A DNA stretch of 38,766 bases from a virus: positions 1 to 38,766 of the IMG/VR virus record IMGVR_UViG_3300030107_005854. The stretch is one strand, 5' to 3'. Under the pieces are notes generated by a model. That model was not told the origin of the DNA. It made no database searches and saw nothing but the letters and a program-made list of their open reading frames with translations. Numbering within the stretch: the first letter of the stretch is position 1; each line of letters starts with the position of its first letter. The translations under genes and the position numbers were made by a program. Of the stretch, positions 1 through 38,766 are shown piece by piece.

Positions 1-2
1 CA

Positions 3-33
3 CTCCCCCCGCCGCGAGCAGCAGCAGGGGGAG
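3..33 (-). terminator. possible terminator hairpin after the leftward operon
   Basis: Downstream of the stop codon of the last leftward gene, CTCCCCC (3-9) and GGGGGAG (27-33) can form a 7-bp stem. The window ends before any U tract could be seen, so this is only a candidate end signal of the leftward transcript. The purine-rich stretch 34-58 holds no gene. Confidence 0.3.
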
Positions 34-58
34 GAAGGGGGAAAAAGAGAAGAGTTCT

Positions 59-817
59 TTAACGCTCGGCGTTGACGTAGACGTAGTCCACCACGATTGC
101 GCCCATAGCATCATGCGATGCCAGGATGAACGGGTGAAGAAGCTGGTCGCTGAGGTTGGTGTTAGCCACCTCATCAACCTGTGCCCCATCAAAGTAGAAG
201 TAAACCTTTTCCGTGCTGCTATCGTGTCTGATAGCAAGGCGGTGGAAAGTGTCAGAAACCACCTGTGCGCCAGTCATGCCTGCTGCACCGTTGGTGTTCG
301 CAGTGTGACTGGTGCCGATAGTGACGCTTGATTCCAGCAGACCATCGGTGGTAGTGCCCGTGTCGTAGAACATCATTACAACATCGTCGCCATTAGCACC
401 CGTAGTCTGGGCGATAGTAGCAGTAACACTAGCGTTTTCCTGAAGACCGAACGCAAAAGTTCCGGTTGCTTCAAGGGTGGTCACCTTGACGCGGGCTTCA
501 ATAAACCAGTCACCAGCGTCAACGTCAACAGCGCAGTTGGGAATCGAAAGACCCTCAACCGCATCACTGGCAGTTGTAAAACTAATTGACCCGCCTGACG
601 TTGCTCCGGCAGCAACCGCTTTCAGGTTGGTGTCAGTGCCGTCAGTAGAAACAATAGTGCCAGGGTACTGCAAAACTGAAGTTGAACTATTTGCAGCCGC
701 AATGTCGCGGAATTCGATGTGACCAAGGAAGTCTTCAAAGTACTCGAAATTGTCTGACGAAGGCGACATGTCGCCCCGCGAGAGTTCCTGTCCTCGATAT
801 GAAACCAATCCATTCAT
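59..817 (-). CDS. putative virion decoration protein, concanavalin/LamG-like
   Basis: This 252-residue protein has no certain family. After a short polar N-terminus it is rich in Thr, Ser, Gly and alternating hydrophobic residues. The stretch from about residue 100 (DAGDWFIEARVKV) through TFHRLAIRH and KVYFYFDGAQV near the C-terminus resembles the strand pattern of concanavalin/LamG-like jelly rolls often found on phage capsids and fibers. It lies directly downstream of the major capsid gene in the same transcript, with a GAGG ribosome-binding site about 8 bases before the ATG. This context suggests a capsid decoration or head-fiber protein. The fold is an inference from pattern; a different virion role is possible. 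Confidence 0.6.
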   Translation of the reverse strand: MNGLVSYRGQELSRGDMSPSSDNFEYFEDFLGHIEFRDIAAANSSTSVLQYPGTIVSTDGTDTNLKAVAAGATSGGSISFTTASDAVEGLSIPNCAVDVDAGDWFIEARVKVTTLEATGTFAFGLQENASVTATIAQTTGANGDDVVMMFYDTGTTTDGLLESSVTIGTSHTANTNGAAGMTGAQVVSDTFHRLAIRHDSSTEKVYFYFDGAQVDEVANTNLSDQLLHPFILASHDAMGAIVVDYVYVNAER

Positions 818-838
818 CGTATTTGCCTCGTCTTTCTA

Positions 839-1879
839 TCAGTTGCTATAGGAGCTGGTTGCGAGGATGAAGTTACGACGCCTGTCGGTACACATGAGGT
901 TCATCGTGCAGTCCACAAAGGTCTGGAACACGGTGTGCTGGTTGGGAGCGGTCGTGGGACCATCTTCCTTCATGTATTCGCCGGACAGGAACACGGGCTT
1001 GAACACGCCCCAGTTGATGCCATAAATCGGATCACCTGCGGTGTTCTCAAGGTGCGGGACCCAGGTCACGGGGACCTGACGGAACAGCAGCTTGCCATCC
1101 TTCGACGCGATGTCGTTGCCAAGGTTGTCGTTCTGGGATTCCAGGACTTCTTCCAAGGGGCCAATCACGTTGTAGTTGGTGTAGTAGCCGTAGCGGGACC
1201 CAGTGTTGTAGCTGGGAATGTCCACGGGAGACTTGAACTGGGTGAAGGTCGCTGCCTTACGCCAGTCACGAATCAGGTCAGTCGAACTGACTGCGGCGTA
1301 ACGTGCCGAGTAGTTCTTCCAGTTCGTGTAGGTGCTGGGGTTGATGTCTGCAACGGTGGAACCGTAAGCCGCACCACCAGTAAAGCCTTCATCGCTGCCA
1401 CCACTGGTAATCCAGTACTTGACGCCATAAAGCTTTTCGGTGTCGGATGCGCTGTCCGGGCGAGCCCAGAAGCGGGTTTCCATGTGCTTGGCAAGGTCGA
1501 TCATTGCGTCTGCACGACGAATGCGGACGAGTTCGACAATGCGTGCAGGATCACGGTTCATGGCAACTTCGCGACGTTCAATCGCGTAGTTGGTCGTGAG
1601 GTGACGCCAGGGGGCAGACGCGGTCTGCATGACATCACCGACGTTCACGGAGTCAACCGCAAACAGACCGGTATCCTTGGCTGCACCACTGGTGTCAACC
1701 ATCACGTTCCACTGAATTCCATAGCCGCTCTGATAAGAAACCTTTTCAGACTGGAGGATGCTCGGGAGAGCAACGTACTCCTGAATATCTGTAGCAATTT
1801 CCGTCCAACGGAGCTTGCCCAGATCCTTCTGGGTCACCTTGATCAGATCAGCAATATCATCGGCTTGAAGAATAGCCAT
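839..1879 (-). CDS. major capsid protein
   Basis: This 346-residue protein should build the capsid shell. The call rests on position (portal, small gene, scaffold-like gene, then this gene) and on features typical of HK97-fold capsid proteins: a helical N-terminus, mixed alpha/beta sequence, many Trp, Tyr and Asn, and the segment NYAIERREVAMNRDPARIV, which resembles the long spine-helix region. The C-terminus (DCTMNLMCTDRRRNFILATS) is conserved-looking. There is no obvious prohead protease next to it, so processing cannot be judged. An AGAGGT ribosome-binding site stands 9 bases before the ATG. Exact capsid family is not determined. Confidence 0.8.
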   Translation of the reverse strand: MAILQADDIADLIKVTQKDLGKLRWTEIATDIQEYVALPSILQSEKVSYQSGYGIQWNVMVDTSGAAKDTGLFAVDSVNVGDVMQTASAPWRHLTTNYAIERREVAMNRDPARIVELVRIRRADAMIDLAKHMETRFWARPDSASDTEKLYGVKYWITSGGSDEGFTGGAAYGSTVADINPSTYTNWKNYSARYAAVSSTDLIRDWRKAATFTQFKSPVDIPSYNTGSRYGYYTNYNVIGPLEEVLESQNDNLGNDIASKDGKLLFRQVPVTWVPHLENTAGDPIYGINWGVFKPVFLSGEYMKEDGPTTAPNQHTVFQTFVDCTMNLMCTDRRRNFILATSSYSN

Positions 1880-1891
1880 TTGCTAACCTCT

Positions 1892-2767
1892 TTACTCAAA
1901 TGTCTCCGAGATTGAACCGAGCATTCCACGCTCCCTCATAAGCTTGGCCACGCTCTTTTCCGCTTCCTTGCGGGGGTCGAGCTTACGTCCTGTTCGCTTA
2001 GTCGGTCGCGCAGTCTTTTGGTTCTGGCGCTTTGCCATCTTGGAGCTAATTTTCTTTTCGGCAAGCCCCTCAATTTGGTCGGCAAAAGTAGTTTTTACCG
2101 CTTGGTTGAGAAGCTTATCTGGGCTCGGAACGTCCTTGCCCAGCTTTTTGTACCCAGCCTTGAGAAGGTCAATCTGTTCAACGACCTTGTTTCGGTTGGC
2201 CACCTGTTCGCCATCGCTCAAAAGAGAAGAAGGCCCCTGCCCCAACAGGTCGGAAAATTTATCATCGACCCTTGAGAAAAGCTCGTCCTGAGACGAGACA
2301 TTCAGTTGCGATTCCAAACTCTGAATCCTGGCATACAGTCCCTCACTGACTTTCTCCAAAGCCTTGAACTGTTCGACAATGTCGGTGTCCCAGGTTTTGT
2401 CATCAATGGTGGACTTGTAAGTGTCACCAACGGGAATTTCCGCATCTGTTTCTTCCGTTGTCTTTGGCTTGACGCCTTGCCTCTCAAACAAGTCGAGGGC
2501 TTTCTTCAGAGCCTGCGGATCGCTCTGGAATTCCTTGAGGGATTCGTCATCAATCCCGTATGCCTTTGCGCTTTCAAAAATAGCGTCGTCTTCGCTATTA
2601 GCAGCTTCAATGACATCTGTAATATCGTGGTCTTCTTCAATTTCCTCAACTTCTCCAAGTTCTGCGTCCCAATCAACAATCTGGGGCTCGTCGAAATCCA
2701 ACGAACTCTTGGGCTCTTCTGTCTCTTCAATTTCCATTTCTTCGTTTTCAGCCAATTTAGTCTCCAT
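1892..2767 (-). CDS. probable scaffolding protein
   Basis: This 291-residue protein fits a capsid scaffold. The N-terminal 75 residues are strongly acidic (runs of Glu and Asp), the middle (about 140-245) looks helical and coiled-coil, and the C-terminal 55 residues are rich in Lys and Arg, like the capsid-binding tails of scaffold proteins. It sits between the FmdB-like small gene and the major capsid gene, where scaffolds usually lie. It overlaps the upstream gene by 11 bases, which suggests translational coupling. There is no protease motif that I can see. Function is inferred from composition and place. Confidence 0.6.
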   Translation of the reverse strand: METKLAENEEMEIEETEEPKSSLDFDEPQIVDWDAELGEVEEIEEDHDITDVIEAANSEDDAIFESAKAYGIDDESLKEFQSDPQALKKALDLFERQGVKPKTTEETDAEIPVGDTYKSTIDDKTWDTDIVEQFKALEKVSEGLYARIQSLESQLNVSSQDELFSRVDDKFSDLLGQGPSSLLSDGEQVANRNKVVEQIDLLKAGYKKLGKDVPSPDKLLNQAVKTTFADQIEGLAEKKISSKMAKRQNQKTARPTKRTGRKLDPRKEAEKSVAKLMRERGMLGSISETFE

Positions 2768-3122
2768 ATCCAGCGTTGCGGTCGTGCATACCGTGTGCTT
2801 TCAAGTACTTTTTCCTGTGGGCCCTAGATTCAAAGATTGCTTGTCCTGTTTTTGCATCAAATGATGTTGGAACACCCATTTTAGCCGACGATTCCATGGC
2901 TTTCCCAATTTGGCTGGGGTGAACACCTGCCCCATCCGATTTCATTGGCCAAGTACCACAAGATTTGGTTTCACCCATCTCTGCTGGGTAGTCCCTGGAC
3001 CAAAGAACGCCTTCGTTATCGACATAAGTGCCGTTTTTGAGAGTATTTTTTTCCATTTGTGCCACAGTCCAGCACATTTCCATGGTTCTATTCGTCTTTT
3101 TGTCTCGAAAACAGTATATCAC
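2757..3122 (-). CDS. small portal-adjacent protein, FmdB/zinc-ribbon-like family
   Basis: This 121-residue protein starts at a GTG that overlaps the portal stop codon by 4 bases (GTGA). It begins with MIYCFRD and then has only scattered cysteines (residues 4 and 17, and about residue 55), so a zinc ribbon is degenerate at best. The second half, with GVHPSQIGKAMESS, GVPTSFDAKTGQAIF, RAHRKKYLKAHG and DRNAGYGD, matches from memory a small protein often found between portal and capsid genes and annotated as FmdB-like. Its job in phages is unknown; a role in head assembly is a guess from position. Confidence 0.55.
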   Translation of the reverse strand: MIYCFRDKKTNRTMEMCWTVAQMEKNTLKNGTYVDNEGVLWSRDYPAEMGETKSCGTWPMKSDGAGVHPSQIGKAMESSAKMGVPTSFDAKTGQAIFESRAHRKKYLKAHGMHDRNAGYGD

Positions 3123-4876
3123 GGCTGAGTAGCCTTTCTCATCTCAGATTGCTGTGGGTTGCTGCCCATCAATGCCCTCGACATCACGTTGTCGCGGTCT
3201 GCGCGTCCCATTCCGCCCACGTTTTGGCGAGTATACGTCCGTTCTGCAGGCCCACCAGCCGCAGAGGGACTTGCCGGATCAGGCATTGGCATGGAATCGT
3301 TGACCAACTCAGCAATTTCGGGGACGTTCGAGTATTTAGCAGACAGTTCGATGAACTTATCGAAGTCAATTGTCTTGCCTTGCTGCGCCATTACGGGCGC
3401 CATAGGAATCAAGACATTGGAAAGCATTGCATTGAGCGTTTGAAGGCGCTCTGCAGGGCTCCTGCTCTGCATAGAAAAGGCCACAATGTCAATTTCATGC
3501 TCATAGAAGTCGCCTTCTCGATCATTTGCGCTAAACGCGGTGTCAATTGCCATTGTCTGGGTGATTTGGCGCGAAACCTCATAGTCACTAGATGGATCGT
3601 GCCACAGATACCACCCCATAGCCCTAATTACGTCACGAACAGCTCCACTCGTGCGCTCCTGCATGTCAATAATTCGTTGACTACTGCTTGAGCGGACCAT
3701 TTGCTCCTGGCCAAGAGTGTCTGCAACAGGCGAAAGGCCCGCAAGGGTGTCCAAATTACCACCCATGTAAGAGAACATGTCTCGAACCTGAAGCAAAAAC
3801 GCCAGACTGGTCTGGTCAATGCCCCCATATTGCATCTCTTTCGTCGCTTCTGGCCTGTCAGAGCGGATCATGTCGCCATCATCAGCGTTCAAAATGCGCT
3901 CACCATCAGCTTCTGCGCCCGACTGAACGATGGTAACCGTCTTCTGACGCTCTGCCTGCCGACCAAGCTTGCGAAACATTCTGTTGGACAAATCGTTGAG
4001 GTCTGTTAGAACAGATACCGGCGGGAGGGGCATAATACTGCCCGGAACGTCATTGTATCGCAGGAGGTGATATGGACCAGTCTCAGGACCATCCCAATCG
4101 CGCTCGCTTAGAGGCTCTTTATGCGAAATTGATCCGTCATCATTTGAAGCTAAGAGAACCACGCGGTTTTCAAAAGGAAGCCAGACTTCCCACAACTCAA
4201 CCGTCTCAAGGTAGTAATCTTCCCCAGTCCGAGCGTATCCCGAAGTAACTGACTGGACCTTTTGATCGCCCTGCTCGTTAGTGGTGCTGTAGAAGCCGGT
4301 TGGCTTGACATCCTTGGCCCTGCTTTGGGGAATCAGGCCGGTTTCGAGGGCTTCTTCGTAGGGCACAATGAATCGATTGCCCGCAAACTGGACATCTTCC
4401 CACCTGGATGCGTGGATATCAAAGACGAAATCGTCCAAATCCACGATATCAGCGTAGGGCTGCCCAGCATCGTGCAGAAATCCCTTTGTGGAAGCATCAG
4501 CGGAATCAGAAATTCCAACTTTCATGATCCCAATTGAGAAAAGTGCGTCAAAAACCCAGAGCTGAAGCGTCCGGTCGAAATCAATTTCCTTCAGGACCTT
4601 GTTAATTGCCAGCTCAAACCGCGCTGAGATATCCTCAAGCTGCACGTTTTTGCTTGTAACAACAACCTGGGGGTTTGCTGCGGCAATCTGGCGCCGGTAT
4701 GTGTTTACCGCCAGCTCAAGGAAGTTAACCGGCATACGGTCCTGACTCCCACTGTCGCTGTAGTTGTAGCCCACATACTCCTGAACAGCCGTAAACCGAC
4801 GTTCTCGGTACGGCTGAAGCTTACGTCGGGCGTGTTCCATTGCCATTGTAAGTTGCTTGATGTCTGTTTCAGCCAT
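3119..4876 (-). CDS. portal protein
   Basis: This 585-residue protein should form the dodecameric ring through which DNA is packaged and ejected. Evidence is its length, its place immediately after the large terminase (start and stop codons share one base at 4876), and portal-like features: an N-terminal helical region with LELAVNTYRRQIAAANPQV, a hydrophobic/acidic middle with FVFDIHASRWEDV, a helical stem and clip region around RMFRKLGRQAERQ, and a wing region with MGGNLDTLAGLSP near residue 370. It ends in a Pro- and Ser-rich tail (about 535-585). It resembles portals of podovirus-like environmental phages more than siphovirus portals, judged only by eye. Confidence 0.85.
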   Translation of the reverse strand: MAETDIKQLTMAMEHARRKLQPYRERRFTAVQEYVGYNYSDSGSQDRMPVNFLELAVNTYRRQIAAANPQVVVTSKNVQLEDISARFELAINKVLKEIDFDRTLQLWVFDALFSIGIMKVGISDSADASTKGFLHDAGQPYADIVDLDDFVFDIHASRWEDVQFAGNRFIVPYEEALETGLIPQSRAKDVKPTGFYSTTNEQGDQKVQSVTSGYARTGEDYYLETVELWEVWLPFENRVVLLASNDDGSISHKEPLSERDWDGPETGPYHLLRYNDVPGSIMPLPPVSVLTDLNDLSNRMFRKLGRQAERQKTVTIVQSGAEADGERILNADDGDMIRSDRPEATKEMQYGGIDQTSLAFLLQVRDMFSYMGGNLDTLAGLSPVADTLGQEQMVRSSSSQRIIDMQERTSGAVRDVIRAMGWYLWHDPSSDYEVSRQITQTMAIDTAFSANDREGDFYEHEIDIVAFSMQSRSPAERLQTLNAMLSNVLIPMAPVMAQQGKTIDFDKFIELSAKYSNVPEIAELVNDSMPMPDPASPSAAGGPAERTYTRQNVGGMGRADRDNVMSRALMGSNPQQSEMRKATQP

Positions 4877-6636
4877 TACCAGAGATCCTCATTGACTTCT
4901 TGTTTCTTGCGCTGGTTTATTCTCCAAGCCATGGAGCCAACTGGCGCTTCGTTTGTTTCCTGTACCGGTTCAATCCTTCGAGTCCGCATTCCGCGCCAAC
5001 AAAGCGCATCTGCAGTCGGCCTGTCGCCGTGATTGTCCTTTGCGCCAGACGGGTCTGCGCTCCGAAACATCTTACTATGTGTTACCCAACCATTTGAAGC
5101 AAAAATGATCTCCTTGCACTCGTGCAGGGCATGTTGTGATCGGTTGAGGAACTTCCTTTTCATCAGCGCCGAGCGGTAGTCGCTGTAAATCGCACGCTTT
5201 TCGTCTTTTGTCGGCCACCATCCCGGAATATCGGACACCTTTTTGCCAATGCTTGTTTCATTGCGGCGGTAAAAGATCCTGCGGTATCCCATATCCAAAA
5301 TAGCGTCACCAAAATTGCGGCCCGGACCAGGAGCTTCCCAAATGAGAAACGCCCCCTGATCGTTCGAGCCCTTAAAAAACTTCGCCAGAGCAACCGCATA
5401 TTGGGCCAACTCCTCGGGGCGAGTATCGGGGGAAACGAATTCTGCTACTTTCTCGCCCGAAAGGCAGTCTCCGACGCTGAGAACACTGTTACTACTTCCG
5501 GTTCCCGTGGCAATATCGGCTCCAATGACATATTCCCTGTCAAATGGCATCATTCCAGCCGCATCAGGCAGCGTCCAGAGCTGCAAACGGCCCTTGTGCT
5601 GGGCCGACATCCCCACAACCTCACCAGTACCCTTCTCGTATTCAAGCTCTCCAGTCATGGCTGGGGGCTTGCTGGTTTCCTTTATCAGCTTGTCAATCTC
5701 GAAGGGATCGAAGAACTGGTAATCCGAACCAGTGAAGTCGATGTCTAGCTCCTGGGCAATCTCCCTCGGGGTCGCCACACGTTTGCATTCTTCGTCATAC
5801 CAAGTCGAACGAGGTCGGCCCTCTTCGTCATGGTAGAGGCCAATCGCCTTTTCCGGGTGTGCCGACCAATGTAGCCTGACCTTCTTAATCTCTCCCTTGT
5901 GGGCAAGATCATAGAAAGCATTGCTTGATCCAGCGGGTGTAGAATTAAAAATCCTGCATTTCGTTGCATCGCGAGTAGACGCCAGCGCCCTGTATCCAGC
6001 ATCCACATCAAATGCCGCAAACTCATCGAGTCCGATGGCAGTTCTGCGGTCGCCACGAGCAACATCACCAGTAGTGGATTCTCCATCAATCGAGCTACCG
6101 TTCCTTTCGTTCGTCAAACGCAACTTGGTCCGGGCGGTTTCCGGCAACAACCAAGCCGGTTGATTCTTGTGCAGAAAATCAATCTTCCAAAACAGGCTCT
6201 TCGGGTTTCCCGGCTTGTCTACATAGTCTTCGTTACGACTCACCAAAAGAAATGACTGACCGTCATGGAAGTGCCAACGCCACTCAAACAGCGTCAGCAA
6301 CATCCATGAGGCACCCATGTCACGACTCTTTTCAATCAAGATGTCACGCTTGCCAATGGAATCATCCATGTCCAAAAGCGCTTCATCCTGGAATCCGTAT
6401 GTCAGGAACGGAATGCTCGCCACAGCCTTGCGGGGGTCATACGTCCAACAAAACGTGTTGACGTAAAACAACAGATCCTTGGCGCACATCTGCCACAAAT
6501 CCTGGGCGTTCGCAGAACTCTCGGAACCCAACTCTACAAGCTTCCTGCGGAACTTCAGGTTCTCCTGAAGACCCTTGGGAACCATGTCATAAAACGGACT
6601 ACTGCTTATTGATCTTCTCCTGCCTCTTCCAGCCAT
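4876..6636 (-). CDS. terL: terminase large subunit
   Basis: This 586-residue protein is the ATP-driven DNA packaging motor with a nuclease that cuts the concatemer. The Walker A-type segment is KSRDMGASW (about 103-111), followed by the aromatic WRWHFHDGQSFLLVSRNEDYVD strand region. Walker B is AIGLDEF (200-206), followed by the coupling motif NSTPAGSSNAFY (231-242). The C-terminal RNase H-fold nuclease shows the acidic residues in GADIATGTG (Asp374), IWEAPGPG (Glu434) and HGDRPTADAL (Asp538). Length and motif order are complete. It overlaps the upstream small gene by 38 bases. Confidence 0.93.
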   Translation of the reverse strand: MAGRGRRRSISSSPFYDMVPKGLQENLKFRRKLVELGSESSANAQDLWQMCAKDLLFYVNTFCWTYDPRKAVASIPFLTYGFQDEALLDMDDSIGKRDILIEKSRDMGASWMLLTLFEWRWHFHDGQSFLLVSRNEDYVDKPGNPKSLFWKIDFLHKNQPAWLLPETARTKLRLTNERNGSSIDGESTTGDVARGDRRTAIGLDEFAAFDVDAGYRALASTRDATKCRIFNSTPAGSSNAFYDLAHKGEIKKVRLHWSAHPEKAIGLYHDEEGRPRSTWYDEECKRVATPREIAQELDIDFTGSDYQFFDPFEIDKLIKETSKPPAMTGELEYEKGTGEVVGMSAQHKGRLQLWTLPDAAGMMPFDREYVIGADIATGTGSSNSVLSVGDCLSGEKVAEFVSPDTRPEELAQYAVALAKFFKGSNDQGAFLIWEAPGPGRNFGDAILDMGYRRIFYRRNETSIGKKVSDIPGWWPTKDEKRAIYSDYRSALMKRKFLNRSQHALHECKEIIFASNGWVTHSKMFRSADPSGAKDNHGDRPTADALCWRGMRTRRIEPVQETNEAPVGSMAWRINQRKKQEVNEDLW

Positions 6637-6907
6637 AATAAAAACTGGAATGCGGGCAACCTACAAACCGGGCAATCTCAATCTTGTCCATCCACGGCCT
6701 CAAGGCTTCAAGCGCAACGAAATACCACAAACTGCGGACCATGACACTCTTGTCGCTTTTCGAGCTAAAAACTTCATCCTTATCAATATCGTGCTTTTTG
6801 CACAACCAAGGCAAGGCGCCTTTGACATATTTCTTGGCCTCCGTTGGCGTATCGCACGAGCCCTCGACCTTAAAACCCCAATCCTTCTCAATGTCAATTA
6901 CCGGCAC
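6599..6907 (-). CDS. possible terminase small subunit with DnaA-like helix-turn-helix
   Basis: This small protein of about 102 residues lies just upstream of the large terminase and overlaps it by 38 bases. The C-terminal half (VRSLWYFVALEALRPW, MDKIEIARFVGCPHSSFYYG) looks like the DNA-binding domain IV of DnaA, whose last motif reads similar to GRDHSTVxxA. A DNA-binding protein here would fit a small terminase subunit that recognises the packaging site; a transcription or replication factor is the alternative. I prefer the GTG at 6907, which has an AGAAGGG site upstream and a short overlap with the preceding gene. Another in-frame GTG at 6940 would add 11 residues. Confidence 0.55.
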   Translation of the reverse strand: MPVIDIEKDWGFKVEGSCDTPTEAKKYVKGALPWLCKKHDIDKDEVFSSKSDKSVMVRSLWYFVALEALRPWMDKIEIARFVGCPHSSFYYGWKRQEKINKQ

Positions 6908-7244
6908 CTTTTTTGCCCTTCTTGTATTTCCTGCCAACACGCTTCTGGTCCGGGATCTTTGTCACCAACGCAGCAATGTAAATCCGAATCCTCTCCGCCG
7001 TGTACAACAAATCACGCTCGTCATCCTCTGACTCAACACCAGCAGACGCCGCAATGTCCTCAAGGATAAACGACAAACCCCGTATCCCCTGAATCAACGA
7101 CTCTATATCAGTCTCCCCCAAATCCGATAACGCACTGTGCGTCAGAGACAAAGAGCCACGCTTCTTGCTGGAGTAAAACCGCTTGTCCCAAGAAGGGTGA
7201 TGCTCTACCTGAACCTTCGTAGATTTACGCTTCCTCTTCGCCAC
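6894..7244 (-). CDS. hypothetical basic-ended protein
   Basis: I do not recognise this 116-residue protein. Both ends are basic: MAKRKRKSTKVQ at the start and RVGRKYKKGKKGAGN at the end. The middle (about 38-95) is acidic and helical, with DLGETDIESLIQGIRGLSFILEDIAAS and ESEDDERDLLYTAERIRIYIA. It starts at a GTG inside the end of the previous gene (20-base overlap) and its end overlaps the next gene. The basic tails suggest nucleic-acid contact, and the position upstream of the terminase genes suggests a packaging-related or regulatory role. Both points are inference. Confidence 0.6.
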   Translation of the reverse strand: MAKRKRKSTKVQVEHHPSWDKRFYSSKKRGSLSLTHSALSDLGETDIESLIQGIRGLSFILEDIAASAGVESEDDERDLLYTAERIRIYIAALVTKIPDQKRVGRKYKKGKKGAGN

Positions 7245-7515
7245 CCGGCCTCTGTTCCAATATGTCCTCTAAAGACATTACGCGGATAAACGAGGGGGTG
7301 CCCTCGCCCACAAACGCGCTAGCAATATTAAATTCATAGTACTCGCGTGCCTCATCCAGGCTCATGCCGTCGCGATCACACAACGTGGAAATAACCTTGT
7401 CCTCGTCGTATGCAATCGAATAACTGTTCGCGACACGAGCAAGACCCATAATGCAATTGTCAAAACCTTCTGCCTTCAACAAAGACATCTCCTCTTTCCT
7501 AAGCTCTTCTTCCAT
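7225..7515 (-). CDS. conserved small acidic phage protein
   Basis: This protein of 96 residues is of a kind often seen in environmental phages. Key segments are MEEELRKEEM at the start, FDNCIMGLARVAN, IAYDEDKVISTLCDRDGM, DEAREYYEFNIASAFVGEGTPSFI. I recall the pattern of a Cys-Ile-x-Gly motif, a DEDK segment and YxxNIxxAxVGEGTP from many phage genomes, always without a known function. I place the start at the ATG at 7515, one base after the stop codon of the upstream gene, rather than at an upstream in-frame start at 7557 that would overlap that gene. It ends inside the next gene. Confidence 0.65.
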   Translation of the reverse strand: MEEELRKEEMSLLKAEGFDNCIMGLARVANSYSIAYDEDKVISTLCDRDGMSLDEAREYYEFNIASAFVGEGTPSFIRVMSLEDILEQRPGGEEEA

Positions 7516-7516
7516 G

Positions 7517-8161
7517 TCAGTCACCAGACGATTCCTTGGAAATCCTCGCCACTTCATCTATCAATCTTATCACATCTGATGCATCGTTTTTCGTCGCCTC
7601 GTGATCCAATTGCTGTTTTGTCGGCATCGCCTTCGTAAACAAATTAGACCAAAAGATGTTCTCGGTCGTCGGACTACTGCGAGCCCACATCAACATCCCC
7701 CACGCCGTACTACTCGGGGCGTCCCTGGGCTTCACATCCTCAACACACAAGTGACTCGCCACCCACTGCAAATTCTCAATCGGAGTGGCCGTCTTCTTCT
7801 TGAAATTCTTCTTCCCAACCATCTTCGATGCCATCGCCTCATCCTGCACCGGTACAATCGTACCGGACTTGGACTTCTCCTTCTTCGACTCCACAGTACC
7901 ACCCGACATCACATCCTCATACGACTGCCAATACGCAGCCTCGTGAGTCAAACCCGCCTTCTTGTGATACTTCATCATCTCACGGAATGCGTCGTAACAA
8001 CCCGCAATGATCATGTCCTTGCGAGCCTGCTCTTTCGTCGGCTGTTCTCTGTTGTATACCACAGTTTGATCCAGGATTAGGGGGCGGGGATAGTATTGAC
8101 AATAGCTCGGCACCGGGGGGGGCTGGCAACGCGCACGGGCGCGGCGCACGCGATCCATCAT
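7517..8161 (-). CDS. hypothetical protein at the head of the leftward operon
   Basis: This is the first gene of the leftward unit; I do not recognise it. The part that reads as protein begins around VVYNREQPTKEQARKDM and continues with CYDAFREMMKYHKKAG, TATPIENLQWVASHLCVEDV, GMLMWARSSPTTENIFWSNL and a helical C-terminus. A middle stretch rich in Lys (about 80-120 residues in) looks disordered. The start is uncertain: the ATG at 8161 lies in GC-rich repeat-like sequence and has no clear ribosome-binding site; a GTG at 8062 or ATG at 8014 could be the true start. An inverted repeat (7849-7866) lies inside the gene. Confidence 0.5.
   Translation of the reverse strand: MMDRVRRARARCQPPPVPSYCQYYPRPLILDQTVVYNREQPTKEQARKDMIIAGCYDAFREMMKYHKKAGLTHEAAYWQSYEDVMSGGTVESKKEKSKSGTIVPVQDEAMASKMVGKKNFKKKTATPIENLQWVASHLCVEDVKPRDAPSSTAWGMLMWARSSPTTENIFWSNLFTKAMPTKQQLDHEATKNDASDVIRLIDEVARISKESSGD
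7849..7866. repeat. dyad site 1, CCGGTAC-AATC-GTACCGG
   Basis: Perfect 7-bp inverted repeat with a 4-base spacer inside the leftward gene at 7517. Its 16-bp core GGTACAATCGTACCGG returns at 33588-33603, and a variant returns at 19369-19388. It could be a protein-binding site; its regulator, if any, is unknown. Confidence 0.45.
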
Positions 8162-8181
8162 AGCAGCCGAGCAGCCATGGA

Positions 8182-8207
8182 CACGGCGCACAGGCACGGC
8201 GCACAGG
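8182..8207. repeat. tandem 13-bp direct repeat CACGGCGCACAGG x2
   Basis: Two perfect head-to-tail copies. Eleven bases of the unit (CACGGCGCACA) occur again at 12672-12682, just upstream of a promoter-like sequence, which suggests a shared binding site. Confidence 0.6.
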
Positions 8208-8425
8208 CGCATGGGCACGGGCGCGGGCACGCGGGGCGCACGGTACACATCGACCGGGCCCGGACGAGCGGCGGCACCCGGTACAAAGAAGGGAAAGAGG
8301 GGGAGGGATACCCCCCACGGCACAGGGAGCAGCTAGAGCGGTTCAGGTACCTGATCGACCCGGCGGGGCGGTCGCTCCTCCTCTCTCCTTCTCTTATACA
8401 AACTGGACAACGGGGGGGGATATGG

Positions 8426-8455
8426 CCGACATCTGGATACAGAATCCGGTACAAT
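8426..8455 (+). promoter_or_regulatory. candidate rightward promoter
   Basis: CCGACA (8426-8431), an 18-base spacer and TACAAT (8450-8455) resemble a sigma-70 type promoter 35 bases before the first rightward start codon. The -10 box is flanked by CCGG on both sides. Weak -35; unproven. Confidence 0.35.
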
Positions 8456-8474
8456 CCGGGAAACCACTACCCAT

Positions 8475-8483
8475 TGAAAGGGG
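8475..8483 (+). promoter_or_regulatory. extended ribosome-binding box TGAAAGGGG
   Basis: This box lies 6 bases before the ATG at 8490. The same box precedes the starts at 8973, 11020 (TGAAAGGG), 11304, 11458 (CGAAAGGGG), 12350, 12727 (TGAAAGGAG) and 13767 (CGAAAGGG). AAAGGRG matches the 3' end of 16S rRNA; the conserved leading C-T-G goes beyond what rRNA pairing needs. Confidence 0.7.
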
Positions 8484-8489
8484 TACACC

Positions 8490-8885
8490 ATGAAGAAGCT
8501 TGTACAGGCAGCAAAGGAACTGGGGGAGGAGCTGGCCGACGCGGTCACCCGTGACGGCACTGAGGTTTCACCCGTAGACGAGCCGAAGGAGGACCGGCTG
8601 CCGAAGCGCCTTCGCTTCGTCGGCATGGGCGTCCATCACTGGGGGAATGGGCAGACCTATGAAGAGTGCTGCAAGAACCTGAAAGAGGCAGGCGGGAGCG
8701 GGCGCGTCAAGGCGCTCATCTGGATGTGGGTCGGCGAGGGCGAGGACCTGCCCACCAAGGCATACGCGAACGACTGGGGCGCGCTGTCGTGGGAAGGCAC
8801 CAACGCCCGCCCGATCCTGATTCAGGACCTTCGACCCGCTGAGATGAAGCGCGAGCATCCGGTCGAGATCGGCTCGGTCTGGTGA
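8490..8885 (+). CDS. hypothetical protein, first gene of the rightward unit
   Basis: I do not recognise this 131-residue protein. It begins MKKLVQAAKELGEELADAV and has an acidic, charged N-terminal third, then a compact middle with MGVHHWGNGQTYEECCKNLKEAGG and IWMWVGEGEDLPTKAYANDWGALSW. The His, Trp and Cys pattern suggests a small folded domain, and the name of a function would be a guess. The start is well supported by the TGAAAGGGG box. As the first gene after the divergent promoter region it is likely expressed early. G+C is clearly higher than in the head genes. Confidence 0.65.
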   Translation: MKKLVQAAKELGEELADAVTRDGTEVSPVDEPKEDRLPKRLRFVGMGVHHWGNGQTYEECCKNLKEAGGSGRVKALIWMWVGEGEDLPTKAYANDWGALSWEGTNARPILIQDLRPAEMKREHPVEIGSVW

Positions 8886-8896
8886 AGACAAACTCC

Positions 8897-8945
8897 GGGA
8901 GCGGGGGGTCTGGCCGACCCGGCGCATGGAAGCGCACCCGCTCCC
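8897..8945 (+). ncRNA. compact three-way-junction RNA element between two genes
   Basis: The 87-base gap between two genes folds on paper into a closed three-way junction. The outer stem is GGGAGCGGG (8897-8905) with CCCGCTCCC (8937-8945), 9 perfect base pairs. Inside are two hairpins, GGGTC-tggcc-GACCC (8906-8920) and GCGC-atggaa-GCGC (8922-8935). There is no U tract, so it is not a simple terminator. It could be a processing site, a cis-regulatory element of the next gene or a structure that stabilises mRNA. It matches no RNA class I know. Confidence 0.4.
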
Positions 8946-8972
8946 AATCCTACCCACTGAAAGGGGTACACG

Positions 8973-9191
8973 ATGACGATGATCGAGACACGGGCGGACC
9001 TGTTCAGGGCATACCCGACCGACGAGGATATCGAGCGGCTAGACTGGGCCCTCCATGAGGATATGCACCCGAACGCGGGGAACATGAGCCTGCGCGAGGT
9101 CTGCGAGAAGTACCGGATGACTGCCCGGTTCCTGCTCTCCTATCTGGTGCAGGACGAGGTCCACGAGGACCACCGGGAAGGGGGTGCATGA
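8973..9191 (+). CDS. hypothetical small helical protein
   Basis: This 72-residue protein is unrecognised. The sequence is acidic and mostly helical, with PTDEDIERLDWALHEDM and the segment MSLREVCEKYRMTARFLLSYL, which reads like a helix-turn-helix (REVCEKYRMTARFLLSYLV). A small DNA-binding regulator is possible but unproven. It has the full CTGAAAGGGG box 6 bases before the ATG. Its stop codon overlaps the next start (ATGATGA), at a junction whose 18 bases recur at the end of the following gene. Confidence 0.6.
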   Translation: MTMIETRADLFRAYPTDEDIERLDWALHEDMHPNAGNMSLREVCEKYRMTARFLLSYLVQDEVHEDHREGGA

Positions 9192-9568
9192 TGAAGCGTT
9201 ACCGCGACTTCCGCCCGTCACCGTGGGACCGCACCGGCTCCAGCTTCTCCGCACTCGCGGAGCGGTTGGAGTGGTACGTCCTTCCTTGCACGATCACCCG
9301 CGACTCTGAGGCGCTCGACGTATCCAACTGGCACGCGGCCATGGATCGCATGGAAGCTATCGACCCGGACGGCGAGGCGTGGGAGGTTCACCGCTTCAAT
9401 CACTGGGCGGTCGGATGGTTCGAGATCCTGCTGGTGAAGCCCCGGAGCATCCTAGAGCGGGAAGCGTTCAGGATCGAGGAGGAACTCGAAGCCTACCCGG
9501 TACTAGATGAGGACGACTTCTCCGAGCGCGAGTATCTGGAACAAACAGCCCACGAAGGGGGTGCATGA
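9188..9568 (+). CDS. conserved hypothetical protein of phages and plasmids
   Basis: This 126-residue protein matches, from memory, a family of uncharacterised proteins found on phages and mobile elements, especially of high-GC hosts. The marks are LEWYVLPCTITRDSEALDVSNW near the start, EVHRFNHWAVGWFEILLVKP in the middle, and EELEAYPVLDEDDFSEREYLE near the end. No catalytic residues are obvious. Start and stop are coupled to both neighbours by ATGATGA overlaps. High G+C and family distribution point to transfer from a different genetic pool than the head genes, which is inference. Confidence 0.65.
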   Translation: MMKRYRDFRPSPWDRTGSSFSALAERLEWYVLPCTITRDSEALDVSNWHAAMDRMEAIDPDGEAWEVHRFNHWAVGWFEILLVKPRSILEREAFRIEEELEAYPVLDEDDFSEREYLEQTAHEGGA

Positions 9569-9831
9569 TGAGCTACACGAATTCAGCGATTCGGGATGCG
9601 GTTGAGGAATGGATCAAGGGGGAGTTCTCCGCGTTCAACTTCACCGGTGCAACCGATGACAACTTCGACGACGTTGTCGAAGAGGTGGCCCAGGAGTTCG
9701 CGGACGAGATCGAGGACGACCTAGAGCCGATGATCATCGGCTGGATGATCCGGGAACTGCGGCGTGTCGAGACGAATCTCGCCGACGGATTCGAGGACAA
9801 ACTCGATGAGGAGGGGAACAGCGATGAGTGA
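9565..9831 (+). CDS. hypothetical acidic protein
   Basis: This 88-residue protein is unrecognised. It is very acidic, with DDNFDDVVEEVAQEFADEIEDD in the middle, followed by a short hydrophobic segment (LEPMIIGWMIRELRRVE) and a charged tail. This resembles small acidic phage proteins that bind host factors or mimic DNA, but there is nothing specific here. The start overlaps the stop of the previous gene, and its end overlaps the next gene by 8 bases. Confidence 0.6.
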   Translation: MMSYTNSAIRDAVEEWIKGEFSAFNFTGATDDNFDDVVEEVAQEFADEIEDDLEPMIIGWMIRELRRVETNLADGFEDKLDEEGNSDE

Positions 9832-10048
9832 CACCCGACACATGACCGTCTGCGGCTTGATACGCGAACTGGAAGCCCTGCGAGCGCAGGGACACGGCGG
9901 GAAGTATGTATTGATTGAGGGCCAGAACTCGGCGGGCAACGATGAGATAGCCAACGTCGAGATTCGCGACGGGCACCGTCTGGACTACAGGTACACAAGC
10001 CAGACCCGGACGGTTTGCATGATCACTCGAACGTGGGGGATTGACTGA
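9824..10048 (+). CDS. hypothetical protein
   Basis: This protein of 74 residues is of a common but uncharacterised phage type: MTVCGLIRELEALRAQGHGGKYVLIEG is a pattern often seen at the N-terminus of small phage proteins (a helix followed by G-x-x-x-V). The rest, with NDEIANVEIRDGHRLDYRY and MITRTWGID, reads as beta strands. I place the start at the ATG at 9824, overlapping the previous gene by 8 bases; an in-frame start at 9764 would overlap much more. The stop shares one base with the next ATG. Confidence 0.6.
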   Translation: MSDTRHMTVCGLIRELEALRAQGHGGKYVLIEGQNSAGNDEIANVEIRDGHRLDYRYTSQTRTVCMITRTWGID

Positions 10049-10320
10049 TGGTAGACCGTATCGAGTTCGACTTCGATGTCCCTGATCCCCACGCGGCGAG
10101 CTGGCTCGCGTCGATGCTCTCGGGCATCATGCGCGGCATGGCGTCGGCGCTCGATGAACACGCCGAAGAGCTGGGCATGGTCCTCCATGACATCATCCCG
10201 GAAGACGAAACGTACGACAACCACCCGCTCGACGGGCTCCGGTCGGCGTTCTACGACGCGGCGGAAGATCTCCGCAAGCACGAAAAGGCTATCCGGGAGG
10301 CGGGTCAAGAATGCGTCTGA
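10048..10320 (+). CDS. hypothetical acidic helical protein
   Basis: I do not recognise this 90-residue protein. After a short strand (MVDRIEFDFDVPD) it is mostly helical and acidic, with WLASMLSGIMRGMASALDEHAEELGMVLHD and a second helix, SAFYDAAEDLRKHEKAIRE, after a Pro-rich linker. No motif is evident. It is coupled to its neighbours by an overlapping start at 10048 and a 10-base overlap with the next gene, so it belongs to the same transcript. Confidence 0.6.
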   Translation: MVDRIEFDFDVPDPHAASWLASMLSGIMRGMASALDEHAEELGMVLHDIIPEDETYDNHPLDGLRSAFYDAAEDLRKHEKAIREAGQECV

Positions 10321-11009
10321 AGGTAATCGCGCAAACCTGTACAAACTTCGGGAAGGGGGCCCCCGGTTCGTTGGGGCTCTCCTTCGCGCCCAGCGCTTCG
10401 GCGCACTGCTCCAAGCGGTGCCCGCACTATGGGACCCGCTGCTACGCGGAGCGCACCGAGAACCGCTACAAAGCATATGCGGCGAAGCTCGACCGGCATC
10501 ACGCGCAGGGGGTCGCGGCCACCTGTCGCGATGCTCTCGCCGAACTTCAATCGGCGCGGCGTGCCGGGTTCACGCCCATATGGTTCCGGTTCATGGTTTC
10601 CGGTTCGCTACCCGCTCGGCCTGGTGCTGATGACGTTCGCGCCTTGCGCGATCTCTGCGCGTGGCTGGTCGGGCACGGCGTGCCGATCCATTTCCCGATT
10701 GAGACAAAAGCGAAAGCGGCACGGTATCGGCGGGCCCTGCGCGGGCTCGGGGTGACTGTCCGCGAGTCTGGGACGACCGAACGGCGATTCGTCGAGGCGT
10801 CCGGGCCCGTGTCGTGGGTCACGGTCGGCGGGGGTGTCGATGCGGCAAAGATCGCGGCATCCAATCGGCGCAAGGCGACCGGGCGCCGGTGCATCGTCTG
10901 CCCTGCTGTCGCTGCACAAAAGCTGAAGACGGGGAGCGACCGGGCGAAGTGCGGAGCCTGCACGGCTTGCGCTGATCCATCTATCGACGTAGTGTACCCC
11001 AGCCACTGA
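10311..11009 (+). CDS. Gp88-like cysteine-rich phage protein
   Basis: This 232-residue protein resembles the phage family around mycobacteriophage gp88 and related DUFs. The N-terminal third has a Cys cluster, SAHCSKRCPHYGTRCYAERTENRY (about 31-54). The C-terminal third has a second cluster, CIVCPAV near residue 195 and AKCGACTACADP near 215, ending VVYPSH. Such paired clusters can bind a metal or an Fe-S cluster; the biochemical role of the family is not known. The middle has IHFPIETKAKAARYRRALRGLGV and TVRES, where a TIM-barrel-like pattern is possible. It is one of the most GC-rich genes in the window. Confidence 0.6.
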   Translation: MRLKVIAQTCTNFGKGAPGSLGLSFAPSASAHCSKRCPHYGTRCYAERTENRYKAYAAKLDRHHAQGVAATCRDALAELQSARRAGFTPIWFRFMVSGSLPARPGADDVRALRDLCAWLVGHGVPIHFPIETKAKAARYRRALRGLGVTVRESGTTERRFVEASGPVSWVTVGGGVDAAKIAASNRRKATGRRCIVCPAVAAQKLKTGSDRAKCGACTACADPSIDVVYPSH

Positions 11010-11019
11010 AAGGGCGACC

Positions 11020-11292
11020 ATGACAATAGACGCCGACTTGCTGCTAGAACCCGCGCACGTTCTGTATAGGGGCGCGGGCGAATACACCAAAAGAGCCAAG
11101 GCCCTGCGCGGCGTGTTCTATGCCCTCGACGATATTCAACGCCTCGCGTGGGGTCTTGATGGGAGCGAACGACTGTCGGCGCAGGTGCGCGATCAGCAGC
11201 GCATGGTCTTGACTGAGCTGCACGCTATCGACGCAATGCTAGAGGACCCCAATCTGCGCTGGTTCATGAAATCCGGTTTTCTTGACAACTGA
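11020..11292 (+). CDS. hypothetical helical protein
   Basis: This 90-residue protein is unrecognised. It is mainly helical, with AHVLYRGAGEYTKRAKALRGVFYALDDIQRLA and LSAQVRDQQRMVLTELHAIDAMLED. It ends in a short non-helical tail. The ATG follows CTGAAAGGG and 5 bases. It lies in the same transcript as the Gp88-like gene, 10 bases downstream of its stop. Confidence 0.6.
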   Translation: MTIDADLLLEPAHVLYRGAGEYTKRAKALRGVFYALDDIQRLAWGLDGSERLSAQVRDQQRMVLTELHAIDAMLEDPNLRWFMKSGFLDN

Positions 11293-11303
11293 AAGGGGCA
11301 ACA

Positions 11304-11465
11304 GTGCCTGATACAAAAGAAACAATCGACCCGTCCAACGTCTGCACCATCATCGGAACCGTGCGGAATGTCTTTCCCGATGCTGAAGTCGGCGAGGATT
11401 TGGACGGCCAAATCGTCATCTACACCGGCATCTACCAGACCAACGAAAGGGGCAACAATGCCTGA
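11304..11465 (+). CDS. small hypothetical protein with GTG start
   Basis: This 53-residue frame starts at GTG with a complete CTGAAAGGGG box (11289-11298) 5 bases upstream. The protein begins MPDTKETIDPSN and continues CTIIGTVRNVFPDAEVGEDLDGQIVIYTGI, a compact pattern of two strands and a helix that I recall from small phage proteins without known function. The stop overlaps the next gene by 8 bases. Its leader and first codons are nearly identical to those of the next gene, so the two starts arose by duplication. Confidence 0.6.
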   Translation: MPDTKETIDPSNVCTIIGTVRNVFPDAEVGEDLDGQIVIYTGIYQTNERGNNA

Positions 11466-11646
11466 CACAAAAGAGATCGAAGTAGAGATGGGCGACGAGG
11501 ACTTCGTCGCATTCGTGCGGATGCTGTACCAGTTCGCGAAACGTCGCGGGCTGGTTCCTGTCGGCGCCACTGAAATCGGCATCAAGACCTTGTGGGGCGA
11601 TGAGCGCCCCGTGATCGTCTTCGGAGTCGAGGAGGTAGCCGAATGA
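11458..11646 (+). CDS. hypothetical protein
   Basis: This protein of 62 residues begins MPDTKEIEVEMGDEDF and ends VIVFGVEEVAE. I do not recognise it. The middle helix FVAFVRMLYQFAKRRGLVPVG is followed by strands, so a small alpha/beta fold is likely. The start is the ATG after CGAAAGGGG and CAACA. Its first eight codons match those of the preceding GTG gene, but the bodies differ. It overlaps the next gene by 4 bases (ATGA). Confidence 0.6.
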   Translation: MPDTKEIEVEMGDEDFVAFVRMLYQFAKRRGLVPVGATEIGIKTLWGDERPVIVFGVEEVAE

Positions 11647-11978
11647 GCAACCCCTTGCACGACGACGCCTGCGAGCCCGACACGATGTACCTGCAAATCG
11701 ATGGCCTCGTGTTTGTGATCGAAGCGAACCAACTGCACGAGGGAGTCGATCCCGACAGCGATTGGGATGCCGACTCCACGACTCAAAACGTGCCCCTCGA
11801 CGATGAGCGGATCGTGGACTACTGGCTCGGCGTCTATACGATCGGGGACAGGGCCAGCTTTTCCTCGGATTCGGATTACTGGAGGGGCCTCGGGTACTAC
11901 ACGACAATTCACGACGCCGTGATGTTCGCGTATGAATGGAACAAAATCCAAAAGGCGAAGGAGCAAGGCAGTGAATGA
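11643..11978 (+). CDS. hypothetical acidic protein
   Basis: This 111-residue acidic protein is unrecognised. It has LQIDGLVFVIEANQLHEGVDPDSDWDAD, then DERIVDYWLGVYTIGDRASF, then a C-terminal helix IHDAVMFAYEWNKIQKAKEQ. The Asp-rich middle could bind metal but has no defined motif. It starts in a 4-base overlap with the previous gene and ends in an overlap with the GTG start of the next gene. Confidence 0.6.
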   Translation: MSNPLHDDACEPDTMYLQIDGLVFVIEANQLHEGVDPDSDWDADSTTQNVPLDDERIVDYWLGVYTIGDRASFSSDSDYWRGLGYYTTIHDAVMFAYEWNKIQKAKEQGSE

Positions 11979-12357
11979 TCACCTGACCCTGTACCACCGA
12001 AGACTGGTGGAAACCTACGGCCTGATCATCGAGGCTATTTACGACTGCAAGGAAAGCTGTCCGGCTGGTTACGACTGGTTCGTCACCGGTGCCAACGGGG
12101 AGAGCGCGTACGAACGTCGCGAACGGCTCTACGAGCTGGCCATGTGCATCGAGTCATGGGTGGACCTCAACATCGGTCGCGAAGACCAGTTCAGCGACAT
12201 CCGGGCCCCAGGACTCGGCGCGTGGGACGGTGATGTCATCCCGGCAATCTGGGAGCGCTTCTGGAGCGAACCGAAGACCCGTACAAACTACACTGAGTGG
12301 GGGCCATCGGCCCTCCGATACCTGAGTTCTCAAATTGAAAGGGGCAACAATGCCTGA
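11971..12357 (+). CDS. hypothetical protein
   Basis: This 128-residue protein is unrecognised. I place the start at the GTG at 11971, which overlaps the previous stop, rather than at an in-frame ATG at 11932 that would overlap by 47 bases. Visible segments are helical: LYHRRLVETYGLIIEAIYDCKE, ANGESAYERRERLYELAMCIESW, and VIPAIWERFWSEP. The end contains the ribosome-binding box of the next gene, so the last residues (ERGNNA) are encoded by that box. Confidence 0.6.
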   Translation: MNDHLTLYHRRLVETYGLIIEAIYDCKESCPAGYDWFVTGANGESAYERRERLYELAMCIESWVDLNIGREDQFSDIRAPGLGAWDGDVIPAIWERFWSEPKTRTNYTEWGPSALRYLSSQIERGNNA

Positions 12358-12589
12358 GACAGCGATGAACCGGCGAATGCTCGCCCAGCGGATTGCAGAC
12401 GATACAACGGGCGGCTGCATCATGACCGCAATGGAGGAGGCCCTGATGGACTCTGTGAACCATGGAGCCTGCACGGCGTGCGGCGAGATTCACTACGACG
12501 CCTGCGAGCCCGACATGAGGAAAGGCTACTGCGAGTTCTGTGAAGAGTCTGCAGTGGCGTCGATCCTTGTGCTTGCGGGAATGATGTGA
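12350..12589 (+). CDS. small zinc-ribbon-like phage protein
   Basis: This 79-residue protein has the pattern of a small conserved phage protein: an N-terminal helix (MLAQRIADDTTGGCIMTAMEEALMD) followed by a Cys-rich segment, CTACGEIHYDACEPD then GYCEFCEESAV. The two CxxC pairs suggest one bound zinc ion. The C-terminus is hydrophobic (ASILVLAGMM). Similar proteins are spread widely in phages with no assigned role. The ATG follows TTGAAAGGGG and CAACA. Its first codons (MPET) resemble those of the genes at 11304 and 11458. Confidence 0.65.
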   Translation: MPETAMNRRMLAQRIADDTTGGCIMTAMEEALMDSVNHGACTACGEIHYDACEPDMRKGYCEFCEESAVASILVLAGMM

Positions 12590-12600
12590 TCTGGTAGAAT
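12573..12600 (+). promoter_or_regulatory. candidate promoter TTGCGG-N16-TGGTAGAAT
   Basis: TTGCGG (12573-12578), a 16-base spacer and TAGAAT (12595-12600) preceded by TGG form an extended -10 promoter pattern that overlaps the end of the upstream gene. A transcript would start near 12607, ahead of the terminator at 12623-12659. It may drive the small RNA described at 12607-12659. Confidence 0.4.
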
Positions 12601-12606
12601 GCAAGC

Positions 12607-12659
12607 CTTCATCCCCTTTCAGGCCCCGCTTGAGTTTGCAAACTCGCGGGGCTTTTTTT
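12607..12659 (+). ncRNA. candidate small RNA complementary to the phage's ribosome-binding box
   Basis: A promoter-like sequence ends 6 bases upstream and a strong terminator closes the unit, leaving a transcript of about 53 nt. Its single-stranded 5' part contains CCCCTTTCAG (12613-12622), the exact reverse complement of CTGAAAGGGG found before the genes at 8973 and 11304, and nearly so before 8490, 11020, 12350 and 12727. It could repress those genes by covering their ribosome-binding sites. No transcription data exist here. The complementarity could also reflect a decayed start site on the opposite strand. Confidence 0.35.
12623..12659 (+). terminator. strong rho-independent terminator
   Basis: GCCCCGC (12623-12629) pairs with GCGGGGC (12646-12652). 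Inside lies the perfect palindrome GAGTTTGCAAACTC with a 2-base bulge on the left arm. Seven T residues follow. It closes the GC-rich small-gene cluster and separates it from the genes that begin at 12727. Confidence 0.85.
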
Positions 12660-12671
12660 ATCCACGCACCC

Positions 12672-12698
12672 CACGGCGCACAATTGGTGTGGTACGAT
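12672..12698 (+). promoter_or_regulatory. candidate promoter with upstream CACGGCGCACA element
   Basis: TGGTACGAT (12690-12698) fits an extended -10 element 29 bases before the start at 12727. CACGGCGCACA (12672-12682), found also in tandem at 8182-8207, lies where the -35 box would be, so an activator or repressor may act here. Confidence 0.35.
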
Positions 12699-12726
12699 TC
12701 GCAAACTCTCACTGAAAGGAGATGCA

Positions 12727-12894
12727 ATGGAAAGCAATGAAACCAAGCGACTGGCTGAGCTTGTCGTGGAAACTGAAAAGCTGACGGCTGAACATGTCAA
12801 CCTGCTGATCGAGGTGAAGGCGGCGCTTATGTACTCGCACAAAATTGACAGCTTGAGGTCAAAGGTTCAGACGGGCCAGAGCCATGAAGATTGA
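12727..12894 (+). CDS. small coiled-coil protein
   Basis: This 55-residue protein begins MESNETKRLAELVVETEK and continues as one helix with regular Leu and Val spacing (HVNLLIEVKAALM), ending in a polar tail (QTGQSHED). It follows TGAAAGGAG and 5 bases. It is the first gene after the terminator, in a new transcription unit. It overlaps the next small gene by 11 bases. Function unknown; oligomerisation through the helix is likely. Confidence 0.6.
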   Translation: MESNETKRLAELVVETEKLTAEHVNLLIEVKAALMYSHKIDSLRSKVQTGQSHED

Positions 12895-13009
12895 CTACTA
12901 CAAAATCGTACGAGCCGTCGAGATGGCGATGTTGCTCGGGGGGATTGTCTTCTTCGGAGCGTTCATTACCACCCTCATGATCGAAGCCATAGGAAGGAAC
13001 ATGCCATGA
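12884..13009 (+). CDS. small single-span membrane protein
   Basis: This 41-residue protein begins MKIDYYKIVRAVEM and has one hydrophobic span of about 20 residues (AMLLGGIVFFGAFITTLMI), then a short tail (EAIGRNMP). Its start lies inside the preceding gene and its stop overlaps the next start (ATGA), so the four genes are translationally coupled. It could be a regulator of host membrane function or a holin-like peptide; its position far from the lysis cassette argues against holin. Confidence 0.5.
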   Translation: MKIDYYKIVRAVEMAMLLGGIVFFGAFITTLMIEAIGRNMP

Positions 13010-13332
13010 GCAAGGCGATTGAATCAATGCGACGAGCGACCTACAAAAAGCTCATCCAGAAGCACCTGGAGGACATGAAGGGGAACCATGTGGAGATCAG
13101 CATGGGGGGCGAGATGAGCCTCGTGACGTACACTGTCGATGATGCGATTGAAGAGGTGGAGGCTTACGCAGATGGGGCTGTTGTCTCCTTGTACGCGGAT
13201 GTCGAGGAGCTGGGGGGACCCGTGCGGATGGGGTGGTTCCTTGTCATCCACGGGCTCGACCCCGAAGAAACAATCTCGGACTGGAGTTCAAACCAGTACA
13301 TGGACGACCTGATCGGATGGTCCATGCCATGA
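13006..13332 (+). CDS. hypothetical protein
   Basis: This 108-residue protein is unrecognised. The N-terminus is a basic helix (MRRATYKKLIQKHLEDMKGNH), followed by alternating strands (VEISMGGEMSLVTYTVDDAIEEVEAYADGAVVSLYADVEEL) and WFLVIHGLD. The next gene, 13329, has a similar strand-and-helix pattern (YLELDAYVEGAVFRDYENGAL) that includes AYxxGAV, so the two may be distant paralogs. Confidence 0.6.
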   Translation: MSKAIESMRRATYKKLIQKHLEDMKGNHVEISMGGEMSLVTYTVDDAIEEVEAYADGAVVSLYADVEELGGPVRMGWFLVIHGLDPEETISDWSSNQYMDDLIGWSMP

Positions 13333-13676
13333 CTGAAACCGAAGCTGTTGAGCAACGCGGGTTGATTCGGGGGATTGACTTTCAGCCGTTGGACGGCGTC
13401 TACCTTGAATTGGACGCCTATGTTGAAGGTGCAGTATTCCGTGACTATGAAAACGGCGCTCTCATCCAAGAGTACGCCGAAATCTACGAGGTCTTGGATG
13501 TCCATGTGAACGAGTACGCGCACAAGGGTGGCTACCGCCTCCGTATACACCAGTACAAAGAGGGCTGGAAGCTTTCGATTCTTCTTGACTCGAAATCCGG
13601 GGAGGCGTACCGCAACCGCATCATTGAACTGATCGAGAATGACAGCGCCCACTCCGAAGACTTCATGGACCTGTAA
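13329..13676 (+). CDS. hypothetical protein, possible paralog of its upstream neighbour
   Basis: This 115-residue protein starts at the ATG at 13329, which overlaps the previous stop by 4 bases. It begins MTETEAVEQRGLIRGIDF, continues VYLELDAYVEGAVFRDYENGAL and ends in a polar acidic tail. The segment AYVEGAV matches AYADGAV in the gene before it, which suggests an old duplication, though overall similarity is low. Function unknown. The gap to the next gene is 90 bases. Confidence 0.6.
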   Translation: MTETEAVEQRGLIRGIDFQPLDGVYLELDAYVEGAVFRDYENGALIQEYAEIYEVLDVHVNEYAHKGGYRLRIHQYKEGWKLSILLDSKSGEAYRNRIIELIENDSAHSEDFMDL

Positions 13677-13692
13677 GAACTACTACTCGCCC

Positions 13693-13705
13693 GAACGAGT
13701 CGTTC
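13693..13705. repeat. dyad GAACGA-G-TCGTTC in intergenic DNA
   Basis: A perfect 6-bp inverted repeat with a 1-base centre lies in the gap between the genes ending at 13676 and starting at 13767. It could be an operator or a small hairpin; nothing near it looks like a clear promoter. Confidence 0.3.
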
Positions 13706-13766
13706 TCCCTGTCCTTGGCACGACACAAAACTGCCATTTCTTTTACTCACCACCGAAAGGGAACTC

Positions 13767-14168
13767 TTGGCTTTATACAAGTGCGTTTTCAAGGAAGAGA
13801 ATGCACAGTGGGAAGTTTACTGTGTCAAGAACGGCATACGGGTCTTGGTCTTCAATACCCGTACAAAACTTGCAGCGAGGGAGTATTGCACAACTCAAGG
13901 GAAGGGGTCCAGACACGTTGTCTTCAATGACTCGACGCATGAGTTTGAGGTTGGCGCATTGAATGAGCTGTTTCACTCGGGCCAGCCAGGGTTCAAGGCC
14001 GTTTCTGGAGCCATTGATGGATTCAACAACTTGGTTTGCCGAGGTCGTGCCGAGAAAGGCCGGACCACGATCAAGCGAATACACCAGTCACGTTTACACC
14101 TCGACATGGCGAAGCTCGGGGACATTTTCAACCTAAACGTCTTGGAGATAGGAGATATTCATGTCTGA
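13767..14168 (+). CDS. hypothetical protein with TTG start
   Basis: This 133-residue protein starts at TTG, 5 bases after CGAAAGGG, the phage's usual box, which supports this unusual start. The first half reads as strands and helices with basic residues (MALYKCVFKEENAQWEVYCVKNGIRVLVFNTRTKLAAREYCTTQGKG); the second half has GFNNLVCRGRAEKGRTTIKRIHQ and LGDIFNLNVLEIGDIHV. I do not recognise it. It overlaps the next gene by 8 bases. Confidence 0.6.
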   Translation: MALYKCVFKEENAQWEVYCVKNGIRVLVFNTRTKLAAREYCTTQGKGSRHVVFNDSTHEFEVGALNELFHSGQPGFKAVSGAIDGFNNLVCRGRAEKGRTTIKRIHQSRLHLDMAKLGDIFNLNVLEIGDIHV

Positions 14169-14754
14169 GCCGTGCCCGAACAGCATCGTCGCGCTCTACG
14201 TTCCAGCAGACATCGACAAGGAGTCGTTTTATGTCTGCATCGACAGCCAGCGCACCAACGCCGAAATTGAACAGGAAATGATGCGTATTGTCCTTGGCTT
14301 GCCCAAGTCACAGTCGCCGCGCTTTTACGCCGCAGGCAAGCCCGTTTCTGCAGCGCATTACCACGTTGACGGCGCCCCACCCGAAAGCGTTCTCTACTCC
14401 GTTTCTTCCAGAAACTCTTCGATGCACAATCAGCGAGCTGAATTCTTTGCTGGATTTCATTCCGCAAAATGGGCGAACATTTTTGGCGCCTGCTTGTTTG
14501 CCACCAAGCTCATGATTCCCGCCTCAATGTTGCTCGACGGCCAGGTGATGTACGCAAGCGTCACGGGCGTACAGGAGAACTTCGAGAAGTACTTTGGACC
14601 AGTGCGGTTCGGTAGGCTGTCTGATTGGGTTGGCCAAGACGATGTCGGAGAGCGGGCCAGCCGCCGGGTGCGGAACAACTGGGATTTCGACAACAGCGAG
14701 TATCTGGCTGGTCCTGAGCCCAATCCGTATGACGGGACCTATTCCGAAGAGTAG
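14161..14754 (+). CDS. hypothetical protein
   Basis: This 197-residue protein is unrecognised. It begins MSEPCPNSIVALYVPADIDKE and has SFYVCIDSQRTNAEIEQEMMRIVLG, then CLFATKLMIPASMLLDGQVMYASVTGVQENFEKYFGPVRFG. The last 50 residues are polar and acidic (PEPNPYDGTYSEE). There are no catalytic motifs or signal peptide. It is the last gene before the recombination operon, with a 115-base gap that contains two hairpins. Confidence 0.6.
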   Translation: MSEPCPNSIVALYVPADIDKESFYVCIDSQRTNAEIEQEMMRIVLGLPKSQSPRFYAAGKPVSAAHYHVDGAPPESVLYSVSSRNSSMHNQRAEFFAGFHSAKWANIFGACLFATKLMIPASMLLDGQVMYASVTGVQENFEKYFGPVRFGRLSDWVGQDDVGERASRRVRNNWDFDNSEYLAGPEPNPYDGTYSEE

Positions 14755-14764
14755 TTTGAATTTT

Positions 14765-14781
14765 GCTGGCGCGGTGCCAGC
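14765..14781 (+). terminator. hairpin GCTGGC-gcggt-GCCAGC in gap
   Basis: A 6-bp stem with a 5-base loop sits just after the stop codon at 14754. It is followed by mixed sequence, not a T run, so it is at best a weak terminator or a processing site. Confidence 0.3.
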
Positions 14782-14783
14782 GC

Positions 14784-14851
14784 GAACCCCCTTGGCTTAC
14801 TTGTTCCTATTCCATCCGTTTGCCTGCCTTTTTGATGGGCCAAGGGGGTTC
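14784..14851 (+). promoter_or_regulatory. 13-bp inverted repeat before the recombination operon
   Basis: GAACCCCCTTGGC (14784-14796) and GCCAAGGGGGTTC (14839-14851) are exact inverse copies 42 bases apart, followed by CTTCTTCT and an AAGGAGG site (14859-14865) for the nuclease gene at 14870. It could be a terminator, an attenuator or a binding site. An RNA hairpin would place the ribosome-binding site just outside the stem. Confidence 0.45.
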
Positions 14852-14869
14852 TTCTTCTAAGGAGGCATT

Positions 14870-15826
14870 ATGAAACCCGAAAACACCGAAGAGTGGCACA
14901 GTACCGACCTGACCGACCATTGCCCCGCAAGGGTCAGGCTCAGACTGCAGGGAAAGATCAGCAACCGGGCGCCTACCGCAATGGTTCGCGGAATGCTTGC
15001 CGGTAGCGCCCTGGAATACATCCACGCGCACAAAACAGAACACTGGGGGCACGAGGACATGGTCTGGAAGGCCATTGACTACGCTGCATACGCTTTGAGA
15101 GAGACACTTGAAGAGGACAACCGAATCCTGACAGACGCAGCAGAAAAGGCCCTGAAGGCCGAGCTGCCCGACGAACTGGAGGTTGTCATCGAGTCTTACG
15201 TTCGCAGGCTTGCCCCCCTCTTTGCCAAAACCAGTCATGTCGGCGCAGAGGTCCCCATCCGGTGCAGCCATTCCGGGGTTGACTTTGCCAGCCACCTCGA
15301 CCTTGTGATCTACGATCCTGAGAACGTCTTCCTTTGCAAGGACGAAGGTCACGCGGGCGGACTCACTGTCTTTGACTGGAAGTGGCGCAAGGACACGCCG
15401 TCCAAGGCTTACTTGGCAAGAAACCAGCAGTTCCTGCTGTACTGGCTGGCTTGCAAGCACGGCAAGGCCCAGATAGACGATGGAGACGATGGGAAGATCT
15501 GGTTTGCCTTCAACGAACACCCAGGAATGGCTTGGGTCCACCTGCCGTCGCTGAAGCCTTACACGAGGAAGGTGATAACCAAAGATGACGAAGGTAATGA
15601 GAGAGAATTCAAAAAGGGAGACGATAGGCCCCTCAGACAAGTCATTCGCGTGATAAAGTTTGAGCCCTCCCGTGCAGAGGATGCCATGCGCTCCCTGTGC
15701 AAGAAAGTGGAGATGTACAAAAACGGGTTTTGGCCCCAGAACCCCGACCCTGTTGGCTGCGGCATTTGCGAGGCCGAAGACTTTTGCACCAGATTCGACA
15801 CAGTTCAACTAGAAGGAGATGAGTAA
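14870..15826 (+). CDS. Cas4/RecB-family PD-(D/E)XK exonuclease with Cys cluster
   Basis: This 318-residue protein likely trims DNA ends to make single strands for the annealing protein encoded next. Motifs of the PD-(D/E)XK nuclease core are visible: GSALEYIH (about 45-52), ASHLDLVIYD (Asp144), LTVFDWKWR (Asp169, Lys171) and NQQFLLYW (Gln187). Cysteines at 18, 297, 300 and 306 (CGIC and FC near the end) match the four-cysteine Fe-S site of Cas4 and AddB. Length is normal for a Cas4-like phage nuclease. The AAGGAGG site is strong. It overlaps the Bet gene by one base. Confidence 0.85.
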   Translation: MKPENTEEWHSTDLTDHCPARVRLRLQGKISNRAPTAMVRGMLAGSALEYIHAHKTEHWGHEDMVWKAIDYAAYALRETLEEDNRILTDAAEKALKAELPDELEVVIESYVRRLAPLFAKTSHVGAEVPIRCSHSGVDFASHLDLVIYDPENVFLCKDEGHAGGLTVFDWKWRKDTPSKAYLARNQQFLLYWLACKHGKAQIDDGDDGKIWFAFNEHPGMAWVHLPSLKPYTRKVITKDDEGNEREFKKGDDRPLRQVIRVIKFEPSRAEDAMRSLCKKVEMYKNGFWPQNPDPVGCGICEAEDFCTRFDTVQLEGDE

Positions 15827-16647
15827 TGTCAGAGATCACGTTCACGGAAGAAGAACACGCATACATCAAGAACAGGTTCAGGCTGACCAATGATCAGCTT
15901 GAAGTCTTTCTCCTTGCGGCACAGAGGTATGACCTCAACCCAATTGCGAACCAGCTCTACCCGCAGGTTCGTGGTCAAAACATGACGGTCACTACCGGGA
16001 TTGATGGGTTCCGACTGATGGCAGACCGAACAAAGTGCTACGCGGGCAACGATGACCCTGTTTACGATGACGAAGACAACCCCCGCAAGGCCACGGTCAC
16101 CGTATACAAAATCGTCAACGGGGCGAGGTGCCCGTTCACTGCAAGCGCTCGATGGGATCAGTACTACCCCGGCGACAAGCAGGGGTTCATGTGGAAGAAG
16201 ATGCCCCACCTGATGCTTGGCAAGTGCGCTGAATCCCTGGCTCTCCGCAAGGCGTTTCCTGCCGAACTGAGTGGCATTTACACGCAAGAAGAGATGCAGC
16301 AGGCCAAGCCCGCCGACAACAACACGGTTGTGGAAATTGAACCGCCCACCGCCCAGCGAGCCGTCCCCCAAAAGACCGAAGAAGAAACTCCCAAGGAGGA
16401 GTTCACGAGGCTGGTGAAGGAATGGTCCGGCGCTGCTGTGCCCAAGGAGGTCTTCAAGAACGCCAAGGAGGTTCTTGATCGCCTCCAAATCCCGATTGAC
16501 GGCACGGCAAAGACGGAAGACTTTGTTGTGGCAGTCGATTTTGTGAACGAAGCAAAGGAAACGACTTCATGGGCCGAGTTCCACGCAGTCAAGCAGAAAC
16601 TTGTAGACGCTGCCAACGAGGCGGCAGGAAGTGAGATCTGGGAATGA
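15826..16647 (+). CDS. bet: single-strand annealing protein, Bet family
   Basis: This 273-residue protein should bind single-stranded DNA and pair complementary strands during phage recombination or replication repair. The N-terminal 165 residues carry the Bet/RecT-family pattern: FLLAAQRYDLNPIANQLYP, TVTTGIDGFRLMADRTKCYAG, ATVTVYKIVNGARCPFTASARWDQYYPGD, and the conserved PHLMLGKCAESLALRKAFPAELSGIYTQEEM. The C-terminus (about 170-273) is variable and acidic, as is usual in the family. It lies with the nuclease gene, the classic exonuclease-annealing pair. Confidence 0.9.
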   Translation: MSEITFTEEEHAYIKNRFRLTNDQLEVFLLAAQRYDLNPIANQLYPQVRGQNMTVTTGIDGFRLMADRTKCYAGNDDPVYDDEDNPRKATVTVYKIVNGARCPFTASARWDQYYPGDKQGFMWKKMPHLMLGKCAESLALRKAFPAELSGIYTQEEMQQAKPADNNTVVEIEPPTAQRAVPQKTEEETPKEEFTRLVKEWSGAAVPKEVFKNAKEVLDRLQIPIDGTAKTEDFVVAVDFVNEAKETTSWAEFHAVKQKLVDAANEAAGSEIWE

Positions 16648-17519
16648 GCGACAAGATAGATTTGACGGACCACGCGGCGGACGCCCACCGATTGCTGACA
16701 CTGGAAACCGAGATCGTTGAAGACCTCAAGGCGGTGTTTCGTATCGGCATGAACTTGTTGGAGATTCGCAACGAAAAGCTCTGGCAAGGTAACTACAAGT
16801 CTTTCGAGGACTACTGCGCCGAGCGCTGGCAGAAGGGGAGCAATTGGGCGCGGAAGATGATGAAGGCCGTCGAGGTCAAAGAAATCGTGCCCATTGAAAA
16901 CGAGTGGCAGGCGCGACAGCTCAGTGACTTGTCAGACGAAAACAAGGTCGAGGTGTTTACCCGTGCTGTGGATGAAGTCAGTGATCCTGGACTTGTGACC
17001 GGAACACAACTCAAAAGAATCAAGAGCAGTGTTCTTGCCGAACAAGCGCAAGACGAAGACGCGCCCGAAATTGGCAAAGAGGAAAAGTCGGAGATTGAAA
17101 ACAGCTACAGGCGCCTTGATGAAGATTTCCACTATTGCTTGAAGTCGCTTCACCGCATTGGAACCACAATCAATTCCATCGCCGCCCAGAAGGAGGGGAT
17201 GTGGATTGACATCGATGAGTTCCGCCACGATCTTGCAAACCTCAAGGGGGGGCTCAAAATGGCGAGGCCCCACGCACCCTGCCCCTACTGTTCTGGAACC
17301 GGCGTGAGGGATGGCGCTGAATGCACGGCTTGTCACGGTCTGGGGTGGGTTCCCAAATCTGTGTTTGAGGAGGCGCCCAAATCACTTCAGTCGCCAAAGG
17401 GTGTTGAACACAGCCCACTCAGCTATGACTCCGAGAACTATGACCCAGACGCAGCCGCAACCTGCGACCCGAGGGACAACGAAGACCTGGACCCCGGCAA
17501 CGACATGCCTGACTATTGA
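16644..17519 (+). CDS. hypothetical protein with DnaJ-type zinc motif
   Basis: This 291-residue protein has no family name that I can give. The N-terminal half is helical, with the segment GNYKSFEDYCAERWQKG near residue 52, a pattern that recurs in small proteins of phages and plasmids that sit near replication genes. At about 213-231 there are two CxxCxGxG-like units (CPYCSGTG and CTACHGLG), the pattern of the DnaJ zinc finger, enough for one zinc ion. The last 60 residues are acidic and polar, probably disordered. It overlaps Bet by 4 bases and is in the same operon, so a role in replication is likely. Confidence 0.6.
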   Translation: MSDKIDLTDHAADAHRLLTLETEIVEDLKAVFRIGMNLLEIRNEKLWQGNYKSFEDYCAERWQKGSNWARKMMKAVEVKEIVPIENEWQARQLSDLSDENKVEVFTRAVDEVSDPGLVTGTQLKRIKSSVLAEQAQDEDAPEIGKEEKSEIENSYRRLDEDFHYCLKSLHRIGTTINSIAAQKEGMWIDIDEFRHDLANLKGGLKMARPHAPCPYCSGTGVRDGAECTACHGLGWVPKSVFEEAPKSLQSPKGVEHSPLSYDSENYDPDAAATCDPRDNEDLDPGNDMPDY

Positions 17520-17531
17520 ATGGGGGAATAA

Positions 17532-19163
17532 ATGCTCCTACGCGACTACCAAGAGCGAGCTATTGACGGCTTGAAAACAAGCTTGCGAGAACACCAGTCG
17601 GCACTGATTGTCATGCCGACAGGAACCGGGAAGACCATTGTCTTTGCCAAGGCGGCGCAGCTTGCGCGGAAGCGTGCGCTTGTGATTGCTCACAGGGACA
17701 TCCTTGTTCATCAGGCTGCAGACAAAATTCACACAGTGACGGGCGAAAGGCCCTCAATTGAAATGGCCGAGCTTCAGTCTAACGAAAAGTCTTTTTTCAA
17801 CAGAAGCAAGGTCGTGGTTGCCAGTGTGCAGACATTGAATGCGGGCTCATACCGCAGGAGGATGGAGCGATTCAAGGCAGAAGACTTTTCTCTTCTTGTC
17901 ATAGATGAAGCGCACCATGCCTGCGCCCCTTCCTACCGAAGGGTGATTGAGCGCTTCGCCAAGGCTGGGTGCAAAGTGGTTGGAGTTAGCGCAACCCCAG
18001 ACCGCGCCGACGATCTTGCGCTCGGCCAGGTGTTCGAGTCCGTTGCATTCAAATATGAAATGTCCGACGCCATTGATGATGGATGGCTTGTCCCACTTGA
18101 CGTACATCGCGTATACGTCAAATCACTTGACTTTTCCACCTGCCGCAACGTGGGCAACGATTTCAATCAGGGCGACCTTGGCCGGATCATGGAAGAGGAA
18201 AAGAATCTCCACGGCGTTGTCGTGCCCACTATGGAAATTGCCGGAGACAAGAAGACGGTTATCTTCGCTACCAGAGTAGCGCACGCAGAGCGCATGGCGG
18301 AGATTATCAACCGTACAAAACCGGGGGCTGCGGCGACAATTGATGGCAAGATGGCCAAAGACTTACGCCAGAAGATCGTTCGGGACTTTGTTTCTGGCAA
18401 GATTCAATTTCTGGTGAACGTAGGGATTGCTACTGAAGGGTTTGATGTACCTGGAATTGCTTGCGTATCGATGGCTAGACCAACCCAGTCACGGGCCCTT
18501 TACGCCCAGTGTTGTGGGCGCGGCACAAGGCCGCTCACGGGCGTGCTTGATGGCATTGAGGACCCGGAACTCAGGAAGCAGGCAATTGCGGAGAGCGAAA
18601 AGGCTCGGCTTACCATCGTGGACTTTGTCGGGAACGCAGGTAGGCACAGTTTGATGTGCGCGAAGGATGTGCTTGGCGGCAAGCATGTTGATTGGACCGA
18701 GCATGGCGAGCCCATCGTTCGGGAGGAGGAGTCGGGGTATCCGCAGGAATTCCCAGACTACGAAGAGGATGACCCGGCCCCCGACTACGAAGACATGAGC
18801 CAGGAGGAACAGCGCGAAATACACCGCAAGCGCAAGGGTATTCGGGCGAATGTTGAATACGAAACAAAGAGTACGGACCCGTTCGACATTCTTTCCGTGA
18901 AGTCGAAGCGGTTTTCCAGTTGGTACAAGAGGCGTTTGTCAGAGAAGCAACTGGGTGTCTTGCGGAGGGCTGGAATTGACCCGAGTGGGCACAACCCAGC
19001 CGAGCAGTGCGCTCTGTTTGACAGCGTCCTGCACCGCCGAAAGAACGACCTTTGTACTTTCAAGCAGGCCAAGTTGCTGAACAAGCTCGGCGTTGACGGT
19101 TCCAACTTGACTTTCCGTGAGGCTTCAGATCAAATCGACCGGCTGATCAACAAGAAGGGGTAA
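17532..19163 (+). CDS. SF2 DNA helicase (DEAH type)
   Basis: This 543-residue protein is a superfamily 2 helicase of the type found in phage replication operons. The Q-motif-like start is LRDYQERAI; Walker A is MPTGTGKT (28-35); motif Ia includes IAHRDILVHQ; the DEAH box is VIDEAH (about 123-128); motif III is VSATPDR (152-158). In the second domain motif V is FLVNVGIATEGFDVPGI and motif VI is QSRALYAQCCGRGTRP. The C-terminal 150 residues are family-variable, with an acidic linker (DYEEDDPAPDYEDMSQEEQ). It likely unwinds DNA at forks or recombination intermediates. Confidence 0.9.
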   Translation: MLLRDYQERAIDGLKTSLREHQSALIVMPTGTGKTIVFAKAAQLARKRALVIAHRDILVHQAADKIHTVTGERPSIEMAELQSNEKSFFNRSKVVVASVQTLNAGSYRRRMERFKAEDFSLLVIDEAHHACAPSYRRVIERFAKAGCKVVGVSATPDRADDLALGQVFESVAFKYEMSDAIDDGWLVPLDVHRVYVKSLDFSTCRNVGNDFNQGDLGRIMEEEKNLHGVVVPTMEIAGDKKTVIFATRVAHAERMAEIINRTKPGAAATIDGKMAKDLRQKIVRDFVSGKIQFLVNVGIATEGFDVPGIACVSMARPTQSRALYAQCCGRGTRPLTGVLDGIEDPELRKQAIAESEKARLTIVDFVGNAGRHSLMCAKDVLGGKHVDWTEHGEPIVREEESGYPQEFPDYEEDDPAPDYEDMSQEEQREIHRKRKGIRANVEYETKSTDPFDILSVKSKRFSSWYKRRLSEKQLGVLRRAGIDPSGHNPAEQCALFDSVLHRRKNDLCTFKQAKLLNKLGVDGSNLTFREASDQIDRLINKKG

Positions 19164-19165
19164 AC

Positions 19166-20008
19166 ATGGGTGCCTTTGAAAGGGTTTCTGCAAGGAAGAA
19201 GTGTCCTGTGTGCGGCGCAAAAGATTGGTGCCTTGTCGCGTCCGATGGGAACGCGGCAATTTGTCCGAGAACAGAGCAGGGCAGCTCGAAGTACATCGAC
19301 GGAAGCGGCTACCTTCACGTTTTTGCCAAAAGCAAGTACGAACCCGGCAAAGAGGCCGAGTGGAGAGAAGCGGTACAAACGTACCGCTCTGACCTTCCCC
19401 TACACAACTCCGTTAAAGCGGACATGATGAAAAGCTTGATGCTCAAAAAGGGCGACAAGATGCTCAAGTCCATTTCTGAGAATCTGGAGATCAGCGAGGA
19501 AACCTGGCTGAAGATGTGGGTTGGGTACAGCAGCACAAAGCGCGGGTATTGTTTCCCCATGTTTCGGAAGGGGTACCAACTGGTCGGGATACGGGTCAGG
19601 CAGTCTGCAGGAAAGAAATTTGCATTCAAGGGGAGCCGTGAGGGCCTGTTCATACCAAAAGGTTTTGATTCTGATAAGCGCCCGGTGGTTGTGTGTGAAG
19701 GGCCCACTGACACTGCCGTTTGTGTTGAGTTTGATTTCCGAGCAGTAGGCAGGCCCTCTTGCTTGGGTGGCCAGAAGCTGCTTGCCGAGTTGCTGGAAAA
19801 TGAACACGTTTGCATACTTGCGGATTCGGACGGGCCGGGGCAAACTGGGGCACAAAAACTTGCAGAGGCGCTTGCTGGAAAGTCGAAGAGTGTTTCTGTA
19901 GCCACACCGCCAGCAAAGGATCTACGAGAATGGATGTACCAAGGGTGCCAGAGACAGGATCTACTCAATCTGATCCGTGGCGCTGCTACATCCCTGGGTA
20001 CGACCTGA
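19166..20008 (+). CDS. DNA primase, TOPRIM type with zinc motif
   Basis: This 280-residue protein is likely a primase that makes RNA primers for phage replication. The N-terminus has a zinc-ribbon pattern (CPVCGAKDWC at 13-22, then C33). A TOPRIM domain follows, with the catalytic Glu in VVVCEGPTDTA (Glu178) and the metal-binding pair in ILADSDGPG (Asp220, Asp222). PPAKDLREW near 248 is also typical of phage primases. There is no helicase domain; the separate helicase is the gene before. The start follows the helicase stop by 2 bases. A dyad site (19369-19388) lies inside the gene. Confidence 0.85.
   Translation: MGAFERVSARKKCPVCGAKDWCLVASDGNAAICPRTEQGSSKYIDGSGYLHVFAKSKYEPGKEAEWREAVQTYRSDLPLHNSVKADMMKSLMLKKGDKMLKSISENLEISEETWLKMWVGYSSTKRGYCFPMFRKGYQLVGIRVRQSAGKKFAFKGSREGLFIPKGFDSDKRPVVVCEGPTDTAVCVEFDFRAVGRPSCLGGQKLLAELLENEHVCILADSDGPGQTGAQKLAEALAGKSKSVSVATPPAKDLREWMYQGCQRQDLLNLIRGAATSLGTT
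19369..19388. repeat. dyad site 2, GCGGTAC-AAAC-GTACCGC
   Basis: An 8-bp inverted repeat with a 4-base spacer inside the primase gene. Its 14-base core GGTACAAACGTACC differs by one base from the cores at 7849-7866 and 33588-33603. Confidence 0.45.
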
Positions 20009-20352
20009 TAAATCCAAACAAATTGATGCGTATGCATTGGGCCGTAAGGAAAAAAGCTTACAAAAACCTACTCCACATGGTCATGGCCTATGGAGACAAG
20101 CCGCTTCCTCAGTATGAAAACCGTGTGGAAATCAGGGTCACAAGACTCTGGGGGAAAAGAAAAAGGGCGTTTGACATTGACAACCTATACGGCGGGTGCA
20201 AGTTCATTTTGGACGCCTTGAAGACGAAAGGCGGATTGGGCATTATTCAAGACGACAGCCCGAAGCACACCAGTTTGGTGGTAGAACAAAGGAAATCCGA
20301 GGGAGATCTTGCCGGGGGAATTGAAATTTTGGTGAAAGAAGTAGACAATTAG
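19930..20352 (+). CDS. RusA-like Holliday-junction resolvase
   Basis: This 140-residue protein likely cleaves branched DNA before packaging. The RusA pattern is visible: NPNKLMRMHW near residue 30, then the metal-binding core FDIDNLYGGCKFILDAL (Asp82, Asp84, Lys91, Asp95) and the downstream pair GIIQDD (Asp108, Asp109). I place the start at the ATG at 19930, 79 bases inside the primase gene, because earlier in-frame sequence lies deeper in that gene; a start at the later Met33-Met35 is possible but would remove part of the fold. It is the last gene of the recombination-replication operon. Confidence 0.75.
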   Translation: MDVPRVPETGSTQSDPWRCYIPGYDLINPNKLMRMHWAVRKKAYKNLLHMVMAYGDKPLPQYENRVEIRVTRLWGKRKRAFDIDNLYGGCKFILDALKTKGGLGIIQDDSPKHTSLVVEQRKSEGDLAGGIEILVKEVDN

Positions 20353-20640
20353 AGTGCTTGTTTCTGGCGCGAGATAGAGTCTGAGGACAGCCAGTGAGCT
20401 TTGACGCGGCTTCGCAGCGTCATTTTGGAGAACGGCGAAGTCGGCGCACCGACACACTGCTTCGCCCGTTAGTCCGTGTTCTCCGAGGCAGGGTGAAATT
20501 GCGCGATGCCACAACACGCGCAGCGGCTCGTCAGACGTAATTCGACGGGTAGTGAGAAGACACCGGCCCCGCAAGGGGTCGGTCTGTCAACATTTTCTCT
20601 GGGTAGAGAATACCGGAACAGGTAAACCCGCAAATTGCCG
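20353..20640 (+). ncRNA. hairpin-rich gap, candidate structured RNA
   Basis: I see no gene between the resolvase stop and the start near 20680. Instead at least seven stems can be drawn: CTGGC 20364/GCCAG 20390; TGACGC 20402/GCGTCA 20417 followed by TTTT; GGAGAAC 20427/GTTCTCC 20478, enclosing GGCGAAG 20434/CTTCGCC 20460 and TCGG-CGCA-CCGA; TGCGCG 20500/CGCGCA 20517; ACCGGCCCC 20562/GGGGTCGGT 20575 with a GCAA loop; TTCTCT 20595/AGAGAA 20605. Nested helices of this density suggest a structured RNA, an origin or a complex regulatory leader. It does not match RNase P or tmRNA. Confidence 0.5.
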
Positions 20641-20679
20641 ATAGCGAATGTGGCCCAAACACCCAAAACGAGCCCAGGA

Positions 20680-20943
20680 ATGAAAAGCGACGGAAGCAGA
20701 ACAGACCCTTGGTCAATTGTCCAAACATTGGTTTTGTGCGCCACTGCCGCAGCGATATTTTTGGCTGTTGGCAGGCGCGATCATTTAGTGGATATGAACA
20801 GTGAAAGGATTGGGGAACTCAGGGACATAACCCAAGATTTAGTGAAATCCCAAGTACTCTCAGAGGCCAACGATGCTAACCACGCCCATCTCATGCAGGA
20901 CCTTAAAAATCGGGTTGAGCGTCTGGAAAATCGGGAGAAGTAA
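20680..20943 (+). CDS. small membrane protein with coiled-coil tail
   Basis: This protein of 87 residues (start at the ATG at 20680; an in-frame TTG at 20635 would add 15 residues) has one hydrophobic span, WSIVQTLVLCATAAAIFLAV, after a short polar start. The rest is a helix with heptad spacing (IGELRDITQDLVKSQVLSEA, LMQDLKNRVERLENREK). Single-span proteins with a coiled-coil tail are common in phage lysis regions (XhlA- or spanin-like). It begins a series of five membrane proteins. The ribosome-binding site AGGA is very close to the ATG, so the start is not certain. Confidence 0.55.
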   Translation: MKSDGSRTDPWSIVQTLVLCATAAAIFLAVGRRDHLVDMNSERIGELRDITQDLVKSQVLSEANDANHAHLMQDLKNRVERLENREK

Positions 20944-20945
20944 AA

Positions 20946-21149
20946 ATGGAATCTCACCTGGTTACAATTGGCCTTAGCATCGCTGGCCCCGCTATTTTGG
21001 GCATTTTTGGGTTTTTGTGGCGGTCAAACACCAAAATAACGGCACTCGAACATCGTGTTGATGCACACGAAACACGCATAACCAGCAACAGCAAAAAGCT
21101 AAATCAACACTTTGAGAAAGCTTTTACCATTCGCAAGGACATCAAATGA
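20946..21149 (+). CDS. small single-span membrane protein
   Basis: This 67-residue protein begins MESHLVTIGLSIAGPAILGIFGFLW, one hydrophobic span, and continues as an amphipathic helix (KITALEHRVDAHETRITSNSKKLNQ). It has the same architecture as the gene before it, from which it is separated by only 2 bases. It could be a holin-associated or membrane-anchor protein. It overlaps the next gene by 4 bases. Confidence 0.55.
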   Translation: MESHLVTIGLSIAGPAILGIFGFLWRSNTKITALEHRVDAHETRITSNSKKLNQHFEKAFTIRKDIK

Positions 21150-21517
21150 TTTTCCGAGTGGCCATTGCGGCTGTTTTTATTGGCCTGTGTTCCTGTAAGT
21201 CACTTCCCCTGGACTACTCTTCGGGAAAAGCATCAAACATGTTGGAGGGGATGAGGGAATCGTCAGAAACCCTCACGGTTCTCAGCGGCATAGGAGGGCT
21301 ATGCCTGATCGCCGGAATGGTCTTACTGGTGATCAGCAAAGGCCAGAGAGGCTGGTTTCCGGTGGTTGGCGGTCTGATTTTGGTAATCTTGAATTACGGG
21401 ATTGCCCGGTATTCGGATTACCTGTTTGCTCCCGCGCTGGTGTTCACTGGAATGATCAGTGCAGCGTGGACTTACAAAACGGTCAAACAAATTCTTTTGG
21501 AGAAAAAAACAAAATGA
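21146..21517 (+). CDS. lipoprotein-like membrane protein
   Basis: This 123-residue protein begins MIFRVAIAAVFIGLCSC, a signal sequence with a lipobox-like LCSC, which would allow lipid attachment at Cys. Three further hydrophobic segments follow: LSGIGGLCLIAGMVLLVI, GWFPVVGGLILVILNYGIA and LVFTGMISAAWTYKTV. The protein would sit in the cytoplasmic membrane. In this place in a phage genome a holin or a lysis regulator is a fair guess, but no family is recognised. Start and stop overlap both neighbours by 4 bases. Confidence 0.55.
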   Translation: MIFRVAIAAVFIGLCSCKSLPLDYSSGKASNMLEGMRESSETLTVLSGIGGLCLIAGMVLLVISKGQRGWFPVVGGLILVILNYGIARYSDYLFAPALVFTGMISAAWTYKTVKQILLEKKTK

Positions 21518-21654
21518 CCACTATCGCATCAATGTCTAGTTTCTTTGGGACTATCTGGTTCATGATCATTATGTGTGGCGTTTCTTTCGGTGCTGGAGTG
21601 ATCTTCAAGGACCAGTTCCTGAAGCTTATTACCGGTGGTCGCTGGCAGAAGTAA
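21514..21654 (+). CDS. very small membrane protein
   Basis: This 46-residue protein begins MTTIASMSSFFGTIWFMIIMCGVSFGAGVIF and ends in KLITGGRWQK. A single hydrophobic span of about 20 residues occupies the middle. It lies between two other membrane-protein genes, overlaps the first by 4 bases and directly abuts the second. Holin-like small peptides look like this, but the identity is unknown. Confidence 0.5.
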   Translation: MTTIASMSSFFGTIWFMIIMCGVSFGAGVIFKDQFLKLITGGRWQK

Positions 21655-21990
21655 ATGCCCGAAGAGCATCAGTACATCTGCGAACAGTGCCGCCAAAAAG
21701 ACTCAGACCACCTTCAGCACGAATTAAACCAGTGCCAGAGGCTGCAGAAAACAAAAGACCAGCAGATACAAAAGCTGGACAAAAAAGTCTTTGTCTTGAT
21801 GTGCATTGTCGTTGGGATCGGCGCTGTTTTGGGCAAAGAATCCCTGGATTCTCTCCTTGAGTGGATGGAAACCCTAAATTCATTCAAAGGCCAAGTTGAC
21901 GAAATGACATCCGCCAACATCCCTGGGCCAGCGGTTCTGGCTGTGTTTGCCACGGCTATACCCTTTTCAGTTAGGCCAAGAAAAAAATGA
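21655..21990 (+). CDS. small membrane protein with PEP-CTERM-like C-terminus
   Basis: This 111-residue protein has a short CEQCRQ cysteine pair, a helical stretch (LQHELNQCQRLQKTKDQQIQKL) and a hydrophobic span (VFVLMCIVVGIGAVLG). The C-terminus NIPGPAVLAVFATAIPFSV followed by RPRKK has the three parts of a PEP-CTERM-type sorting signal: a Pro-x-Pro-like start, a hydrophobic stretch and a basic end. Such signals are common in Planctomycetes. Its role here is unknown; the tail could direct the protein into the host surface pathway. Confidence 0.5.
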   Translation: MPEEHQYICEQCRQKDSDHLQHELNQCQRLQKTKDQQIQKLDKKVFVLMCIVVGIGAVLGKESLDSLLEWMETLNSFKGQVDEMTSANIPGPAVLAVFATAIPFSVRPRKK

Positions 21991-22487
21991 CTACCCTTGT
22001 TTTTGCCATCCCGCTACTCTTGTTTTCAGCAGAGCTTGAGTGGGACATAGAATACGAATCTTGGTCTGACGGGCCCCGAACTGTGTATGCCGGGACAGCA
22101 ACCCTTTACATGACCGAAGAAAACAATTCGCCCTGCATGGAATATACGTTTGAAATTCCGAAAGATGGCCGATTGGCTGGGCCAGCCATTTCAAGCGACC
22201 CCGGCGAACCCATGCTGCGTTTCGATTGGGTTTACCAACAAGACGAAACAATTGATGTTGAGTGGTGCCGAACGTCCTCTGATAGGCAAATTTTGCCGGT
22301 CGCTGTCCCACGCCATTTTCTGTTTTTTGTCATGCAAACCCAATTTGGTCCCGATGACCTTTTAAAGCTATTGTCGGAATGGGGTGCCGAAGAAAGCCCC
22401 TGGGACCTAAACAACGACAGACTTGTCAACGGAGAAGATTTGACAATTCTTCTAGGCGGCTGGAAAAACAATGAGGGAACGCCGTAA
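21987..22487 (+). CDS. secreted protein with C-terminal dockerin-like domain
   Basis: This 166-residue protein begins with a signal-peptide-like segment, TTLVFAIPLLLFSAELEWD, followed by a beta-rich domain (about 20-115, with VYAGTATLYM and RFDWVYQQDETIDVEWC). The end, FGPDDLLKLLSEWG (about 119-132) and DLNNDRLVNGEDLTILLGGW (141-160), has the pattern of type I dockerin repeats: a calcium-binding loop D-x-N-x-D followed by a helix with DL-xx-LL-xx-W. In cellulosomal bacteria dockerins bind cohesins; in Planctomycetes similar C-terminal domains occur in many secreted proteins. The first repeat lacks the full loop, so one site may be inactive. Confidence 0.65.
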   Translation: MTTLVFAIPLLLFSAELEWDIEYESWSDGPRTVYAGTATLYMTEENNSPCMEYTFEIPKDGRLAGPAISSDPGEPMLRFDWVYQQDETIDVEWCRTSSDRQILPVAVPRHFLFFVMQTQFGPDDLLKLLSEWGAEESPWDLNNDRLVNGEDLTILLGGWKNNEGTP

Positions 22488-23247
22488 GGCCAAAATTGCA
22501 GTCATATCTTGCACCCACTCTCCTTTTACCCCGTCAGAAACACACGCCTGGTTATTGGACCAATTGTCCAACATACCTGACCTGACCCATTTCGGGCACC
22601 TTGGGGATGTTTTTGAAGCTGGCGCTGCCAGCGTCCACGCAAATGAATTTGATCATTCGCTTTCCGATGAATATGAACACGCCAGCAATTTCCTGAAATC
22701 CATCCGAGAAGTAATCCCAAAAGACTGCATCAGGTGGATTAACACAGGAAACCACGATGACAACATCCAGACGCAAGACCCCCGCAGAATCCCCAAATCG
22801 CTTAGAGGTCTTGTAGACTGGAACCTTCACCCAGAATTTGGCAAGGAGTTCAAAGACTGGTATTGGGTGCCCTACGAAAAATCAAAAAAGGGGGTTTATA
22901 GGGTCGGCCAATGCCATTTCTACCACGGATTCGATTCCGCTCAAAATTCTGACGAACTTGAGGGATTGCAAATCCTGGGGGCATGTGGGTGGGTCCCATT
23001 TAGCCTGACCGTTCGAGGGCATACGCACAGGCCAGTAGAGCCAACCCAATGCCGAAGAACAGCCAAGATACCTCTGCCATTTTGGTACTCCAATGTTGGA
23101 ACCTGTGGGCCCCTGAATCCACATTACATGAAAAGAAAAGACACAAGCCAATGGGGGACAGCCATGGCCATTGTAGAATGTTATTGGGATAGACCTTCTC
23201 GGCTAAATGGCCGATGTTGGGAAGCAGAACTCGTAAGGATGCCATAA
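22471..23247 (+). CDS. calcineurin-like metallophosphoesterase, odd first motif
   Basis: This 258-residue protein has most motifs of the metallophosphoesterase fold: GHLGDVF (GD at 45-46), NTGNHDDN (GNHD at 93-96), FYHGFD (His152) and VRGHTHRP (GHTH at 183-186). The usual first motif D-x-H reads SCTH (Cys14, His16), so the first metal-binding Asp is replaced by Cys. Phage members of this family act on nucleic acids or are of unknown use. It overlaps the dockerin gene by 17 bases. The replaced Asp suggests altered metal use or loss of activity. Confidence 0.75.
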   Translation: MRERRKAKIAVISCTHSPFTPSETHAWLLDQLSNIPDLTHFGHLGDVFEAGAASVHANEFDHSLSDEYEHASNFLKSIREVIPKDCIRWINTGNHDDNIQTQDPRRIPKSLRGLVDWNLHPEFGKEFKDWYWVPYEKSKKGVYRVGQCHFYHGFDSAQNSDELEGLQILGACGWVPFSLTVRGHTHRPVEPTQCRRTAKIPLPFWYSNVGTCGPLNPHYMKRKDTSQWGTAMAIVECYWDRPSRLNGRCWEAELVRMP

Positions 23248-23412
23248 ATGCTTTCTGCTGCAGAAAAAATGAAGGCTGAAGTCCAGAAACACTCGATCTA
23301 CTGGATGACAGAATTCGAGCTGGACAAGTGGCAGGTGGCGGGAGTTTTGTTTGACATTGCCATGGACCTCCTTATGGTCATTGAAATAGACGATTTGGAC
23401 GAAGAAGAATAA
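23248..23412 (+). CDS. small acidic helical protein
   Basis: This 54-residue protein begins MLSAAEKMKAEVQKH and ends IEIDDLDEEE. The middle, FELDKWQVAGVLFDIAMDLLMVIE, forms one hydrophobic helix. It follows the previous stop codon directly. It is unrecognised; a small adaptor is possible. Confidence 0.5.
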   Translation: MLSAAEKMKAEVQKHSIYWMTEFELDKWQVAGVLFDIAMDLLMVIEIDDLDEEE

Positions 23413-23422
23413 GGAATGTAAA

Positions 23423-23524
23423 ATGCCACAAGGCAAAGGAACTTATGGGTCCAAGGTTGGGCGCCCACCAAAGCCCAAGAAGAAAACCAAGAACACAAAG
23501 CCCAAGGGCAAAAAGTCCAAGTAA
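23423..23524 (+). CDS. tiny lysine-rich phage protein
   Basis: This 33-residue protein begins MPQGKGTYGSKVGRPP and is then almost wholly Lys, Pro and Thr (KPKKKTKNTKPKGKKSK). I recall MPxGKGTYGSKxGRPPKK as a recurring short phage protein, usually near virion genes. It may bind DNA inside the head or simply be a small basic factor. The AAGGAA site lies 7 bases upstream. Confidence 0.55.
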   Translation: MPQGKGTYGSKVGRPPKPKKKTKNTKPKGKKSK

Positions 23525-23541
23525 AAACAGGGAGGCCAATT

Positions 23542-23676
23542 ATGCCTAAAGGCGGCGGCGGCGGAGCGCACCCAACCAGCGGCGGCAAGTCAAGAATGAA
23601 AAGCCGCAGATCATCAGCAACCAAGTCCAAGCTCACAAAAATGGGAGCAAAGGGCAAGGCAAAGAAAAAAAGGTAA
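23542..23676 (+). CDS. tiny basic glycine-rich protein
   Basis: This 44-residue protein begins MPKGGGGGAHPTSGGKSRMK and ends MGAKGKAKKKR. Composition is Gly, Ser, Lys and Arg, as in DNA-condensing or virion-internal peptides. A GGAGG site lies 7 bases before the ATG. It resembles its upstream neighbour in composition but not in sequence. It lies just before the virion genes. Confidence 0.55.
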   Translation: MPKGGGGGAHPTSGGKSRMKSRRSSATKSKLTKMGAKGKAKKKR

Positions 23677-23682
23677 CCACCC

Positions 23683-24360
23683 ATGTTTAACACCGGGTTT
23701 TCTTGGCTCGACGGAACAAACGACCTTGTAAGCAATGGAGATGAGGCTTACGGAGACTCCGCTGAGTTCATTAACCAGGAGCGGCTGGACGAAGATCTTG
23801 CTGCAGCGAAAATCGCTGTGGTGGAAACCGATGGAGCAAAAGGTCTTGTTGTTGCCCCTCTGATTGGATCTTACGCCGCCTCTGGATCGGGTACGACCAA
23901 TGCCACAATGGATGTGTACGGTGTTTTTGGGATGGGCGAAACAAGCCAAACATCCTTTGGCAGCAACCCCATTCTTGTGACCCACCTTTCCAAGGTGACG
24001 CTTGGAACAGTCACTAGCGGTGGCGCAGCAGCGGTTCTGGACAACAACATGTATATTTCCGGTGGCACTGGCCAGCTTGATTTGATTCACCCAACAACCG
24101 GATCAACTTACTCTCAGTTTGTTGGGTGCGGTGCGGCTACGGACGAAAAGTGTTCGCTCTGGTCTGCCCTGGCCTCTGGAGGCACCCCCACCAATTCAGT
24201 TGATGCTGCCAATTTGACCATAGCTGGCGCAGGCGGTACGCCTGATGATGCAGGCATTTGCGCCATTGCGGACATCAGCGCATTCCAGAAGGTCATTTTT
24301 AGCGTGTACATGGGCTCTTTGACTTGCAAGGCAAACGCTCTAGTCGCAAGGCTGTATTGA
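23683..24360 (+). CDS. putative virion protein
   Basis: This 225-residue protein begins the long virion block. It is rich in Gly, Ala, Ser and Thr with alternating hydrophobic residues, as in beta-sandwich virion proteins: FGMGETSQTSFGS, VTLGTVTSGGAAAVLDNNMYISGG, LTIAGAGGTPDDAG. The N-terminus (MFNTGFSWLDGTNDLVSNG) is polar. Two cysteines in GCGAATDEKC and one in CAIADI are the only conspicuous ones. It may be a decoration or tail-associated protein; it stops one base before the next gene starts. Confidence 0.55.
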   Translation: MFNTGFSWLDGTNDLVSNGDEAYGDSAEFINQERLDEDLAAAKIAVVETDGAKGLVVAPLIGSYAASGSGTTNATMDVYGVFGMGETSQTSFGSNPILVTHLSKVTLGTVTSGGAAAVLDNNMYISGGTGQLDLIHPTTGSTYSQFVGCGAATDEKCSLWSALASGGTPTNSVDAANLTIAGAGGTPDDAGICAIADISAFQKVIFSVYMGSLTCKANALVARLY

Positions 24361-24361
24361 C

Positions 24362-25393
24362 ATGGCCGTAACTGCCGGTGTTCTGATTAGTGAGGTTTCC
24401 CACTTCCTTGGGTACGGCTACGCTTCGGATGCCTCTGGTGCCCCTACTGGGACTGGAAACTTGATCACCAACATTGCGGACAGGGCACTCAAGGACTTCC
24501 TGATGCCCCCGCCAATGCCCGGTGAACGGGTGTCCCATATCTGGTCGTGGCTTCGATCCAACAGCGCGGCGTACCTGAATGATCCCTACACGGCGTCACA
24601 CGCAAACAGCAAGCTGGACGCTTCGAGTGGCCCTGTGGTTGCCAACGGAACCATCACCTTTAATTTTACTGGTGGCGGAGCAGTCCCTACATGGGCTTTT
24701 AGCGGCTCAGATCAAAAAACTACCGTCGTTGAGGTTTCTGGCCTTGGCATTGCAGATGGTTGGCACATTCCTTCTGCTTTGACGGCAACCACCATGACAC
24801 TGGCCGCATCAAACGCCGACCTTGATGTCTCAGCCAAAACCACAGGGGTGTCGTTTACTTTCTATCAGGTGTTTCATGATGCGGCGACGCATTTCAGTGG
24901 GTTCGATGGGCCCATGGTTCATGACCTGAACACCAGCAAACCCCACATTGAGGTGATCCCTTGGAACACCATGATGAATATGTACTCGGCCAAGACGATC
25001 TCCCCAAACAGGCCGCAGTACGTTTCCTATGACGAAAAACTGAGCAAGTTCATGTTCTACCCACCACCGGACGCTGACTATGTGCTTCGGTACGGGTACT
25101 TAAATGACATTACGCACACTGACGGGGATGGCTCAGAGGTCATTCCTGACCGGTATGAAGGCATTGTGATCAATGCCGCCCTGGCTATTGCAGAGGGCTA
25201 TGCAGATCACCCCAACAATGGGACGTTTGCAAGGCTTTACGCGCAGCAGCTACAATCAGCAGTAGCTCAGGATCGAACAGTTTCCCGGATCGAGTACTTT
25301 GGGTACAACGGAGACAGCTCTGACAAGAGACTGGACTTCCCCAAGTATCGAGATCCGAACAACAACGTCACTTACAACAGCACACTTTATTGA
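24362..25393 (+). CDS. putative head-tail connector/adaptor protein
   Basis: This 343-residue protein has a helical N-terminus (VTAGVLISEVSHFLGYG, NIADRALKDFLMPPPMPGER), followed by SHIWSWLRSN, a large beta-rich domain, and a helical C-terminal part (GIVINAALAIAEGYADHPNN, FARLYAQQLQSAVAQDRTV). The pattern of a helix, the PPPMPGER segment and a W-S-x-L-R motif is familiar from phage adaptor proteins that sit under the portal. This is a judgment from pattern; it may be a tail-fiber-related protein. It is the best connector candidate in the window. Confidence 0.55.
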   Translation: MAVTAGVLISEVSHFLGYGYASDASGAPTGTGNLITNIADRALKDFLMPPPMPGERVSHIWSWLRSNSAAYLNDPYTASHANSKLDASSGPVVANGTITFNFTGGGAVPTWAFSGSDQKTTVVEVSGLGIADGWHIPSALTATTMTLAASNADLDVSAKTTGVSFTFYQVFHDAATHFSGFDGPMVHDLNTSKPHIEVIPWNTMMNMYSAKTISPNRPQYVSYDEKLSKFMFYPPPDADYVLRYGYLNDITHTDGDGSEVIPDRYEGIVINAALAIAEGYADHPNNGTFARLYAQQLQSAVAQDRTVSRIEYFGYNGDSSDKRLDFPKYRDPNNNVTYNSTLY

Positions 25394-25404
25394 GGTAAAA
25401 CAAT

Positions 25405-25629
25405 ATGCCTGGTCACGATCTTCTTGCTGGTCTTGGTTCCAATCAAGCCGGAGCCGCTGGATTCGAGGGAAAGTTCATTAAAATTAAGGCCGGAGCAGTC
25501 AGCGGCGATAACGGCGAGTCTGGATTTGGCAGAGGCGCCCTCGGTGTTGACACCACAAACGGAAAGCTTTACATCAACACTGGCACTTTTGGTTCTGCAA
25601 CTTGGATCGTTGTAGGCACGCAGTCGTAA
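25405..25629 (+). CDS. small virion-like protein
   Basis: This 74-residue protein begins MPGHDLLAGLGSNQAGAAGF and is Gly-rich with a repeating pattern (GKFIKIKAGAVSGDNG, GFGRGALGVDTTNGKLYINTG, FGSATWIVVG). It looks like a small beta-stranded decoration or fiber protein. It is followed by the next gene after 3 bases. Confidence 0.5.
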   Translation: MPGHDLLAGLGSNQAGAAGFEGKFIKIKAGAVSGDNGESGFGRGALGVDTTNGKLYINTGTFGSATWIVVGTQS

Positions 25630-25632
25630 GCT

Positions 25633-26154
25633 ATGCCAAGACGCTCTTCTGGTGCGCCCAACGCCCTGAAGCCGTTCGTTGGAGACAGCGGTCAGGCTAT
25701 AGCCGCAATTACTCCCATCGGGGGGGGCGTCTCTTCGCCTTATGATCTTATTGTCACCTCGGCACAGCTATCGTTTGGAACAGATTTTATTGATGCTACA
25801 GGGGAAATGTCTGGCAATTTGACGGGTGACGACGTTGATGATCTCAATCTGTTGAGCCTTCGCCGTGGTGTTGGGCAAGCTTCAATTTCTGGTTTTGCAA
25901 AAGCAACTGCAGCAATAGGTCTGGCAAGTCTCGAAAACGAGAGTAACAACATTGTCAATGTCATTTTCCTGATTGGTGTTGGTCAAAATTCCACTGCCTC
26001 AGCGGGGGAAGATCGCAAAGTAAAATTTCGCATGGCAGTGGAAAGATGTAACATCAACTTTGACGTAGACCAACCGTTTGTTGGAGTATCGTTGAGCGGC
26101 AGGACTACATCATCATTCGGTGGCAACACACACCCAGTTACGGAAGCAACTTAA
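25633..26154 (+). CDS. putative virion protein
   Basis: This 173-residue protein has a basic start (MPRRSSGAPNALKPF) and is then rich in beta strands (SPYDLIVTSAQLSFGTDFI, SGNLTGDDVDDLNLLSLRRG, NNIVNVIFLIGVGQN, VKFRMAVERCNINFDVDQPFVGVSLSG). No family is recognised. Its place in the virion block suggests a structural role. Its stop overlaps the next gene by one base. Confidence 0.5.
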   Translation: MPRRSSGAPNALKPFVGDSGQAIAAITPIGGGVSSPYDLIVTSAQLSFGTDFIDATGEMSGNLTGDDVDDLNLLSLRRGVGQASISGFAKATAAIGLASLENESNNIVNVIFLIGVGQNSTASAGEDRKVKFRMAVERCNINFDVDQPFVGVSLSGRTTSSFGGNTHPVTEAT

Positions 26155-26300
26155 TGGCTGACGAAGAAAGCGAAATCCAACAGCCTGCAGTAGACATGTC
26201 AGGGGTTGAAGCCAAACTTGATGCTTTGGACCAAACCATTAGGCAGTTGCTTTCCGAAGTCACGCAATTGCGGTCAGCGGTTGACAACGCATTGGATTAA
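26154..26300 (+). CDS. small coiled-coil protein
   Basis: This 48-residue protein begins MADEESEIQQPAVDM and is then a helix with heptad spacing (VEAKLDALDQTIRQLLSEVTQ). It resembles an oligomerisation or adaptor peptide between virion genes. The start shares its first base with the previous stop. Confidence 0.5.
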   Translation: MADEESEIQQPAVDMSGVEAKLDALDQTIRQLLSEVTQLRSAVDNALD

Positions 26301-26302
26301 AA

Positions 26303-26581
26303 ATGACGGTAAGCATACTTGCCTATGACATCCCTGGATCAGAAATGACCCATTACACAGGGAAAGATTACAAGCAACAAAGAGCTGTAAGGAAGTTTTT
26401 TGTCGGTTCTACCACCGAAACAAAAGACACCATTATCAATTCAGTCAAAACAACTATTGGAACAACGCATCCCCACAACTTTGGGGTATCCAATTCCAAT
26501 CTTCCACTGCAGACCATGACAGCCAGCAAGGTGGGGCGCGACCGCTGGATTGTTACAGCCCAATACTACTACCCCTTTTGA
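26303..26581 (+). CDS. small virion protein, paralog of the next gene
   Basis: This 92-residue protein has the pattern DYKQQRAVRKFFV, PHNFGVSNSNLPLQTMTASKV and RDRWIVTAQYYYPF. The same order occurs in the next gene (DYRRSKSIRKFLV, DATLPLQTVEVAAL, DKYLVTASYFIIP), so the two are tandem duplicates, one short and one extended. They are probably virion proteins that share a fold. The two genes are separated by 9 bases. Confidence 0.55.
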   Translation: MTVSILAYDIPGSEMTHYTGKDYKQQRAVRKFFVGSTTETKDTIINSVKTTIGTTHPHNFGVSNSNLPLQTMTASKVGRDRWIVTAQYYYPF

Positions 26582-26590
26582 TCAAACACC

Positions 26591-27433
26591 ATGACTACAA
26601 CCATCATTGAAAGCGACACAATTGGGTCTTCGTATGTAATAAGCTCATACGATTACCGGAGGTCCAAGTCCATTCGTAAATTCCTGGTTCACAACGCAGG
26701 AACAGACACGAACATGGGCATTCATGATGACATCACAAGGGACATGAAAGGTGAGGACGCAGGGAACAACAACGCAACCCCGCTGGGGCCCGTTCTCAAC
26801 AACGAGGCGGGGTCGGCAATTGTTCACCCAATTGATGCCACCCTACCTTTGCAGACAGTAGAAGTTGCGGCCCTTGGGGCGGACAAGTATCTGGTAACAG
26901 CTTCTTACTTTATTATCCCAGGCGTTGCTGGTGGGGCCGCAAACTTGCCAAACTCCATGAGTATGCGAGCCGAGGTTGCGGCCAAAAGGGTTTACACAAA
27001 CCCAGAAACCCGAGAGTCACTTGTTCCGCCTGATTTTCGGTGCGACACAGGAGGAAGCGCACAAAAGTATTCGATTGTGACAACTGTTGGACAAGTCAAA
27101 ATACGCCTACCCTTTTTCACAACCAGAAACCCAGCCTCATTTGGCGGGGGTGTCCTTCAGTGGCTCGGAGGCAGGAACAGAGGGGGCAATCTTGGTGGAA
27201 TCTTTTGGCCCTCTTACTCTGTGCGGTTTGATGGAATCTCAATGGACGAGAGTGGCGGCCTCATTTCGGAGGGCGGCACAACCTACAAATACAAAGGGTT
27301 CTACGAATTCACAGCACGCTCGGATTTCTTTTTTGAAGAATACTACAACTGCGAAACCAACGCAGTTGACACGACATTGTTTTCCGTCAACCCAGACAAT
27401 GACGGCTGGGACGAAAGCAACTTCCTCTTTTAA
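26591..27433 (+). CDS. virion protein, larger paralog of the previous gene
   Basis: This 280-residue protein begins with the domain shared with the upstream gene (residues about 15-110) and continues with a second region with RCDTGGSAQKY, GQVKIRLPFFTTRNP and FEEYYNCETNAVDT. The region has several Gly and aromatic residues and looks beta-rich. Two Cys residues (RCDTG and YNCET) lie far apart. The long form may be a fiber or baseplate-like protein and the short paralog its partner. No family is recognised. Confidence 0.55.
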   Translation: MTTTIIESDTIGSSYVISSYDYRRSKSIRKFLVHNAGTDTNMGIHDDITRDMKGEDAGNNNATPLGPVLNNEAGSAIVHPIDATLPLQTVEVAALGADKYLVTASYFIIPGVAGGAANLPNSMSMRAEVAAKRVYTNPETRESLVPPDFRCDTGGSAQKYSIVTTVGQVKIRLPFFTTRNPASFGGGVLQWLGGRNRGGNLGGIFWPSYSVRFDGISMDESGGLISEGGTTYKYKGFYEFTARSDFFFEEYYNCETNAVDTTLFSVNPDNDGWDESNFLF

Positions 27434-27444
27434 GTAGAGCCTAA

Positions 27445-28200
27445 ATGCCCGGAACACCCCCAAGCAAATCGTGGCTAAACAGAGATTGGCGCGAATACCT
27501 TTTGGAAATTGCCGAAGACGTAAAGTCTTTGCAGCAATATGTTCCAATGTTTGAACAATCTGTTCGAGACGTTATGGGCGGCGACCCCGATTCAGTTTCA
27601 ACATCAAGATCGTTCCCCGCATTAATTACTGAAAACAGTGGGTTTTCCCCAAACGGGTGCAATTATACCTGCCGAGAACTTTACAGGCCCCGAACTGTAA
27701 TAAATGAAACCACTGGTGAAATTGAAGAAAACGCAGCGTTTGGGGGATATTTCCTTGCTTCTAATGTTTACGAAGAAGGTCTTGTGTGCGGGTCTTCCGA
27801 AGACAAGGACACGGGGCCCACGATTCCTCCATCACTAGCGCCCGACAACTTTTGTTTTCGGGAGTTTAGTTGCAGCAAGAAACCCATTGGAGAGGGGATT
27901 AGTCCTGGCGTCGTCGTGATAATGCACGCTGCTGTTTGCAATGCAACAAACCCCGACGACGATGACGATGATGATGATGGCCCGCTGGACTGCGGGGCGT
28001 GCCTTAATGTTGACAGAGTTTTGGGCGAAAGTGTCTTTTACTACTTTGCCGCAGTTGTGCAACCTTGCCTTACTTGTGCAGAAGATGATGAAGGATTCGC
28101 CCAACAAAGCGATTCGGAAACAATTGGGCCAGACCTTGGGAACAATCTTGGGGGAGGGATTGCATCCGGTTCTAGCGGCAGGGGAAGGTTTGGATATTGA
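27445..28200 (+). CDS. hypothetical cysteine-bearing virion protein with Asp tract
   Basis: This 251-residue protein begins MPGTPPSKSWLNRDWREYLLEIAEDVKSLQQYV, a helical start, and then has scattered cysteines (CNYTCRE, VCGS, FCFREFSCSKK, AVCNAT, CGACLN, PCLTC). A run of eight Asp residues (27955-27978) lies near residue 175. The C-terminus is Gly- and Ser-rich. Its cysteine richness foreshadows the next gene, which it overlaps by 4 bases (TTGA). It probably works with that gene. Confidence 0.5.
   Translation: MPGTPPSKSWLNRDWREYLLEIAEDVKSLQQYVPMFEQSVRDVMGGDPDSVSTSRSFPALITENSGFSPNGCNYTCRELYRPRTVINETTGEIEENAAFGGYFLASNVYEEGLVCGSSEDKDTGPTIPPSLAPDNFCFREFSCSKKPIGEGISPGVVVIMHAAVCNATNPDDDDDDDDGPLDCGACLNVDRVLGESVFYYFAAVVQPCLTCAEDDEGFAQQSDSETIGPDLGNNLGGGIASGSSGRGRFGY
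27955..27978 (+). repeat. Asp-codon microsatellite (GAY x8)
   Basis: Eight consecutive GAC/GAT codons inside the gene at 27445. Such tracts can change length by slippage without shifting the frame; the resulting Asp run may bind calcium or act as a linker. Confidence 0.6.
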
Positions 28201-30329
28201 TTATTCAAAGTGGGGTTTACCCAAGATTTGATCAAGAATGCATTCCCGATTGCGGCCAAATCTGCCAGGGTTGTTGCCTTTATATTGCCAATGAATTGTG
28301 CCCTCCTTGTCTCCCCGATGGCACAAGACAAGCTGCACAGTGTTACTTGCTCTGGGTAGACATGAGAGAGGGCAACCAATCGCCTGGGTGCGAAGATTGC
28401 TGTGAAGAGCAAATTGAAGAGGGGTATGACCGATGCATGTGCCCATGCCACGTTTACATAGATGGCGAACTTGTAGAAGTAAGGCAGTGTTCAGGAACGT
28501 GCGCGGGCCACGGTTGTTTTCCCAAAAGCCGAAGAGGAAATGCTCAACCTGTTTACTTTTACGATGACAAGTGCTTTGTGGTCAAACAGGCTCCCAACGC
28601 CTATGGGGAAGTCGTAGCTTGCGGGTTTAACCCGTGTGGCTTGATCGATGAAATACCCCCTGATTTTGAATGCCAAACACCTTGGGACTGGATAAACAAT
28701 GCCTGCCAAACTTCGCAAGGAGGAACTTCCGGTGAAGAATGTTTTGTGCGGGCTATGCCATGGTGCGAATGGGCAGGCGAATTTGTTGGCTACAACGACT
28801 TTGGCGACAACAATGAAGTAGAAGAAATATGTAATTGCCCCCCCGACGACTGTGACCCTGAGCCGCCTGAAGATTGTTGCGACTGGGGTCAAAATTGCCC
28901 AGCGGAATTTCTTCAGTGTTGTGAAGATGAAGACACTGGCGATTGCAGGTGCCTGCCAAGATACGACCAAGAGGGGAATGAAATCGACTGTGAGGGAAAT
29001 CCCGGCGGCGGACCCTGTACGCTTGAAGGCGACTGCTGTGACGCAGGGCAAGGCTTGCACACAATTACGATTGCAATGGATTTTAAGAGCGCGTTTGAAT
29101 ACGGCGGCGAATGCGCTTGCTCTGGCGGCAAAGAAGACAGTTGGCCTGAATGTTATGGAACGACCACATACGAGTATCAATTTGGAAGCGCAAGCGACAA
29201 CCCTTACGAAGACAGCCCAGGCCAAGCAGAATTTGTTTGTGGAGCGTCCGATACTGAAAGGTGGCTTAGTTGCTCTGATTCTGACAACTGTGGCGCACTC
29301 CCCTCAATGCCGGGGTATACACCCCTCAACTCGCCCACGCAAAAGTCAATACCAAATTGTGACGCCATTGATGACAGTTGCTGTCCGCAATCAAATTGTG
29401 ATGGCAAAAAGAGAGTCACAGACTACATTGAATGTGGGCAACCGCCCGGAGACATTCCTTGGTGCGACCCCGGAGATTTGGAAAATTGCCCAAAGGGCTG
29501 TTCGATGTATGGGAACATGCACCTCGGCTTGGAACTAGAAGTTAAAAGCATTACGTTTTGTTCAGCAAGCAATGGCCCGAATTATTTCCAAGTTTACGAG
29601 GCCGGTTCTATTGAGGTGCCCAGAATTGTTTTGGGGCACTATTGCAACGGGTCAAACAACACAGGAAACTGCCCATTGCCCACATGCCGCCACGGGGGCG
29701 TGCCCGGAGCCGCACCAGTAAGCTGGTCAATTGGAACTTCTGGAAAGGTTGAAGTTCCAGGTGAGTGGGTTGGGGAATTAATTTTTACCCCAAGTCCTTC
29801 AGATCCATGTATTGGAAACGTGCTAATAAACTTGGCTTTTTTTCCTACGGACACCAGTTTGAACTCTCTCTTTTGGTCTAGGACCCTTTATGCGGTAGAT
29901 CACCCGTGCCGTGGCGGCGCTACTTCGGACGCATATCTCAATTTTGCCTACGTTGTGCAGCAAAATAATGGCTGGATAACTGGGCCAGCACAAGCAATAG
30001 CAGTTATGGAAAATTGCGGTGTCAGCCCCCCCGCTGGGTGCGAGCCGGACGGCGCCGTGTTTACTGAAATCATGGCCGAATACAATGCAAATGGCCAGAT
30101 AATTTTTAATGCGCTGGAACTCAATTCGGTTTCTAGCCTGATGCAGGGGAGTATCAATGCCTATGGCGTCGGAGAAGAGTACAGGGTGTCCGGCTTTACC
30201 GGATGCGATCTTTCCAGGGCAAGCCCCGGCCACCCGTGCGGTTTGTGCGGAGGAAACACAACAAGCGTAAACTGTGGGGGATGGACCGTGGGGAAAATCT
30301 TTTCTCAATTGACAATGGGGTACACCTAA
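28197..30329 (+). CDS. very large cysteine-rich protein of unknown family
   Basis: This 710-residue protein holds about 64 cysteines, roughly 9 percent. They occur in clusters such as CIPDCGQICQGCC at the start, CMCPC, CNCPPDDCDPEPPEDCC, CCEDEDTGDCRC, CPQSNC and CGLCGGN near the end. The first 300 and last 130 residues hold most of them; a middle part (about 455-600) is beta-rich and almost free of Cys. The start is a TTG that overlaps the previous stop. Disulfide- or metal-bound knots in a virion protein that must survive outside cells are one idea. No signal peptide is seen. I know no family like it. Confidence 0.55.
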   Translation: MIIQSGVYPRFDQECIPDCGQICQGCCLYIANELCPPCLPDGTRQAAQCYLLWVDMREGNQSPGCEDCCEEQIEEGYDRCMCPCHVYIDGELVEVRQCSGTCAGHGCFPKSRRGNAQPVYFYDDKCFVVKQAPNAYGEVVACGFNPCGLIDEIPPDFECQTPWDWINNACQTSQGGTSGEECFVRAMPWCEWAGEFVGYNDFGDNNEVEEICNCPPDDCDPEPPEDCCDWGQNCPAEFLQCCEDEDTGDCRCLPRYDQEGNEIDCEGNPGGGPCTLEGDCCDAGQGLHTITIAMDFKSAFEYGGECACSGGKEDSWPECYGTTTYEYQFGSASDNPYEDSPGQAEFVCGASDTERWLSCSDSDNCGALPSMPGYTPLNSPTQKSIPNCDAIDDSCCPQSNCDGKKRVTDYIECGQPPGDIPWCDPGDLENCPKGCSMYGNMHLGLELEVKSITFCSASNGPNYFQVYEAGSIEVPRIVLGHYCNGSNNTGNCPLPTCRHGGVPGAAPVSWSIGTSGKVEVPGEWVGELIFTPSPSDPCIGNVLINLAFFPTDTSLNSLFWSRTLYAVDHPCRGGATSDAYLNFAYVVQQNNGWITGPAQAIAVMENCGVSPPAGCEPDGAVFTEIMAEYNANGQIIFNALELNSVSSLMQGSINAYGVGEEYRVSGFTGCDLSRASPGHPCGLCGGNTTSVNCGGWTVGKIFSQLTMGYT

Positions 30330-30767
30330 ATGAACACAGACAAACAAAGCTGCATGTTTTTGGAAGATGACATTCGCTGCAGCATCGGTCTTTTTGGCGG
30401 AAGCCCAACTCCGGGGGATTGCCTTGGGTGCAAGAAGCGAAAAAACATCACAATCAAAAATGGCAGAAAGATGTTCCATACTGTGGATATTGACGAAATA
30501 AGAGAAAACTCTAGGAATCGACAACGGGGCGCTAAAACAGACCCGAAACCAGATTTGGTCGATAACACAAAGGAGCTTTCTCCCTCAAAGGGCCTTGGCG
30601 ACACCATTGCCAAAGCAACAAAGGCTGTGGGAATCAAGCCCTGTGGAAAGTGCCAACAAAGACGCAAGGCTTTGAATAAGATGTTCCCATACAAACAAAA
30701 GGACCAGGACCCAAGTGGGCAAGATCAACAGCCAAACACCGCTGACAACAGTCAGAAGCCCGATTGA
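30330..30767 (+). CDS. small protein with two Cys motifs and a conserved phage helix
   Basis: This 145-residue protein has an N-terminal Cys set, CMFLEDDIRC and CLGCKKRK, likely one zinc ion, then a basic and disordered middle. The C-terminal segment GLGDTIAKATKAVGIKPCGKC continuing QQRRKALNKMFPY is a motif I recall from many phage proteins near the tail genes, with a helix and a second CxxC. The function is unknown. The tail is polar. It overlaps the next gene by 53 bases. Confidence 0.6.
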   Translation: MNTDKQSCMFLEDDIRCSIGLFGGSPTPGDCLGCKKRKNITIKNGRKMFHTVDIDEIRENSRNRQRGAKTDPKPDLVDNTKELSPSKGLGDTIAKATKAVGIKPCGKCQQRRKALNKMFPYKQKDQDPSGQDQQPNTADNSQKPD

Positions 30768-31044
30768 CGCCGGTCAGTCCAATGGCGGATTGTTGTACAT
30801 CAGCAATTACAGTGGAGGCGCCGTAATTGCCAAGGTGTACGTTGTGCCGATAATCCACCAAAGCTCGACAATTACAGACCACCTTCTTTGGATTCAATCC
30901 TGCCCAGCCAACAGCACGATCACTTTCAACGAAAATTACCCCATTTATCCTGGCCTTGGATACAGGATAGAAGCGGAAGCGGCATCTAATTCTGCTCTTG
31001 TTTTGTCTGTAATTGGGCAAGGCATTCGAGAAAGAACGGTTTAA
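30715..31044 (+). CDS. small virion-like protein, GTG start
   Basis: This 109-residue protein begins with GTG (MGKINSQTPLTTVRSPIDAGQ). It has a regular beta pattern (GLLYISNYSGGAVIAKVYVVPII, LWIQSCPANSTITFNENYPIYPG, YRIEAEAASNSALVLSVIGQ) as in small jelly-roll proteins on the virion. The start overlaps the previous gene by 53 bases, which is unusual here; a start near 30715 is kept because no later ATG leaves the fold intact. Confidence 0.5.
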   Translation: MGKINSQTPLTTVRSPIDAGQSNGGLLYISNYSGGAVIAKVYVVPIIHQSSTITDHLLWIQSCPANSTITFNENYPIYPGLGYRIEAEAASNSALVLSVIGQGIRERTV

Positions 31045-31047
31045 GAC

Positions 31048-32472
31048 ATGGCGATTACCTACACTGGCACAAACGGTTTGTTTACGCGGTTGGGCAAGCT
31101 TTTTTACGTCCACGAAATCATGGAAACTTTTCAGGGAAACCTGAGAACGGAAGTTGAGGATGTTCTTGATGAGTTTACCAACGCCGACATGTGGCAGCTA
31201 GGTGGCTTGCCCGCTCGCCTTAAGACGTTTGACGCCCCTCTTTCTGCAAATTTTACTGCCATCCAAAACGCGGCAATTAGAATTTTGATGGAAACAGTCA
31301 GGACCGGTCTTTCAAAAGAACCCAAGTCTTTGAGAGAAGCACTTTGGTTCTTAATCCAGGACATGAAAGGCAGCTATTATGTCGAAGCGGTCAACTATTC
31401 GACATCTGGAACGGTTGCCGCAGGGGGGTCAAACGCCGGAAACGGGACAGTTATCGTCAACAGCAATTTGCCAAAAAGCATCATGTCGTCTTCTACTGTT
31501 TATCAGACAATTTACGGAGAAGTCTTGAACATTGAATGCGTCCAAGATGAATCTGGAGATTCTGTTCTTGGGCGAGAAGCTTTTAAGGTTATGGGGAAAG
31601 AGGCCAAAAGCAAGTTCAACTCTGACTGGCCAGCAGGCAGTGGAATTACCAAGCACATGCAAGTCACTTGTGCGAAGACAGACGGCAACCTGGGGAGGCT
31701 TAGGGGTGCTGGCAAAAACATCCTGAGAAACAGCAGTTTTGAGAATTGGGATTCAACAAACGTCATAACCAACTGGACATCAACGCAAGTTGGAAGCGCT
31801 ACGTTTGCGGGTGGATCTGGGCCACAAGTCAAGAACACGACTGCGGCCTACATTTGGAACACCGAAAGTACTGGCAGCTTGCAACTTAACGGAGATTCCA
31901 GTGGGTGGAAACACAAGATTTATCAGGAATTCAATACTCCAAATGGAACAAGAGGAAAAGTTCTTGCCAACAAGAATTACATTCTTTCATGTCGCGTAAG
32001 AATTGCTGCGGGCAGCGGAACTGTGGGCGGAAGCGCAGCAATGAAGTTTGTCATTGAAAACGGATCTGGAAGCGCAACAAGCGCAACCAAAACGCTCGAC
32101 TTGTCAGCCGTTGGGACAAGTTGGACCCACGTTTCCCAGCCATGGGATTTGAGCGATACCGAAATTCCCACAGACGCTCGGTTTGCCATGGAAGTAACCA
32201 CGGCAATTCCAAATAGCGTGTCAATTGTAATTGATGAGCTGGTTCTTGCAGAACGAGTTCAGATGTACCCCGGCGGTCCAGGTTTTATCATTGTGCGAGG
32301 TAGCGCTGACTACAGAACTGGCGACACGTTTACGGTAACGTATGCTCATTCTGCAAGCCCCCCCGCAAACAAGTGGCAATTTTACTTTGACCGCTTTTTT
32401 AACACCGCCTCTTTTAACTACAACCTCCCCTCCGCTGGCGGGTCCGCTATTGCTGACAGCCTGATTGCCTGA
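31048..32472 (+). CDS. virion protein with carbohydrate-binding-like domain
   Basis: This 474-residue protein has a helical N-terminal part (about 1-110, FTRLGKLFYVHEIMETFQGNL, NAAIRILMETVRTGLSKE) and a beta-rich rest. At about 225-405 the pattern NILRNSSFENWDSTNVITNW, KHKIYQEFN, NYILSCRVRIAAGSG and SIVIDELVLAERV matches the CBM4/9-type beta-sandwich, where the N-terminal SFE-W motif is typical. Such domains on phage fibers bind surface sugars. Its place upstream of the two large proteins fits a fiber or receptor-binding role. Confidence 0.65.
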   Translation: MAITYTGTNGLFTRLGKLFYVHEIMETFQGNLRTEVEDVLDEFTNADMWQLGGLPARLKTFDAPLSANFTAIQNAAIRILMETVRTGLSKEPKSLREALWFLIQDMKGSYYVEAVNYSTSGTVAAGGSNAGNGTVIVNSNLPKSIMSSSTVYQTIYGEVLNIECVQDESGDSVLGREAFKVMGKEAKSKFNSDWPAGSGITKHMQVTCAKTDGNLGRLRGAGKNILRNSSFENWDSTNVITNWTSTQVGSATFAGGSGPQVKNTTAAYIWNTESTGSLQLNGDSSGWKHKIYQEFNTPNGTRGKVLANKNYILSCRVRIAAGSGTVGGSAAMKFVIENGSGSATSATKTLDLSAVGTSWTHVSQPWDLSDTEIPTDARFAMEVTTAIPNSVSIVIDELVLAERVQMYPGGPGFIIVRGSADYRTGDTFTVTYAHSASPPANKWQFYFDRFFNTASFNYNLPSAGGSAIADSLIA

Positions 32473-32483
32473 TTGGACAAGTA

Positions 32484-35400
32484 ATGACACAGATGCAGGG
32501 TACAGATCACGGCTTTGGGCGGCGAAGACAGAGAACTTCATCTCAGCCCGTAGAAAAAGAGCTTACGAGTGACGAAGAGCTTGCCAGAACTACTGGGTTG
32601 TCGGTATACGAAGTTCGAGAAATGCGGTTGAAAGAAAGGGATAAATTGGCGCGAGAACAGCGGGGCGGGAATAGAAGAAGAACAGCAGAAGAAACAGCAG
32701 AAGAAATGATTCGGCAAGGGCTTCTGGACTCACCTGAATACAAAAAAGCCCAGGAAGAGCTTCTGGATCTTACTGGTGATCGCCGCGAAGCCGAGCAAGC
32801 CCGAAACGATTTGTTAGATCAGTGGGGGCTTACGGAAAAATCCACAACCACATCCGAACAGGACCACGACGATCTCGAAGCGTACATAGAACAGGGGGGG
32901 CAAGATCCGTACGATCTTATGAGGCCGGACCCTGATCGGGGTGCCACTATGCATGAAACCCCAGAATCCAAAGAGGCGAGCGATAAATTTGAAGAATGGC
33001 GGCGCAGCTTGCGCGGTCCTGGGTATGCAAAAAAGAACACCCAACCTGGGACGCCCGCAAGTCCCCATCATGGTCCACCAGAAAAGCATAATGCACCCAA
33101 CCCGTTTGGCCTCAAGCCAGGTGATGAAGTAGTGCAAGAATACAGCGACTTCACTGCCGAAAAGCAAATGGCGGGCTCAGACTTTTTTGGCAACCCCTCA
33201 ATTGGCACATCTGGCATGTCTGGAGCGGAATTTACAAATCGCAGCGCAGGCGCTAGATCAATGGGAGAGGCAATAGACCCAGGCCAAGCACAACAAGGCT
33301 CAAATCCTTATGGCCAAGGTTCAGCAACAATAGGCAGTGCGGCTGTTGGTGGCGATCCAAACGCCCCCATGAACATGACAGGCGGAGGCGGTGGCGGAGG
33401 CATTGGAAATGTGTCGTGGAGCAGCGGTGGCGTTCCAAACCTAGAAGCAGACGCAATGGCAATGCAAGGCCAAACCCCAAGATTTGGCACCTTCATGGGG
33501 GGCGGTTTGGCGGGTGGTCCAGGGGGCGCTGCAGCAGGGGGCGTTAGCGGCCCTCTTTCTGGCGCATCTGGCGCGATGGGTCCTAGTGGTACAATCGTAC
33601 CGGGTGAAGCCGCAGCAACTACTAGCGGCGCAAACTTTGGTGCAGAAAATGCAGCAACCGCAGGAATGATGGCGTTTGGTTTTAGCATGTCTTCAAACAT
33701 GCTTGACGTGAAGCCTTTTGCGGATGAATTTCCTGCAGCCGAAGTTTTGGCTAATAACGCAGGAGCAAGAAACCAGGGGCTTCTCGAAGAACTAAGCCGA
33801 GAAACAACTGACCCCATTGCGCGTAGCGAAGTTTCTCGGCAGCTTGGCGAACTTGATTCTGATTCAAGCCTCACACCAGACCAAAAACTGGCCAAGGCTG
33901 TGGAAATTGCCAAACTTGAGCGAGAAAAGCTACGAGAAGAAATTACTGAAATGACCCTTGACCTTGTCTATGGAGAAGGCATGGGCAATGAAAAGTTTGG
34001 CAACATGGTCGAGGAAATGGCCGTGGGTAACATCAGCTTTTCCAGGGTTTACAACAACCCCAATTGCCCGCCTGCAGTAAAAAGGGAACTGGCAAGGCTT
34101 ATTGCGGACCCCGCAATTCGCAACATTCTTATCCCGCCGATAGGCAACGTAAATTCTGGCTTTAATGGTGGCGGGGGATACGAGGGGCCCGCCACACGCG
34201 GCGCGTGGAACCAGTTTACAGCCGAAGAACAAAACACGCTTTCCGCACAAATGAAAACGGATTACGAAGAAGAGTTTTCTGGCATAGAAGAATCAAAGCG
34301 TATGCCATTTGATCTCTGGAAGAGGTTTAATTCCCCGCCCTCGCTTATGAGGGCAAGATATGAAGCCCACGTTTTGTCCTCAGAAGCAATGGATATTGTT
34401 CCAGAGTCGTTTGAAGGGTGGTCAGAAGACCAGCGCAGGGTTGCAGAAAAGCAGTGGGAATACAGAAAGAACCGGCCCCAAAGAGAAGCCGAAAGAAAGC
34501 GCAAGGATGCCGAAAGGCGAGTTCAAACAGCCGAACGCAGAGCTGAACAACAAGCACGCAGAGATGCGATGACAAACATTCGCTCTCACAGTCCTATTGT
34601 GAGGGCAAGTGCTTATGCAGACCACCCTCATTTTATGGAGTGGTCTGTTGAAGAAAAAGCCTTGCACTGGTTCGCAAATACAAACCAAATACGCCAAGAC
34701 CAGCTTCGTATGCTTTTTCACGACCCTCGTCTTCAAAACAGCCCAATGCTAAAAGATTTGGAGGACGCAGAAGCAGAGCTGCACGCGGCAGAAATGGGAA
34801 AAGACAAGGACGGAAAAGCTTTGGGATCTGACGCCCAAAAGGCCGCTGAAGCCGCAGAAAAGAAGTATGCCATTGCTTCCTTTACATTGGCCACCAGCCC
34901 GTCAATGCGAATGCTTGAAGCTATGCACGATGAAAATAACGCAAAGTTTATTCCTTTTGTCGAAGCCGCTTTTAGGCAACAAGCGGAAAGTGAGCGAATC
35001 CGCAGAGAACACGCGCACGAAATTGCTTTGAAGTTGGCAGTTGCGGAAGCACAGCAAGGGGCCATGGAGGAGAGGCAGCTTGCGGTCGAAGAAGAAAAAC
35101 AGCTAGGCCGCGTAGAAATGGAAGGCATCAAACAGGTAGGCCGAAGGGAACTTCTGGAGATGCGACAAGGGGGGCGTCTTACTGAATTGCAATACAGGCA
35201 GGCTGCTGCGCTCGAAACGTTGGAAGCTCGGGGCCAGCTAGACGTAGCCATGGAAAAATTGAGGCAAGAGGGCCGATTGGAGCTTGTTGTACAGAGGGGT
35301 GATCAGCAAGAAACATTGGCAATGACTAAGGCTGAAGTCGATGCGATTCAAGACACGATACGTCACGAGCGAACTATGGAACGAGATCAAGTTCTGTTTG

Positions 35401-36086
35401 AACAAGATTTGCAGCGCGACGAAATTCGTGGCGAGCGAACCACGGCACGCGATCAAGTTCTGTTTGAACAAGATTTGCAGCGCGACGAAGCCCGTCACAA
35501 GCGGACTATGGAACGCGATGAAGAAGCACATAAACGCAAACTTGAGCTTCAGGAACGGGGAAAGAGGGCTGTTGGTCGATATTCTACTAACAGGATGACT
35601 GATAGCGATTGGGAAAGAGCTGAGTGGCACGCGGGCGCAGATGCAGCAATGGATCTTGTGGGCCAGGAGCTGCCCTATGATCACGGAGGAGGAGGAACGG
35701 TTGTCCCAACCGAAGAGCAAGTCTCTCTTGCAATTGAATCCTTTAAGAATCTTCCAACTAAACCTGTTGATCGAATGGTGTGGGAAAGCACCAAGCCAGG
35801 AGAAGCGGCAATCCTTTACGCTGTTGCTTCGGCCATGGTTACAGGAAGACTCGATTTCCTTAACGAGGCGAAAAAGACACAAAATGAAGAAACGGCGCCT
35901 AGCGCTCCTGAGTCTGGCACCACCCAAACGCTGGAATGGCATTACGAACTTGTCAGGGAACTAGCGGGTGACAAGCAAATTTCACACAGTGATTTGCTAA
36001 AATTGTACGAAGAAGAAACAAACAGACAGGGCGTTGAACCCCATCAGATGGTTATCAAAAACCTTAAACCCGCGACTGCAGATTAA
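32484..36086 (+). CDS. very large coiled-coil virion protein, possible ejection protein
   Basis: This 1200-residue protein is probably carried in the virion. The first 130 residues are charged and helical (ELTSDEELARTTGLSVYEVREM). From about 240 to 400 it is Gly-, Ala- and Pro-rich with low complexity. From about 620 to 720 and 840 to 1030 it is highly charged and helical, with 22-residue repeats at about 961-1004 (RDQVLFEQDLQRDE twice). There are no enzymatic motifs that I can see. Proteins of this size without strong domains at the right end of podovirus genomes are often internal ejection proteins. A dyad site lies at 33588-33603. Confidence 0.6.
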   Translation: MTQMQGTDHGFGRRRQRTSSQPVEKELTSDEELARTTGLSVYEVREMRLKERDKLAREQRGGNRRRTAEETAEEMIRQGLLDSPEYKKAQEELLDLTGDRREAEQARNDLLDQWGLTEKSTTTSEQDHDDLEAYIEQGGQDPYDLMRPDPDRGATMHETPESKEASDKFEEWRRSLRGPGYAKKNTQPGTPASPHHGPPEKHNAPNPFGLKPGDEVVQEYSDFTAEKQMAGSDFFGNPSIGTSGMSGAEFTNRSAGARSMGEAIDPGQAQQGSNPYGQGSATIGSAAVGGDPNAPMNMTGGGGGGGIGNVSWSSGGVPNLEADAMAMQGQTPRFGTFMGGGLAGGPGGAAAGGVSGPLSGASGAMGPSGTIVPGEAAATTSGANFGAENAATAGMMAFGFSMSSNMLDVKPFADEFPAAEVLANNAGARNQGLLEELSRETTDPIARSEVSRQLGELDSDSSLTPDQKLAKAVEIAKLEREKLREEITEMTLDLVYGEGMGNEKFGNMVEEMAVGNISFSRVYNNPNCPPAVKRELARLIADPAIRNILIPPIGNVNSGFNGGGGYEGPATRGAWNQFTAEEQNTLSAQMKTDYEEEFSGIEESKRMPFDLWKRFNSPPSLMRARYEAHVLSSEAMDIVPESFEGWSEDQRRVAEKQWEYRKNRPQREAERKRKDAERRVQTAERRAEQQARRDAMTNIRSHSPIVRASAYADHPHFMEWSVEEKALHWFANTNQIRQDQLRMLFHDPRLQNSPMLKDLEDAEAELHAAEMGKDKDGKALGSDAQKAAEAAEKKYAIASFTLATSPSMRMLEAMHDENNAKFIPFVEAAFRQQAESERIRREHAHEIALKLAVAEAQQGAMEERQLAVEEEKQLGRVEMEGIKQVGRRELLEMRQGGRLTELQYRQAAALETLEARGQLDVAMEKLRQEGRLELVVQRGDQQETLAMTKAEVDAIQDTIRHERTMERDQVLFEQDLQRDEIRGERTTARDQVLFEQDLQRDEARHKRTMERDEEAHKRKLELQERGKRAVGRYSTNRMTDSDWERAEWHAGADAAMDLVGQELPYDHGGGGTVVPTEEQVSLAIESFKNLPTKPVDRMVWESTKPGEAAILYAVASAMVTGRLDFLNEAKKTQNEETAPSAPESGTTQTLEWHYELVRELAGDKQISHSDLLKLYEEETNRQGVEPHQMVIKNLKPATAD
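33588..33603. repeat. dyad site 3, GGTACAATCGTACCGG
   Basis: A 16-base sequence identical to 7851-7866, inside the large coiled-coil gene; its first 14 bases are the dyad GGTAC-AATC-GTACC. With site 2 at 19369-19388 this gives three copies over 26 kb. Confidence 0.45.
35366..35497 (+). repeat. 66-bp tandem direct repeat in the coiled-coil gene
   Basis: Two 66-bp units (35366-35431 and 35432-35497) share a 39-base identical core (35385-35423 and 35451-35489). They encode 22-residue units that continue the helical register. A third, partial unit follows. The repeat allows length change by recombination without a frameshift. Confidence 0.75.
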
Positions 36087-36097
36087 GAAAAAAGTCA

Positions 36098-38766
36098 ATG
36101 TCTACGTTAAACGGCCCAAGCTTTCGTTCTGACACGCTTCAAAACAAAGACACTGATAATTTTTTTGAACCCGAAAAGTTCAAAGAACTTATTGGTCTTT
36201 CGCAGCCCGCGCCTGTTACAGACCCAACTGTTACTCCACCAGAAAATGTGGCTGGCCAGGTCTATTTTGACCCTTCTGCTTTTGAGCAGCTTCTTGGGCT
36301 TTCGCAGCCAGCCGCCCCCGCCCCTGCTCCGGCCCCTCCGATTGGCCCAGAAATCACTGGTGACGCACAGCTTGATCTTGTTGAACTAGACATGCGTCCT
36401 CACGCGCAATTGCTGCGTAAGCCGCTTGCAGAAATGTCGCAAGACGATCTTGTCGCCCTGCAAACCATGCAAAGCCAAGTAGCTTCTGGGCAACTGAAAC
36501 TTGATCCGTGGGATGCCAGCCGCTTGCAAGAAAGGTTTGACGAGGCTTCTGCTGAAAACGTCTGGGAAAGCGGTAGGGCATTTCAAGCAGGTCTTGTTTC
36601 AGCGCCCACCCAGGTTATAGGCGGCGCCATGTCTATGCAGCAAAGCCTTGAGTCTGGCCAGTGGGCCAAGCGGCCTGCCTCGCTGCTCAAGAGACTTTGG
36701 GACAATCTTTCGCCTGAGTCAATTGCAAGCGGCAATATCTTGCAACAAACCATTGGCGAGGAATTTCTTGAGGGCGCTGATCCAGAAGTAGAAGAATTCT
36801 TTGGGTGGATGAGGGACATCAAATCGACCCCAGAGTCTCGGTTCAAAGATGAATTTATTTTGGGGCTGCTTTCGGTAACACAAAAAGCGCAGGCTCATCC
36901 TGATTTCAGGGCATCTTTGACAACTCTGAACGCAATGTCTCGTGAAGAAATTAACGCAGACACTTTTTGGAGAGCTATTGGTCAGGGTCTGTCTTCGTTG
37001 GTTGTCATTCTTGGCGCTACTGCGGCAGGAGGTCCGTGGACGGGCGCTACTGTTGGCGCAACCATGGAAGGCGGTAATGCGGCATACTCGCAATACGAAA
37101 GCGTATACGCAAAGCTCATCAACGAGGGCATGGATGAAGACCAGGCCCATTCTGTTGCAATAACGTCGGCTTACGACACTGGTTTGTTTTACGGCATTGC
37201 CGCAGGCGCACTGGAAGCGGTTGGGGCCCTCCCAACGGCCAAGGCTCTTGGACTTATTGGCAAGGTACTCAGCAAGGAAGGCGCAAAGCAAACCGGTAAA
37301 CAGGCAGTTGCCTCGTGGTTTGGCAGGGTTCTTTCTTCTGCTGCTGCCGAGGGTGGCACCGAGTTCGCTCAGACGCTTACGGAAAAGATCATTTCCATTG
37401 CCCAAGATCCCACAATTCCCCAAGGTCAGGGGATGCAGGTTCTGGAAGAATGGCTTTCAGAACAGGGGATGCTTAAGGGTGAGCTGATGTTGTCCCTGTA
37501 CGCTGGAATTGGTACCGGCGCACTTGCGACTGGCGTACCAACAATGCCTCAGATGGTCATGGACGCTTCAACGAAGGAAACTTTTGACGAAGCCCCCACT
37601 ACTCCAGTTGATCCATCTCAAGCGCCACCGACAACCCAACCAATGGTCAATCCGGTTACCGGACAGCTCGAAGTTCAGCGGGACACCCCCCCAGAAACAA
37701 CCCCGATTGACTACCCAACCGACCCCGACACGGGCCAGCCGCTTGATCCAGTTACCACAGATACTGCCTTGGTGGTCAATCCTGTTACTGGGCAGCTTGA
37801 AATCGCGCCCGCAGAGCCTTCTCCAGACGCCGTAGAAGCCCCCGTGGCGCCCTTGGAGCCCACGGAGGCTCCCGTGGCCCCAGAAGCCCCCCTGGAGCCT
37901 ACAGAGGCACCTGTGACCCCAGAAGAGCCTGACGCTCCTTTTGATCAGCCGGGTGGTTTTGACCAAATAAACGAAATCAAGGTTTGGAAACATCAAGGGC
38001 ACAAGCTGAGAGATTTGGCCAAAGACCCCAAGGCTGCTCAAAACCTAAGAGAACTGGGCATTGAACAGCTTGGATTTGCACACCTAATGATGCCTGGTGC
38101 CAAAGACGGGCCTGCTGCAGATCTTGCAAAATCGTTGGGAGTAGAAGAAGCGGCAGGTGCGTTTGCCCCCTCAGACGCCCGCGGGGCACCTCGAAAAATT
38201 GCAGATTGGGTAAACGAAAGGCGTGTAATTGGACATGAACTTTTTCACGCAATTTGGCACGCCCAACTTGGAGACAGTACCAAAAATCAAATTGCAGAAG
38301 CGATGGGTTCTTGGCGCCCCCAAAGAGTAATTGATCGCGTTCGCCCCGAACATCCAGAAAGAGAAATTGAAGAAGCAATGGCTGACATCATTGCTGGCGC
38401 CATGTATGGGTTTCAACCAATGCGCGGAGTTGGCATTGATAAAGGAGATGTTCCCAGCGGTCTTCTTGACGTTGCCAACGAAATTATTCAGCAAAACCCC
38501 GCGCTTCAGCGCCTGCAAGATGACGCAGAAGTGTCAATGCTTGAAGAGCTTGACGAGCAAAAACGCAAGCGCGACCTTGGGAAACCGCCAAAGCCCGCTA
38601 TTAATCTTGAAGCAACTGCAGTACAGCAAGCAATTGAAACTGTTGGCACGCAGGTCCCCCCTAAGCTTAATTTTGAAGCGGCAGCCAATGCGTTTGTCAA
38701 AGTTGAGGAATTCAAAACTACTGAAATAGGGGACCTTCAACAAAGCCTGGAAAAACTTGCAATCGG
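36098..38766 (+). CDS. partial giant virion/polyvalent protein with zinc metallopeptidase motif
   Basis: This open frame starts at the ATG at 36098, 11 bases after the previous stop, and runs to the window edge without a stop (889 codons seen). N-terminal residues 22-38 and 56-72 are a short repeat (FFEPEKFKELIGLSQPA and YFDPSAFEQLLGLSQPA). At about 295-330 and 345-435 lie Gly/Ala-rich, hydrophobic helices, with AAEGGTEFAQTLTEKI, typical of large polyvalent phage proteins. A Pro-rich linker (about 575-615) has repeated VAP and EAP. Two NPVTGQLE copies lie at 518 and 561. HELFH (713-717) with EExxAD (758-763) is a gluzincin-like zinc peptidase motif. It may be ejected into the host. Confidence 0.7.
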   Translation, partial: MSTLNGPSFRSDTLQNKDTDNFFEPEKFKELIGLSQPAPVTDPTVTPPENVAGQVYFDPSAFEQLLGLSQPAAPAPAPAPPIGPEITGDAQLDLVELDMRPHAQLLRKPLAEMSQDDLVALQTMQSQVASGQLKLDPWDASRLQERFDEASAENVWESGRAFQAGLVSAPTQVIGGAMSMQQSLESGQWAKRPASLLKRLWDNLSPESIASGNILQQTIGEEFLEGADPEVEEFFGWMRDIKSTPESRFKDEFILGLLSVTQKAQAHPDFRASLTTLNAMSREEINADTFWRAIGQGLSSLVVILGATAAGGPWTGATVGATMEGGNAAYSQYESVYAKLINEGMDEDQAHSVAITSAYDTGLFYGIAAGALEAVGALPTAKALGLIGKVLSKEGAKQTGKQAVASWFGRVLSSAAAEGGTEFAQTLTEKIISIAQDPTIPQGQGMQVLEEWLSEQGMLKGELMLSLYAGIGTGALATGVPTMPQMVMDASTKETFDEAPTTPVDPSQAPPTTQPMVNPVTGQLEVQRDTPPETTPIDYPTDPDTGQPLDPVTTDTALVVNPVTGQLEIAPAEPSPDAVEAPVAPLEPTEAPVAPEAPLEPTEAPVTPEEPDAPFDQPGGFDQINEIKVWKHQGHKLRDLAKDPKAAQNLRELGIEQLGFAHLMMPGAKDGPAADLAKSLGVEEAAGAFAPSDARGAPRKIADWVNERRVIGHELFHAIWHAQLGDSTKNQIAEAMGSWRPQRVIDRVRPEHPEREIEEAMADIIAGAMYGFQPMRGVGIDKGDVPSGLLDVANEIIQQNPALQRLQDDAEVSMLEELDEQKRKRDLGKPPKPAINLEATAVQQAIETVGTQVPPKLNFEAAANAFVKVEEFKTTEIGDLQQSLEKLAI

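What the first reader, a model, noticed from the sequence alone, without database searches (positions are those of the whole stretch)
12573..12659. Possible phage small RNA that targets the phage's own ribosome-binding box
Between a promoter-like TTGCGG-N16-TGGTAGAAT and a strong terminator lies CCCCTTTCAG (12613-12622), the exact complement of CTGAAAGGGG, which stands before the starts at 8973 and 11304 and with one change or a wobble before those at 8490, 11020, 12350 and 12727. The leading CTG of the box exceeds the match to 16S rRNA, which suggests a second partner. The transcript would be about 53 nt with its antisense segment near the 5' end and a hairpin at the 3' end, the usual layout of a bacterial sRNA. 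It could shut down the GC-rich small-gene cluster at a given time in infection.
Basis: partly seen in the sequence, partly recalled or inferred. Interest (0 to 1): 0.85.

Follow-up and report, generated by a model that had tools for sequence, protein, structure and literature searches.

The report
Phage RNA complementary to ribosome-binding boxes
A bacterial virus seems to make a roughly 50-letter RNA whose exposed end is the mirror image of the ribosome-docking signal repeated before its own early genes, and in a related virus whose signal differs the RNA differs to match, so it may be a switch that turns one gene group off; no experiment has yet shown the RNA exists.

Summary
CCCCTTTCAG (12613-12622) lies between an extended -10 (TGGTAGAAT) and a strong intrinsic terminator. 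It is the exact complement of the box before the genes at 8973 and 11304, and one base off before four others. The box is confined to the early small-gene cluster. The window is part of a 48.7-kb IMG/VR virus record with no close GenBank phage relative.

TTCATCCCCTTTCAG is 15/15 invariant in two relatives, while only 49% of the other intergenic columns are, and the terminator hairpin diverges but still folds. In a more distant relative the box is TTTGAAAGGA, and the segment before the terminator in the corresponding region reads TCCTTTCAAA, its exact complement. A third clade (TGAAAGGACC / GGTCCTTTCA) agrees more weakly. Own-versus-foreign swaps favour the own pairing in every clade, and predicted pairing beats the 16S tail at all seven window boxes.

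Main doubts: no transcript evidence, few clades, CU-rich leaders precede several other terminators in this family, and the box core is ordinary Shine-Dalgarno. Best reading: a small antisense RNA repressing its own early operon. It is a new variant of a known kind, confidence about 0.5.

The parts
12573..12578 (+). weak -35-like hexamer TTGCGG, inside the 3' end of the upstream gene
   Evidence: present in L004 (17-nt spacer), displaced in L003 by a 30-nt insertion
12592..12600 (+). extended -10 TGGTAGAAT; predicted transcript start about 12607
   Evidence: resembles the phage's own TGGTACGAT promoter motif; TGGTAGGAT in L003, CTGTAGAAT in L004
12608..12622 (+). invariant block TTCATCCCCTTTCAG; antibox CCCCTTTCAG at 12613-12622, complement of the start box
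   Evidence: 15/15 invariant in three phages against 49% of other intergenic columns; unpaired in the fold except its last A and G
12621..12659 (+). intrinsic terminator: hairpin GCCCCGC..GAGTTTGCAAACTC..GCGGGGC and T7
   Evidence: -21.3 kcal/mol, z -4.46; sequence differs in L003/L004, fold kept
8474..8483 (+). start box TTGAAAGGGG before ATG 8490
8957..8966 (+). start box CTGAAAGGGG before ATG 8973 (exact)
11006..11015 (+). start box CTGAAAGGGC before ATG 11020
11289..11298 (+). start box CTGAAAGGGG before GTG 11304 (exact)
12335..12344 (+). start box TTGAAAGGGG before ATG 12350
12712..12721 (+). start box CTGAAAGGAG before ATG 12727; 13 of 15 nt of CTGAAAGGAGATGCA match the complement of the invariant block
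12690..12698 (+). second promoter TGGTACGAT of the next operon, conserved in L003, L004 and L062

Best explanation
A phage RNA of about 50 nt starts near 12607 and ends at the terminator at 12659. Its single-stranded 5' segment CCCCUUUCAG base-pairs with the Shine-Dalgarno box (CUGAAAGGGG and close variants) before about half of the early small genes at 8.4-12.4 kb and before the first gene of the next operon. The duplex is stronger than box-16S pairing, so it would block 30S binding and lower translation of that operon late in the early phase. Later genes, which use other SD sequences, would be spared. Shown by sequence: the segment, its complementarity, the terminator, conservation in relatives, and change together with the box. 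Inferred: transcription from its own promoter, binding, repression and timing.
For: Exact 10-nt complement between promoter-like site and terminator. Block 15/15 invariant in W, L003 and L004, while 49% of other intergenic columns are, and hairpin sequence changes but the fold is kept. In the distant relative L062/G011 the boxes read TTTGAAAGGA or ATTGAAAGGA, and a terminated segment reads TCCTTTCAAA before the same type of downstream promoter and a small gene in the place of window gene 12884. Third clade L151/L148: boxes TCCTGAAAGGACC, segment GGTCCTTTCA before a hairpin. Swap test: own antibox is best in every row (mean contiguous match 9.0, 9.25, 9.25 against at most 8.4 for foreign; PWM diagonal highest), and random-flank p is 0.028, 0.012 and 0.065. 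Predicted duplex is stronger than with the 16S tail for all 7 window boxes and 7 of 8 in G011. In W, L003, L004 and G011 the antibox is the only CCTTTC site that is followed by a strong hairpin with a T-run and is not itself the complement of a start box, among the top-ranked sites listed.
Against: No RNA data. Only three clades, the third weaker because its GGT can be held in a small local stem. The box core is ordinary SD, so any anti-SD-like tract scores; for the G011 boxes the 16S tail scores almost as well on the flanks (4.24 against 4.39). Anti-SD-like leaders precede 13 of 85 strong terminators in the family against 5.7 expected, so some other cause of CU-rich leaders is possible. The terminal AG of the antibox is partly in the stem. 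TTCATC is invariant but not matched by most boxes. L148/L151 have TTCATC(C/T)CC directly after a gene stop, before a different hairpin. In L004 (G023) the boxes are looser while the antibox is unchanged.
Confidence: 0.5

Rival explanations
1. Ordinary operon-end terminator with a CU-rich leader. The match to the box is a by-product of a family-wide pyrimidine leader, and no regulatory RNA acts in trans.
For: Many terminators of the family have CU-rich leaders, including late ones such as W 47761 and G011 26499/L064 5529; anti-SD 6-mers in 13 of 85 leaders against 5.7 expected.
Against: 15-nt invariance in a fast-changing spacer, exact 10-nt match, own promoter-like -10 kept in relatives, and change of flanks together with the box in L062.
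Confidence: 0.27
2. Same pairing, but the segment is the 3' end of the operon mRNA (read-through or processing) and acts in cis or as a 3'UTR-derived sRNA, with no promoter of its own.
For: The element lies 18 nt after the last stop codon of the box-bearing operon; in L148/L151 a related leader directly follows a gene stop.
Against: TGGTAGAAT / TGGTAGGAT at the right distance in W and L003, resembling the phage's own promoter motif.
Confidence: 0.13
3. Anti-SD mimic: the RNA copies the 16S rRNA tail (UCACCUCCUUUCU) to mask host SD sequences or titrate a factor that binds the tail.
For: TCATCCCCTTTC resembles the 16S tail, and L148-L155 have ATCTCC-type leaders.
Against: The changes away from the 16S tail (CCCC, CAG; CAAA in L062) follow the phage's own boxes, and the duplex with boxes is stronger than 16S-box pairing.
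Confidence: 0.06
4. CTGAAAGGGG on the minus strand is the SD of a minus-strand gene starting at TTG 12604.
For: A 123-aa minus ORF is open in the window with suitable spacing.
Against: The three minus frames in L003 and L004 give no conserved protein and the start is not kept, while the + strand gene 12350-12589 is conserved as protein (90% and 58% identity).
Confidence: 0.02
5. The box and its inverted copy are DNA sites for a phage protein.
For: Would also give co-variation of box and antibox.
Against: The box sits at SD distance from starts and pairs with 16S; the inverted copy is always directly 5' of a terminator and single-stranded in the predicted RNA.
Confidence: 0.02

Closest known systems
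Trans-acting bacterial sRNAs that pair with Shine-Dalgarno regions (general knowledge: C-rich-motif sRNAs such as RsaE/RoxS)
   Same: Short RNA, exposed pyrimidine-rich seed complementary to SD, 3' intrinsic terminator
   Different: Here the seed matches a phage-specific extended box repeated before many genes of one phage operon, and changes with that box; no chaperone or experiment known
c4 antisense RNA of phages P1 and P7 (PMC12197685)
   Same: Phage RNA that blocks the ribosome-binding region of a phage mRNA by pairing
   Different: c4 acts on the one ant mRNA from structured loops; this one has a linear 5' seed and at least seven candidate sites
Start-Associated Sequences of cluster K mycobacteriophages and cluster EF Microbacterium phages (PMC3203893, PMC7302621)
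   Same: Unusually conserved sequence at the RBS of many non-structural phage genes, exceeding the match to 16S; authors left open whether an RNA or a protein binds it
   Different: Different sequence and hosts; in cluster K only the K1-like phages have an antisense copy, in a hairpin loop; none found in AnnaSerena
AgvB/AsxR anti-sRNAs of prophages (PMC12197685)
   Same: Phage-encoded small RNAs acting by base pairing
   Different: They act on host sRNAs, not on phage start boxes

Membership tests
trans-acting antisense sRNA | discrete short transcript with own promoter and intrinsic terminator | tested here: inconclusive
   Terminator strong; extended -10 resembles the phage promoter motif, but the sigma-70 scan did not list it and there are no RNA data
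trans-acting antisense sRNA | accessible seed complementary to target mRNAs | tested here: met
   Unpaired probability about 1.0 over CCCCTTTC; 7 boxes pair at -14 to -17.5 kcal/mol
trans-acting antisense sRNA | seed conserved or co-varying with target | tested here: met
   15/15 invariant in close relatives; co-varies in L062/G011, weakly in L151
trans-acting antisense sRNA | changes target translation or stability | not testable with these tools
   Needs infection or reporter experiment
any Rfam family | match to a covariance model | tested here: not met
   No match over 12573-12659 at E<=1
Start-Associated Sequence (SAS) phages | conserved extended SD before many early genes | tested here: met
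   Boxes before 7 starts, flanks conserved beyond the 16S match
Start-Associated Sequence (SAS) phages | SAS consensus GGGATAGGAGCCC or GGGAAAGGACCCC | tested here: not met
   Box here is CTGAAAGGGG

The most novel reading that the evidence does not exclude
A family of phage 'antibox' RNAs: each phage marks its early operon with its own extended SD box and encodes one terminated small RNA carrying the complement, the pair evolving together as an orthogonal translation-off switch. Start-associated sequences in some actinobacteriophages (cluster K1) may be an independent case.
Probability: 0.3. Interest if true: 0.82.

Novelty: new variant of a known kind. Interest (0 to 1): 0.62.

Why it matters
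A single RNA that silences a whole phage operon through a shared, phage-specific SD box would be a simple timing switch for translation. It would suggest why phages keep start boxes that exceed the 16S match, an open question since start-associated sequences were described, and it could be tested with one reporter plasmid and one small RNA.

Tried and rejected
Minus-strand gene start at 12604: not conserved. Known RNA family: no Rfam match at the site. tRNA or tmRNA in the window: none. Cultured phage relatives: none at DNA level or by the proteins at 10311 and 32484; terminase only below 60% identity. Bacterial genomes with a related exonuclease or RecT: none confirmed. Generality in cluster K: the antisense SAS in Anaya, CrimD, Niklas, Validus and LilPharaoh sits in a hairpin loop, but other cluster K phages keep the same SAS and have a different loop or none, so this is only a lead. 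Cluster EF AnnaSerena: no antisense copy in the 50 kb examined. A search for the whole conserved block plus CCCC found only the two known relatives. Of the seven GGCTGGTCCTTTCACC hits, L180, L181 and L184 lack the hairpin and boxes and were discarded. A generic terminator-leader score without box positions was too noisy to use alone.

Full report
What is there. The window is bases 1-38766 of a 48,673-base IMG/VR virus record. No cultured phage is close: megablast of 8-14 kb found nothing, and the terminase matches GenBank phages only below 60% identity. The stretch 8.0-12.6 kb is a GC-rich cluster of small genes (GC 0.61-0.62 at 8-12 kb against about 0.52 elsewhere). At its end, 18 nt after the stop codon of the gene 12350-12589, comes TTCATCCCCTTTCAG (12608-12622), with TGGTAGAAT (12592-12600) before it and a terminator hairpin and T7 ending at 12659 after it. 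The predicted fold leaves the 5' segment single-stranded. Exact CTGAAAGGGG stands before starts 8973 and 11304, one-change versions before 8490, 11020, 12350 and 12727, and a two-change version before 11458. Shuffles give 0.18 exact copies of the 10-mer per window, both strands.

Conservation. Relatives were found through the helicase, terminase, exonuclease and RecT genes. L003 (88% DNA identity here) and L004 (72%) carry the same place. TTCATCCCCTTTCAG is identical in all three, while 49% of the other intergenic columns are invariant. The hairpin sequence differs in L004 but folds equally well. The -10 is TGGTAGGAT in L003 and CTGTAGAAT in L004; L003 has 30 extra bases before it, so the -35 is not fixed. 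The next promoter, TGGTACGAT, is also invariant and recurs before box genes in L062, so the sRNA -10 resembles the phage's own promoter motif.

Covariation. In L062/G011 (exonuclease 65%, RecT 67% identical) the box genes read TTTGAAAGGA or ATTGAAAGGA. In the corresponding region, before a TGGTACGAT promoter and a small gene in the place of window gene 12884, stands TCCTTTCAAA followed by a -27.7 kcal/mol hairpin and T5. In L151 and L148 the box is TCCTGAAAGGACC (in L151; L148 holds few boxes) and GGTCCTTTCA stands before a -26 to -30 kcal/mol hairpin, with fewer T. A swap test scored each set of boxes against each antibox. The own antibox is best in all rows, including L003 and L004. Mean contiguous match is 9.0, 9.25 and 9.25 for own and at most 8.4 for foreign. 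Random flanks reach the own score with p 0.028, 0.012 and 0.065. The third case is weaker because GGT may be held in a small stem ACTAGCC..GGCTGGT (read from the sequences).

Strength of pairing. RNA duplex energies of the window's seven boxes with the RNA are -14.1 to -17.5 kcal/mol, against -8.4 to -12.7 with the 16S tail. In G011 the own RNA wins at 7 of 8. The 16S tail used is the common bacterial one, since the host is unknown.

Mechanism, inferred. The RNA would cover the SD of the early cluster and reduce its translation once enough RNA has accumulated. Genes after 14 kb use AAGGAGAT-like and other SDs and would be spared. Whether the RNA comes from its own promoter or from the 3' end of the operon mRNA cannot be told from sequence.

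Doubts. Anti-SD 6-mers occur in 13 of 85 leaders of strong terminators in these phages against 5.7 in shuffles, including late terminators that no early box explains. A general reason for CU-rich leaders would make the window's element less special. The final AG of the antibox is partly inside the stem. TTCATC is conserved but mostly unmatched by boxes. L148 and L151 carry TTCATC(C/T)CC before a separate hairpin right after a gene stop. There is no transcript evidence.

Comparison with what is known. Pairing to SD regions is the usual way of bacterial sRNAs (general knowledge), and phage antisense RNAs at an RBS are known (c4 of P1/P7; PMC12197685). Start-associated sequences are known in cluster K and EF phages, with the partner left open (PMC3203893, PMC7302621). 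The single reverse-oriented SAS noted there lies, in Anaya, CrimD, Niklas, Validus and LilPharaoh, in the loop of a predicted hairpin between annotated genes near the right end. It is not kept in the other cluster K phages examined, nor present in AnnaSerena, so it is a lead, not support. In the searches made I found no described RNA that targets a phage's own repeated start box and changes with it; the library holds only open-licence papers.

Noticed in passing
L163 about 31,850-31,900 (Anaya) and L164 about 30,815-30,865 (CrimD), also Niklas L174, Validus L175, LilPharaoh L168: The orphan reverse-oriented SAS of cluster K1 mycobacteriophages lies in the loop of a hairpin with a compensatory pair between Anaya and CrimD; other cluster K phages have a different loop or none.
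   Followed up: partly
window 7851 and 33587; L003, L004 and L062 at several places: GGTACRATYGTACC, a near-palindrome, recurs inside coding sequence (often reading G-T-I-V-P) in all these phages and resembles the start of the TGGTACGAT promoter motif; unexplained.
   Followed up: no
L148 10217, L151 14796, L153 8391, L154 8369, L155 13845: A second set of terminators, 4-5 kb downstream of recT, has leaders ATCTCTTTC, ATCTCCTT, ATCTCCAT or ATCTCCTTTT that resemble the complement of each phage's SD (AAGGAGAT; ATGGAGAT in L154).
   Followed up: partly
record position 47761 (minus strand) outside the window; G011 26499; L064 5529: Late terminators in the family also have CU-rich leaders.
   Followed up: partly
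L071 6934-7527: The relative L062/L071 encodes a protein with a dockerin-like repeat (Pfam PF00404, E 4e-4, just under the cut-off), which from general knowledge hints at a planctomycete-like host.
   Followed up: partly
window 10311-11009: Conserved cluster gene with a DUF7227 domain (E 1.2e-7), 68-99% identical across the close relatives, function unknown.
   Followed up: no

Follow-up and report, generated by a model that had tools for sequence, protein, structure and literature searches.

The window analysed here, a stretch of 38,766 nucleotides of viral DNA, contains a gap (20353–20640) with a RusA-like resolvase gene on its 5' side and a cassette of small membrane proteins on its 3' side (Table 1). 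The PHROG 34 match of the resolvase (E 1.7e-7) was obtained with the longer frame 19810–20352; from its likely start, the gene overlaps a Toprim primase ORF (19166–20008) by ~79 bases (19930–20008) in a different frame. The P4-P5-P6 cassette (20680–21517) encodes short membrane and coiled-coil proteins with only weak matches to Pfam and PHROG, the start of the P6 protein is lipobox-like, and the cassette is probably responsible for lysis. The same cassette is present in at least two otherwise distinct groups of uncultured phages (41 P5 loci). Local GC content rises to 0.59–0.60 across 20401–20600. As the initial annotation proposed, there is no credible gene in the gap: single-base indels separate relatives, and stops occur in all three plus-strand frames in each of the six versions checked.

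Twelve distinct firm versions of the element, including that of the window, and one tentative version (L090) were found in viral contigs. A search with RusA recovered five contigs, three of them distinct at this site besides the window (L002, L003 and L004 are identical), and all carry the element between RusA and the cassette, an arrangement and version designated type 1. A search with P5, a conserved cassette protein, recovered 41 loci, and a diverged version (type 2) occurs in six (L042, L046, L054, L056, L057 and L068) of the 35 for which the upstream stretch was inspected; L075 and the five loci of type 1 make up the other six. Scanning viral contigs for motifs gave 20 stretches, of which L081 and L089 (type 2), L084 (type 3) and the tentative L090 were new versions, while L076, L077, L083, L085 and L086 were rejected as a single motif amid other sequence. 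All six stretches from a scan of genome contigs (L091–L096) were likewise judged to be chance, with a single motif amid other sequence. Another motif scan (11 stretches) yielded only a chance match inside a minus-strand coding frame (L097), and the 710-aa protein encoded at 28197–30329 retrieved no relatives when used as search bait. All firm members belong to one phage lineage; L090, the sole case outside it, is recognized by two motifs, and neither of the pseudoknots described below is seen in it. Among phage GenBank records, the type 2 version, the L090 version and the P5 protein had no match and the window version had a single 25-base chance match. The RNA was absent from all 299 bacterial genomes searched, which represent one phylum, a result that carries little weight because the host may belong to any phylum and no genome is known to match.

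The stems named in the initial annotation exist. Two nested helices, GGAGAAC/GTTCTCC (20427–20433 with 20478–20484) and GGCGAAG/CTTCGCC (20434–20440 with 20460–20466), enclose a third, GTCGG/CCGAC (20440–20444 with 20449–20453), and G20440 can pair in either of the latter two. The stem with a GCAA loop does span 9 bp (20562–20570 with 20575–20583), but it is not perfect as described, since one pair is G.U. Two H-type pseudoknots, PK1 and PK2, were missing from that list. Across the family the RNA is ~235–290 nt long.

Table 1. Features of the gap and its flanking genes in the window
Feature	Position	Strand	Description
RusA-like Holliday junction resolvase (upstream gene)	19930–20352	+	likely start 19930; PHROG 34 and alignment with relatives
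Whole structured noncoding RNA	20353–20642	+	limits approximate (core 20357–20588, 3' end anywhere in 20588–20642); kept in relatives between RusA and next gene; covariation; Rfam negative
PK1, H-type pseudoknot	20357–20394	+	S1 20357–20360 with 20370–20373; S2 20364–20368 with 20390–20394
PK1 loop 3	20374–20389	+	conserved AGUCU.AGGACA
GGAC in PK1 loop 3	20385–20388	+	candidate long-range partner of GUCC in P3 bulge (20472–20475); tentative
P2 hairpin	20403–20421	+	GACGC/GCGTC; double change in 3 of 4 counted pairs (type 1)
P3 two-tier helix	20427–20484	+	P3a 20427–20433 with 20478–20484; P3b 20434–20439 with 20461–20466
P3 apex and bulge	20467–20477 (bulge)	+	apex GTCGG CGCA CCGAC + ACACTGC; bulge CGTTAGTCCGT
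PK2, H-type pseudoknot	20487–20523	+	S1 GGCA 20487–20490 with TGCC 20507–20510; S2 20499–20505 with 20517–20523
PK2 loop 1	20491–20498	+	GGGUGAAA
P4 stem	20527–20549	+	CTCGTC/GACGGG; 96.4% paired, no double change, weakly tested
P6 hairpin	20562–20583	+	GNRA tetraloop GCAA; contains AGGGGUCGGU; nearly invariant across type 1
GCCGAT box	20637–20642	+	3' end; invariant in type 1
Gene P4 of putative lysis cassette P4-P5-P6	20680–20943	+	start 20680 inferred from alignment

Unpaired positions are invariant at many places, the apical element of P3 (GUCGGCG..CGACACACUGC) is likewise invariant, and the P3 bulge holds AGUCC. In the type 1 alignment S2 of PK1 varies in a compensatory manner and S2 of PK2 has a double change in four of its seven pairs. 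The P6 hairpin takes a compensated form in L107 (CCTACTCC GTAA GGGGTAGG), and its loop in L084 is GCGA. For the candidate long-range pair between GGAC and GUCC there is a single compensatory case, GGGC with GCCC in L005. In the type 2 loci (e.g., L068 ~1208–1220) an invariant TTTTTCCGATA occupies the loop of a compensatorily varying stem, Px, and CCGAT and GTCGG of the 3' box could form a further pseudoknot with a U-rich loop.

Covariation was assessed in three alignments. Amongst the four type 1 sequences, 99.1% of 212 cells are paired and 18 of 53 pairs have a double change (500 shuffles average 8.5 and none attains 18), while the seven type 2 sequences have 97.5% of 238 cells paired and a double change in 15 of 35 pairs (500 shuffles average 7.2 and none attains 15). 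For the P3 core, which could be aligned across types 1 and 2 (10 sequences), all 177 cells are paired and 12 of 18 pairs have a double change (shuffled mean, 8.1; 1 of 500 reaches 12), with a covariation score of 0.706 versus 0.255. Structures slid along the alignments pair in 37–42% (type 1), 35–48% (type 2) and 37–51% (P3 core) of cells, a comparison in which the tested structures have an advantage, having been partly chosen from the same sequences. A measure of further standard pair types showed no excess over shuffles in type 1 or type 2, and RNAalifold, run on type 1 without a supplied structure, returned double changes in 19 of 68 pairs. Compensatory base changes beyond controls, as seen here, are the generic mark of a conserved structured RNA, and the retention of the stems and pseudoknots in related phages despite sequence change means that the gap encodes a real RNA. 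Uncompensated substitutions that break the stems and a conserved reading frame, the two observations that the initial annotation had named as refuting its proposal, were not seen; the substitutions in stems are compensated.

The predicted folding energy of the plus strand is −113.3 kcal/mol (z, −2.56), matched by 2 of 200 shuffles, and the minus strand stands out less from its shuffles (z, −1.47; matched by 19 of 200). Folding energy alone is only suggestive, and it is the comparison with relatives that settles the reality of the fold. In the named structures, G.U pairs on the plus strand far outnumber A.C pairs (19 + 6 = 25 versus 1 + 2 = 3), indicating that the plus strand is the folded RNA and counting against a DNA cruciform.

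Both pseudoknots were also recovered in blind searches of 13 sequences. The region 5' of P3 was searched for any H-type pseudoknot with the geometry of PK1, the limits of which were fixed after examples had been seen by eye. The PK1 topology was the best hit in 12 of the 13 sequences, and its loop 3 mostly ended in a GGACA/GGGCA-like sequence. Six sequences beat all 60 shuffles, the window alone and L054 were each equalled by 16 of 60 shuffles and so did not exceed chance, and none was found in L090. PK2 was recovered in an identical arrangement, with loop GGGTGAAA, in five sequences, all four of type 1 and L107, for which 0 to 8 of 200 shuffles were equally good; the search did not return it for L084, L090 or the six sequences of type 2. 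When 68 virus records (29 + 39) were screened with a covariance model built from P3 alone (R1), 15 matched with E < 1e-9. One of these (G003, locus L107) was identified as a new member by the model alone (E 9.8e-11) and independently shows PK1, PK2 and the compensated GNRA hairpin. Matches of R1 to L084 and L090 were weak, at chance level (E 0.058 and 0.69 in one run; 0.004 and 0.008 in another). Hand-picked strands pair by construction, and swapping was used as their control: there was little contrast for the long-range pair LR1 (0.977 versus 0.966) and P6 (1.000 versus 0.955) and moderate contrast for LR2 (1.000 versus 0.806). Due to this limited contrast the long-range pairs are considered tentative.

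No Rfam 15 model matched the window at its gathering score. With the threshold relaxed to E 10, only chance-level matches occurred in the stretches from the window, L084, L090, L081, L087 and L068, and none in that from L107; a minus-strand match to Moco-II was rejected (19.1 bits versus a gathering score of 35). A text search of the open-licence PMC literature found no description of this RNA. It could already be listed, unnamed, in a large catalogue of structured RNA candidates predicted from viral metagenomes. Compensatory changes together with the lack of a matching family support what the initial annotation called an unknown structured RNA.

The genes around the RNA differ amongst its carriers. 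Type 1 loci have the order RusA, RNA and cassette, and type 2 loci add a terminator-like hairpin between RusA and the RNA, which in L046 lies ~20 nt from the start codon of the cassette. In L084, RusA, hairpin and RNA are followed by a conserved convergent gene (80 aa) that has its stop at 2987, inside the 3' end of the RNA, and has matches in four other RNA-bearing contigs and in G012. In G003/L107, an ERF-like gene, a hairpin and the RNA precede an unrelated 242-aa gene in an operon that reads into replication genes, with RusA 6.5 kb from the RNA. The tentative copy in L090 is followed by ~1.1 kb without a convincing gene; directly 5' of it is the frame of a small basic protein (L090:4331–4573), and this phage carries a divergent terminase-like gene. 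The position between replication and lysis blocks noted in the initial annotation thus holds for the window and for its relatives of types 1 and 2. It fails for L084, with its convergent gene, and for G003/L107, where the RNA stands ahead of the replication operon, and is not a defining property of the RNA.

Six other P5 loci (L040, L044, L048, L061, L071 and L072) have, by eye, only a hairpin at the junction of RusA and P5, and in the records of three of these (G012, G009 and G023) R1 found nothing convincing (best E 0.013 for G012 and 0.31 for G009; no hit for G023) and no motif set was present. In a RusA tree built without the rows of L068 and L115 and with L084 as a long branch, RNA-bearing (11) and RNA-lacking (6) rows are split by one change (support 83/87). 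A protein comparison of 19 contigs indicates that the RNA-bearing records share a core, with primase and RusA in 11 of 12 and helicase in 10 of 12; the exception is L090. This core is shared by the RNA-lacking G012, G009 and G023, while G010, G008 and G013 have hardly anything except the cassette in common with the carriers. The RNA-bearing contigs have no gene in common that is theirs alone: primase and RusA, the genes found in all 11 larger RNA-bearing records, also occur in RNA-lacking relatives. A conserved downstream gene on the same strand, as would be expected of a riboswitch or leader, was not found among the lineages.

In type 2, L084 and L107 the terminator-like hairpins on the 5' side of the RNA were recognized by eye and escaped a terminator scan, and no recognizable promoter lies between hairpin and RNA at these loci. 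In the window, a scan of 19700–21200 found no rho-independent terminator (GC-rich hairpin with a T run), and a promoter-like site at 20321–20349 occurs at chance frequency (1 found, 1.1 expected). At the end of RusA in L084 (2676–2703) there is a strong sigma-70-like promoter (11/12, with TG before the second hexamer; 0.3 expected), which stands ahead of both hairpin and RNA. A near-perfect DNA palindrome, GTCGCGTCnGACGCGAC, lies directly 5' of the type 2 RNA and after the hairpin in L054, L068, L081 and L089, with GTTGACAATTGTCAAC in its place in L107; a role as an operator or extra hairpin is possible.

Based on these comparisons, the gap appears, on balance, to encode a new family of phage noncoding RNA that is stand-alone, accessory and trans-acting. 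As judged from the alignments, compensatory changes preserve the fold while the surrounding genes differ, and a stand-alone RNA is suggested by its persistence where the downstream gene changes and, in L084, is absent from that strand; its accessory character follows from the relatives in which this junction holds nothing but a terminator-like hairpin. The RNA would be transcribed with, or just after, the transcript that ends at RusA, and would be cut out or simply persist as a compact folded RNA. It could then act in trans, either as an RNA-protein particle or by regulating a host machine or serving as its decoy, in the transition from the replication to the late phase. Large multi-pseudoknot RNAs with dense conserved loops are rare, and many have proved to be enzymes, particles or regulators. 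It is a more speculative and rather improbable extension that the RNA represents a new class of large phage RNAs, in which linked pseudoknots and invariant loops form a core like that of a ribozyme or RNP, with which the phage would bind a universal host machine (e.g., the tRNA elbow or RNase P) and redirect RNA processing or translation; the hint of such binding comes from the loop AGGGUGAAA, which recalls the RNase P specificity domain.

The main rival, to which a smaller though appreciable likelihood is assigned, is a cis-acting leader in which the nascent RNA controls elongation, by antitermination, or translation of the downstream genes. RNA-only antitermination is known from the put RNA of phage HK022 (PMC9378689). 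A leader would fit the placement of the RNA before a codirectional gene both in types 1 and 2, where it is directly 5' of the cassette, and in L107, where it heads an operon, as well as the hairpins on its 5' side. It accounts poorly for the convergent gene of L084 and the stretch lacking a convincing gene in L090, for a downstream gene that is not conserved, and for related phages that have the same cassette and no RNA, and 235–290 nt is much larger than the size of put. A replication origin marked by secondary structure, or its primer RNA, had also been suggested in the initial annotation, and the RNA adjoins primase and RusA genes in most members. This suggestion fared badly and is now very unlikely, as the cumulative GC skew of two contigs has no turn at the RNA (minimum 8,062 in the window's contig, G000, and 33,223 in G007), the G.U pairs kept on one strand indicate RNA, and several relatives from the same lineage have no copy. 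RNA-guided nucleases use compact pseudoknotted RNAs of about this size, but a guide-type RNA (omega-RNA or tracr-like) is highly improbable given that neither HEARO nor any other Rfam model matched, that the carriers alone share no gene, and that a variable guide segment was not apparent. A GC-rich gap might be expected to hold ordinary terminators or chance hairpins, and this explanation is already refuted by covariation in three alignments; the blind recovery of both pseudoknots and the lack of a terminator-like site also count against it, leaving it next to no likelihood.

Amongst known systems, tmRNA has several pseudoknots in one RNA, as does the RNA described here, while ARAGORN predicted no tmRNA or tRNA genes in the window and neither tRNA-like ends nor a tag frame were noticed. 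The loop AGGGUGAAA appears identical to a conserved stretch in the specificity domain of bacterial RNase P RNA, but RNase P models, run to E 10, matched none of the stretches from the window, L084, L090, L081, L087, L107 and L068, and no P4-like core is visible by eye. The nearest cis-acting idea is HK022 put, also a phage RNA that would work while nascent and next to terminators (PMC9378689), from which the present RNA differs in its size, its pseudoknots and a member, L084, without a downstream gene on its strand. The nearest kind is that of GOLLD and ROOL, structured and pseudoknotted noncoding RNAs of phages and prophages that have no assigned function, many GOLLD members exceeding 800 nt and both often lying near tRNA islands (PMC12286853). 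In contrast, the RNA of the gap is only ~290 nt (235–290 nt across the family), matches neither Rfam model and has no tRNA in the window. Structured phage RNAs of unknown function are already known as a broad kind; what is new here is the RNA family, in both its sequence and its fold.
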